Shown here: in pieces, positions 1-41,773 of the stretch
Layout of the letters: each line of letters starts with the position of its first letter
How positions within the stretch are numbered: the first letter of the stretch is position 1
Source of the DNA: an uncultured Clostridia bacterium
Lineage (GTDB): Bacteria > Bacillota > Clostridia > Oscillospirales > QAMX01
Reading direction: 5' to 3'
Assembly (NCBI GenBank): GCA_944380935.1
Contig: CALWJF010000063.1
Coordinates: 1-41,773 of the forward strand
Length of the DNA stretch: 41,773 nucleotides
Made by a program: the position numbers and the translations under genes
The notes under the pieces: model-generated
Databases searched by the model: none
Told to the model about the DNA's origin: nothing
Seen by the model: the letters and a program-made list of their open reading frames with translations, nothing else

Positions 1-256
1 GCCTGTATAGAACAGACAATCTCTGCCCACAAATAGAAATTGTTTGAAAGAATGGCAGCTTTTATGCCGGACTCTGTGGAAAATGCAAAGTTTCTGCGGG
101 GTCCGGAATCTTTTTGTATAAGACAGGAAATTCGAGAAAGATCATACAATTTGGGACCGTGCGTACCGGCCGGGAACGTTAAGAACCGAATTGGACGTTT
201 CGGCATACTATGGGCTGAACATGCCACGCAGCAGCGTGGATCAGGGGAGGCGTATT
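1..256. other. Left edge, no confident gene
   Basis: I see no recognisable gene in the first 256 bases. Frame 1 is open from base 1 to a TAG at 34-36, so the tail of an upstream gene may end there, but eleven residues are too few to identify. A longer open frame from base 40 to 369 runs across the murA start in another frame and resembles no family I know. The murA frame itself is open upstream to about base 122, but the ribosome-binding site at 243-250 places its start at 257. Confidence 0.5.
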
Positions 257-1528
257 ATGTCGGAATTCATTATACGGGGCGCGAATCCGCTCAAGGGAGA
301 AATTCAGGTGCAGGGTTCCAAAAATGGGATACTACCGATCCTTGCGGCATCAATCCTGGTTGGCGGTGAAACGCTTTTACATAATTGTCCGGATATCAGC
401 GACGTTGCCTGCGCATTGGAGATCTTACATGCGCTGGGCTGTAAGGCGCAACGACGGGGTGGGGATATCTATATCGACAGCCGAACGATAAACGGTTATG
501 AAATCCCCGACCGGTTGATGAAAAAAATGCGTTCGTCAATTATCTTTGCCGGTGCGATGCTTGGGAGAACCGGAAATGTGCGGATTTCCAGTCCGGGCGG
601 CTGTTTTCTGGGAGAACGCCCGATCGATTACCATATTCATGCGTTAAGCGCGTTGGGTGTTGACATGGAGTACGATGGGGAGTACTATCTGTGTCGGGCC
701 CTGAAGCTGCACGGTGCCCAGATTTCCCTTCCGTTTCCATCTGTGGGAGCAACGGAAAATGCGATGCTGGCAGCTTGCGCGGCGGAAGGCAGTACCATAA
801 TTTATAACGCCGCCCGGGAACCGGAGCTTGCAGATCTTGCAGACTTTTTGCAACGAGCAGGTTTTGAGATCAATGGTGCCGGCGGCCCGACAGTTATTGT
901 TTCAGGCGGACGCAGCTGCGGATTTGTAGAATATACAATCCGTGGCGATCGGATTGCTGCGGGTACTTTGCTATGTGCAGCTGCGGCGAGCAGAGGGGAA
1001 GTAACGGTGCGAGGCATTGATTCCGCACGAGTGTCCCAGCTGTCCCATTGCCTGGCTGAAGCCGGTTGTGCCGTACGTTCCTGGGCCGATGCCGTGCGCG
1101 TGGGAACAGTCGGCCCGTTAAGCGCGATTTCTCCGGTGGAAACGCATCCATATCCGGGCTTTTCTACGGATTTGCAGCCGCCGCTGATGGCTTTGATGTG
1201 TTTTGCAAAAGGAGAAAGTATTTTTATTGAAAATATCTTCGAATCAAGGTATAATCATATAGAAAGCCTTTTGCGAATGGGTGCAAGGATTCAAGCGTTT
1301 GACCGCATTGCCCATGTGCATGGGGTACCTGTGTTGCATGGGGAACGTGTAGATGCGGCAGACCTGCGGGCAGGCGCTGCGCTGATCACGGCGGCGCTTG
1401 GCGCACAGGGGGAAACCCGGATCTCCGACCTGGGTTATATTGACCGGGGATATGAGCGTATTGAAGAAGTGCTTGCTTCTCTCGGCGCAGATATTACCCG
1501 GATAACAGAAAATGATTTTGGAGCATGA
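257..1528 (+). CDS. murA: UDP-N-acetylglucosamine 1-carboxyvinyltransferase MurA
   Basis: Catalyses the first committed step of peptidoglycan synthesis: transfer of enolpyruvate from PEP to UDP-GlcNAc in the cytoplasm. The 423-residue protein has normal family length. Lys22-Asn23 lie in the N-terminal GSKNG motif. Cys116 lies in the PGGCFLGERP loop and matches the PEP-binding, fosfomycin-reactive cysteine of the family. The start ATG at 257 follows an AGGGGAGG ribosome-binding site; the frame is open further upstream, but the protein homology begins here. The gene leads a cell-division cluster: ftsQ starts one base after its stop and ftsZ follows, so wall synthesis and division are probably co-expressed. 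No promoter is visible inside the window, so transcription probably enters from upstream. Bacillota often carry two MurA paralogues; which one this is cannot be told here. Confidence 0.96.
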   Translation: MSEFIIRGANPLKGEIQVQGSKNGILPILAASILVGGETLLHNCPDISDVACALEILHALGCKAQRRGGDIYIDSRTINGYEIPDRLMKKMRSSIIFAGAMLGRTGNVRISSPGGCFLGERPIDYHIHALSALGVDMEYDGEYYLCRALKLHGAQISLPFPSVGATENAMLAACAAEGSTIIYNAAREPELADLADFLQRAGFEINGAGGPTVIVSGGRSCGFVEYTIRGDRIAAGTLLCAAAASRGEVTVRGIDSARVSQLSHCLAEAGCAVRSWADAVRVGTVGPLSAISPVETHPYPGFSTDLQPPLMALMCFAKGESIFIENIFESRYNHIESLLRMGARIQAFDRIAHVHGVPVLHGERVDAADLRAGAALITAALGAQGETRISDLGYIDRGYERIEEVLASLGADITRITENDFGA

Positions 1529-1529
1529 G

Positions 1530-2654
1530 ATGGCCTCAAAAAAACGCAAAACCAAATATAGCCAGGGCGGGCGTCGGGATGAACGCCCGCCTGCGCAGCA
1601 GGATTTGCCGGTTTCCGAAATGCAGGCACAGCGCCGGGAAGCGCCTAAGGATACGCAGGGACATTCCGGATCAAAACGCAGACCGGTAAAACGGAAGATG
1701 CAGGCGCCGCGGAAGAAACGGGTTTCTGCTGGAACCGGAACAAATCCAGCGGTAGATGCCGGCCAATTACGCCGGCAGGCGGCTGTGCGTGCGCGAAAGG
1801 CACGTGCGCAGCAGGCGGCACAGGATCAGGCGCGTAAAGCCCGCCGACGGGCGAGACGGCAGGAAGCAAAAGCCGTTGAACCATTCCGTTTTAAAGAAGT
1901 GCGGCACCGTCCTGTGCTGTATCGCCGCAGCGACGGACGGACGGCGGAGATGATATATAAAAGTGCGTTAGGGATTGCCATTGCCCTGATCGTAGTTTTT
2001 GTGTTGTTCACGTTTTTCGAAGTGCGGACGATTCGCTGTGATGGTACGCAACGATATTCAGGGGAAGAAATTATTCATTACAGCGGGATTGAAATCGGGG
2101 ACAAGATGCTGTTTTTGAACCGCGGAAAAGCAGCGGACCGGATACTGAATGCTCTGCCTTATATTGAATCCGTGGCAATTCGTCAACAGTATCCGACGAC
2201 GGTGGATATTGAAGTAACGGAACGCACGCCAACAGCAAAAATTGTTGATGGCGGTATATCTTATATTATTGATGACGAGGGATACCTTTTAGAATATACG
2301 GTTGCAGGCGCATTGTATGATTTGCCGGAAATAATTTGTACGGCGCCAATAGAACTGGAGACAGGAAAACAGCTGGTTTTTGCAGATCCTTTGATGTTAG
2401 AGACGCTGCAAAATGTTCTTGCTTATATTGTAGGATCGGACTGGATTGTAAATATTGATAGTATAAATATAGAACGGATCTATTCTATCTCTTTCCAGTA
2501 TCAGGGTCGGATTACAGTCCTGCTGGGGGACACGTCGGATCTGGAGATGAAGCTTGCATTGCTGGCGGAAGTGCTCGAACGCAACAGTGAAGAGGCTTCC
2601 GGAACGATTGATGTGTCCAATATCGAACGAGTAAGTTTCCAGCCGCTGCGTTAA
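1530..2654 (+). CDS. ftsQ: Cell-division protein FtsQ/DivIB with long basic N-terminus
   Basis: Bitopic membrane protein of the divisome that forms a complex with FtsL/DivIC and FtsB/FtsL-type proteins at the septum. The 374 residues show a cytoplasmic region of about 140 residues extremely rich in Arg, Lys, Gln and Ala, one transmembrane helix at about 146-163, and then an extracytoplasmic POTRA domain (from about residue 164, VRTIRCDG onward) followed by the FtsQ beta domain. I chose the ATG at 1530, six bases after a GGAG, rather than the upstream in-frame ATG at 1512 inside murA. The basic leader is much longer than the short cytoplasmic tail of most FtsQ proteins. It lies between murA and ftsZ, where clostridial clusters carry this gene. 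Confidence 0.9.
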   Translation: MASKKRKTKYSQGGRRDERPPAQQDLPVSEMQAQRREAPKDTQGHSGSKRRPVKRKMQAPRKKRVSAGTGTNPAVDAGQLRRQAAVRARKARAQQAAQDQARKARRRARRQEAKAVEPFRFKEVRHRPVLYRRSDGRTAEMIYKSALGIAIALIVVFVLFTFFEVRTIRCDGTQRYSGEEIIHYSGIEIGDKMLFLNRGKAADRILNALPYIESVAIRQQYPTTVDIEVTERTPTAKIVDGGISYIIDDEGYLLEYTVAGALYDLPEIICTAPIELETGKQLVFADPLMLETLQNVLAYIVGSDWIVNIDSINIERIYSISFQYQGRITVLLGDTSDLEMKLALLAEVLERNSEEASGTIDVSNIERVSFQPLR

Positions 2655-2674
2655 TTTTGGAAAAATTCTACGAA

Positions 2675-2691
2675 TTGTCACTTTTTGTCAC
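2675..2691 (+). repeat. Tandem TTGTCAC repeat upstream of the ftsZ promoter
   Basis: TTGTCAC occurs at 2675-2681 and again at 2685-2691, one helical turn apart, 18 bases before the -35 box of the ftsZ promoter. The surrounding bases are loosely palindromic (GAATT before, AAATTC after). This could be an operator or simply AT-rich promoter sequence. Confidence 0.4.
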
Positions 2692-2709
2692 AAATTCAAA
2701 AAATTTCTG

Positions 2710-2738
2710 TTGACTACACAGAAAGATGAGGTTAAAAT
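2710..2738 (+). promoter_or_regulatory. Sigma-A-type promoter for ftsZ
   Basis: TTGACT at 2710-2715, a 17-base spacer, and TAAAAT at 2733-2738. It lies in the ftsQ-ftsZ gap about 58 bases before the ftsZ start and would give ftsZ a dose independent of the upstream genes. Confidence 0.7.
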
Positions 2739-2795
2739 AGTTTTAAGCGTAGAATAGTGATTTTAGAATATGCATCTCTACTTGGGGGTAAGAAA

Positions 2796-3935
2796 ATGGG
2801 CTTTGAATTTGAAAACGGCACGGATAATGTTGTTACAATAAAAGTAATCGGTGTTGGCGGCGGCGGAAATAATGCGGTCAACCGTATGATAGAAAGTGGA
2901 ATACGCGGCGTGGAATTTGTTTCGCTGAATACGGACAAGCAGGCGCTGATGCATTCGGCAGCGCCCCGTAAGCTTCAGATTGGCGATAAGTTGACGAAGG
3001 GATTTGGAGCAGGATCAAACCCGGAAGTAGGGAAAAAAGCGGCGGAAGAAACCAGGAGCGAAATTTCTAAATTGTTGGAAGATACCGATATGGTGTTTAT
3101 CACTGCGGGTATGGGCGGAGGCACTGGTACCGGTGCGGCGCCTGTTGTTGCAGAAGTGGCCCGTGAACGGGAAATTTTGACCATAGGGGTTGTAACACGT
3201 CCGTTTGACTTTGAAGGTTCCAAACGCCGTTTGCAGGCAGAAGCTGGGATAGAAGAAATGCGCGGCAAGGTTGACGCGCTTATCGTAATTCCAAATGAAC
3301 GGCTGAAGCTGGTGAGCGACCAGAAGATCACGTTTAAAAATGCATTCGAAATTGCCGATAACGTGCTGAAGCAGGCAATCCAGAGTATTTCTGAGTTGAT
3401 TACGATGGAAGGTATCGTAAACCTTGATTTCGCCGATGTAACTGCGATTATGAAGAATGCCGGCTATGCTCATATGGGTACCGGTACAGCTTCCGGCCGC
3501 GAAAAGGCGGAAGAAGCAGCCCGCATAGCGATACAGAGTCCGTTGCTTGAAACTTCCATTAAGGGCGCGCGCGGCGTGATCTTGAATATCACCGGATCGC
3601 CGGATATGACCCTTGAAGAAGTGGAAACGGCGGCTTCGATGGTTAAGGAAGCAGCACACGAAAGCGCGCATATTATCTTTGGCGCCTCTATTGATGAAAA
3701 TCTGGAGGATGAATTCCGTATTACGGTGATAGCGACGCAGTTTGATCATAAACCGACGTTGGAAGTTGACGCAATTGAATCTGAAAAAGAAGAGTATGCT
3801 GCCGAAACTGCACCGAAATCAGAAGCGGATGCGGCTTCTCCGGTTGCAGATTTTGACAGTAAGGATGATTTGTTTGACGATATTGATAAGATTTTCAAGC
3901 GTGGTTCAAGTCGTCGTGACAATTTTAACTTTTAA
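2796..3935 (+). CDS. ftsZ: Cell-division GTPase FtsZ
   Basis: Tubulin-like GTPase that polymerises into the cytokinetic Z ring. The 379-residue protein has the nucleotide-binding start [15 protein letters not shown] at about 17-31, the tubulin signature GGGTGTG at 107-113, and the T7 synergy loop NLDFADV at 209-215 that completes the neighbouring active site. A variable acidic linker starts near residue 325, and the tail ends [14 protein letters not shown] plus a short DNFNF extension, where FtsA and SepF would bind. The start at 2796 follows a run of five G at 2784-2788; an upstream in-frame start at 2757 would add 13 unconserved residues. The gene has its own promoter and lies 8 bases before the glycosylase gene. 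Confidence 0.97.
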
Positions 3936-3943
3936 GTGTAAAA

Positions 3944-4522
3944 ATGACGGATGCAGAGCGTTTCGAACAGCTTCGGACGAATTGTCTTGCTTGTACGCGC
4001 TGTAGTTTGCGGCAGGGTTGCCAAAATGTGGTGTTCGGGACAGGCCCGGTTCCGGCAGATATTCTGTTTATCGGGGAAGGCCCGGGCGAGCAGGAGGATT
4101 TGAGCGGGGAACCGTTTGTCGGTCCCGCAGGCCGGCTTTTAAACGACTATTTATGCGCAGTGGGAATTGAACGGGAAAGCGTCTATATCGCCAATATTGT
4201 TAAATGCCGCCCGCCCCATAACCGGGACCCGCTTCCAGAGGAACAGGAAGCCTGTATCCCTTGGCTTCGTGCCCAGACGAAACTGGTTCATCCTAAAATT
4301 ATCGTATGCTTGGGGCGAATTGCCGCTATGCGGATTATACGGCAGGATTTTCGTATTACTCGTGAACATGGGCAATGGTTTGAAAAAGGCGCGTTTTCGA
4401 TTACCGCAACTTTTCATCCTTCTGCACTTTTGCGTAATCCGCAAAATCGAAGCGCAGCATATGAAGATTTCATTTTAATTGCAGAACGTCGCGCGGCATT
4501 ATATGGACGCCAGCGGGATTAG
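3944..4522 (+). CDS. Family 4 uracil-DNA glycosylase (Fe-S type)
   Basis: Excises uracil from DNA to start base-excision repair after cytosine deamination or dUMP incorporation. The 192 residues match the family 4 (UDGa) class. Four cysteines at 14, 17, 88 and 104 have the spacing of the [4Fe-4S] cluster ligands. Motif A is GEGPGEQED at about 44-52 and motif B is the HPSALLRNP segment near residue 165. There is no clear Shine-Dalgarno before the ATG at 3944; the gene begins 8 bases after the ftsZ stop, so translational coupling is likely. The terminator at 4541 closes the unit. A related family 5 enzyme is less likely because of the motif A sequence. Confidence 0.93.
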   Translation: MTDAERFEQLRTNCLACTRCSLRQGCQNVVFGTGPVPADILFIGEGPGEQEDLSGEPFVGPAGRLLNDYLCAVGIERESVYIANIVKCRPPHNRDPLPEEQEACIPWLRAQTKLVHPKIIVCLGRIAAMRIIRQDFRITREHGQWFEKGAFSITATFHPSALLRNPQNRSAAYEDFILIAERRAALYGRQRD

Positions 4523-4540
4523 AAGGTATAAAAGATCAAA

Positions 4541-4573
4541 AGAAGCCTGTAAATGCAACAGGCTTCTTTTTTT
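4541..4573 (+). terminator. Rho-independent terminator after the udg gene
   Basis: A perfect 10-bp stem, AGAAGCCTGT paired with ACAGGCTTCT, with a 7-base loop and a T run at 4567-4573. It ends the murA-ftsQ-ftsZ-udg transcription unit. Confidence 0.93.
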
Positions 4574-4674
4574 CTATATGTTTTAAGTAGAGGCTATGCA
4601 TGGGAATTATTAAAATAGAAGAAAAAACAAAACCCAAATTATCCAATGGAGTAGATAAAGGAAACAACCAAAAA

Positions 4675-5022
4675 AACAAATAGCCCCTTGTTCCTCTTTC
4701 AGAACAAGGGGCTATTCTACGCTTTTCGGTTCAATCACCTGTATCCCGTCTCCTTTCTTTTCACCGGTTCTTTCCATACAAATTTACCAAACTCTCTTCG
4801 ACCGTTTATCCGCATGCCGACAACGCGCATCAGATCTGTTTCATTCAATGGCCAGGGAATAAACTTGCTGGAAAAAACAAAAGCTTTTTTCTTTTTGCAA
4901 ATAGCCACCGCCGGTATAAAACAACCTTACCGGCACTGCTCAGAACATTGGACCCACCTCTTTCATTCGGCATAGAACCAATTTATCTAAACAATCCCGA
5001 AGGATTTGTCTTTGCTATTTAC
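4675..5022 (-). ncRNA. Candidate structured non-coding RNA, about 350 nt
   Basis: A complete minus-strand transcription unit without a convincing ORF. It starts 7 bases after a consensus promoter (predicted first base G5022) and ends at the 13-bp terminator stem. The predicted first nine bases (5022-5014, GTAAATAGC) pair with 4905-4897 (GCTATTTGC) with one wobble. This helix encloses three others: a UUCG-capped hairpin at 5009-4991, ATTGG 4982-4978 with CCAAT 4951-4947, and GCCGGTA 4934-4928 with TACCGGC 4916-4910. A second domain pairs 4864-4856 with 4811-4804 (one bulge) around a small hairpin at 4830-4814. Signature motifs of RNase P RNA, tmRNA, SRP RNA and T-box leaders are absent. The family is unknown to me. 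A peptide-coding role is possible but less likely. Confidence 0.65.
4681..4714 (-). terminator. Rho-independent terminator of the minus-strand RNA
   Basis: A perfect 13-bp inverted repeat (TAGCCCCTTGTTC at 4681-4693, GAACAAGGGGCTA at 4702-4714) with an 8-base loop. Read on the minus strand the stem is followed by TTTGTTTTTTT (4670-4680), so it terminates leftward transcription. No convincing protein gene on that strand precedes it, which points to a non-coding transcript. Confidence 0.88.
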
Positions 5023-5028
5023 AGTTAC

Positions 5029-5057
5029 AGTATACAAATTCTTTTTTAATTTGTCAA
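5029..5057 (-). promoter_or_regulatory. Consensus promoter of the minus-strand RNA
   Basis: On the minus strand TTGACA (5057-5052), a 17-base spacer, and TATACT (5034-5029). This matches the sigma-A consensus except for one base in the -10 box, so strong constitutive transcription leftward is expected. Confidence 0.85.
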
Positions 5058-5096
5058 GGGGTTTAGTAAAAATAATTAAAAATATTTTAGAATTTC

Positions 5097-5124
5097 TTGA
5101 CAAAAAAAGATTATAGCGTAAAAT
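5097..5124 (+). promoter_or_regulatory. Promoter of the GH120 xylosidase gene
   Basis: TTGACA at 5097-5102, a 16-base spacer, and TAAAAT at 5119-5124, about 50 bases before the xylosidase start. It is divergent from the RNA promoter. The 39 bases between the two -35 boxes are almost pure A/T with an AAAATA...TATTTT dyad at about 5068-5087, a possible regulator site. Confidence 0.75.
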
Positions 5125-5175
5125 GAAATTAAAATTTATAAATTGAAAGGCATGCGGAAACAGGAGGGAAGACAA

Positions 5176-7197
5176 ATGATTTACTATGTTAATGCCAACG
5201 CGGTTTGCGATGGGAATGGAACAAAACAATGCCCGTTTCGGCACATCCAGGACGCTGCGGATCTCGCAGTAGCGGGAGATGAGATTCTTGTTGCACCGGG
5301 AATTTACCGGGAATATGTGAATCCGAAAAATCCCGGGCGTGAGGATGCGCGCATTGTGTACCGTTCCGAGATCCCGCTTGCCGCAGTCATCACAGGTGCA
5401 GAGCAGATCAAAAATTGGAACAAGTACGAAGGCGACACGTACGTTGCCCGTATTGGCAATGGTATTTTTGGCGCATATAATCCTTATACTGCCCAAATCT
5501 GGGGCGACTGGTACACAAGCGCATTGCCGGTTCACACAGGAGAAGTATATATAAATGGGCATTCCCTGTATGAAACGCAGTCGCTTCAACAGGTCCTGGA
5601 TGCCCAACCGCATGAAGCGTCTTGGGAAGACCATGCATGGACACGGCACCGTTGGTATGCCTGTCAGGATGGGAATGAGACGGTAATATATGTTAATTTC
5701 TTGGGAATGGACCCAAATGAACTGGATGTAGAGATCAATGTACGACGCAATTGCTTTTATCCGGCGCAGGAAGGCATAAATTATATCACCCTTTCAGGCT
5801 TCACGGTACGGCAGGCAGCTACCACTTGGGCGCCTCCGACAGCTTATCAGGAAGGGATGGTCGGTCCGCATTGGTCGAAGGGATGGATAATCGAAGACTG
5901 TGACATTTCCAATTCAAAATGCTGTGGAATTTCGCTGGGCAAATATCTCCAACCCAATAATGAAAACAAATGGACGTTGAAGTTGGTTAAAGACGGCACA
6001 CAGACTGAACGCGATGCAATTTGTCAGGCACAACGCGAAGGCTGGGTAAAGGAAAAAATTGGAGGACATACGATCCGGCGCTGTAATATCCATCACTGTG
6101 AACAAACCGGCATTGTCGGCCATCTTGGCGGCGTTTTTTCGGTAATTGAAGATAATCATATCCATCATATCAATAATAAACAGCAGCTTGGCGGCGCAGA
6201 AATCGGCGGGATTAAGCTGCATGCGGCGATTGACGTTATTATCCGCCGCAATCATTTCCACCATTGTACGCGTGGGCTATGGCTTGACTGGCAGGCACAG
6301 GGCACGCGTGTGACGCAGAACTTGTTCCATGATAATATGCCGCCGGCACATGCGAAGGGAATGCAGGGTTTAAGTATTGGAGAGGATGTTTTTGTTGAAG
6401 TCAGTCACGGCCCGACCCTTTTAGACAATAACCTTTTCCTTTCTACTTTTGCCGGACGGCTTTCTACGCAAGGCTTAGCTTATGTACACAATCTGGTGGC
6501 AGGTTCTTTTACTTTTGTCGGCGCCGGTACGCAAAATCCTAAAACCGGTCAGCCCCGCTATACGCCGTATCATGTCCCGCACAGAACGGAAATTAACGGA
6601 TTTATGTCGATTCTCCATGGCGACGACCGGTTCTATAATAACATTTTTGTGCAGGGAGAGGTTCCCGCAGCCTATTTGGAAACTCCGAGACCAGTCGGCA
6701 ATCTGCCGGCATCTGAACCGCTGAATTGCGAAGTCGGACTTTCCTGTTTCGATGAATATCCTACAGAGGAAGCGTGGAAAGAACTTTTCTTCGGCGTAAA
6801 GGGCGAAAATCCAATCGAAATCCGTATGCGCCGGCGCGAGGCTTATTTCCATAAGCTGCCGGTTTGGACGGGCGGCAATGCTTATTTTAACGGTGCGAAA
6901 CCGCAGTGCAATGAGAAAGATGCCCTTCTTGCTCCGGGCAAGGCAGAAATTAAGCTTGTTGAAAAAGAGGATGGTATTTATTTGGAGACAAACCTTTATG
7001 ATTTGCTGCCTGAAACGCAAACGAGTGTGATTTCAACGGAAACATTGGGAGAGGCGTTTGAGCCGGAACAGAAATACGAAAATCCGGACGGTACGCCGAT
7101 CGTCTTTAACCGGGACTATTTTGGCGGCCATCGCGGCGCCAGCCCGCTGCCGGGACCCTTTGCGTGTCCGGCATATGCAGAAAAACGCCTGTTTTAA
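5176..7197 (+). CDS. GH120-family beta-xylosidase, right-handed beta-helix
   Basis: A 673-residue glycoside hydrolase predicted to remove xylose from xylo-oligosaccharides. From memory it aligns along its length with the characterised GH120 enzyme XylC of Thermoanaerobacterium saccharolyticum: the N-terminal YYVNANAVCDGNGT strand, WAPPTA near 219-224, WSKGWIIEDCDISNSKC near 233-249, GIVGHLGGVFS near 312-322, GLWLDWQAQGTRV at 367-379 and DVFVEVSHGP at 404-413. The family nucleophile and acid/base residues correspond to Asp371 and Glu408. Asp and Glu are 23 residues apart in XylC but 37 here, so about 14 residues are inserted between them. There is no signal peptide, so it should act on imported oligosaccharides in the cytoplasm. 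Start ATG 5176 follows GGAGGGA; an in-frame TTG at 5143 is less likely. The GNAT gene follows by 41 bases. Confidence 0.9.
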   Translation: MIYYVNANAVCDGNGTKQCPFRHIQDAADLAVAGDEILVAPGIYREYVNPKNPGREDARIVYRSEIPLAAVITGAEQIKNWNKYEGDTYVARIGNGIFGAYNPYTAQIWGDWYTSALPVHTGEVYINGHSLYETQSLQQVLDAQPHEASWEDHAWTRHRWYACQDGNETVIYVNFLGMDPNELDVEINVRRNCFYPAQEGINYITLSGFTVRQAATTWAPPTAYQEGMVGPHWSKGWIIEDCDISNSKCCGISLGKYLQPNNENKWTLKLVKDGTQTERDAICQAQREGWVKEKIGGHTIRRCNIHHCEQTGIVGHLGGVFSVIEDNHIHHINNKQQLGGAEIGGIKLHAAIDVIIRRNHFHHCTRGLWLDWQAQGTRVTQNLFHDNMPPAHAKGMQGLSIGEDVFVEVSHGPTLLDNNLFLSTFAGRLSTQGLAYVHNLVAGSFTFVGAGTQNPKTGQPRYTPYHVPHRTEINGFMSILHGDDRFYNNIFVQGEVPAAYLETPRPVGNLPASEPLNCEVGLSCFDEYPTEEAWKELFFGVKGENPIEIRMRRREAYFHKLPVWTGGNAYFNGAKPQCNEKDALLAPGKAEIKLVEKEDGIYLETNLYDLLPETQTSVISTETLGEAFEPEQKYENPDGTPIVFNRDYFGGHRGASPLPGPFACPAYAEKRLF

Positions 7198-7238
7198 GTT
7201 GAATACTGCTGTAAAATTGAGACGAAGAAAGGAATTCT

Positions 7239-7865
7239 ATGCAGTTTGACAATCATGATGCCCGCATCCGGTACTTTGAGCTTCTGCTGGAACGGGGGGA
7301 TCTGGATGGAATCCCCGTATATCCGCTTCCGTCCGGCTATCGATTTTGTTTTTATCGTCCCGGAGACCGTGACGCCTGGATTACGATCGAGCAGTCGGCA
7401 AAGGAATTTTCCAGTTATGCGCAGGGGCTTGACGCTTGGGGAAGATATTACGAAGGTAAGGATGAAGAACTTGCTCAGCGCATGATTTTTATAGAAAATG
7501 CACAGGGTGAAAAAATTGCGACAGCGACGGCCTTTTATGATATTTATGGCCGGGACGCTTCAGACGCAGGCTGGCTGCACTGGGTTGCAGTCAGACGGGA
7601 TATGCAGGGGCGGGGCCTGTCCAAACCACTGATCGCATATACCCTTATGCGTATGCGGGAACTGGGCTATACGCACGCAAAGGTGCCGACGCAAACGAAC
7701 ACCTGGCTTGCGTGTCGGATTTATTTGGATTTCGGTTTCCGCCCGGTTCCGGAAAATGCGGTCAATAGTTATGACGGATGGCGCATTGTTCGCGCGTTGA
7801 CCGCCCATCCCGCACTGGAAGGATTCCCTCCGGCACAGCCGGAAGAAATTGTAAATCGGGAATAA
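7239..7865 (+). CDS. GNAT-family N-acetyltransferase
   Basis: A 208-residue protein with a C-terminal GNAT fold that would transfer an acetyl group from acetyl-CoA to an unknown amine. The acetyl-CoA pyrophosphate loop is RRDMQGRGLSK at about 119-129, preceded by a beta strand (WLHWVAV) and followed by the helix LIAYTLMRMRELGY and the strand/turn YLDFGFRPVP. The first 100 residues are typical of GNAT proteins that pair a divergent N-terminal half with a standard catalytic half. The start at 7239 has an AAAGGA eight bases upstream. It lies 41 bases after the xylosidase with no visible promoter, so it is probably in the same transcript. The substrate cannot be inferred. Confidence 0.88.
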   Translation: MQFDNHDARIRYFELLLERGDLDGIPVYPLPSGYRFCFYRPGDRDAWITIEQSAKEFSSYAQGLDAWGRYYEGKDEELAQRMIFIENAQGEKIATATAFYDIYGRDASDAGWLHWVAVRRDMQGRGLSKPLIAYTLMRMRELGYTHAKVPTQTNTWLACRIYLDFGFRPVPENAVNSYDGWRIVRALTAHPALEGFPPAQPEEIVNRE

Positions 7866-7871
7866 AAGTTG

Positions 7872-7910
7872 AAAACCCGGCTGTATCAGAAACGGTACAG
7901 TCGGGTTTTT
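7872..7910. terminator. Terminator between convergent genes
   Basis: Stem ACCCGGCTGTA / TACAGTCGGGT (one G-T pair) with a 10-base loop and five T at 7906-7910 on the plus strand. On the minus strand the stem is followed by TTTTC and then another T run, so it may also stop the convergent hydrolase transcript, which ends 46 bases away. Confidence 0.82.
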
Positions 7911-7956
7911 GCGCGGATCCGGTTTCCAGCAATGCTGCAAATGTAAATTTAACTTA

Positions 7957-8478
7957 TCATGCCAAGATTTCGATCTGACAAGCACGCATCGCTTCCAATG
8001 CCGTTTTGTGCCCCTGGGACGTAATACCTGCGCAGCAGGCAGAATCCACCAGGATGGGGACTTCGGGAAGAAAAGCTTTCAACAGCAGGGCATTGGAAAT
8101 TACGCAGACATCTGTACACACCCCGCACAGGGTGATGGAGGAAATCGGCTGTTCATTTTGATGGTAAGCTTTTAACTGCTGTGCAAGAACGGTGGAACCG
8201 AAACCAGGCTTATCAATCGGTGGTTCCTGCCGTAATGCTTCCAACGGGGAGCAGATTTCCCATCCGGGCGTATTCTGTATGCAATGCGGGATGGGAAGCT
8301 TTGTTCCCTCTTGCGTTTGAAGGTAATGATCGTCGTGCGTATCGCGCGTAAATAAGATGCGTCCGGAAAAGGACTGAACTTTTTCAACAATGTGCGGTAC
8401 AATTTCTACGGCTTCAGGGGTGCCCAGCGGGCCTGTTATAAAATCGTTTTGCATATCGACGACGATAAGAATATGCAT
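7957..8478 (-). CDS. Nicotinamidase-like cysteine hydrolase (isochorismatase superfamily)
   Basis: A 173-residue isochorismatase-like hydrolase. The catalytic triad of the PncA type is visible: Asp8 (VVDMQNDF), Lys90 (DKPGFGST) and the nucleophile Cys125 in GVCTDVCV. Candidate metal ligands Asp46, His48 and His51 (TRDTHDDHY), plus His65, match the nicotinamidase metal site. The likely reaction is deamidation of nicotinamide to nicotinate, but related amidases act on other small amides. The start at 8478 follows AAAGGAGGA on the minus strand. It is the second gene of a leftward pair, 16 bases after the DUF362 gene. NAD salvage is the best guess, not proven. Confidence 0.88.
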   Translation of the reverse strand: MHILIVVDMQNDFITGPLGTPEAVEIVPHIVEKVQSFSGRILFTRDTHDDHYLQTQEGTKLPIPHCIQNTPGWEICSPLEALRQEPPIDKPGFGSTVLAQQLKAYHQNEQPISSITLCGVCTDVCVISNALLLKAFLPEVPILVDSACCAGITSQGHKTALEAMRACQIEILA

Positions 8479-8494
8479 GACCGGTCCTCCTTTT

Positions 8495-9625
8495 TTAATT
8501 TAAGAGTTTGGAAAGCAGCGTAGTTTTTACAGAAATTGCATTTTTTGGACACAGTTCCTGACAACAAAAACATCGGATGCAGGCTTGCACGTTAAAGACC
8601 GGCATGTTATGTTTCATGTGTATCGCATTTCGGGGACAGTGGCTGACGCATTTGCCGCATCCAACGCATTTTGTTCGATCCAGTCCTGGGCGACGTGCGA
8701 TAAGATTGCGAATTGTGCGCATAAAAAAGCTGTTTTCATTCCCACCGAAGGAAATACTTCCAATATCCAGATTTTTAAAATCTGAGACTTGAAACGCTTC
8801 GATCTTTCCAATTAAGTCGAGTTGCTTGGAACTTTTCGGCGCGAGTCCCCGCTGCACTGCGGCCGCCAGAAGAGGAAGCTGCGTATAAGTCCGCCCGATA
8901 ATTTCCGCTGCGGCAACATCTGCATGATAAACGGAATCGGATGCGATCAGGCAACCGAGCTTACGGGGTGTTCCGGCGGCAGGCCCGTTTCCCTCCATAG
9001 CGGTTACACCGTCAATCAAAGCAAGACGAGGTTTGATAAATTCATTGAGATCAATTAACATATCGCAAAAATCTACGGTTTTTGGATAGAGTGAATGAAA
9101 TTCGGATTTCATCACGCCCGGAATGATGCCGAATTGATTCTTCACCGCCGCGGTCATTCCAAGCATGGCATGGGTTTTCAGCTTGGCAAAACTGATAACC
9201 GCATCGCATTCGGTAAGCCAGTCCGTATAGGTGACGGTTTTTAAAACTTTCCCTTCCGGGAAAGTAACCGTCCGGCTTTTAAGATTTTCGTTGAGGATAC
9301 CGCCGGCTTTTTCAACCATGCCCATACCGGCAACATGATAAGCAGTTTTCAGATAAGATAACAAAAATGGGCCGCCGGGACTGTCGCCGACAATGGGTTG
9401 TGCCCCACGTTCAAGGATGAGCTGACATAGCTGTGCAAGCATGACCGGATGTGTAGTTGCAGCGGCATCATAGTGCTTAGCAGTAATCAGATTGGTTTTA
9501 ATGGCAATACGCATACCAGGCTGAACGAAATCCAGTCCGCCTAGAGGTGCAAGGACGTCAAGCAGCGCTTGACGCACATGCATAGGCTCATAATCCTCAC
9601 AGCGGATCAACGAAACCTTTGGCAT
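8495..9625 (-). CDS. DUF362 protein with C-terminal double [4Fe-4S] ferredoxin domain
   Basis: A 376-residue iron-sulfur protein. Residues about 35-300 form a DUF362 domain (AIKTNLITAK near 41-50, FAKLKTHAMLGMTAAVKNQFG near 146-166). Two classic clusters follow: Cys320, 323, 326, 330 and Cys349, 352, 355, 359, each CxxCxxCxxxCP. The biochemical role of DUF362/ferredoxin proteins is not well established; an electron-transfer role is inferred from the clusters. I start at the ATG at 9625 after GAAGAGGG; an in-frame TTG seven codons upstream is open. A weak promoter (TTGAAA, 15 bases, TATACA on the minus strand, roughly 9690-9660) precedes it. It is probably co-transcribed with the hydrolase 16 bases downstream. 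Confidence 0.88.
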   Translation of the reverse strand: MPKVSLIRCEDYEPMHVRQALLDVLAPLGGLDFVQPGMRIAIKTNLITAKHYDAAATTHPVMLAQLCQLILERGAQPIVGDSPGGPFLLSYLKTAYHVAGMGMVEKAGGILNENLKSRTVTFPEGKVLKTVTYTDWLTECDAVISFAKLKTHAMLGMTAAVKNQFGIIPGVMKSEFHSLYPKTVDFCDMLIDLNEFIKPRLALIDGVTAMEGNGPAAGTPRKLGCLIASDSVYHADVAAAEIIGRTYTQLPLLAAAVQRGLAPKSSKQLDLIGKIEAFQVSDFKNLDIGSISFGGNENSFFMRTIRNLIARRPGLDRTKCVGCGKCVSHCPRNAIHMKHNMPVFNVQACIRCFCCQELCPKNAISVKTTLLSKLLN

Positions 9626-9728
9626 AATTGAACCCTCTTCTTTCAAAAATTACTTTAAGTGTATAATATTCCGTCGTTTTTTTCAAGAGGGTAAGATATA
9701 TGCAAGGGAATTTATCCATTTTCCTGTA

Positions 9729-9757
9729 TTGACAGGTGGTTTGCGACGTATTATAAT
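9729..9757 (+). promoter_or_regulatory. Consensus sigma-A promoter for the valS leader
   Basis: TTGACA at 9729-9734, a 17-base spacer and TATAAT at 9752-9757: a perfect consensus. Transcription would start near 9764 and run into the T-box leader. Confidence 0.92.
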
Positions 9758-9763
9758 AAGGAT

Positions 9764-10043
9764 AATTTAATAGGGAAAAAGGCGTTGAAAAGGAGGAGTA
9801 CTATCCCTGTAAAGCGTAGAGAGAAACTGTTTGGGTGTAAAGTTTCGTGCGCAGGAATAGGAAGGTAGCCTTGGAGCCGCAGACCGAACGTAAAAAATAC
9901 AAGTAGACTCTGCCGGAGGCCCACCGATATAGGGGAACCGGGTATGGGAATGTATCCGAAAAAGGGACACGGTTTTTGTGTCTGAATCAGGTTGGTACCG
10001 CGAAGCATGCCTTCGCCCTGTTGTACAGGGCGAAGGCATTTTT
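9764..10043 (+). promoter_or_regulatory. T-box riboswitch controlling valS (valine specifier GUA)
   Basis: A tRNA-sensing leader. The T-box core GTTGGTACCGCG is at 9991-10002. The specifier loop GAAC-GTA is at 9886-9892, so the codon GUA (9890-9892) would be read by tRNA-Val; an AGTA motif at about 9798-9801 fits the opposite side of the specifier loop. Uncharged tRNA-Val would stabilise the antiterminator and allow valS expression; charged tRNA would let the terminator form. Confidence 0.93.
10008..10043 (+). terminator. Regulated terminator of the valS T-box
   Basis: A 13-bp perfect stem, TGCCTTCGCCCTG with CAGGGCGAAGGCA, a 5-base loop and five T. It lies directly after the T-box core and is the off state of the leader. 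Confidence 0.93.
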
Positions 10044-10100
10044 GATATGTACAAAATAAAAAGGACCAGGAAAAATTCTTGCCAAAATGGGAGGAACGAG

Positions 10101-12743
10101 ATGAAACGAGAACTGGAGAAGGTGTATGAACCGCAAAGCGTGGAAAAACGCCTTTATAAAAATTGGGAAGAGCATGGATATTTTAATGCGCAAGTAGACC
10201 ATTCCAAAAAGCCCTTTTGCATTGTAATCCCGCCGCCCAACGTCACCGGGCAGCTGCATATGGGCCACGCCCTCGATGAAACGCTGCAGGACATCCTCAT
10301 CCGCACAAAGCGTATGCAGGGATACAGTGCCCTTTGGATGCCGGGGACCGATCACGCCGGAATCGCCACGCAGATCAAGGTGGAAGAGGAATTGCGCACC
10401 AAGGAAGGCAAAACCCGTTATGACCTTGGCCGTGAGGCATTTTTAGAAAGAGTATGGGATTGGAAACGGCATTATGGCGACCGGATCATTACGCAGCTCA
10501 AAACCCTCGGAGCATCCTGCGACTGGCGCCGTGAGCGTTTTACGATGGATGAAGGCCTTTCCCGTGCTGTGCGCGAGGTTTTCGTCAATCTTTATGAAAA
10601 AAAGCTGATTTATAAAGGCAGCCGCATTATCAACTGGTGCCCGAATTGTACGACGGCCCTTTCGGATGCGGAAGTGGAATATGAAGAAAAAGACGGCTCT
10701 TTCTGGCATATTAAATATCCGATCAAGGATCAGCCCGGGGAATATGTGACCATTGCAACGACGCGTCCGGAGACAATGCTGGGCGATACTGCTGTTGCTG
10801 TGAACCCGGAAGATGAGCGGTATACCCATCTGGTTGGCAAGACGCTTCTGCTGCCGCTGACCGACCGCGAAATCCCGGTTATCGCGGACGATTATGTCGA
10901 AAAGGATTTCGGTACCGGCTGCGTTAAAATCACGCCCTGTCATGACCCCAACGATTTTGAGGTTGGGAAGCGGCATAACCTGCCGGAAATTCTGATTTTG
11001 GACAACGATGCAAAGATTATCAATGGCGGGAAGTTTAACGGCATGGATCGCTACGCTGCACGCAAGGCCATTGTACAGGAACTTGATGAGCTGGGTTTGC
11101 TGGATCATATAGAGCCGACCAAGCATAATGTTGGTGTGTGCTATCGCTGCGGTACGACTGTTGAGCCGATTACTTCCGACCAGTGGTTTGTTAAAATGGG
11201 ACCGCTCACCGGCCCGGCAATCGACGTGGTTGCATCCGGCGAACTGAAGTTTGTACCCGACCGTTTTTCTAAAAACTATATCCGCTGGATGGAGAATTTG
11301 CATGACTGGTGTATTTCCCGTCAGCTTTGGTGGGGGCACCGAATCCCGGCGTTTTATTGCGATGACTGCGGTGAGATGACGGTTTCCCGTGAAGATATTA
11401 CAGTGTGTCCAAAATGCGGCAGTACGCATGTGCATCAGGACCCCGATGTGCTCGATACCTGGTTTTCCTCTGCATTGTGGCCGTTTTCAACGCTTGGCTG
11501 GCCGGACAAAACCGAGGAACTCGATTATTTCTATCCGACCAGCGTTCTGGTGACCGGTTATGATATCATCACGTTCTGGGTTTCGCGTATGATCTTTTCG
11601 GGTATGGAGCAGATGCATAAGCGGCCGTTTGACCGTGTGCTGATCCATGGCCTTGTGCGCGACGCACAGGGACGAAAAATGTCCAAATCCCTTGGAAACG
11701 GGATCGATCCGCTTGAAATTATCGGTCAATATGGCGCCGATGCGCTTCGCTTTACCCTGGTTACCGGCAACAGCCCCGGAAACGATATGCGTTTTTCCAT
11801 TGAACGTGTTGAAGCCAGCCGTAACTTCTGTAATAAGATTTGGAACGCCGCGCGCTTTGTCCTGATGAATCTGGACGAAGATACGCCTCTCACACTTCCG
11901 GAAAAGCTGGAGCTGGAAGATCGCTGGATTCTTTCTAAATACAACACCCTTGTGCGTGAGGTCAGTGCGAATATTGAGGCTTTTGAACTGGGCGTTGCAT
12001 CAGCCAATCTTTATGATTTTATCTGGGACAGTTTCTGTGACTGGTATATTGAACTGACGAAATCCCGTTTAAATGATGGAGAAAATCCGCAGGCGCGCCG
12101 CGCCGCCGGGCAAGTGCTTTCCTATGTTCTGTCCAATACGCTGAAGCTTCTGCACCCATTTATGCCTTTTATCACCGAGGAAATCTGGCAGGCGCTGCCG
12201 CATGAGGGCGAAAGCATAATGGTCGCGGCGTGGCCGCAGCCGGATGCCGCGCTTGACTTTGCGGCGGATGAAGCAGAAATGGAAGCGATTATGGACGCCA
12301 TCCGCGCTGTCCGTAATCGCCGCGCAGAAATGAACGTTCCGCCGTCCCGCCGTGCAAAATTGCTGATTCAAGCCAAAAATGCGGAAATTTTCCGTGACGG
12401 GGAAGCCTTTATTAAACGGCTTGCCTATGCTTCTGAACTGGAAATCCTTTCTGCCGCGCCGGAAAAAACTGAAGGAATGGTGATCGTCGTCACCAATGCG
12501 GCAACTCTTTACCTGCCGATGAGCGATCTTGTCGATGTGGCAGCTGAACTTGCCCGGCTTGGGAAGGAGAAGGCCGAGGCGGAAGCCGGCCTTGCCCGTA
12601 CCCGCGCCAAGCTTGCAAATGAAGGCTTTACGGCAAAAGCCCCGCAAAAAGTTGTTGATATGGAACGCTCACGTGCCGAGAAATATGAGAGTCTGCTTGC
12701 GCAGATCGCGGAAAGCGTAGCGGCGTTGGAGAAGCTGAAGTAA
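10101..12743 (+). CDS. valS: Valyl-tRNA synthetase
   Basis: Charges tRNA-Val with valine and edits threonine. The 880-residue class Ia enzyme has the HIGH motif as HMGH at 53-56 (after PPPNVTGQL), the KMSKS motif at 526-530, an inserted CP1 editing domain between them including [17 protein letters not shown], Cys pairs near 420-460 (CDDCG, CPKCG) and a C-terminal coiled coil over the last 65 residues that grips the tRNA. The start ATG at 10101 follows GGGAGGAA; the open frame extends back into the T-box and is not coding there. The specifier of the T-box is a valine codon, which independently supports the assignment. folC follows after one base. Confidence 0.98.
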
Positions 12744-12744
12744 G

Positions 12745-14031
12745 ATGACCTACGAAGAAGCGGTATCCTATATAGAGTCGATTCGCACTTTTGGTACCAA
12801 GCCCGGCCTGCGGCGTGTTCGCGCCCTTTGTGCGCGTTTAGGAAATCCGCAGGACCGGCTTCGCGCCGTGCATGTCACTGGGACTAACGGAAAGGGTAGT
12901 ACGGCGTCGATGATTCGGGCTGTTTTGCAGGCGGCAGGATATACGACTGGGTTGTTTATGTCTCCATATGTGGATGATTTCCGGGAGCGGATTCAATATA
13001 ATGGAGAGTTGATTCCGAAAGAAGAGTTGGTTTCGGAGGTGGAGCGTGTAGATGCTTGCGCCCGGGAACTGAAAAACATCGGATATATGCAGCCGGGCCA
13101 ATTTGAACTGGAAACAGCGATGGCGTTTGATTACTTTGCTCGAAAAAATTGTGATTTTGCGGTGATTGAAGTCGGCGTGGGCGGACGGAACGACTGCACC
13201 AATCTTTTGAAAACCACGCAGGTTGCCGTGCTGACCTCTATTTCCCTCGACCATACAGCGGCGCTTGGCCCGACCGTGCGCGATATTGCATATGAAAAGG
13301 CGGGAATCATCAAACCGGGCAGCCGCGTGGTCTGTATTGCTGGTCAGCATCCGGAAGCGGTGGAAGAAATCCGGGCTGCGGCGGATGCAGTGAATGCCCC
13401 CCTTGTTTTGTGCCGGATGGACAATGTAAAAATTACGCGTTGTGACCTTGATGGTACGGATTTTATCTATCAGGATTTACATCTGCATTTGCAGATGCCG
13501 GGTATGCATCAGGTGAAAAATGCCCTGTGTGCAATAGAAACGATATTTGGGTTGCGAACGCAGGGTGTAGAAATTTCCAATGCGGCAATTGAAACGGGAA
13601 TTGCTTCGGTTAAAGCGCCGGGAAGACAGGAAGTATGTGGCAATGCGCCATTGTGCCTGCTCGATGGCGGGCATAATCCCGGTGCAATTAGGGCGCTGGC
13701 TGCGCTTCTGGATGAGACGCTGGGTAACCGCCGGCTGGTTACGGTGATGGGAATGTTCGCGGATAAGGATTATGCCGCCTGCGTTCGGGAAATTGCTGCA
13801 CGCAGCTCGGTGTTTGTTGCTGCGTCTTCCGGACAGCCCCGTTCACAGGAAGCACAGATCCTGGCGTCTTATGCGGAACGCGATTGCGGACAGGTGTATA
13901 CGCGCGCACGGATAGAGGATGCGGTAACGCTGGCATTAGAACTTGCGGCGCCGGAAGATGTGGTGCTGGTATGCGGTTCGATCTATAATATTTCGCCTGC
14001 GCGGTCAGTAATAGATGCATATGGCAGATGA
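12745..14031 (+). CDS. folC: Folylpolyglutamate synthase / dihydrofolate synthase
   Basis: Mur-ligase-type enzyme that adds glutamate to folates, and in many bacteria also makes dihydrofolate from dihydropteroate. The 428-residue protein carries the ATP P-loop HVTGTNGKGST at about 43-53, the family segment GVGGRNDCTN near 149, SLDHTAALGPT near 172 and the DGGHNP motif (usually DGAHNP) near 312. It starts one base after the valS stop and shares its transcript, a pairing common in Bacillota, so it is probably under the same T-box control. No separate promoter is visible. Confidence 0.95.
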   Translation: MTYEEAVSYIESIRTFGTKPGLRRVRALCARLGNPQDRLRAVHVTGTNGKGSTASMIRAVLQAAGYTTGLFMSPYVDDFRERIQYNGELIPKEELVSEVERVDACARELKNIGYMQPGQFELETAMAFDYFARKNCDFAVIEVGVGGRNDCTNLLKTTQVAVLTSISLDHTAALGPTVRDIAYEKAGIIKPGSRVVCIAGQHPEAVEEIRAAADAVNAPLVLCRMDNVKITRCDLDGTDFIYQDLHLHLQMPGMHQVKNALCAIETIFGLRTQGVEISNAAIETGIASVKAPGRQEVCGNAPLCLLDGGHNPGAIRALAALLDETLGNRRLVTVMGMFADKDYAACVREIAARSSVFVAASSGQPRSQEAQILASYAERDCGQVYTRARIEDAVTLALELAAPEDVVLVCGSIYNISPARSVIDAYGR

Positions 14032-14043
14032 ATAAAAATTTCA

Positions 14044-14073
14044 GGCGGGAATGCCCGGACCGGGATTCCCGCC
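14044..14073 (+). other. Hairpin between folC and the nitroreductase gene
   Basis: Inverted repeat GGCGGGAAT (14044-14052) and ATTCCCGCC (14065-14073) with a 12-base loop. There is no T run after it, so it is not a classic terminator. It might protect the upstream mRNA end or dampen read-through. Confidence 0.5.
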
Positions 14074-14098
14074 CGTATGCTGTCAGGAGTGAGGGAAA

Positions 14099-14653
14099 AT
14101 GACGGAAACAGAACAGTATGTTTTTCAAACAATATATGCCCGCCGAAGCGTTCGGCATTTCTTGGAAAAACCCGTGGAATCTGAAAAAATCACCAGACTT
14201 TTGAAAGCGGCGATGGCCGCTCCTTCCGCCTGCAATATCCAGCCTTGGGAATTTATTGTTGTAGAAGATCCGGCAACAATTGCGCAGATCAAAGCGGAAA
14301 TTCCTCGATATGCGGATTACAATACGCCGCTTGTAATGGTCGTTTGCGGAAACCCGCGTTTTATTCCGTGGGAAAACGACGTTGGGACGCTGGATTGCGC
14401 CGCTGCGATAGAAAATATCCTTTTGGCAGCTACTGCGATGGAACTGGGAAGCGTATGGATCGGCGGTTTTCGTTCGGATTCGCTTCGCCGCCTGTTGGAT
14501 ATTCCGCAAACCGTATACCCCATCGGTGTTGTATATATCGGATATCCGGCTTCCGTACCGCCGCCGCGGACCCAGTATAAACCGGAGCTTGTCCATTATG
14601 GCAGCTACGACCGTACACGGGAATATCGAAAAAAACCGGAGGCAATTGTATAA
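14099..14653 (+). CDS. Nitroreductase-family flavoprotein
   Basis: A 184-residue FMN-dependent NAD(P)H oxidoreductase. The opening IYARRSVRHF at about 12-21 holds the FMN phosphate-binding Arg-Arg-Ser motif. APSACNIQPWEF near 41-52, the central DCAAAIENILLAATAMELGSVWIGG region and the closing YIGYPAS segment are typical of the family. The natural substrate is not predictable; nitroaromatic or quinone reduction activity is common. The start at 14099 follows GGAGTGAGGG. It lies 67 bases after folC, separated by a hairpin without a T run, so it may be partly co-transcribed. Confidence 0.92.
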   Translation: MTETEQYVFQTIYARRSVRHFLEKPVESEKITRLLKAAMAAPSACNIQPWEFIVVEDPATIAQIKAEIPRYADYNTPLVMVVCGNPRFIPWENDVGTLDCAAAIENILLAATAMELGSVWIGGFRSDSLRRLLDIPQTVYPIGVVYIGYPASVPPPRTQYKPELVHYGSYDRTREYRKKPEAIV

Positions 14654-14728
14654 ACGGATGAGGAATTTTCTTCTTATTGCGGATTATAAACCGGTATTTC
14701 TCAATAAACTGCAATTTGGATTCAAGTC

Positions 14729-14756
14729 TTTACTTTCGACAAAAAACAGATATAAT
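14729..14756 (+). promoter_or_regulatory. Promoter for the DivIVA-like gene
   Basis: TTTACT at 14729-14734, a 16-base spacer and TATAAT at 14751-14756, about 67 bases before the start codon at 14824. Confidence 0.62.
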
Positions 14757-14823
14757 AAATATGGATGCTGGTAGAGGTATTGCTGGTTTTTGAAATACTT
14801 TTACGGAAAAGAGGCGGGGGTAT

Positions 14824-15630
14824 ATGGACGAAAATCGGGAGCTTTCGCAGCAGGAAATGAATGGGGAATTCGGCCGTTTGTTTCGGATTTCTTTTCACGG
14901 TTTTAACCGTCAGGATGTGGTGGAATGTATTGCCCGTCTGATGCGCGACCGGGATCGGGAACGGGAAGAAGCGCAAATTCGCCAGCGTGAATTAGAAGAA
15001 ACGCGTGATCTATTGAACCTTGACCTTGCCCAGGCACATAAGGATGCTGCAGAATTGAAAGCACGGTCATATCAGGCGCAAGCCCAGATGGAAGCTGCGC
15101 AGGCAGAACTTGCCCAGCTGAAAGCCCAGTTACAAACCCGTATCGACGAAGTAACGCAGGTGTTGACGCAGGAATGTGCGTGCAAAGATGCACGTATCAA
15201 GACGCTGGAACAGGAAGCCGACCTGGCACGGCAGCTTTTGTTGGCTGTCCGCGCAGAGAATGCACTCTTGGCGCAGCAAGCGCAGGTGAGCGCACATGCA
15301 GCCGCACAGTATGCAATCCGAATGGAAGCTGCTGCGCCGTCTGCGCATCGGGAAAAATCGTCTTATGCAAGAATGCAAAAGTTGTCATCCGTATTGCAGC
15401 GTGCAGAGCGTAGTTCGCAGCCGCCAGCAGCTGCACAGCCTGTATCGCAGGCTGCATCGAATAAGATGGAGTCCGCGTCTTCTGCGAAATCTTCCGGACA
15501 GATGCAGGCGGAAAAACCGCCGATGAATGTTTCCAATATGGTGCAGACAGGGAAGGCAAATGTGCAAAGGCGCGCGACCGTGGAAAAGAATTGGGTTGGC
15601 GGCCTGCTGGCTAAACTTTTAAATGATTAA
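14824..15630 (+). CDS. DivIVA-like coiled-coil protein
   Basis: A 268-residue protein. Residues about 16-40 (FGRLFRISFHGFNRQDVVECI) resemble the N-terminal membrane-binding and dimerisation motif of DivIVA/GpsB proteins, in which an F-x-G-F-x-x-x-D-V core precedes the coiled coil. A long Ala/Gln/Glu-rich coiled coil runs to about residue 165, then a low-complexity Ser/Ala/Gln linker, and a short C-terminal helix. A role as a curvature-sensing scaffold at septum or poles is an inference from this layout. Start ATG 14824 follows GAGGCGGGGG. It has its own promoter and is followed after 18 bases by the DUF4364 gene. Confidence 0.6.
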   Translation: MDENRELSQQEMNGEFGRLFRISFHGFNRQDVVECIARLMRDRDREREEAQIRQRELEETRDLLNLDLAQAHKDAAELKARSYQAQAQMEAAQAELAQLKAQLQTRIDEVTQVLTQECACKDARIKTLEQEADLARQLLLAVRAENALLAQQAQVSAHAAAQYAIRMEAAAPSAHREKSSYARMQKLSSVLQRAERSSQPPAAAQPVSQAASNKMESASSAKSSGQMQAEKPPMNVSNMVQTGKANVQRRATVEKNWVGGLLAKLLND

Positions 15631-15648
15631 ATCTGATGGGACCGCACA

Positions 15649-16200
15649 ATGGATCGTTTTGGATTAATACGGGAAAAGAAAGATATAAAATACTTAATAT
15701 TGTATACAATGTCATTGCTTGAACAGGCGCTGTCGCAGGATGATATTGCAGAATGCGCCATGTGTGATGGCGGCTTTGGTTATTTTGAGTTTTGTGACGC
15801 TTTTGCAGAACTGCAAAGAGATGGGAACCTTATTTCAACACACAGTCTTCCGCCGCTTTACCAGTTGTCTCCGGATGGCCGTCGCGCTGCACAGATTTTT
15901 TCCAAATCGCTGCCTTCCCCTGTACAAGCACAGGCAAGGCTTGCCGCTGCGAAAATGGGCGCGCGGCTGCGTCGGGATGCGGTTGTACGCACATCACATG
16001 AGACAAATGCAGATGGTACAGTGCGTGTAAAATTGGGGTTTATGGATGGAGATGACCCGGTATTTGCCTTCGAACTGATGGTGGCGAATACTGCGCAAGC
16101 TGTCGCATATGAAGAAAATTTTCGCCGCCATGCGGAAAAAATTTATGATGGGATACTCTGCGTGTTGACCAACGATTATAAAAACGAAGATGAAGAATAG
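15649..16200 (+). CDS. DUF4364 family protein
   Basis: A 183-residue protein that I recognise as DUF4364, a clostridial family of unknown function. The first 80 residues (IKYLILYTMSLLEQALSQDDI..., YFEFCDAFAELQRDGNLI, YQLSPDGRRAAQIF) look like a winged-helix fold with the recognition helix and wing, so DNA binding is plausible. The C-terminal half is a mixed alpha/beta region. It ends with an acidic tail. It is 18 bases after the DivIVA-like gene, so the two form one unit closed by the terminator at 16221. Confidence 0.75.
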   Translation: MDRFGLIREKKDIKYLILYTMSLLEQALSQDDIAECAMCDGGFGYFEFCDAFAELQRDGNLISTHSLPPLYQLSPDGRRAAQIFSKSLPSPVQAQARLAAAKMGARLRRDAVVRTSHETNADGTVRVKLGFMDGDDPVFAFELMVANTAQAVAYEENFRRHAEKIYDGILCVLTNDYKNEDEE

Positions 16201-16220
16201 AGAAAAAAGAACAGATAAAG

Positions 16221-16260
16221 AAAAAGCGTACCCTGCCTTTCGGCGGGGTACGCTTTTTTT
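16221..16260 (+). terminator. Terminator after the DUF4364 gene
   Basis: A 14-bp stem, AAGCGTACCCTGCC with GGCGGGGTACGCTT (one T-G pair), a 4-base loop TTTC, and a T run to 16260. It insulates the sporulation operon that follows. Confidence 0.95.
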
Positions 16261-16296
16261 GATTTGAGAAAACGGTGAGAATAAAACAACCATATG

Positions 16297-16325
16297 GAAT
16301 AACTGCTGTATGCAATGCATAGGAT
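16297..16325 (+). promoter_or_regulatory. Candidate sigma-E promoter of spoIIIAA-AH
   Basis: GAATAAC at 16297-16303, a 14-base spacer and CATAGGAT at 16318-16325. The known Bacillus subtilis sigma-E consensus is KMATATT, 14 bases, CATACAHT; this matches 5 of 7 and 6 of 8 positions. It lies 26 bases before the spoIIIAA start. Mother-cell transcription of spoIIIA by sigma-E is established in B. subtilis. Confidence 0.6.
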
Positions 16326-16351
16326 GGGACATGCAAAGGAGGCGATCCGGA

Positions 16352-17245
16352 ATGGACGAGGAACTTAAACGTGCAGCGATGCTGCTTGTACCGGAATATT
16401 ATCGGGCGGTGATGGGACTTTGTATGCCGGTAGAGGATATCCGGCTTCGATTGGGACGTCCGGTTTCATGCTGCGTTGCAGGACGGGAGTATTTTTTGCG
16501 GCAGCTGCCTGTACTTTCGGAAAAAAACCTGCTTTGGACACTTGAACGTGCGACGTGCTCATCGATTTATGCCGTACAGGATAGCCTGCGGAAAGGATAT
16601 ATTAATGCATCATCCGGCATTCGTATCGGCGTTTGCGGGACAGGCGTGATTAAGGATGGAGAACTTGCCACCATTAAAGATATTTCATCGCTTTCTATCC
16701 GCGTCGCCCGGCAATGCCGGGGGATTGCCGGAGCTCTGCTGCCCTATAATGCAGAAGGGAAAGTGGAGAATACACTGGTGATTTCTCCGCCGGGTTACGG
16801 AAAGACAAGCCTTTTGCGCGATATGATCCGTCAGCTTTCCGACCGCGGCGCGCGCGTGGCAGTTGCCGATGAGCGTGGGGAAATTGCGGCGATGAACCGC
16901 GGCGTGCCGGGATTCGATATCGGGTTGCGCACGGATGTTCTGGAAGGCGTGGAGAAACAGGAGGCGGTTATGATGCTGATCCAAACCATGGCTCCGCAGA
17001 TTGTGGCGCTTGACGAAATCAGTGCGCCGCGCGATGTCCGGGCAGTAGAACTGGCAGCGAATAACGGTGCGGCAATTTTGGCGACAGTACATGGCCGCGA
17101 CTTGGAGGACCTCTGTAAACGTCCGGTGCTGCGCGAAATCTTGAAAAGCGGAATTTTCCAAAAGGCGCTGATTATTGGGATTAATGAGAAAGGCCGTTAT
17201 TATCAGCAGCGCAGCATATGCGGGGAGGGAAGCTGTGTTGCTTAA
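16352..17245 (+). CDS. spoIIIAA: Stage III sporulation protein AA (ATPase)
   Basis: Mother-cell ATPase related to secretion ATPases that powers or assembles the SpoIIIA-SpoIIQ feeding channel between mother cell and forespore. The 297-residue protein has a Walker A loop SPPGYGKTS at 145-153 and a hydrophobic Walker B strand QIVALDEI near 216-223. The N-terminal region includes IRLRLGRPV, common to the family. The start ATG at 16352 follows AGGAGG at 16337-16342; two upstream in-frame ATGs lie before or within the ribosome-binding site. It opens the eight-gene spoIIIA operon and overlaps spoIIIAB by 11 bases. Confidence 0.95.
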   Translation: MDEELKRAAMLLVPEYYRAVMGLCMPVEDIRLRLGRPVSCCVAGREYFLRQLPVLSEKNLLWTLERATCSSIYAVQDSLRKGYINASSGIRIGVCGTGVIKDGELATIKDISSLSIRVARQCRGIAGALLPYNAEGKVENTLVISPPGYGKTSLLRDMIRQLSDRGARVAVADERGEIAAMNRGVPGFDIGLRTDVLEGVEKQEAVMMLIQTMAPQIVALDEISAPRDVRAVELAANNGAAILATVHGRDLEDLCKRPVLREILKSGIFQKALIIGINEKGRYYQQRSICGEGSCVA

Positions 17246-17726
17246 ACTTTTTGGATCGGTATTGCTGGTTGCAGCAGGAATATTTGCCGGTACATCCTAT
17301 GCCGGATGGAAACGGCGTGCGATTGCACAGGTTGCGCAGTTGTGTACAGCGCTCCGTTTTATACGTGCCCGCATCGCGATGCTGCGGACGCCGCTTCCGG
17401 ACCTGATAGCGGCGCTTGCACGGGAGAAGGGTTTGTGCGCGCCTGTGTTTGAGGAGGTTTGTAAGCATCTGGAACAGGGTTTGGAAACAGCGGTACAGCA
17501 GGCCAGTGTGCGGATCGAGGATCTCCAGGCAAGGCAAATTTTCTATCGTTTGGGTGTTGTGTTGGGCCGTTACGAAGCGGATGAGGAATTGCGGCAGCTT
17601 GATGCTGCGGTTTCTGAATTGGAAACACGGATGGCTTGGCTTCATGAGGAATATCGGGGAAAAGCGCCGCTTGTGCGCCGTTTGACAGCGGCCGCCGGGA
17701 TTTGTCTGGCAATATTGCTCATATAA
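17235..17726 (+). CDS. spoIIIAB: Stage III sporulation protein AB
   Basis: Membrane component of the SpoIIIA channel, related to GspF-type platform proteins of type II secretion. The 163-residue protein has an N-terminal hydrophobic segment (about 3-20), a soluble helical core with ALRFIRARIAMLRTPLPDL, and a C-terminal hydrophobic segment (AAAGICLAILLI), the usual SpoIIIAB layout and length. I chose the GTG at 17235, which lies six bases after GGGGAGG and overlaps the end of spoIIIAA; a TTG one codon later would also serve. The ATG at 17175 is deep inside spoIIIAA and unlikely. Confidence 0.9.
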   Translation: MLLKLFGSVLLVAAGIFAGTSYAGWKRRAIAQVAQLCTALRFIRARIAMLRTPLPDLIAALAREKGLCAPVFEEVCKHLEQGLETAVQQASVRIEDLQARQIFYRLGVVLGRYEADEELRQLDAAVSELETRMAWLHEEYRGKAPLVRRLTAAAGICLAILLI

Positions 17727-17777
17727 TCAACAGGCGAAAGGCCTTAACAATGGCCACAGCAGATACGGAGGATTTCT

Positions 17778-17972
17778 ATGGACGTGGATTTAATTTTCAA
17801 AATTGCGGCAGTTGGGATTGTGGTTGCGGTACTCAATCAGGTATTGGTACGTTCCGGACGTGAGGAGCAGGCGATGTTGACAACGCTGGCGGGTGTGATT
17901 GTGGTGCTGATGGTATTAATCCAGCAGATCAGCTCTTTGTTTTCTGCAGTCAAGCAGACTTTTGGGTTTTAA
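17778..17972 (+). CDS. spoIIIAC: Stage III sporulation protein AC
   Basis: A 64-residue protein with two transmembrane helices (about 5-25 and 33-56) and the family segment VLVRSGREEQAMLTTLAG between and into the second helix. SpoIIIAC is a small membrane subunit of the forespore channel. Start ATG 17778 follows GGAGG. The 51 bases after spoIIIAB are the largest gap in the operon. spoIIIAD begins immediately after its stop. Confidence 0.95.
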   Translation: MDVDLIFKIAAVGIVVAVLNQVLVRSGREEQAMLTTLAGVIVVLMVLIQQISSLFSAVKQTFGF

Positions 17973-18359
17973 ATGGACGTCCTGTTCAAGATCCTGATTT
18001 TGGCAGCGCTGGCAGCGTTCGGCGCGCTCACACTGAAAAAGCAGGCGCCGGAGTTTGCATTCCTGTTGACGTTGGGGGCCGGGATTTGCATTTTGTCCAT
18101 GCTTGCATCGCAATTGCCGTCAATTCAAATGGTTTATACGTTTGCAGCACATTACATACCGGATACGGATGAAATTGTAGGTCCAATGTTTAAAGCGGCC
18201 GGGATTTGTATACTGACGAAGATTACAGCGGAAACCTGCCGGGACTGTGAGCAAAAAGCGCTTGCAGCAAAGGTGGAGCTTGCAGGGACAATTGCTTGTT
18301 TTGCAGTTGCAATGCCGCTGTTTTCTCAGGTGTTTGCACAGATTGAGAGTATGTTATGA
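17973..18359 (+). CDS. spoIIIAD: Stage III sporulation protein AD
   Basis: A 128-residue membrane protein with three or four hydrophobic helices, including one at the N-terminus and one at about 27-46, and the conserved GPMFKAAGICILTKITAETCRD segment near 69-90 that marks SpoIIIAD. It is a subunit of the SpoIIIA complex in the outer forespore membrane. The ATG directly abuts the spoIIIAC stop, and the end overlaps spoIIIAE by four bases (ATGA), indicating coupled translation. Confidence 0.95.
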   Translation: MDVLFKILILAALAAFGALTLKKQAPEFAFLLTLGAGICILSMLASQLPSIQMVYTFAAHYIPDTDEIVGPMFKAAGICILTKITAETCRDCEQKALAAKVELAGTIACFAVAMPLFSQVFAQIESML

Positions 18360-19459
18360 AAACTGTTTTTCGATTGATCCTTTCGGTTGTGATGTGCGGA
18401 TGGCTGACAGTGTGCTGTGCATACGCGCTGCCGGACACGGCGGACACGCTGTATGAAGCTCCTCTGACCGAACTTGAAGATGCGCTGCCAAAAGATGCGC
18501 AAGAAGCTGCGGGAGATTTCGAACTTGCTGCTTCCGGGGATTTTGCCGCAGCGCTTGGAGAAATTTGGGGCAATATTTTTAAGCCGGCAAAAACATACCT
18601 GGTCCAAACCCTTCGCAGTGCAATTGTTGTATTGGTGGTCTGCGCCATCTATGCCGGGGTTCATGTCTTTTGTGAGCGCAATGCCCGGGTTTTTGTTTTT
18701 TGTGGTACAGCGGCAATTGCAGCAGCTTGTCTTGGGAAGCTTTCCAGTGTGATGACGATTGGCCAGCAGGTATTGCAGGAACTGACGGTATTTAGTAAAA
18801 CTCTATTGCCGACTTTATGTGCTGCGGAAATCATGACAGGGTCGATCAGTGGGGCAGGTGTTGTATATACAGCAGTACTTTTTGTCTGTGATATTTTAAT
18901 TACGGTTATTTCCCAGGTCATGACGCCGCTTGTCTATGCATATTGCGCGCTGGTAACGGCGTACTGCGTATGCGGGAATGAAGGAATTTTAAAACTTTCA
19001 CGTCTTTTGAAAAGCGGCATCACTTGGTCACTAAAGCTTTTGCTTGGAATGTTTACAGGATATTTAGCGATTAGCGGCGTGTTGGCGGGGGCAACCAATG
19101 CAGTAGCTGTAAAGACACTGAAATTGGCATCCGGTGCGGTACCACTGATCGGCGGGGTGATTTCGGATGCGGCAGAGACGGTAGTCGCAGGAGCAGCAGC
19201 GGTCAAAGGTGTTGTCGGGATAGCGGGAATCGTGGGGATTTTCGCGATTGTCCTGCTTCCGTTTATTAAATTGGGGGTTTGTTATGTGCTGTACAAGATA
19301 GCAGCCGTTTTATCTGCAATGACCGGGGCGGGAGAACTGGCAACATATGCGGAAAATTTAAGTGATGGATTTGTTTTGATTTTGGCGATGTGTGCGGCTT
19401 GTACGTTGATGATTCTGGTCGGAGTATTTGCGGCAATTTTAGGGGCGGTGGGTATATGA
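18356..19459 (+). CDS. spoIIIAE: Stage III sporulation protein AE
   Basis: A 367-residue polytopic protein. Residues 1-24 look like a signal peptide (hydrophobic stretch ending CCAYALP), followed by an extracytoplasmic segment of about 60 residues and then six or more transmembrane helices from about residue 80. VLSAMTGAGELATYAENLSDG near 318-338 is the conserved C-terminal region. SpoIIIAE is the largest membrane subunit of the feeding-tube complex. It overlaps both neighbours by four bases (ATGA). Confidence 0.94.
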   Translation: MKTVFRLILSVVMCGWLTVCCAYALPDTADTLYEAPLTELEDALPKDAQEAAGDFELAASGDFAAALGEIWGNIFKPAKTYLVQTLRSAIVVLVVCAIYAGVHVFCERNARVFVFCGTAAIAAACLGKLSSVMTIGQQVLQELTVFSKTLLPTLCAAEIMTGSISGAGVVYTAVLFVCDILITVISQVMTPLVYAYCALVTAYCVCGNEGILKLSRLLKSGITWSLKLLLGMFTGYLAISGVLAGATNAVAVKTLKLASGAVPLIGGVISDAAETVVAGAAAVKGVVGIAGIVGIFAIVLLPFIKLGVCYVLYKIAAVLSAMTGAGELATYAENLSDGFVLILAMCAACTLMILVGVFAAILGAVGI

Positions 19460-19929
19460 GCGAAATCATCAGCACCTGGGTGCTCGGGATTTGTGCTGTA
19501 TCGCTGATTACTGCTGCAGCAAGCGCGGCGGTGGGAGAGGATCGACAGGCAGGGGTTCTTCGGTTGATCGGCGCAGCTGCGACGGTATGGATTCTTTTTG
19601 CACCCTTAAAAGCGGATGGTGTAAATTGGAGTCAGGAATTTGCTGCATTTCAAAACACGTTAATTGAGACGGAAGCATTGCATGAGATGACGCAACAGGC
19701 GCAGGAAATGGCAGCGCAGCGGATAGAAGCATATATCGAACAAGAAGCGGAGCAAAACGGAATAATTTGTACTGTTCAGGCTGCATGTAATTATACGGAA
19801 GGTGCATTTTATCTGGAATTTTGTCAGATTACTTATGAGACGCCGTTACAGGAGCAGGAGCGTATGGCATTTGAAACGAAAATTGCACAGGCGCTTGGCG
19901 TGGATAAAGAATCTATTGTGGGGAGATGA
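19456..19929 (+). CDS. spoIIIAF: Stage III sporulation protein AF
   Basis: A 157-residue protein with two N-terminal transmembrane helices (about 5-23 and 33-49) and a soluble domain with YIEQEAEQNGI near 93-103, matching SpoIIIAF, whose soluble part has a ring-building-motif-like fold in B. subtilis. The start at 19456 overlaps the spoIIIAE stop as ATGA and follows GGTGGG; the longer frame from 19390 would add 22 residues lying within spoIIIAE and is rejected. Confidence 0.9.
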   Translation: MSEIISTWVLGICAVSLITAAASAAVGEDRQAGVLRLIGAAATVWILFAPLKADGVNWSQEFAAFQNTLIETEALHEMTQQAQEMAAQRIEAYIEQEAEQNGIICTVQAACNYTEGAFYLEFCQITYETPLQEQERMAFETKIAQALGVDKESIVGR

Positions 19930-20471
19930 AATCAATGCCGGGCAAAAAGGCATATCCGGAGCTTGTGCGGAATATTTTAAACAGGTACAAATACGTACTT
20001 CTGGTTGCGGTGCTGGGAGTTGTATTGCTTGCGTGGCCTAGCGCAGATTCGGACCAGGTGCAGATACAAACACATCAGCAGGATGACTTGTTGGATACGG
20101 ATGTGGAGGGGGTTGAGGAAAAACTTGAAAGCCTGCTTTTCATGATGGAGGGCGTTGGAGAAGTCAAGGTAATGCTTACGCTGAATTCCAGCCCCGAATG
20201 GGTTTATGCAGATGAAAAAAAGCTGTCAAGCACGCAGGGCGATTTGGGAGTTGGAGGGGATACCAACTCAGAGAACCATTATGTTATCCTTGAAGACAGC
20301 AGCGGGAACGAACGGCTGGTACCTGTACGGCAGAAATATGCGCAGTATAAAGGCGCGTTGGTGGTGTGCCGCGGCGCGGATAATGCGTCGGTACGACTTG
20401 CGGTTGTAAATGCGGTAAAGTCGGTGACGGGACTGAGCACCGATTGCATTACAGTAGAAAAAATGGGTTAA
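19926..20471 (+). CDS. spoIIIAG: Stage III sporulation protein AG
   Basis: A 181-residue bitopic protein with one transmembrane helix at about 19-36 (YVLLVAVLGVVLLAWPS) and an intermembrane-space domain. In B. subtilis SpoIIIAG forms a large ring resembling secretin-associated rings. LESLLFMMEGVGEVKVMLTL near 61-80 begins the ring-building domain. The start overlaps spoIIIAF as ATGA; an ATG three codons later is an alternative. Confidence 0.93.
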   Translation: MKSMPGKKAYPELVRNILNRYKYVLLVAVLGVVLLAWPSADSDQVQIQTHQQDDLLDTDVEGVEEKLESLLFMMEGVGEVKVMLTLNSSPEWVYADEKKLSSTQGDLGVGGDTNSENHYVILEDSSGNERLVPVRQKYAQYKGALVVCRGADNASVRLAVVNAVKSVTGLSTDCITVEKMG

Positions 20472-20484
20472 ATGGGAGGAAATT

Positions 20485-21111
20485 ATGAATTTAAAATTCA
20501 AAAAAAACGGAGCGCTGATTTCGGTTATTGTGCTGCTTTTGTGTGTGGCGGTATATCTCAACTGGAGTTATGAACGTAGCAATACAACCAAAGAAGTATC
20601 GTCGGAAAATCTTATCACGGAAGGTACAGACGTAGAAGAAGGTGCAATAACAACGCTGGCATCCGATGAAGAAAGGTTTGAAAAGAACAATTGGGAAATA
20701 GAAATGGCCAGTACGCAGGAAGAAACCATGACGGAGGATGAGCGTTTGACGCGCCTGTGTGCAGATATGGATGAAATGCGCTTATCTTTAGAAACCTCGC
20801 GATCCAGCGAATTGTCGCTTTTGCGCGAAACAGTAGAAAATACAGAAAGTAGTGCAGAGGCACGCGCTTCGGCAGAGGAACAAATTGCTGCCATTGCGGC
20901 CAATTCTGTCATTGAAGCAAAAATTGAAAGTCTGGTTGTTGCCAAAGGGTTCGTTGACTGTATTGCACTGGTAAGCGCAGATGGAATCAGCGTGGTGATC
21001 GTACCGGAGAAAGAAGGACTACAGGCTTCTGATGTGGCAAAAATTTCTGATATTATAATGAGTGAGACCGACTTTGATACGACGCAGATTCGAGTCATCG
21101 AATCGCAGTAA
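20485..21111 (+). CDS. spoIIIAH: Stage III sporulation protein AH
   Basis: A 208-residue bitopic protein with a transmembrane helix at about 9-26 and a C-terminal YscJ/FliF-like ring-building domain (VAKGFVDCIALVSADGISVVIV near 152-173). SpoIIIAH interacts with forespore SpoIIQ across the intermembrane space to form the channel and anchor the engulfing membrane. The middle is a charged coiled coil (about 85-140). The ATG at 20485 follows GGGAGGAAA. It is the last gene of the operon; a 17-bp terminator stem follows. Confidence 0.94.
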   Translation: MNLKFKKNGALISVIVLLLCVAVYLNWSYERSNTTKEVSSENLITEGTDVEEGAITTLASDEERFEKNNWEIEMASTQEETMTEDERLTRLCADMDEMRLSLETSRSSELSLLRETVENTESSAEARASAEEQIAAIAANSVIEAKIESLVVAKGFVDCIALVSADGISVVIVPEKEGLQASDVAKISDIIMSETDFDTTQIRVIESQ

Positions 21112-21137
21112 GAACACAGACGAAGATCAAGATTGCA

Positions 21138-21174
21138 AAAAACGTGCGGCAGTTTGTAACTGCCGCACGTTTTT
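21138..21174 (+). terminator. Terminator of the spoIIIA operon
   Basis: A perfect 17-bp stem with three-base loop: AAAAACGTGCGGCAGTT, TGT, AACTGCCGCACGTTTTT, the T run forming part of the stem. It is symmetrical enough to work in both directions. Confidence 0.95.
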
Positions 21175-21238
21175 TATAAAATCCTGCAATGTGTTGAGCC
21201 GGATTCGTAGTAAAAAGAAAGTAAGAATGAAAAAAGTG

Positions 21239-21267
21239 TTCACAAGCAGATTGTTTTGTGGTATTAT
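21239..21267 (+). promoter_or_regulatory. Promoter for cdaA
   Basis: TTCACA at 21239-21244, a 17-base spacer and TATTAT at 21262-21267 (an overlapping TATAAT at 21265-21270 would leave a 20-base spacer). It lies 57 bases before the cdaA start and after the spoIIIA terminator. Confidence 0.6.
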
Positions 21268-21323
21268 AATATTGTGATATATTGGGATAGCTGGATTTAT
21301 TGAGGATAAGAAGAGGTAGACAG

Positions 21324-22178
21324 ATGGATCAGGTTTTTTCTACGATTGCACATTATATAAAGACTGCATCCTTGTTGGATGTAGTAGATATACTGGTGGT
21401 CGCTTTTCTGATTTACCACCTTTTGCGATTCATTCATAATACAAATGTCAGCAATATTGTCAAGGGCGTATTGATGCTGATGGTATTTTTCTATATTTCA
21501 GAATTTATGAATTTGAATGTAATCAACTATGTGCTGAAAAATACAATGCAAATTGGTTTGATTGCATTGATCATTGTGTTTCAGCCCGAACTGCGTAAAG
21601 CATTGGAAAATTTGGGCTCAAATAAATTGTCAACGTTCTTAAAACGGGAAGAGGATGAAAGCGAACTGAAAAAAATGATTCGCGAGGTTGTGGAAGCGGC
21701 CAGTTCCATGTCCTGGTCGCATACCGGCGCGCTGATCGTTTTTGAAAGGAAAACGCTTTTGAGTGATATTGTTACGGCTGCGACAGAATTGGATGCATTG
21801 GCAACCAGCGAGTTAATCAAAAACATCTTTTTTGTTAAAGCGCCGCTGCATGACGGGGCGATGATTATCCGTGGCGAACGGATTTTGGCGGCGGGCTGCG
21901 TTTTGCCGCTATCGGAAAATGAGACGCTGCCAAAAGAATTGGGGACGCGTCATAGGGCAGGAATCGGGATAACGGAAGTAACCGATGCCATATCTTTGAT
22001 TGTTTCCGAGGAAACCGGCTCGATTTCCATCGCAATGGGGGGCGAGATCAAGCGTAATATGGCTCCTTCAACTGTAGAAAATCTGTTGACGCATGAACTG
22101 ATCGTCCGGCCGGCAGAACAGGATGTAAAAGATAAAACCCGTAAATGGTTTGGCGCATGGAGGGCAAAAGAAAAATGA
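21324..22178 (+). CDS. cdaA: Diadenylate cyclase CdaA
   Basis: Membrane-bound enzyme that joins two ATP into the second messenger c-di-AMP, which controls potassium and osmolyte uptake and is usually essential in Bacillota. The 284-residue protein has three N-terminal transmembrane helices (about 18-36, 46-60, 74-88) and a DisA_N cyclase domain with DGA at 177-179 and RHR at 209-211, both needed for nucleotide binding and catalysis. The ATG at 21324 follows AAGAGGT; an upstream TTG at 21300 is open but less likely. It overlaps cdaR by four bases, the conserved partner arrangement. Confidence 0.96.
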   Translation: MDQVFSTIAHYIKTASLLDVVDILVVAFLIYHLLRFIHNTNVSNIVKGVLMLMVFFYISEFMNLNVINYVLKNTMQIGLIALIIVFQPELRKALENLGSNKLSTFLKREEDESELKKMIREVVEAASSMSWSHTGALIVFERKTLLSDIVTAATELDALATSELIKNIFFVKAPLHDGAMIIRGERILAAGCVLPLSENETLPKELGTRHRAGIGITEVTDAISLIVSEETGSISIAMGGEIKRNMAPSTVENLLTHELIVRPAEQDVKDKTRKWFGAWRAKEK

Positions 22179-23398
22179 TGGAGTGGTTTAAGGCGCATCA
22201 TATCTGGACAAAACTTTTGGCATTGGCGCTGGCGATCGCATTATGGGCAGTTGTCATCAGTTCGGAGAACCCGGAACGTACAATGGATGTCGACGACGCT
22301 GTAGTTCAGCTCATTGGGGAAAGCACAATCCGTGCCAATTATGGTTTGGTTGTAACCAATGTATCCCATCCGGAAGTTTCTATCGGGCTGCGTGGGACAT
22401 TTTCCCGTCTTGGGGAGATAGAAAGCAGCGATGTTATTGTCCGTGCGGATGTCTCCAGCTTTACTGTGCCGGGAACATTTTATTTAAATTATGATGTTTC
22501 CGTACCCAACGGCGTAACGGTAAATAACAAAACGCCGGAGCGTATACAAATCACGTTGGATAAAATCGTAGAGAAAGAGCTGGAAGTGCGTGTGGAGTAT
22601 GAAGGTACGTTGGAAGAAGGACTGGAGATCGTAGAAGCTGTGGCCAATCCGACTAAAATTACGGTATACGGTGTGTCAAGCGTTATGGAGAACGCGGAGT
22701 ATGCAGTTGTAAAGCTTAATGCGCGGGATCTTACAGAGAATTTTTCTGGAGACATGAATTATTATATTGCTGATGCCGAAGGGAATCGTCTCGACTCAGA
22801 GTACACCAGTTCTTTAACGGAAACGGTATATGTAGAAATCCCGGTCTACATGACAAAAACGATACCATTAACGGTAGAGAAGAAAGGAAACGATCTCATT
22901 ACGCAAGAAGATATTCTTGTTGAGATGGAACCGGAAACCATTAGTATTTATGGAGAGGCGTCAATAATTCGAGAAATTGAATCACTCAATGTTGGAACGG
23001 TTGACGTGAAAGATTTTGTCGTCACTACGACGCAGACTTTCCCGATTTCTCTGCCGGAAGGCGTGTCCTTCTCGGGGAATACGATCCCATCTGTTGATGC
23101 AATTGTTAAACTGGATGGCATTTTATCTACTCAGATCAGTGTAACGGAGTTTGAACTGAAAAATGCTCCGGATGATCTGGACGTTGTGGTGGAAACCATT
23201 AATGTGATTATTACAGTGCGCGGCACCGAAGATTCGTTGAAAGATCTCAGTGCAGAGGATTTCAAGATAAGCGCAGATTTGTCCAGCCGGCCGGTGACTA
23301 CAGGGCGTCAGCTGGTAACCTTGACAGTTGAATGTTTAAAAGAGAATGTTGAGGTATGGGGCAGTTACAGCGTTGTAATTAACGTAACGCAGAAATAA
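22175..23398 (+). CDS. cdaR: CdaA regulatory protein CdaR (YbbR-domain)
   Basis: Bitopic protein that binds CdaA and modulates c-di-AMP synthesis. The 407-residue sequence has an N-terminal transmembrane helix at about 12-29 followed by four YbbR-like beta domains (starting near residues 45, 130, 215 and 305). The start was set at the ATG at 22175, which overlaps the cdaA stop and lies ten bases after GGAGGG; an ATG at 22157 is also in frame. The next gene starts directly after its stop codon. glmM, often the third gene of this cluster, is absent here. Confidence 0.93.
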   Translation: MMEWFKAHHIWTKLLALALAIALWAVVISSENPERTMDVDDAVVQLIGESTIRANYGLVVTNVSHPEVSIGLRGTFSRLGEIESSDVIVRADVSSFTVPGTFYLNYDVSVPNGVTVNNKTPERIQITLDKIVEKELEVRVEYEGTLEEGLEIVEAVANPTKITVYGVSSVMENAEYAVVKLNARDLTENFSGDMNYYIADAEGNRLDSEYTSSLTETVYVEIPVYMTKTIPLTVEKKGNDLITQEDILVEMEPETISIYGEASIIREIESLNVGTVDVKDFVVTTTQTFPISLPEGVSFSGNTIPSVDAIVKLDGILSTQISVTEFELKNAPDDLDVVVETINVIITVRGTEDSLKDLSAEDFKISADLSSRPVTTGRQLVTLTVECLKENVEVWGSYSVVINVTQK

Positions 23399-24280
23399 AT
23401 GTACGGGTATGTTCGTCCTTACAAGGGAGAGTTAAAGGTACGGGAATATGAGCAGTACCGTGCGATGTATTGCGGGATGTGCCATGCGCTTGAGCGTCGC
23501 TGCGGTTTTGGCGCCAGGATGCTTCTGAGTTATGATATGTGTTTCCTGGCCATGATCTTTTCCGGAGTCTTAGGGTGTCCGATGGAGGTTTGCCGGCGCC
23601 GTTGTCCGGTATCCTTTTGGAGGCGCAGCGCATGTACCGCTTTAAACAAAGCAATGGAATTGGCGGCTGACAGTACGGTAATTCTGGCTTATGCAAAAGC
23701 ATGTGACGGGATTTTAGATGAAAAAGGTTTAAAAAAGCTGGCGTATCGTGTTTATCGAGCGTTGCTTTGCCGAAAATATCGGAAAAGCGCTATGCGTCTT
23801 CCTGCTTTTGCGTCGGCGTGCGAGGAAAACTTAAATAAACTTGCGCAGCATGAGAAGGATGAAACGCCGTCTTTAGACAAACCCGCATCCTGTTTTGCGG
23901 ACATGCTGGCGGCGTTGTCTGAATATGTACCGGCAGGCCAGCGCCGGCAGGCGAGACAATTGTTTTATCATATTGGCCGTTGGGTGTATCTTGCGGATGC
24001 GTGGGATGATGTGGAAGCGGATATGGCCAACGGGAATTATAATTGTATTGCGCAGCGGTTTGAGCTGCGTTCGCCCGGCGAAAAAGAATCAGTTGCCGGG
24101 GAAATAGAAAAGACGCTTGCGTTTTCCGCCCAGGTTGCCGCAGCGTCAGCGGAATTGATGGAGCTGAATTCATGGGCTCCGATTATCCGCAATGTGCTGT
24201 ATCAGGGCTTGCCCGCCATGGCATGCGCGATTCGGCAGGGACAGACAAAACAAAGGAGTTCAAAACATGGATCCCTATAA
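23399..24280 (+). CDS. DUF5685 family protein
   Basis: A 293-residue protein recognised as DUF5685, a clostridial family without known function. It opens [21 protein letters not shown] and continues with a Cys-rich part (Cys25, 28, 35, 48, 60, 65, 69, 79). The rest is mostly helical. Two acidic motifs stand out: CDGILDE at about 102-108 and [16 protein letters not shown] at 200-215. Their order and spacing recall the two Asp-rich motifs of trans-isoprenoid (squalene/phytoene) synthases; this likeness is my inference. It starts directly after cdaR and overlaps the J-protein gene by 14 bases, so the genes are translationally linked. Confidence 0.75.
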
Positions 24281-24911
24281 GGTGCTGGGCGTTTCGAGAA
24301 ACGCCAGTGATGAGGAAATCAAAAAAGCGTATCGTGATTTAGCACGCAAATACCATCCGGATAATTATGTTAATAATCCGCTTTCGGATCTGGCACAGGA
24401 GAAGATGAAAGAGATCAACGAGGCCTATGATCAAATCCAGCGGGAACGTTCCGGTGCAGGTTCATCGCAAAGCTATGGATCTGCACACAGCAGCGGTTCG
24501 TCGGGCGGCTATAATGCCTATCAGCAGGATTATGCGGGGTATCAAAGTTCTACAAGTCCGGAATTTGTCACAATACGTCAGTATATTATGAATAACGACC
24601 TTAATGCAGCGGAACAGGCTTTGGCTCGTTCACAGAATCGGAATGCGGAATGGAATTTTCTGATGGGAAGTGTTTGCGTACGTCGAGGCTGGTATGATGA
24701 GGCGCGCCGTTATTTAAACACTGCCTGCCGAATGGATCCGGCGAATCGGGAATATCGGATGGCGCTGCAGAATTTGAATATGTCGAATACCTATTATAAT
24801 GCGCAGCGGCCAATGGGGACGCAGGATGATTTTTGCAGCTGCTGTGCCAAACTCTGGATCGCGGACACCTGCTGCGAATGTATGGGTGGTGACCTTTGCC
24901 GGTGCATATAA
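24267..24911 (+). CDS. J-domain protein with Cys-rich C-terminal tail
   Basis: A 214-residue DnaJ-type co-chaperone. Residues 1-65 form a J domain with HPD at 30-32, which would stimulate DnaK ATPase. A Ser/Gly/Tyr linker follows, then two helical TPR-like repeats (about 103-165; [20 protein letters not shown] and [18 protein letters not shown]). The last 28 residues hold eight cysteines in CSCC, CCEC and CRC clusters, including CCECMGGDL, suggesting metal binding, an Fe-S site or lipid anchoring. It lacks the G/F and zinc domains of true DnaJ. Start 24267 has AAGGAG upstream. It overlaps the genes on both sides. Confidence 0.85.
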
Positions 24912-25417
24912 AAACAAAAAAACTGGTGATTTCCGCGATGATGACGGCACTTGCCGTTGTGTTTATGTATGTTTCAGAACTGGCGCCGACAATGCGTTTG
25001 GCGCTTGCAGCGATGGCTTGCCTGTGTACGACGGTTATTGTTGCGGAGACCGGTCCTGCCTATGCCCTGATTGCGTATGCTGCCGGTTCGGTGTTGAGCC
25101 TTTTACTTGCTCCGACGCTTGGATGGCTGTATTTGGGTTTGTTTGGGTGGTATCCAAGTGTAAAATGCGCAGTAGAGCGTATAAAATCCAAGATTATACA
25201 ATGGGTTTTAAAATTGGCAGCGTACAATATGGCAGCTTGTATACTTTATTTTTTGGTAGATGGGCTGGCGGGAATGCTTTTCCCGCGTTTTTCTTCGTAT
25301 GTGGCGTTGGTTTTTGCGGCAGGGAATGCCGTATTTGTCATTTTTGATCTGGTATTAACGAAGTTTATTATTTATTACGCGGCTGTGCTTCGGCCGAAGA
25401 TTATCAAAAACAGATAG
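24896..25417 (+). CDS. Polytopic membrane protein, ECF S-component-like
   Basis: A 173-residue very hydrophobic protein with about six transmembrane helices (roughly 8-26, 32-49, 53-72, 74-88, 106-122, 132-158). The N-terminal [20 protein letters not shown] resembles the first helix of ECF-transporter substrate-binding subunits, and [20 protein letters not shown] is an unusual conserved-looking stretch. I do not recognise the exact family. The start is ambiguous: TTG at 24896 five bases after GGGTGGT, or GTG at 24902; no ATG is suitably placed before residue 15. It overlaps the J-protein end by 16 bases. Confidence 0.65.
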
Positions 25418-25428
25418 AGGGTAAAATC

Positions 25429-26307
25429 ATGATCAAGAGTATGACCGGCTATGGGCGTGCAGTTTGCCAGGTGCATGGCCGGACCATTACAGTAGAGATT
25501 AAGAGTGTAAATCATCGGTATTTTGACTGTTCTGTTAAACTTCCGCGCGTATATATGTTTCTTGAGGACCCGCTGAAAAAAGCTCTGCAAGGCGGTGTGT
25601 CCCGTGGGAAAATTGAAGTGGGTGTGATGATTGAGGAACAGGCGGGGGATAACATTCAGGTCCGCTTCAATGAACCGGTATTTGATGCATACTATCAGGC
25701 GATGCAGGCGATGCGTGAAAAGTATTCTCTGCGCGATGATATTTCCGTGGTAGCACTGAGCCGCTTCCCGGAAGTGTTCACGATTGAACGGCGGGATGTA
25801 AACGAGGCTGAACTTACAGACGACGTTTTACAGACTGCAAATGCTGCATTGAAGGATTTTACGACGATGCGTGCGCGGGAAGGGGAAAAGCTTTATGCAG
25901 ATCTTGCCATGCGCGCTGGTGTTATATCCAATATGGTAGATGCAATTGCTGCACGTGCGCCGCAGATTTCTCAACAGTATCTGGAAAAGCTGACGGCGCG
26001 TATTCGCGAAATCCTGGAGGGCGCGGCGCCTGACGAGAACCGTCTTTTGACGGAAGCGGCAATTTTTGCGGATCGAGCCGCGGTAGATGAAGAAATTGTC
26101 CGTTTGCGCAGCCATATCAGCCAGCTTACTCAGCTCATTGAGTCGGATACGGCAGTCGGCCGAAAGCTGGATTTTTTAATCCAGGAGTTTAACCGCGAGG
26201 CTAATACGATCGGCTCCAAAGCCAATGATATTGCATTAAGCCGCATTGTTGTAGATCTGAAGGCGGAGATAGAAAAGGTGCGCGAACAGGTCCAGAATGT
26301 GGAGTGA
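25429..26307 (+). CDS. yicC: YicC-family endoribonuclease
   Basis: A 292-residue YicC/YloC protein. Members have been shown to act as RNA endonucleases involved in small-RNA and mRNA turnover. The N-terminal [10 protein letters not shown] and [17 protein letters not shown] near 24-41 and the C-terminal DUF1732 region with [21 protein letters not shown] near 244-264 are diagnostic. It is the first gene of the conserved yicC-remA-gmk-rpoZ-priA-def-fmt order found throughout Bacillota. The ATG at 25429 follows GAGGG, 11 bases after the membrane-protein gene, so it may also be read from upstream. Confidence 0.95.
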
Positions 26308-26315
26308 GGTGGAAT

Positions 26316-26588
26316 ATGAAACTGATTAATATCGGATTTGGCAATATGGTTTCCACCAATCGCCTTGTGGCGATTGTCAGCCCGGAATCCGCCCCCATAA
26401 AACGCATTATCCAGGAAGCACGTGACCGGGGAATGTGTATCGATGCGACCTACGGCCGCCGGACTCGTGCGGTAATCGTTACAGATTCGGATCATGTGAT
26501 TCTTTCCGCAATTCAGCCGGAGACGGTGGCAAATCGTCTTTATGACCGCAATGAGCCGGATGAGGAGGAGCTTGAGGATGAAGATTGA
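26316..26588 (+). CDS. remA: RemA-family DNA-binding regulator (DUF370)
   Basis: A 90-residue DUF370/RemA protein. In B. subtilis RemA is a ring-forming DNA-binding protein that activates biofilm-matrix and osmoprotection genes. [20 protein letters not shown], the [17 protein letters not shown] helix and [14 protein letters not shown] near 45-58 are highly conserved. The start at 26316 follows GAGGTGG. The acidic tail ends within the first codons of gmk (11-base overlap). Confidence 0.95.
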
Positions 26589-27183
26589 GCATCCGGCCTG
26601 TATTATTCTATCTGGTCCCAGCGGCGCGGGAAAGAGTACGGTATTAAAAAAGCTGATGGAAACGCAACCGGATCTTTATTTTTCCGTATCCGCTACAACG
26701 CGCGCCCCGCGCCCCGGCGAACGGGCGGGTGTAGATTATGACTATCTTCGCCGGGAGGAATTTGAAACGCTATTGAACAATGACGGTCTTTTGGAATATA
26801 CCTGTTATGCAGGTGAATATTATGGTACGCCGCGCGCGCAGGTGGAACGTGCCTATGCAATGGGCCGGGATATTCTGTTTGACGTGGATGAACGCGGCGC
26901 GCGGAGTATCCGGGAAAAACTCCCGGAAAGTGTAGCGGTATTGCTTGCGCCGCCGTCAATGGCGGTTTTGGAGCAGCGTCTGCGCGGACGCAATACAGAA
27001 ACAGAGGAAAAAATTCAAAAGCGTTTGGCAACCGCGAAGAATTATTTCGAGCAGTTGGATATTTTTGATTATGTGATTTCCGCAGAAACGCCGGAATATG
27101 CGGCATGCCGGCTGGAAGCGATTTTGCTGTCCCAGCGTCTGCGGATTCTGGAACCGGAAAAGTTAAAGGAGTTTTTCATATGA
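26578..27183 (+). CDS. gmk: Guanylate kinase
   Basis: Phosphorylates GMP to GDP with ATP. The 201-residue protein has the P-loop [11 protein letters not shown] at 11-21, the GMP-binding segment [13 protein letters not shown] near 43-55 and [11 protein letters not shown] near 89-99, plus the lid region [18 protein letters not shown] chose the ATG at 26578, downstream of a GAGGAGGAG, rather than upstream in-frame ATGs inside remA. It overlaps remA by 11 bases and rpoZ by four (ATGA). Confidence 0.97.
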
Positions 27184-27497
27184 AACGCAATGGAAGCATG
27201 CTGGATCCTACGATAAATGAATTAAAGGCAAAGATGAACAACCGCTATCTGCTGGTTAATGTTGCAGCGCAACGCGCCCGTGAGATCGCGCAGCGTGCTG
27301 AGGATGAGGAAATCTTTTTGGAAAACAAACCGGTAACCATAGCGCTGCATGAAATTGCAGATGGGGAAATCCGCGTTGTGCCTGTGGAAGCAAAGCCGCA
27401 GACCGAAGAGGATGCAAATATTTGGGATGTACTCGACGCGGAAGAGAAGGCACAGGAAGATGCACAGCAAAATGTGCAGGAAGATCGTGGAGAATAA
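27180..27497 (+). CDS. rpoZ: RNA polymerase omega subunit
   Basis: A 105-residue omega subunit that helps assemble RNA polymerase on the beta-prime subunit. MLDPTINELKAKMNNRYLLV at 7-26 and AAQRAREIAQRAE at 29-41 are the conserved helices. The C-terminal 40 residues are Glu/Asp/Gln-rich and variable. The start overlaps the gmk stop as ATGA at 27180. Confidence 0.94.
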   Translation: MKRNGSMLDPTINELKAKMNNRYLLVNVAAQRAREIAQRAEDEEIFLENKPVTIALHEIADGEIRVVPVEAKPQTEEDANIWDVLDAEEKAQEDAQQNVQEDRGE

Positions 27498-27499
27498 AA

Positions 27500-29932
27500 T
27501 TGGCCGAATACGCACGGGTTGCTGTTGAAGGCGTGCCGCCTGAAATCGATAAACTGTATGATTATGCGCTTGCGCCGGAACACCAGGGACTGGTCGTACC
27601 GGGCATGCGGGTTATTGTGCCTTTTGGCCGGGGTAACCGCCGTCGGGAAGCTATGGTGGTTATGCTGACAGATAATACGCTGGTCAAAACCGTTAAATTG
27701 GTGGAAACGGTGATCGATGGGGAACCTGTGCTGGATGCGCAGCTTCTCAAGCTGGCACTGCATCTGCGGGCGCGGCTGTGCTGCGCATTTTATGCCATTG
27801 TGCATGCTATGCTTCCGGCGGGCCTTTGGTACCGGCGTGAAACGGCTTATGTATGCGCACCGTCTTATCAGGAGGAACTGGACAGCTGTAATGTACAGGA
27901 GCGGGCGCTTTTGGATTATTTGGCGGCCAATCCCGGCGCATCGCGCATAACACTGATGCATATTACGAAAGCACCGGTTCTTGAACGAATGCTTCGACAA
28001 GGATTTATTCAGAAACAGGAAGCCTTTTTGCCAGCGGTAAAGGAAAAACGGCAAGTGGTATACCAGCTGACACCACAGGGACGCGCCTATGATCCGACGC
28101 CGGTTTCCGCAGCCCGTAGTCCTGCGAGATACGCGGCAATAGAATTTCTGAAGCAGAACACGCAGGCGGATGCCCGGGAAATTGCATATTATACCGGTGC
28201 GTCGCGTGCGATACTGACGGGTCTTGTCCGGGCCGGCCTGGCAGAACAAACGGAGCGCCGGGTCTGGCGCAAACCGGATGCCGGCGTTTATCAGCCAATT
28301 TCCATTCATTTGAACGCGCAACAAGAAGATGCAGTCGAAGGCCTGCGTATGTTGGCGGATATACGACAGGCACATACAGCGTTATTGTTTGGTGTAACAG
28401 GGAGCGGAAAAACAGAGGTTTACATAAATTTAATTCGTCATGTATTACAAACAGGTGGCCGGGTTATCGTATTGGTTCCCGAGATTTCGTTGACGCCGCA
28501 GTTTATAGCGCGCTTTTTCTATGAATTCGGGACACGGGTTGCGTTGCTGCACAGTGCTTTGGCGTTGGGGGAACGTTACGACGAGTGGAGCCGGATTAAA
28601 AGCGGGCAGGTTGATGTTGTAGTTGGTACCCGGAGCGCCGTATTTGCCCCTTTGGAAGATTTGCGACTCATTATCATGGATGAGGAGCATGAACAGACTT
28701 TTGTATCGGATGTGGACCCGCGCTATCATGCGCGTGAGGTTGCACAGTACCGCGCGCGTGAGTCCGGGGCACTGGTAGTTTTGGGTTCAGCGACCCCGTC
28801 GGTTCATACAGCGTATCATGCAAAAGAAGGCGACTATGCCTTTTTTTCTCTATCTCAGCGTGCCAGGGAGGCAAAACCTGTCGAAGTAATTCTATCCGAC
28901 CGGCGTGCAGCATGGCGTGCCGGGTATAAGGGAGATATCGGGCCGGAACTGGCCGCACAGTTGGGGCAAACTTTGGCGCGCGGAGAACAGGCGCTCTTTT
29001 TTCTCAACCGCCGGGGTTCCTGCCGCAGTGTCCGGTGCCTGCATTGCGGGCATGTGCCCATGTGCGTCAATTGTTCCAGCGCTCTGTCCTATCATCAGGC
29101 AAGCGGCCGCCTTTTGTGCCATTTGTGCGGCTACTCCGAGCCCATGCCGGCGTGTTGCCCCGAGTGCGGAGGCCGGCATATGGAGCGCATCGGGAGTGGG
29201 ACGCAGCGGGTAGAACAGGCTTTGCTTGAAGCGGTTCCGGGGATCCGGGTACTGCGTATGGATTCCGACACAACGCAGGGGAAAGACAGCCATGAACAGA
29301 TTTTGGCCCGGTTTGCTGCCGGAGAGGCGGATGTGCTTGTTGGGACGCAAATGATTGCAAAAGGATTGGATTTTCCCAATGTAACGCTTTCGGCAGTGAT
29401 TGATGCAGATATGAGCCTGTATACCGGGGATTTTCGCGCTTCTGAGCGCACGTTTTCACTGATCACCCAAGTGATCGGCCGTTCCGGACGCGCAGAAAAG
29501 CCGGGTTATGCAGTGATTCAGACGGCATCTCCGGAAAATGCGGTTATTCGTGCCGCTGCCCGGCAGGATTATTGGGCATTCTATGCATCTGAAATTCTTT
29601 TGCGCCGTCAATTGCAGCAGCCGCCTTTTATACGCTTTGCCTGTATGTATTTTTCTGCACCGCTGGATGCGGATGCGTGCGCTGCGGCGGGACGAATGTA
29701 CGCGCTTTTGCGCAGCTATTTGGATCATGCGTTTTGCGATTTGGATGTTACTTTATTGGGGCCGGCGCCGGCGCCTGTACATAAAATAAACAATCAGTTT
29801 TATTATACACTTTATCTAAAATATCAGGATTCCAAACGACAGCGGCGGCTGTTTTCCGGGGTTCTTGAACAATTTCGGCAGGACCGGCAGAACCGGAATG
29901 TCAAAGTTTATTATGATTTGAATTTAGAATAG
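27500..29932 (+). CDS. priA: Primosomal replication-restart helicase PriA
   Basis: 3'-to-5' DNA helicase that reloads the replicative helicase on stalled forks. The 810-residue protein has the N-terminal DNA-binding domain (DKLYDYALAP, GMRVIVPFG), Walker A GVTGSGKTEVY with Lys304, DEEH box at 394-397, then paired zinc-binding cysteines from Cys513 (CLHCG, CVNC, CHLCG, CPECG), and helicase motifs such as VLVGTQMIAKGLDFPNV. The start is a TTG at 27500, eight bases after GTGGAG; no ATG in frame gives a sensible N-terminus, because the ATG at 27422 lies inside rpoZ. Confidence 0.96.
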   Translation: MAEYARVAVEGVPPEIDKLYDYALAPEHQGLVVPGMRVIVPFGRGNRRREAMVVMLTDNTLVKTVKLVETVIDGEPVLDAQLLKLALHLRARLCCAFYAIVHAMLPAGLWYRRETAYVCAPSYQEELDSCNVQERALLDYLAANPGASRITLMHITKAPVLERMLRQGFIQKQEAFLPAVKEKRQVVYQLTPQGRAYDPTPVSAARSPARYAAIEFLKQNTQADAREIAYYTGASRAILTGLVRAGLAEQTERRVWRKPDAGVYQPISIHLNAQQEDAVEGLRMLADIRQAHTALLFGVTGSGKTEVYINLIRHVLQTGGRVIVLVPEISLTPQFIARFFYEFGTRVALLHSALALGERYDEWSRIKSGQVDVVVGTRSAVFAPLEDLRLIIMDEEHEQTFVSDVDPRYHAREVAQYRARESGALVVLGSATPSVHTAYHAKEGDYAFFSLSQRAREAKPVEVILSDRRAAWRAGYKGDIGPELAAQLGQTLARGEQALFFLNRRGSCRSVRCLHCGHVPMCVNCSSALSYHQASGRLLCHLCGYSEPMPACCPECGGRHMERIGSGTQRVEQALLEAVPGIRVLRMDSDTTQGKDSHEQILARFAAGEADVLVGTQMIAKGLDFPNVTLSAVIDADMSLYTGDFRASERTFSLITQVIGRSGRAEKPGYAVIQTASPENAVIRAAARQDYWAFYASEILLRRQLQQPPFIRFACMYFSAPLDADACAAAGRMYALLRSYLDHAFCDLDVTLLGPAPAPVHKINNQFYYTLYLKYQDSKRQRRLFSGVLEQFRQDRQNRNVKVYYDLNLE

Positions 29933-29947
29933 AAAGGATACCCTGAC

Positions 29948-30424
29948 ATGGCAATTCGAAATATTCTGACACAAAAGGATCCGCAGCTTGTAAAAAAATC
30001 GCGCACTGTGGAGGATTTTGGCCCGCGTACGCAGACCCTGATCGATGATATGATCGAGACGATGCATCGGCGTGAAGGCGTGGGAATCGCTGCACCGCAG
30101 GTTGGGGTGCTGCGGCGGATCGTAGTGGTAGAACCGGAAGAAGGAAAGACCCTGGTTTTGATCAATCCGGAGATTTTAGAGCAGTCGGGTAGTGTAGAGG
30201 GCCGGGAAGGTTGTCTGAGTATTCCGCATATCTGGGGATTGGTGGACCGCCCACAGCATATTAAGGTACATGCGCAGCTGCGTGATGGTCGGGAAACAAC
30301 GTTTGAAGCGCGTGACTTTGCAGCACGGGTGATTTGCCACGAGACGGACCATCTTGAAGGCGTGTTGTTTACCGACCGTGCCAAACGTCTGCTTACCGAT
30401 GAAGAATTAGAGGAATTAGAATAA
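29948..30424 (+). CDS. def: Peptide deformylase
   Basis: Removes the formyl group from the N-terminal methionine of new proteins. The 158-residue metalloenzyme shows all three motifs: GVGIAAPQ at 44-51, EGCLS at 87-91 with metal ligand Cys89, and HETDH at 131-135 with the two His ligands and catalytic Glu132. The start has GAAAGGA upstream. It directly abuts fmt, whose product adds the formyl group that this enzyme removes. Confidence 0.97.
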   Translation: MAIRNILTQKDPQLVKKSRTVEDFGPRTQTLIDDMIETMHRREGVGIAAPQVGVLRRIVVVEPEEGKTLVLINPEILEQSGSVEGREGCLSIPHIWGLVDRPQHIKVHAQLRDGRETTFEARDFAARVICHETDHLEGVLFTDRAKRLLTDEELEELE

Positions 30425-31351
30425 ATGCGGATTATTTACATGGGAACGCCGGATTTCGCCTGTGCACCGCTTCGCGCACTACTTGAGGCCCGCCATGAAA
30501 TCCAGGCGGTATTTTGCCAACCCGATCGCCCGAAGGGCCGTGGAATGAAGCGGATGGCCCCGCCGGTAAAAATGCTTGCGCAGTCCAATGGGATTCCGGT
30601 ATATCAGCCGGAGAGCTTCCGCGATCACGCGGCATTGCCGGTTTTGGAACAGTATCAGCCGGATGCGATTGTTGTGGCGGCATATGGACGGATTCTGCCG
30701 CCGTATGTGCTGCGTGCGCCAAGATATGGCTGTATCAATGTACACGCTTCACTTCTGCCTAAATATCGCGGTGCGGCGCCGATTCAATATGCGATTTTAA
30801 ACGGAGAACGGGAAACCGGCGTGACCATTATGCATATGGCGCGCAAACTGGATGCCGGGGATATGATCCTTTCGGAAAAACTGGAAATTGGTGAATACGA
30901 AACCGCCGGTGCGTTGACGCAGCGGCTGTCCGAGCTTGGCGCGCAGTTGCTGTGCCGGGCGTTGGCGCAGCTTGAGGAAGGGACGGCGCAGTGCGTCGCA
31001 CAGGATGATGCAGCGGCAAGCTATGCGCCGGTAATTACCCGAGCGGATGCCCGACCGGATTTTTCCAGACCGGTGTGTGAAGTTTGCAATCGGGTCCGGG
31101 CAATGCAGCCTGCTCCCGGCGCGTACGCCGAGGCAAACGGCAGCATATTTAAAATTCCTGTGCTATATGCCGTAGGGGAAACGACAAGCGCTGAGCCGGG
31201 AACCGTACTTGGACTGGATGAAAAAGGCCGGCTGCGTATTGCGTGTGCAGACGGGATTGCTGCCGCACCGGAGATTCAGGCACCGTCGAGCCGTCGGATG
31301 CCATGCGCGGATTATGCGCGCGGGCATGCGCTGCCGGAGAAGTTTGCCTGA
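30425..31351 (+). CDS. fmt: Methionyl-tRNA formyltransferase
   Basis: Formylates initiator Met-tRNA using 10-formyl-THF. The 308-residue protein has the start RIIYMGTPDFA, the loop PDRPKGRGMKRMAPPVK that contacts tRNA, and the catalytic residues Asn105, His107 (INVHASLLPKYRGAAPIQ) and Asp144, which match Asn106, His108 and Asp144 of the Escherichia coli enzyme. The C-terminal tRNA-binding domain follows from about 205. It begins at the base after the def stop and shares one base with rsmB. Confidence 0.97.
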   Translation: MRIIYMGTPDFACAPLRALLEARHEIQAVFCQPDRPKGRGMKRMAPPVKMLAQSNGIPVYQPESFRDHAALPVLEQYQPDAIVVAAYGRILPPYVLRAPRYGCINVHASLLPKYRGAAPIQYAILNGERETGVTIMHMARKLDAGDMILSEKLEIGEYETAGALTQRLSELGAQLLCRALAQLEEGTAQCVAQDDAAASYAPVITRADARPDFSRPVCEVCNRVRAMQPAPGAYAEANGSIFKIPVLYAVGETTSAEPGTVLGLDEKGRLRIACADGIAAAPEIQAPSSRRMPCADYARGHALPEKFA

Positions 31352-32697
31352 TGGCTGCGGATGCGAGGACGGTTGCGGTCGACGCTTTGGCGGCAGTGGA
31401 TCGCGGCGCGTATAGTGAACTTTATCTGGCTTCCGCGATAAAAAAAGCGGGGCTTGAACGCCGGGATGCGGCGTTGTGTGTGGCAATTTGCGGCGGGGTG
31501 CTTAGAAATCGGGCATATTTGGATTTTCGCATTGCCGCATGTTCAACGATGAAACTGAAAAAAATAGCGCCGCGGGTTTTAAATATTTTACGCGTTGCGG
31601 CGTTTCAAATTTGTTTTCTTGAACGGGTGCCGGATTCCGCAGCGGTTAACGCTGCGGTAGACCAGGCCCGGAAGAGTACCGGCGCCCGGAGCGCAGGTTT
31701 TGTAAATGCGGTATTGCGGCGGATGGTCCGGGAGAAAGATACGCCGCCGCAGCCGGAAAGCCGGGATATTATCGAAAATCTGGCAATTCGCTATAGCCAT
31801 CCGCAATGGCTTGTACGCAGGTTTTTTTCCCGACTCGGTGCTGAGGAAACCGAAGCGCTGTTGACTGTTGATAATACACCGCCGCCGATCGTGGCACGCG
31901 TCAATACGCTGCGTGGTTCAAACGCGGAAGCGGTACATATGCTGGAAGCGCAGCAGGTCGGCGTCCAGCCCCATCCATTTTTACCCGATGCGCTGGTGCT
32001 TTCCCATACGGGTGACATCGACCGGCTTGATGCTTATCAAAACGGGAATATTACGATCCAGGATACTGCTTCACAGCTTTGTGCATGGGCGCTTGCACCG
32101 GTTCCGGGAAGCCGAATGCTGGATTTGTGTGCGGCTCCGGGTGGAAAAAGCTTCGCCTGTGCGGGGCAGATGCAAAATTGCGGGGAAATTGTTGCTTGTG
32201 ATTTGCATCCCCATCGAGTGCAGCTAATATCGAGTGGTGCAGAGCGTCTGGGGATTGGGATTGTGCGTCCAATGCAGGCGGATGGGACGGTTTTCCGCAG
32301 CGAGTGGGAGAATGCTTTTGATTTTGTATTGGTAGACGCACCCTGTTCGGGTATCGGCGTAATTCGCCGAAAAAGTGAAATTCGTTATAAAGAAGAAGGT
32401 TCTCTTTTGGAATTGCCGCCGGTGCAGATGACGCTGCTTGCCAATGCAGGACGCTATGTCCGTCCGGGAGGAGTTCTTGTCTATTCGACCTGTACACTGC
32501 TTTCCGAGGAAAATGAAGCAGTTTTTACAGATTTTATAAATAAAAATCGCAATTTTATACCGCTGGACTTTGCTTTGCCCGGTGTAGGCGCTTCTACGGA
32601 TGGAATGTTGACGCTGTGGCCGCACAAAACTGGGACAGATGGATTTTTCATTGCAAAAGCGAGGAAGATGGATGCAGAATCTGCGCGATCTAGATAA
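31351..32697 (+). CDS. rsmB: 16S rRNA m5C967 methyltransferase RsmB
   Basis: SAM-dependent cytosine-5 methyltransferase of the small-subunit rRNA. The 448-residue protein has an N-terminal NusB-like RNA-binding domain (to about 140) and a C-terminal NOL1/NOP2/Sun catalytic domain with the SAM loop LDLCAAPGGKS at 257-267 and two active-site cysteines, Cys332 in DAPCSG and the attacking Cys381 in YSTCTL. The start at 31351 overlaps the fmt stop (TGATG). It overlaps rlmN by 26 bases. Confidence 0.95.
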   Translation: MAADARTVAVDALAAVDRGAYSELYLASAIKKAGLERRDAALCVAICGGVLRNRAYLDFRIAACSTMKLKKIAPRVLNILRVAAFQICFLERVPDSAAVNAAVDQARKSTGARSAGFVNAVLRRMVREKDTPPQPESRDIIENLAIRYSHPQWLVRRFFSRLGAEETEALLTVDNTPPPIVARVNTLRGSNAEAVHMLEAQQVGVQPHPFLPDALVLSHTGDIDRLDAYQNGNITIQDTASQLCAWALAPVPGSRMLDLCAAPGGKSFACAGQMQNCGEIVACDLHPHRVQLISSGAERLGIGIVRPMQADGTVFRSEWENAFDFVLVDAPCSGIGVIRRKSEIRYKEEGSLLELPPVQMTLLANAGRYVRPGGVLVYSTCTLLSEENEAVFTDFINKNRNFIPLDFALPGVGASTDGMLTLWPHKTGTDGFFIAKARKMDAESARSR

Positions 32698-33718
32698 AGA
32701 GGCGCTTTTGGCGCAGATGGAGGCTTTTGGCCAGCCAGCTTACCGGGCAGGCCAAATTTTCAAATGGGTACAGAAAACCGGCGCAGCCTGTTTTGCCGAA
32801 ATGACCGATATTCCAAAGATATTGCGTGCACAGCTTGCCGGCCGGTTTACACTTAGTGCACCGCAGCTTCTGCGCAGGCAGATCGCCCGGGACGGAACGC
32901 GGAAATACCTGTGGGGTTTTTCGGATGGGAACTGTGTCGAAAGCGTGTTGATGCGATACACCCATGGTTACACGATCTGTATTTCTACCCAGGTGGGCTG
33001 CCGGATGGGATGCGTATTCTGTGCTTCCACCATCGGCAGCAAAATCCGTGATCTTACGCCTGGGGAAATTTTGGAGCAGATAATTTTTACGGCAAAAGAT
33101 GCCGGGGTGCAGATATCGAATCTTGTATTGATGGGGACCGGCGAGCCGCTGGACAATTATGAAAATGTTGTGCAGTTTCTTCGTTTGGTTCATGACCGGG
33201 ACGGTCAGGATATCGGGTTGCGGCATATATCTCTTTCGACGTGTGGGTTGTGTGATCGCATTCGGGAACTTGCAGCGCTGAATTTACAAATTACGCTGTC
33301 CGTATCGTTGCATGCACCCAATGATATGCTGCGCAATCAAATTATGCCGGTCAATCGACGTTGGCCGATTCGGGAATTAATGGCTGCTTGTTCAGACTAT
33401 ATTGCGCAGACAAACCGTCGTATTTCTTATGAATATGCCCTGATCCGCGGGTTTAACGACAGCATAGACTGTGCTCGTGAACTTACCGCGCTGTTGCAGG
33501 GGACGTTGGCGCATGTCAATCTGATTCGCCTGAACCCGATTACGGAGAGTCCGTTGAAACCATCGACGCCGCAAGCAACGCAGGCGTTTTGCGATTACCT
33601 TAATATGCATGGCGTAACGACGACGGTACGGCGGCGCCTGGGGTTTGATATCGACGCATCGTGCGGTCAGCTGCGCAGGAAATACCAGCAGAACAAGGAA
33701 GAAGGAGCAGATCGATGA
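32672..33718 (+). CDS. rlmN: Dual-specificity 23S rRNA/tRNA A2503 methyltransferase RlmN
   Basis: Radical-SAM enzyme that methylates C2 of A2503 in 23S rRNA and A37 in some tRNAs. The 348-residue protein has the cluster motif CRMGCVFC with Cys110, 114 and 117, the GTGEPLDNY segment near 161-169, and a C-terminal Cys331 in DASCGQL that acts in the methyl-cysteine cycle in the family. The start ATG at 32672 has GAGGAAG upstream; the longer frame lies within rsmB. It overlaps prpC by four bases. A Cfr-type resistance enzyme is unlikely from the operon context. Confidence 0.95.
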   Translation: MQNLRDLDKEALLAQMEAFGQPAYRAGQIFKWVQKTGAACFAEMTDIPKILRAQLAGRFTLSAPQLLRRQIARDGTRKYLWGFSDGNCVESVLMRYTHGYTICISTQVGCRMGCVFCASTIGSKIRDLTPGEILEQIIFTAKDAGVQISNLVLMGTGEPLDNYENVVQFLRLVHDRDGQDIGLRHISLSTCGLCDRIRELAALNLQITLSVSLHAPNDMLRNQIMPVNRRWPIRELMAACSDYIAQTNRRISYEYALIRGFNDSIDCARELTALLQGTLAHVNLIRLNPITESPLKPSTPQATQAFCDYLNMHGVTTTVRRRLGFDIDASCGQLRRKYQQNKEEGADR

Positions 33719-34443
33719 ATATATTTGGTTTAAGCGATGTGGGTCGAGTACGGCCCAACAATGAAGATCATTGCCGGTTTGAGAAACTGGGGGACGGGCA
33801 GGCGATTTTCGTTGTCTGTGACGGGATGGGCGGCGCACGTGCCGGCCAGATCGCCAGTGAAATCGCCTCGGATGTTTTTATCGAACAGCTTCGCGGTTAT
33901 GTCCGGGAGAAAATGACAATTCGTTATATGGAATCTGTATTGCAAAATGCAGTCAGCTTTGCAAATTATGATACATATAAGATGGCCAATTCTGAACCGC
34001 AGTATCACGGGATGGGGACGACACTGGTTGGCGGTATATATCATAACGGGCAGGTGATCCTTGCCAATATTGGCGATAGCCGCGCATATCTGTTTGACGG
34101 GGGAGAGCTGCGGCAACTGACGCGCGACCATTCTTTTGTGGAAGAACTGGTGCAGCGAGGGGAAATCACGCAGGAACAGGCGCGCAGCCATCCACGGAAG
34201 AACATTATAACGCGGGCAATGGGGCCGGACCGAAGACCGAAAGCAGATGTTTATCCGTTTACTATGGAGCCCGGACAGAAGCTGCTTTTGTGCAGCGACG
34301 GGCTTTCTAATATGTTGGAGCAGGCGCAGATGGAGGAAATTTTGACGGGCACGGATGTGGAAACGGTTTGTAAGAACCTGATTTGCGCGGCGAATGAAAA
34401 CGGTGGAACGGATAATATAACCGTGTTGGTATTGTATGCCTAA
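33715..34443 (+). CDS. prpC: PP2C-type Ser/Thr phosphatase PrpC/Stp
   Basis: Dephosphorylates targets of the PASTA kinase. The 242-residue PPM protein has the metal-binding Asp motifs: GRVRPNNEDHC near 9-19, VCDGMGGARAG near 37-47, IGDSRAYLF near 120, LCSDGLSNML near 193 and GGTDNITVLV near 228. The ATG at 33715 overlaps the rlmN stop (ATGA) and follows AAGGAG. It is 11 bases before prkC, the standard phosphatase-kinase pair. Confidence 0.96.
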   Translation: MNIFGLSDVGRVRPNNEDHCRFEKLGDGQAIFVVCDGMGGARAGQIASEIASDVFIEQLRGYVREKMTIRYMESVLQNAVSFANYDTYKMANSEPQYHGMGTTLVGGIYHNGQVILANIGDSRAYLFDGGELRQLTRDHSFVEELVQRGEITQEQARSHPRKNIITRAMGPDRRPKADVYPFTMEPGQKLLLCSDGLSNMLEQAQMEEILTGTDVETVCKNLICAANENGGTDNITVLVLYA

Positions 34444-34454
34444 GGGGTGAGAAA

Positions 34455-36533
34455 ATGGATCGATATATAGGAACGCTGCTGGATAACCGTTATGAGGTGC
34501 TGGATGTGATCGGTGTCGGTGGTATGGCGATTGTATACCGTACGCGGGATACCGTTTTAAATCGTTTTGTCGCTGTAAAAATGCTGAAAGAAGAATTTTC
34601 GCAGGATAACGATTTTCGCCGTCGGTTCCATGCCGAAAGTCAGGCGGTCGCAATGCTGTCCCATCCCAATATAGTATCAATTTATGATGTGAGCCATTCG
34701 GAAGAAGCGGATTATATCGTAATGGAATTGGTGGAAGGTGTGACGCTGAAGGAATACATGGAGCGCAAAGGCGCGCTCAGCACTGCAGAGGTGCTGCACT
34801 TTGTTCCGCAGATCGCGTCGGCACTGGAGCATGCCCATTCGCGGGGAATTATCCATCGGGATATCAAACCGCAGAATTTGATTATTCTGCGGGATGGCAC
34901 ACTGAAGGTGACGGACTTTGGAATTGCCCGATTTGTAGAATCGAAACAAGAGACCATGGCCGGAGATGCGTTGGGGTCGGTGCACTATGTTTCTCCGGAA
35001 CAGGCACGCGGCAGCCGTGTAGATTCGCGTTCGGACATTTACTCTCTTGGCGTCGTGATGTATGAGATGCTGACCGGACGCCTGCCGTTTGAAGGCGATA
35101 CGCCGGTAGCGGTTGTCTTGCAGCATATTAATTCAGTACCGTTGCTGCCGTCTGAGATTAATCCGGAGATTCCTGTGGGTCTGGAAGAAATTACGATGAA
35201 GGCGATGAACCCGGATCCCGAACAGCGTTACGCAACCGCCTCGGATATGCTGGCGGATTTGGAACTGTGTAAAAATGACCCAACGCTTTCTTTTGGCTAC
35301 GGGATTTCGCAAGAAGAATATACGGAACCCGGTTCGGGCGACACGGTGATGTTTAAACCAGTTTCTTCGGATGGCTCGACAAGTGTACAGCATGGGGAAA
35401 ACAAAAAAGAAAGCAATTTGTCGCGCCGGGAAGTAAAAAAGAGACAGGCTTACCGCGCCCATGCCAATGCAGACGATGATTATGATGATTTTCGTCCGCG
35501 CGCGCGCACGCCGATTTTCGTCTATTTAATTACTGGAATTTTGACTGCCTCTATTTTTTTTGGCGGCGCAGTTTTTATTATCAGTACGATTTTCGGGAAT
35601 GAGCCGTCAGAGATGCAAGCGGGGCTGGTTGCGCCGGAGTTAGTAGGGAAAAGCATCAGCGATGTTTTGGCCTCAACGGAGTATGGGGATTTCAATATCG
35701 TAGAAGAAGAAGGGATTTATTCCGATACGGTTGCAGAAGGGATCATTACGGAACAGGAACCAAAAGCTGGCCGGACAATGCAGACGTCGACGATTTATGT
35801 CACAGTCAGCCTGGGCGCCAAGACGACGGAATTGGAGGATGTTAAGGGTCTGGAAGAACGAAATGCGACATTGCGGCTGGAAGATGCAGGATTCGTAGTT
35901 TCGCCGACCTATGAAGTTTCGGATGCGGTGACCGAAGGGTATGTAATCCGGATGTCCCCTGAAGCAGGGACGCCCTTAAAGTCCGGGGAAATTGTCAGTA
36001 TCGTCGTTAGCCTTGGGCCGGAGGAAGTCATGGTAGAGGTGCCGAATTTACTTGGTCTAAACCGCGATGATGTACAGCGTGAGCTTGAACAATACAATTT
36101 GACGCTGGGTGAATTTATAGTCCGGGAAACGGACGATGAGACACGCGACGGCCAGGTATATGACCAGAGTATCCCGGCAGAAAGTGAAGTGCTGGAAAAA
36201 ACGGTTGTGGATGTATATGTATATGAATATACGCCGCCGATAGAGCCGCCGGAAGATGTGTACCCGGATGAGCCGGATGAACCGGATATGCCGGAGGAGG
36301 GAAATAGCGGTATTACGGAACCAATGGGAACCTATTCACTGAGTGTAGATCTGGATCCGACATCGGAGATTTCGACGGTTCGAATCGAAGCGATGGGAGA
36401 GGTGCGGTACGAGGCCAACTATTTGTCTTCCTATGGAACAGTGGATATAACACTGACCGGTTCGGGCTCCGAGATTATCAATATATATGTCAATGATACC
36501 TTTGCAGGAAGCGATATAGCGGTTTATGACTGA
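34455..36533 (+). CDS. prkC: PASTA-domain Ser/Thr protein kinase PrkC
   Basis: Transmembrane kinase that senses muropeptides or cell-wall precursors and controls growth and, in Bacillus, spore germination. The 692-residue protein has an N-terminal kinase domain with VGGMAIVY at 21-28, Lys42, HRDIKPQN at 134-141 and DFG at 154-156, a basic juxtamembrane region, one transmembrane helix at about 354-376, and three PASTA domains from about 390 to 595. A Pro/Glu/Asp-rich linker (PDEPDEPDMPEE) and a small beta-rich C-terminal domain follow. RBS is GGGGTGAG. It overlaps rsgA by eight bases. Confidence 0.96.
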   Translation: MDRYIGTLLDNRYEVLDVIGVGGMAIVYRTRDTVLNRFVAVKMLKEEFSQDNDFRRRFHAESQAVAMLSHPNIVSIYDVSHSEEADYIVMELVEGVTLKEYMERKGALSTAEVLHFVPQIASALEHAHSRGIIHRDIKPQNLIILRDGTLKVTDFGIARFVESKQETMAGDALGSVHYVSPEQARGSRVDSRSDIYSLGVVMYEMLTGRLPFEGDTPVAVVLQHINSVPLLPSEINPEIPVGLEEITMKAMNPDPEQRYATASDMLADLELCKNDPTLSFGYGISQEEYTEPGSGDTVMFKPVSSDGSTSVQHGENKKESNLSRREVKKRQAYRAHANADDDYDDFRPRARTPIFVYLITGILTASIFFGGAVFIISTIFGNEPSEMQAGLVAPELVGKSISDVLASTEYGDFNIVEEEGIYSDTVAEGIITEQEPKAGRTMQTSTIYVTVSLGAKTTELEDVKGLEERNATLRLEDAGFVVSPTYEVSDAVTEGYVIRMSPEAGTPLKSGEIVSIVVSLGPEEVMVEVPNLLGLNRDDVQRELEQYNLTLGEFIVRETDDETRDGQVYDQSIPAESEVLEKTVVDVYVYEYTPPIEPPEDVYPDEPDEPDMPEEGNSGITEPMGTYSLSVDLDPTSEISTVRIEAMGEVRYEANYLSSYGTVDITLTGSGSEIINIYVNDTFAGSDIAVYD

Positions 36534-37434
36534 ACAGATTGAACGTGGTCTTGTAATTCGTGGGATAGGTGGGCTTTATTGCGTGGAAACCGCATCGGGT
36601 ATGCGGGTAGAATGCCGTGCACGTGGTCGAATCCGCCGCGAGGGCATCCAGATTATGGCAGGCGATCGTGTATCGATTGTCCGACAGGAAACCGGGCTTG
36701 CGGTGATTGATGCGGTCCTGCCGCGAAAAAATGCATTGCAGCGCCCGGCTGTTGCCAATATTGATACTTTGATTGTGATTGCATCTGCGGCTGCGCCGGT
36801 TACCCAGCCTTTTTTAATCGATAAGGTCAGCGCAATAGCCGGCTACAAGGGGATCAATATGCTGGTGTGTATCAATAAGTGTGATCTGCAACGCGGAGAA
36901 GATCTGGCAGCCATTTACCGGTCGGCAGGCTTTGAAGTATTGTATACCAGCGCATACAGCGGCGAAGGAATCGATATGCTGCGTGCGCATATGCGCAAAG
37001 GCATATTTGTCCTAACGGGGAATTCCGGGGTTGGGAAGAGCAGCATAATCAACTGTCTCGACCCAGCCTGGAGAGCGCAGACTGGCGCAATCAGTGAGCG
37101 CATTGGACGCGGCCGGCAGACGACCCGGCATATCGAACTTTACCGTTTGCCGGAAGGCGCTTATATTGCAGATACGCCGGGTTTTTCTTCTTTTGACGTT
37201 GCGCGAATGGATTTGATATTAAAAGATGACTTGCAACATGCTTTTCGTGAATTTGCGCCGTTTATTGAACAGTGCAGGTATCGGGGCTGTACACATCGTT
37301 GCGAACAGGGATGCGCAGTACGGCAGGCATTGCTGGATGGGAAGATCAGCCAAAGCCGCTATGCCAGTTATCGTATGCTGTTTGAGGATATGAAGGATAT
37401 CCATGCGTGGGAACTGAAAAAAGAAAATCGCTGA
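36526..37434 (+). CDS. rsgA: Ribosome small-subunit maturation GTPase RsgA
   Basis: Circularly permuted GTPase (CpgA/YloQ) that checks the decoding centre during 30S assembly. The 302-residue protein has an N-terminal OB fold, then the G motifs in permuted order: NKCDL (G4, about 116-120), GNSGVGKSS (G1, about 165-173), DTPGF (G3, near 216), and a C-terminal zinc knuckle with CRYRGCTHRCEQGC. In Bacillus CpgA is a target of PrkC, and here it directly follows prkC with an eight-base overlap. No clear separate ribosome-binding site is visible. Confidence 0.96.
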   Translation: MTEQIERGLVIRGIGGLYCVETASGMRVECRARGRIRREGIQIMAGDRVSIVRQETGLAVIDAVLPRKNALQRPAVANIDTLIVIASAAAPVTQPFLIDKVSAIAGYKGINMLVCINKCDLQRGEDLAAIYRSAGFEVLYTSAYSGEGIDMLRAHMRKGIFVLTGNSGVGKSSIINCLDPAWRAQTGAISERIGRGRQTTRHIELYRLPEGAYIADTPGFSSFDVARMDLILKDDLQHAFREFAPFIEQCRYRGCTHRCEQGCAVRQALLDGKISQSRYASYRMLFEDMKDIHAWELKKENR

Positions 37435-37454
37435 CACCTGGAACAAAAATGCTT

Positions 37455-37506
37455 CGCCGCGCTATGATAAGAGTAGATCTTATCCATGCTGCGGCGGTCT
37501 TTTTTT
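37455..37506 (+). terminator. Terminator after rsgA
   Basis: An imperfect hairpin: CGCCGC (37455-37460) pairs with GCGGCG (37491-37496), and GATAAGA (37466-37472) with TCTTATC (37478-37484), followed by seven T at 37500-37506. It closes the long yicC-rsgA run. Confidence 0.85.
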
Positions 37507-37508
37507 GA

Positions 37509-37517
37509 GGGGGGGGG
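37509..37517 (+). repeat. Homopolymeric tract of nine G
   Basis: Nine consecutive G just after the terminator T run and six bases before the ATG of the 50-aa ORF. It doubles as a Shine-Dalgarno-like sequence, and slippage here would change spacing rather than the reading frame. Confidence 0.9.
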
Positions 37518-37523
37518 AAGCAT

Positions 37524-37676
37524 ATGTGCCCGCGTGTAAGAACGATATTTTGTGTTTTGCTGTCGCTGATCGCCGGTGCGCTTTTATGTGCCATATTACC
37601 AGGATGGCTGACGGTTTGCATGATCGCATTGTGTGCGTTGATTGCAGCGATTGTGCTGCTTGTCCAACGCAGTTAG
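37524..37676 (+). CDS. 50-residue two-helix membrane microprotein
   Basis: A small ORF, MCPRVRTIF..., with two hydrophobic segments (about 8-26 and 28-46) separated by PGW, ending VQRS. It has a strong G-rich Shine-Dalgarno, and its TAG stop overlaps the ribosome-binding site of the next microprotein, which suggests coupling. I do not know the family. It lies between rsgA and the SpoVM-like gene. It could work in the spore envelope with its neighbours, but this is only positional. Coding is supported by the ribosome-binding site and two clean helices; no promoter is seen, and read-through of the upstream terminator may be required. Confidence 0.6.
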   Translation: MCPRVRTIFCVLLSLIAGALLCAILPGWLTVCMIALCALIAAIVLLVQRS

Positions 37677-37688
37677 GAGGAAACTGGC

Positions 37689-37766
37689 ATGCGTATTTTT
37701 TGTATCAAGGCGCCGCGCTGGTGCAGCTGGATGCTTCGCGGCGGGAGGAAGCGCTGTGTGCGTTAA
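37689..37766 (+). CDS. spoVM: SpoVM-like spore-coat anchoring microprotein
   Basis: A 25-residue ORF beginning MRIFCIKAPRW. Against B. subtilis SpoVM (26 residues, beginning MKFYTIKLPKF), Ile6, Lys7, Pro9, a basic residue at 10, an aromatic at 11 and Arg17 fall at identical positions, and Pro9 is known to matter for recognition of membrane curvature. SpoVM is an amphipathic peptide that sits in the outer forespore membrane and recruits SpoIVA. The ribosome-binding site AGGAGG (37675-37680) is eight bases upstream. Context is strong: rsgA precedes (in B. subtilis spoVM also lies near prkC-rsgA) and sipL and spoIVA follow. The C-terminal half (GGRKRCVR) is more basic than usual. Confidence 0.82.
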   Translation: MRIFCIKAPRWCSWMLRGGRKRCVR

Positions 37767-37780
37767 AATTAATCAATAAA

Positions 37781-37818
37781 AAGATGCCGGGAGTGGCTTT
37801 GTTCCCGGCATCTTTTTT
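37781..37818 (+). terminator. Terminator after spoVM
   Basis: Stem AAGATGCCGGGA / TCCCGGCATCTT (12 bp, perfect) with a 10-base loop and six T at 37813-37818. It lies 14 bases after the spoVM stop and gives the two microprotein genes their own transcript end. Confidence 0.93.
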
Positions 37819-37847
37819 ATGTTCTTCTGTTGCAATGCTTTTTTTTG

Positions 37848-37876
37848 GAATATCGAATAGGACAGGGTCATATTTA
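37848..37876 (+). promoter_or_regulatory. Candidate sigma-E promoter of sipL-spoIVA
   Basis: GAATATC at 37848-37854, a 14-base spacer and CATATTTA at 37869-37876. Against the B. subtilis sigma-E consensus (KMATATT, 14 bases, CATACAHT) it matches six of seven -35 positions and the CATA core of the -10. It lies 44 bases before the sipL start, just after a terminator. Confidence 0.62.
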
Positions 37877-37920
37877 TAGTGCAGAAACGGCCGCGTCCGG
37901 CCGGACAGGGAGGATTAAAA

Positions 37921-39417
37921 GTGGAATTACAGAAAAACGCGCTGCAATATCAGCGCAAGGTCGCTTTAGAGACCGTTTACCGGGAAGAAAGTGCGGACTG
38001 TATCGTCCCGGATTCGCAGCCGGACATCGCAAGAATACTGGATGTCTCCGCCATCGCCTTTATCCGGGATCGGGAGGCAGATCATGATGAGGTGAAACTG
38101 CGTTGCAGCATTCGGGCGGTTGTATTGTATGCCGCAGAGGACAGTGAAAAAATATATGCGATAGAAGTACCGATCGCATATACCCATGCAACGCAGATAC
38201 GCGGGGTAGAACCGCGGGACGAACTGATTTGTGATGCATCGGTGGTGACAGCAGATGCCCGTATTTTGAATCCGCGGAAAGTATCCGTGCGTGTGAACAC
38301 CGCATATTCCATTTGCGCATATCGGCAGGGGAGCGAGGATATCGCATTTGCAGCGGCAGAGGAAGGCTGTTGTGTTAAAACAGAAAGGAAGACTTTGTCT
38401 TATACAACGGCTGTAGCGGTAAAGAATTTCACACTTGTAGAGGATATAGATCTGGAAGCAGCAATGCCTTCTGCGGAACGGGTATATTGCGCATCCTTTG
38501 ATCTTGTGGCACAGGATGCAAAAATTCTTGCCGGGCGTGTGACTGTGCGTGCGCAGGCCAACGTAAAGGCTCTGTATCAGAGCGTGGATGGGGCGTTGTG
38601 TACGCTGGAACGCAGCTTCGACTTTACCCAAAGTGCAGATATCCCTGCAGGGGAAGATGAAAATACGGCAAATGTATCGTTTTATCTGCGCAGTTTTGAA
38701 CTGGACTGTGCTGTGGATATGTCCGGGGAAAGCCGGTACCTGTCCTTGAGTGCAGGGATAACGATGAATGTAGAAGCGATCGAAAGCCGGGAATTTGAAA
38801 TTATACAGGATCTGTATGGTCTCAAACGTGAACTGAGCTTTACCTGTCGGGAATTGGATCTGATGCCGCCGGGAGAAAGCTGCACGATTTCCCGGCATTT
38901 CAGTGAGACGATGGATACTGGAGAAACGGTTGCCTGTGTATTATATTGCCGCTTATGCCCCGATTTCAGCTTTGAAAAGACCGGGGAGGAAGAAATTGGA
39001 ACAGGGATAACGGCCTATCTGGTTTATAAAGCGGAAGATGGGCAGCTGTATGGGATATCGAAACGGCTCATGCTTCGCTTCCCGGTATCGGATGCGGATC
39101 TTGCCAGCGCACGTTTGAGCACGGATGAAACAACAGCCATGCCTTCCGGCGGCGGGCTTACAGTCGAATTTGATGCTGCACTTTCCTGCCGCACAATACC
39201 AAGTGGAAAAATAAGTGTAGTGGAAAGTGCACAGTGGGGTGAAGAATATCCGCAGGATCCGCGTGGTTTGTCTGCAGTGCTGACGCGCATTACGGCAGAA
39301 GAAAGCGTATGGGAAATTGCACGGCGGTATCATACGACGAGCGAAGCGATCGAAGCAGTTAACCAGGGGATCGATATCAAAGCCGGTGGAAACCCGCTGA
39401 TCCTGATCCCACTGTAA
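37921..39417 (+). CDS. sipL: SpoIVA-interacting coat protein SipL (DUF3794 + LysM)
   Basis: Mother-cell coat-morphogenesis protein of Clostridia, the functional counterpart of SpoVID, which binds SpoIVA through its LysM domain in Clostridioides difficile. The 498-residue protein has repeated DUF3794 beta modules (about 1-430; typical segment DCIVPDSQPDIARILDVSA near 27-45) and a C-terminal LysM domain at about 449-498 (ITAEESVWEIARRYHTTSEA). The start is a GTG at 37921, which follows GGGAGG; an in-frame GTG at 37879 is too close to the predicted transcription start. spoIVA begins 34 bases after its stop. Confidence 0.92.
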   Translation: MELQKNALQYQRKVALETVYREESADCIVPDSQPDIARILDVSAIAFIRDREADHDEVKLRCSIRAVVLYAAEDSEKIYAIEVPIAYTHATQIRGVEPRDELICDASVVTADARILNPRKVSVRVNTAYSICAYRQGSEDIAFAAAEEGCCVKTERKTLSYTTAVAVKNFTLVEDIDLEAAMPSAERVYCASFDLVAQDAKILAGRVTVRAQANVKALYQSVDGALCTLERSFDFTQSADIPAGEDENTANVSFYLRSFELDCAVDMSGESRYLSLSAGITMNVEAIESREFEIIQDLYGLKRELSFTCRELDLMPPGESCTISRHFSETMDTGETVACVLYCRLCPDFSFEKTGEEEIGTGITAYLVYKAEDGQLYGISKRLMLRFPVSDADLASARLSTDETTAMPSGGGLTVEFDAALSCRTIPSGKISVVESAQWGEEYPQDPRGLSAVLTRITAEESVWEIARRYHTTSEAIEAVNQGIDIKAGGNPLILIPL

Positions 39418-39451
39418 ATGGATATACCCAATTGGAAAAGAGGTTTAGTTT

Positions 39452-40930
39452 ATGACGGACACCAATTTATATCAGGATATTGCGACACGGACCGGAGGAA
39501 ATATTTACATAGGTGTAGTAGGCCCGGTGCGTACGGGGAAATCTACATTTATCAAACGGTTTATGGACAGCGCGGTTATTCCCAATATCGAGAATGTCTA
39601 TATGAAAGAACGGGCGCGGGATGAGTTGCCGCAGTCGGGCTCCGGACGTACAATAATGACTGCCGAGCCCAAGTTTGTACCGGAAGAAGCCGTCGAGATT
39701 CAGCTCGACGGCGCGGGAAGGGTTAAAGTCCGTCTGATTGACTGTGTCGGATATATGGTAAATGGCGCGCTGGGGCAGATGGAAAATGAGGTGCCGCGTA
39801 TGGTATCCACACCCTGGTTTGACTATGAGATTTCGATGGCAGAGGCGGCGGAAATCGGTACGCGCAAGGTAATTGCTGAGCATTCCACCATTGGTCTGGT
39901 AGTGACGACTGACGGCAGTATAACGGAAATCGATCGTGCAGACTATCTTCCGGCAGAAGAACGGGTGATTGAGGAACTCAAGGCGCTTGGCAAACCGTTT
40001 CTTGTGCTGGTCAATTCGCAGGATCCGGACGGTCTGACTGCGCAGGGCGTTTGTGAAGAGATCCGGCAAAAATATGGCGTTACCTGTCAAGCGGTAAACT
40101 GCCTGACGCTGTCGGAAGGGGATATTCGGGAAATCCTAAAATCTGTGCTTTATGAATTCCCAATGAAAGAACTGAGTATCCGGCTTCCTGCCTGGGCCAA
40201 TGGGCTGGATTATAGCCATCCTGTTAAAACATGCGTGTTTCAATGTTTGCGGGAAAACGCGGTTGGGATTTCCCATATGCGGGAATTGTTTACCAATATT
40301 CAGGCGCTTACAGACTGTGAACTGATCCATACTGCGCGCCTGGATAGCGTAGATCTTGGGAATGGCTGTGCGGTTTTAGATATCGAAATGCCCCGTTCGG
40401 TTTACTATGATATCATACGGGAAGAATCCGGTGTAGAAATTGCAGATGAATCCGAAATTATCCCGCTGTTGCGGACCCTTTCCGAAGCAAAACGAGAATA
40501 TGACCGTATTGTACCAGCGTTAGAGCAGGCGCGCGCCGCTGGTTATGGCATAGTAATGCCCACGCAGGAGGAGCTTACGCTTGAGCAACCTGAAATTGTG
40601 CGCCAGGGCGGGCATTTTGGCGTGCGTTTGCGTGCAAGCGCACCGAGTATCCATCTGATACGTGCGGATATCAAGACGGAAGTATCTCCCGTTGTTGGAT
40701 CGGAACGTCAAAGTGAGGATCTTGTTCAGTATTTGTTGCATGAATTTGATGACGATACGGCGAAAATATGGGATTCCAATATTTTTGGAAAAACGCTGCA
40801 TGACCTGATTACCGAGGGCTTGAATGCCAAACTTAATCATATGCCCGATGATGCGCGCGCGAAGCTTCAGGAAACACTACAGCGCATTATTAATGAAGGC
40901 AGCGGCGGTTTGATCTGTATTATTCTTTAA
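39452..40930 (+). CDS. spoIVA: Stage IV sporulation protein A (coat-basement ATPase)
   Basis: Cytoskeletal ATPase that polymerises around the forespore and forms the platform for coat and cortex assembly. The 492-residue protein has a Walker A loop GPVRTGKST at 24-32, the segment LIDCVGYMVNGALGQMENE near 96-114, NSQDP in the G4-like position near 189, and the family C-terminus GGLICIIL, the SpoVM-contacting end. It is preceded by sipL and, further up, by the SpoVM-like gene, both of whose products contact SpoIVA. A weak AGAGG lies upstream of the ATG. A terminator follows. Confidence 0.97.
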   Translation: MTDTNLYQDIATRTGGNIYIGVVGPVRTGKSTFIKRFMDSAVIPNIENVYMKERARDELPQSGSGRTIMTAEPKFVPEEAVEIQLDGAGRVKVRLIDCVGYMVNGALGQMENEVPRMVSTPWFDYEISMAEAAEIGTRKVIAEHSTIGLVVTTDGSITEIDRADYLPAEERVIEELKALGKPFLVLVNSQDPDGLTAQGVCEEIRQKYGVTCQAVNCLTLSEGDIREILKSVLYEFPMKELSIRLPAWANGLDYSHPVKTCVFQCLRENAVGISHMRELFTNIQALTDCELIHTARLDSVDLGNGCAVLDIEMPRSVYYDIIREESGVEIADESEIIPLLRTLSEAKREYDRIVPALEQARAAGYGIVMPTQEELTLEQPEIVRQGGHFGVRLRASAPSIHLIRADIKTEVSPVVGSERQSEDLVQYLLHEFDDDTAKIWDSNIFGKTLHDLITEGLNAKLNHMPDDARAKLQETLQRIINEGSGGLICIIL

Positions 40931-40974
40931 GTGGGCCGGTTAATAAATTGCAAATATTTTAAATCTATAAAAAA

Positions 40975-41016
40975 TGCGCGTATTTGTCATTTCGTGGCAA
41001 AATACGCGCACTTTTT
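40975..41016 (+). terminator. Terminator after spoIVA
   Basis: Stem TGCGCGTATTT (40975-40985) with AAATACGCGCA (41000-41010), extended by a G-C pair across a bulged A, then CTTTTT. It ends the sipL-spoIVA unit. Confidence 0.9.
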
Positions 41017-41273
41017 ATACGTAATTTTACTTAAAAAAGACGGGTAAAGTACAAAACGGATAAAAAAATACACAAAATTAAAATAATCGATAAATAAAAC
41101 CCGTGATTTTACACATAATTGTTATAAATAATTAAATAATCCAAATCAATCGGATTTTGAATTACCGTCTTAAGCGGTTTGTCTGTTTTGAATTGATGCA
41201 ATAAAGATGATTTTTCGCTATTTGCCTGTGTCGAAATAGACGTTTATATTCGGTTAAAATCAGGGCATTTTTG
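41017..41273. other. AT-rich intergenic region before hppA
   Basis: No gene is supported. The segment is strongly AT-rich with in-frame stops in every frame. ACGGGT (about 41041) and ACCCGT (about 41099) could pair over a distance of some 50 bases, and ATCC/GGAT near 41141-41157 forms a small hairpin. A second possible promoter (TTGCCT 41222-41227, 17 bases, TATATT 41245-41250) lies here. A minus-strand open frame across 41162-41428 is antisense to hppA and unsupported. Confidence 0.5.
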
Positions 41274-41302
41274 TTGCGGAGAAAAATGGGGGATGTTAAA
41301 AT
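41274..41302 (+). promoter_or_regulatory. Promoter for hppA
   Basis: TTGCGG at 41274-41279, a 17-base spacer and TAAAAT at 41297-41302, 34 bases before the hppA start. Confidence 0.55.
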
Positions 41303-41336
41303 AAACCGTAATAAAAAATGAAAGGACGGATTCCGC

Positions 41337-41773
41337 ATGACACCTTCTATGACGCTAATCCTGATTTTATCGGCAGTATCCATTGTACCGGCATTTGTGT
41401 TTACCGCATATCTGTATCGTTGGGTCAAAAAACAGCACTGTGATAATCAAGAGATCAATCGCGTAGCAACTTTTATCCAGAAAGGCGCTAATACTTTCAT
41501 GCGAAAAGAGTATCGGATTCTGGCTAAGTTTGCTGGAGTTGCAGCAATCTTGATTTTTATATTTCTGCCCAGTCCGATCTGGAAGGGCGGCGAAATACTG
41601 GAAAATTTGAAAATGACGTTTTCCTATATTGCAGGTACGGTATTTTCAGCTGTTGCTGGGAAAATTGGAATTATTGTAGCAACATCTGCAAATGCAAAAG
41701 CTGCATATGGAGCCAGTAAAGGGATAAAACCGGCTTTTTTAATCGGCTTCCGCGGGGGAGCGGTCATGGGCCT
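41337..41773 (+). CDS. hppA: Membrane-bound ion-pumping pyrophosphatase, 5' part
   Basis: The first 145 residues of a vacuolar-type H+/Na+-translocating inorganic pyrophosphatase, which couples PPi hydrolysis to cation export. Visible are the first hydrophobic helix (about 3-24), FIQKGANTFMRKEYRILAKF near 47-66 (the typical I-x-x-GA-x-x-F/Y-L-x-x-EY segment), a second helix, and SYIAGTVFSAVAGKIGIIVAT followed by ANAK. The reading frame runs off the window. The start ATG at 41337 follows AAAGGACGG. Whether it is the K+-dependent Na+-pumping or the K+-independent class cannot be decided because the deciding residues lie outside. Confidence 0.9.
   Translation, partial: MTPSMTLILILSAVSIVPAFVFTAYLYRWVKKQHCDNQEINRVATFIQKGANTFMRKEYRILAKFAGVAAILIFIFLPSPIWKGGEILENLKMTFSYIAGTVFSAVAGKIGIIVATSANAKAAYGASKGIKPAFLIGFRGGAVMG

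Follow-up and report, generated by a model that had tools for sequence, protein, structure and literature searches.

A candidate lineage-specific small RNA gene with its own promoter and terminator in an uncultured Clostridia bacterium

The spacer between the genes for uracil-DNA glycosylase (UDG) and a beta-helix protein in an uncultured gut-type Clostridia bacterium raises the question of whether its minus strand carries a gene for a stand-alone RNA and, if so, of what kind. We analysed the whole 41.8-kb stretch of contig in which it lies (hereafter the window), from which the initial annotation had chosen this spacer as the best candidate, describing it as an abundant structured RNA of unknown class or possibly a raiA RNA. 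As discussed below, the likeliest reading is an ordinary small RNA specific to its lineage, its class and function unproven; the fuller proposition, that it is a stand-alone, single-copy small RNA gene apparently confined to one lineage, strikes us as evenly balanced. Features of the locus are collected in Table 1.

Table 1. Features predicted at the candidate locus and in its surroundings (positions are those of the window).
Feature	Position	Strand	Remarks
ftsZ	2757-3935	plus	upstream of the UDG gene
UDG gene	3944-4522	plus	comes after ftsZ
Second hairpin	4538-4570		UDG gene terminator on the plus strand; would halt minus-strand read-through too
Intrinsic terminator	4678-4717	minus	stem, then T-rich run; called on the minus strand only
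21-codon open frame MERTGEKKGDGIQVIEPKSVE	4712-4777	minus	coding-like codons, purine-rich, ends at terminator
3' region	4718-4896	minus	no significant structure (z -0.9); small open frames
57-codon open frame, GTG start	4735-4908	minus	codon use scores lower than in any coding window
P1 3' arm and flank GGUGGCUAUUUGC	4897-4909	minus	4906-4899 could alternatively pair with terminator 5' arm 4717-4710
Structured 5' domain, closed by P1	4897-5022	minus	126 nt; z -4.4; probability of P1 and AUUGG hairpin ~0.998
GCCGGUA/UACCGGC hairpin	4910-4934	minus	minority fold, ~0.23
AUUGG/CCAAU hairpin	4947-4982	minus	in rod and junction folds alike; probability ~0.998
C(UUCG)G hairpin	4990-5010	minus	~21% of computed ensemble; bases paired differently in the rod
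P1 5' arm GUAAAUAGC	5014-5022	minus	pairs with 4905-4897
Sigma-A type promoter TTGACA-17-TATACT	5029-5057	minus	transcription start predicted near 5022
Beta-helix protein gene with GH120 insertion domain	5143-7197	plus	

The minus-strand promoter proposed earlier is present. Counting sites with at most 1 mismatch to the consensus at a spacing of 17, we found 4 of this quality (11/12 consensus) in the window compared to the 0.14 expected from shuffles, none of which reached 4. The terminator and its T run were likewise confirmed, on the minus strand only. The predicted RNA is ~345 nt long, with ~305 nt separating promoter and terminator, and no minus-strand gene lies downstream of it, UDG and ftsZ being encoded on the opposite strand. 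A genuine transcription unit, bounded by a promoter and a terminator of its own, is probable, and its description as a stand-alone unit with a structured 5' domain is supported by the promoter, the one-way terminator and the stability computed for that domain (z -4.4). Elsewhere in the window, a perfect 12/12 promoter was observed at 9729-9757, before the valS T-box leader.

The whole RNA was computed to fold at -112.1 kcal/mol (z -5.8), a value to which the terminator contributes, and none of 100 shuffles was equally stable. Once the terminator was excluded, the signal could be placed in the 5' domain, whose stability none of 200 shuffles equaled, whereas 33 of 200 were as stable as the 3' region, the fold of which was not significant (z -4.4 vs -0.9). 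As a control, we scored 556 grid windows of 126 nt taken from both strands of the contig, of which 8 had z <= -4. The strongest were 4651-4776, which holds the candidate unit's own terminator, and those at 16201 and 40951, which hold terminator-type stems; all of the windows with z <= -4 that were checked proved to be terminator stems. The closing helix P1 (5022-5014/4905-4897), part of the initial annotation, was robust: it comprises 8 Watson-Crick pairs and 1 G-U pair with a pair probability of 0.997 in the computed ensemble, and in 1.1% of shuffles the first 9 nt formed an equally good helix with a partner at positions 60-200. Like the AUUGG/CCAAU hairpin, P1 is part of the rod as well as of the junction described next. 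The three-helix junction that P1 had been said to close held up in part. Although the sequence of its UUCG hairpin is present, the exact junction, with the UUCG and GCCGGUA hairpins, is a minority fold accounting for ~0.21-0.23 of the ensemble; the low probability of both hairpins reflects the 2.3 kcal/mol advantage of one long rod (best energies -44.2 for the rod vs -41.9 for the junction), which is favoured ~4:1. The junction is a possible alternative to the rod; energies computed for a single sequence cannot choose between the two. A helix earlier assigned to a second domain (4864-4856/4811-4804) had a probability of ~1e-5 and falls in the region lacking a significant fold; the second domain was not borne out.

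Searches for relatives returned no homologue. BLAST over 99 relatives, including all 20 other family members, and over 394 genomes of the order and 391 of the class (overlapping sets) gave only short matches. Those in the relatives fell on promoter, AT-run, ribosome-binding-site or coding stretches, and the ones inspected had no further similarity. The one strong match, in genome G447 (E 4e-7, first 37 nt), turned out to be a terminator hairpin downstream of a molybdenum cofactor riboswitch, and what the two sequences share is a C(UUCG)G hairpin. This match warns that the sequence of the 5' UUCG hairpin also occurs in ordinary terminators, an almost identical hairpin acting as one in an unrelated Clostridia genome. 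At locus L119, a Molybdenum/tungsten cofactor riboswitch was recorded at 1595-1715 (-) with 77.2 bits, its UUCG terminator hairpin being nearly identical to the candidate's first 35 nt. R1, a covariance model built for the 5' domain from one sequence and the 23 pairs that rod and junction share, detected no homologue in the family (more permissive filters) or in the order or class (stricter filters), and its best outside match (G192, E 0.036) was an ordinary terminator-like hairpin. Synteny traced from the UDG gene, in genomes of the family and at a further 80 loci, revealed nothing similar nearby. Phages and plasmids gave only matches of ~32-35 nt to the candidate, and matches of viral contigs to a 17-mer of the hairpin shared little outside that stretch. 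As far as the genomes searched show, the candidate would be a one-lineage RNA, the relatives compared including no other species of its genus. Because a claim of a new RNA class requires homologues with covariation, and neither BLAST nor R1 found any in the family, order or class genomes, the suggestion of an unknown class is not supported as a new class. The description of the RNA as abundant is not supported either.

Rfam searches of the locus found no described class. There was no match at gathering scores, and those at E up to 10 were far below these scores, the best lying on terminator hairpins. The search itself works, since the valS T-box, a positive control, was recovered in the same window. 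This T-box leader, at 9776-10023 (+) with 100.8 bits, precedes the valyl-tRNA synthetase gene. The candidate resembles raiA/ModT in being a stand-alone Bacillota RNA with a sigma-A promoter and its own terminator. ModT, the raiA RNA of C. difficile, is transcribed from a sigma-A promoter with an intergenic start, and the class has 8 helices and 2 pseudoknots, occurs in >2,500 species and is variable in synteny (PMC11706538). In contrast to raiA with its >2,500 species, the candidate is known in one, and it gave no match to the Rfam model (RF03072, 209 positions) at E up to 10. RF03072 was also without a match in the source genome and the 20 other family genomes, a result that is weak alone, as control genomes were silent too; the raiA negative rests mainly on the Rfam search of the locus. 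Together these findings make the raiA alternative unlikely. The favoured rod of the 5' domain is reminiscent of 6S RNA, but the domain measures 126 nt vs ~190 for 6S, model RF00013 had no match at the locus, and the genome's own 6S RNA (69.6 bits) lies on another contig beside a tRNA cluster. Neither a tRNA nor a tmRNA was found in the window, including the tRNA-like domain and tag frame that would mark the latter. Although a highly diverged representative of a known class (raiA/ModT, a second 6S, tmRNA or RNase P) would fit the size and stand-alone architecture, the failure of Rfam to give a convincing match with E up to 10, the clear 6S elsewhere, the lack of raiA in the family and the lack of tRNA or tmRNA in the window have already largely refuted it, and we consider it exceedingly improbable.

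Species-specific intergenic small RNAs of Gram-positive bacteria have their own promoter and an intrinsic terminator and are poorly conserved, traits that the candidate, known from sequence alone, shares. The small RNA reading is favoured by the promoter quality, the one-way terminator, the stability of the 5' domain and the lack of an Rfam family, together with noncoding-like long frames, no match in Pfam or PHROGs and no minus-strand gene after the unit. Counting against it are the lack of a homologue in the genomes searched, a 3' half lacking a significant fold and a 21-codon frame with coding-like codons. RNA polymerase carrying the housekeeping sigma factor would start near 5022 and stop at the terminator, and we infer that the resulting RNA is transcribed and noncoding. 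Its first 126 nt would form a stable P1-closed element that would protect the 5' end, while the less structured 3' part would stay free to pair with target mRNAs, such action in trans being an assumption drawn from how other small RNAs work. If transcribed, the candidate would add to the lineage-specific small RNA genes of uncultured Clostridia, for which RNA maps are scarce; if its helices covary in relatives, it would represent a new structured class and be of greater importance.

The same features were weighed under other explanations. Chance alone could have placed a promoter look-alike and an unconnected hairpin in an AT-rich spacer without any functional RNA, which would fit conservation having been found nowhere and the candidate having been picked as the best of its window; the near-consensus promoter, directional terminator and significant fold nevertheless occur in one unit and one orientation, and we regard chance as extremely unlikely. 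The promoter and terminator could instead serve a gene encoding a tiny protein, or be left over with the remnant of a longer gene, with the 5' fold as a leader. The earlier statement that the RNA holds no convincing open frame is borne out for the long frames: the longest (57 and 42 codons) had codon scores below every coding window of the contig, and a stop-free run of 63 codons occurred in 7.8% of shuffles. The 57-codon frame is probably not a gene. It matched a 210-residue protein of genome G009 with 43% over 47 residues, but the E of 0.0036 per genome is within chance over 99 genomes, and a profile of this protein and its relatives scored the region negative. Proteins of ~200 residues form a patchy family in this order (L139-L148), the G009 member of which had no Pfam match above the cut-off. 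The one reservation about the statement is the 21-codon frame, which ends at the terminator and whose codon score, reached by 0.07% of noncoding windows of equal length, lies above 99.9% of such frames. Purine richness explains part of this score, which was reached by 0.7% of 139 noncoding purine-rich windows, and the frame was one among many looked at. By inspection, no Shine-Dalgarno site was seen before either the 21- or the 57-codon frame, and none of the candidate's frames matched Pfam or PHROGs. A small coding unit or decayed gene is, in our judgment, somewhat unlikely.

A further explanation concerns a relation between P1 and the terminator that was noticed after the fact. The 3' arms of P1 and of the terminator both contain GGCUAUUUG, which enables the first of them to pair with the 5' arm of the terminator. 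The two stretches (4906-4899 and 4717-4710) can form 7 Watson-Crick pairs and 1 G-U pair, the arm complementarity looked for in riboswitches. Such a repeat is rare in shuffles: 0.6% had a match of at least 9 between the body of the RNA and the terminator 3' arm, and 0.36% one of at least 7 at the fixed P1 3' arm. At transcript lengths of 318-320, the P1 and antiterminator folds were equal in energy (-86.7 and -86.8). The locus might accordingly be a gene-less riboswitch- or attenuator-like switch, with the 5' domain as sensor and the length of the RNA itself as output: with P1 open, 4906-4899 would pair with 4717-4710 and allow read-through, and with P1 closed the terminator would form. Small RNAs under riboswitch control have precedents in EutX and Rli55. 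The candidate resembles riboswitches with an intrinsic-terminator platform in its P1-closed 5' domain and in the ability of the P1 3' arm to sequester the terminator 5' arm, but differs in lacking a downstream gene and an aptamer known to Rfam and in the ~180 nt between P1 and terminator; no aptamer shared among species and preceding a related gene was found at the candidate. Moreover, the terminator, once complete, is preferred by ~11 kcal/mol, and read-through would end at the second terminator ~110 nt further on. Such a switch is distinctly unlikely; if real, it would raise the importance of the candidate by placing a noncoding RNA under direct control of an RNA sensor. Very unlikely is the stronger version, a new structured class of regulated noncoding RNA in which the 5' domain senses a signal and competition between P1 and the terminator sets the RNA's own length.

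Two observations concern the surroundings of the candidate small RNA. A promoter-like site of the beta-helix gene (5097-5124) is divergent from the RNA promoter and ~40 bp apart from it. Two other sites in the window, 16190-16330 and 40945-41080, carry very strong hairpins of the terminator type flanked by A and T runs, both of which a simple terminator scan had missed.
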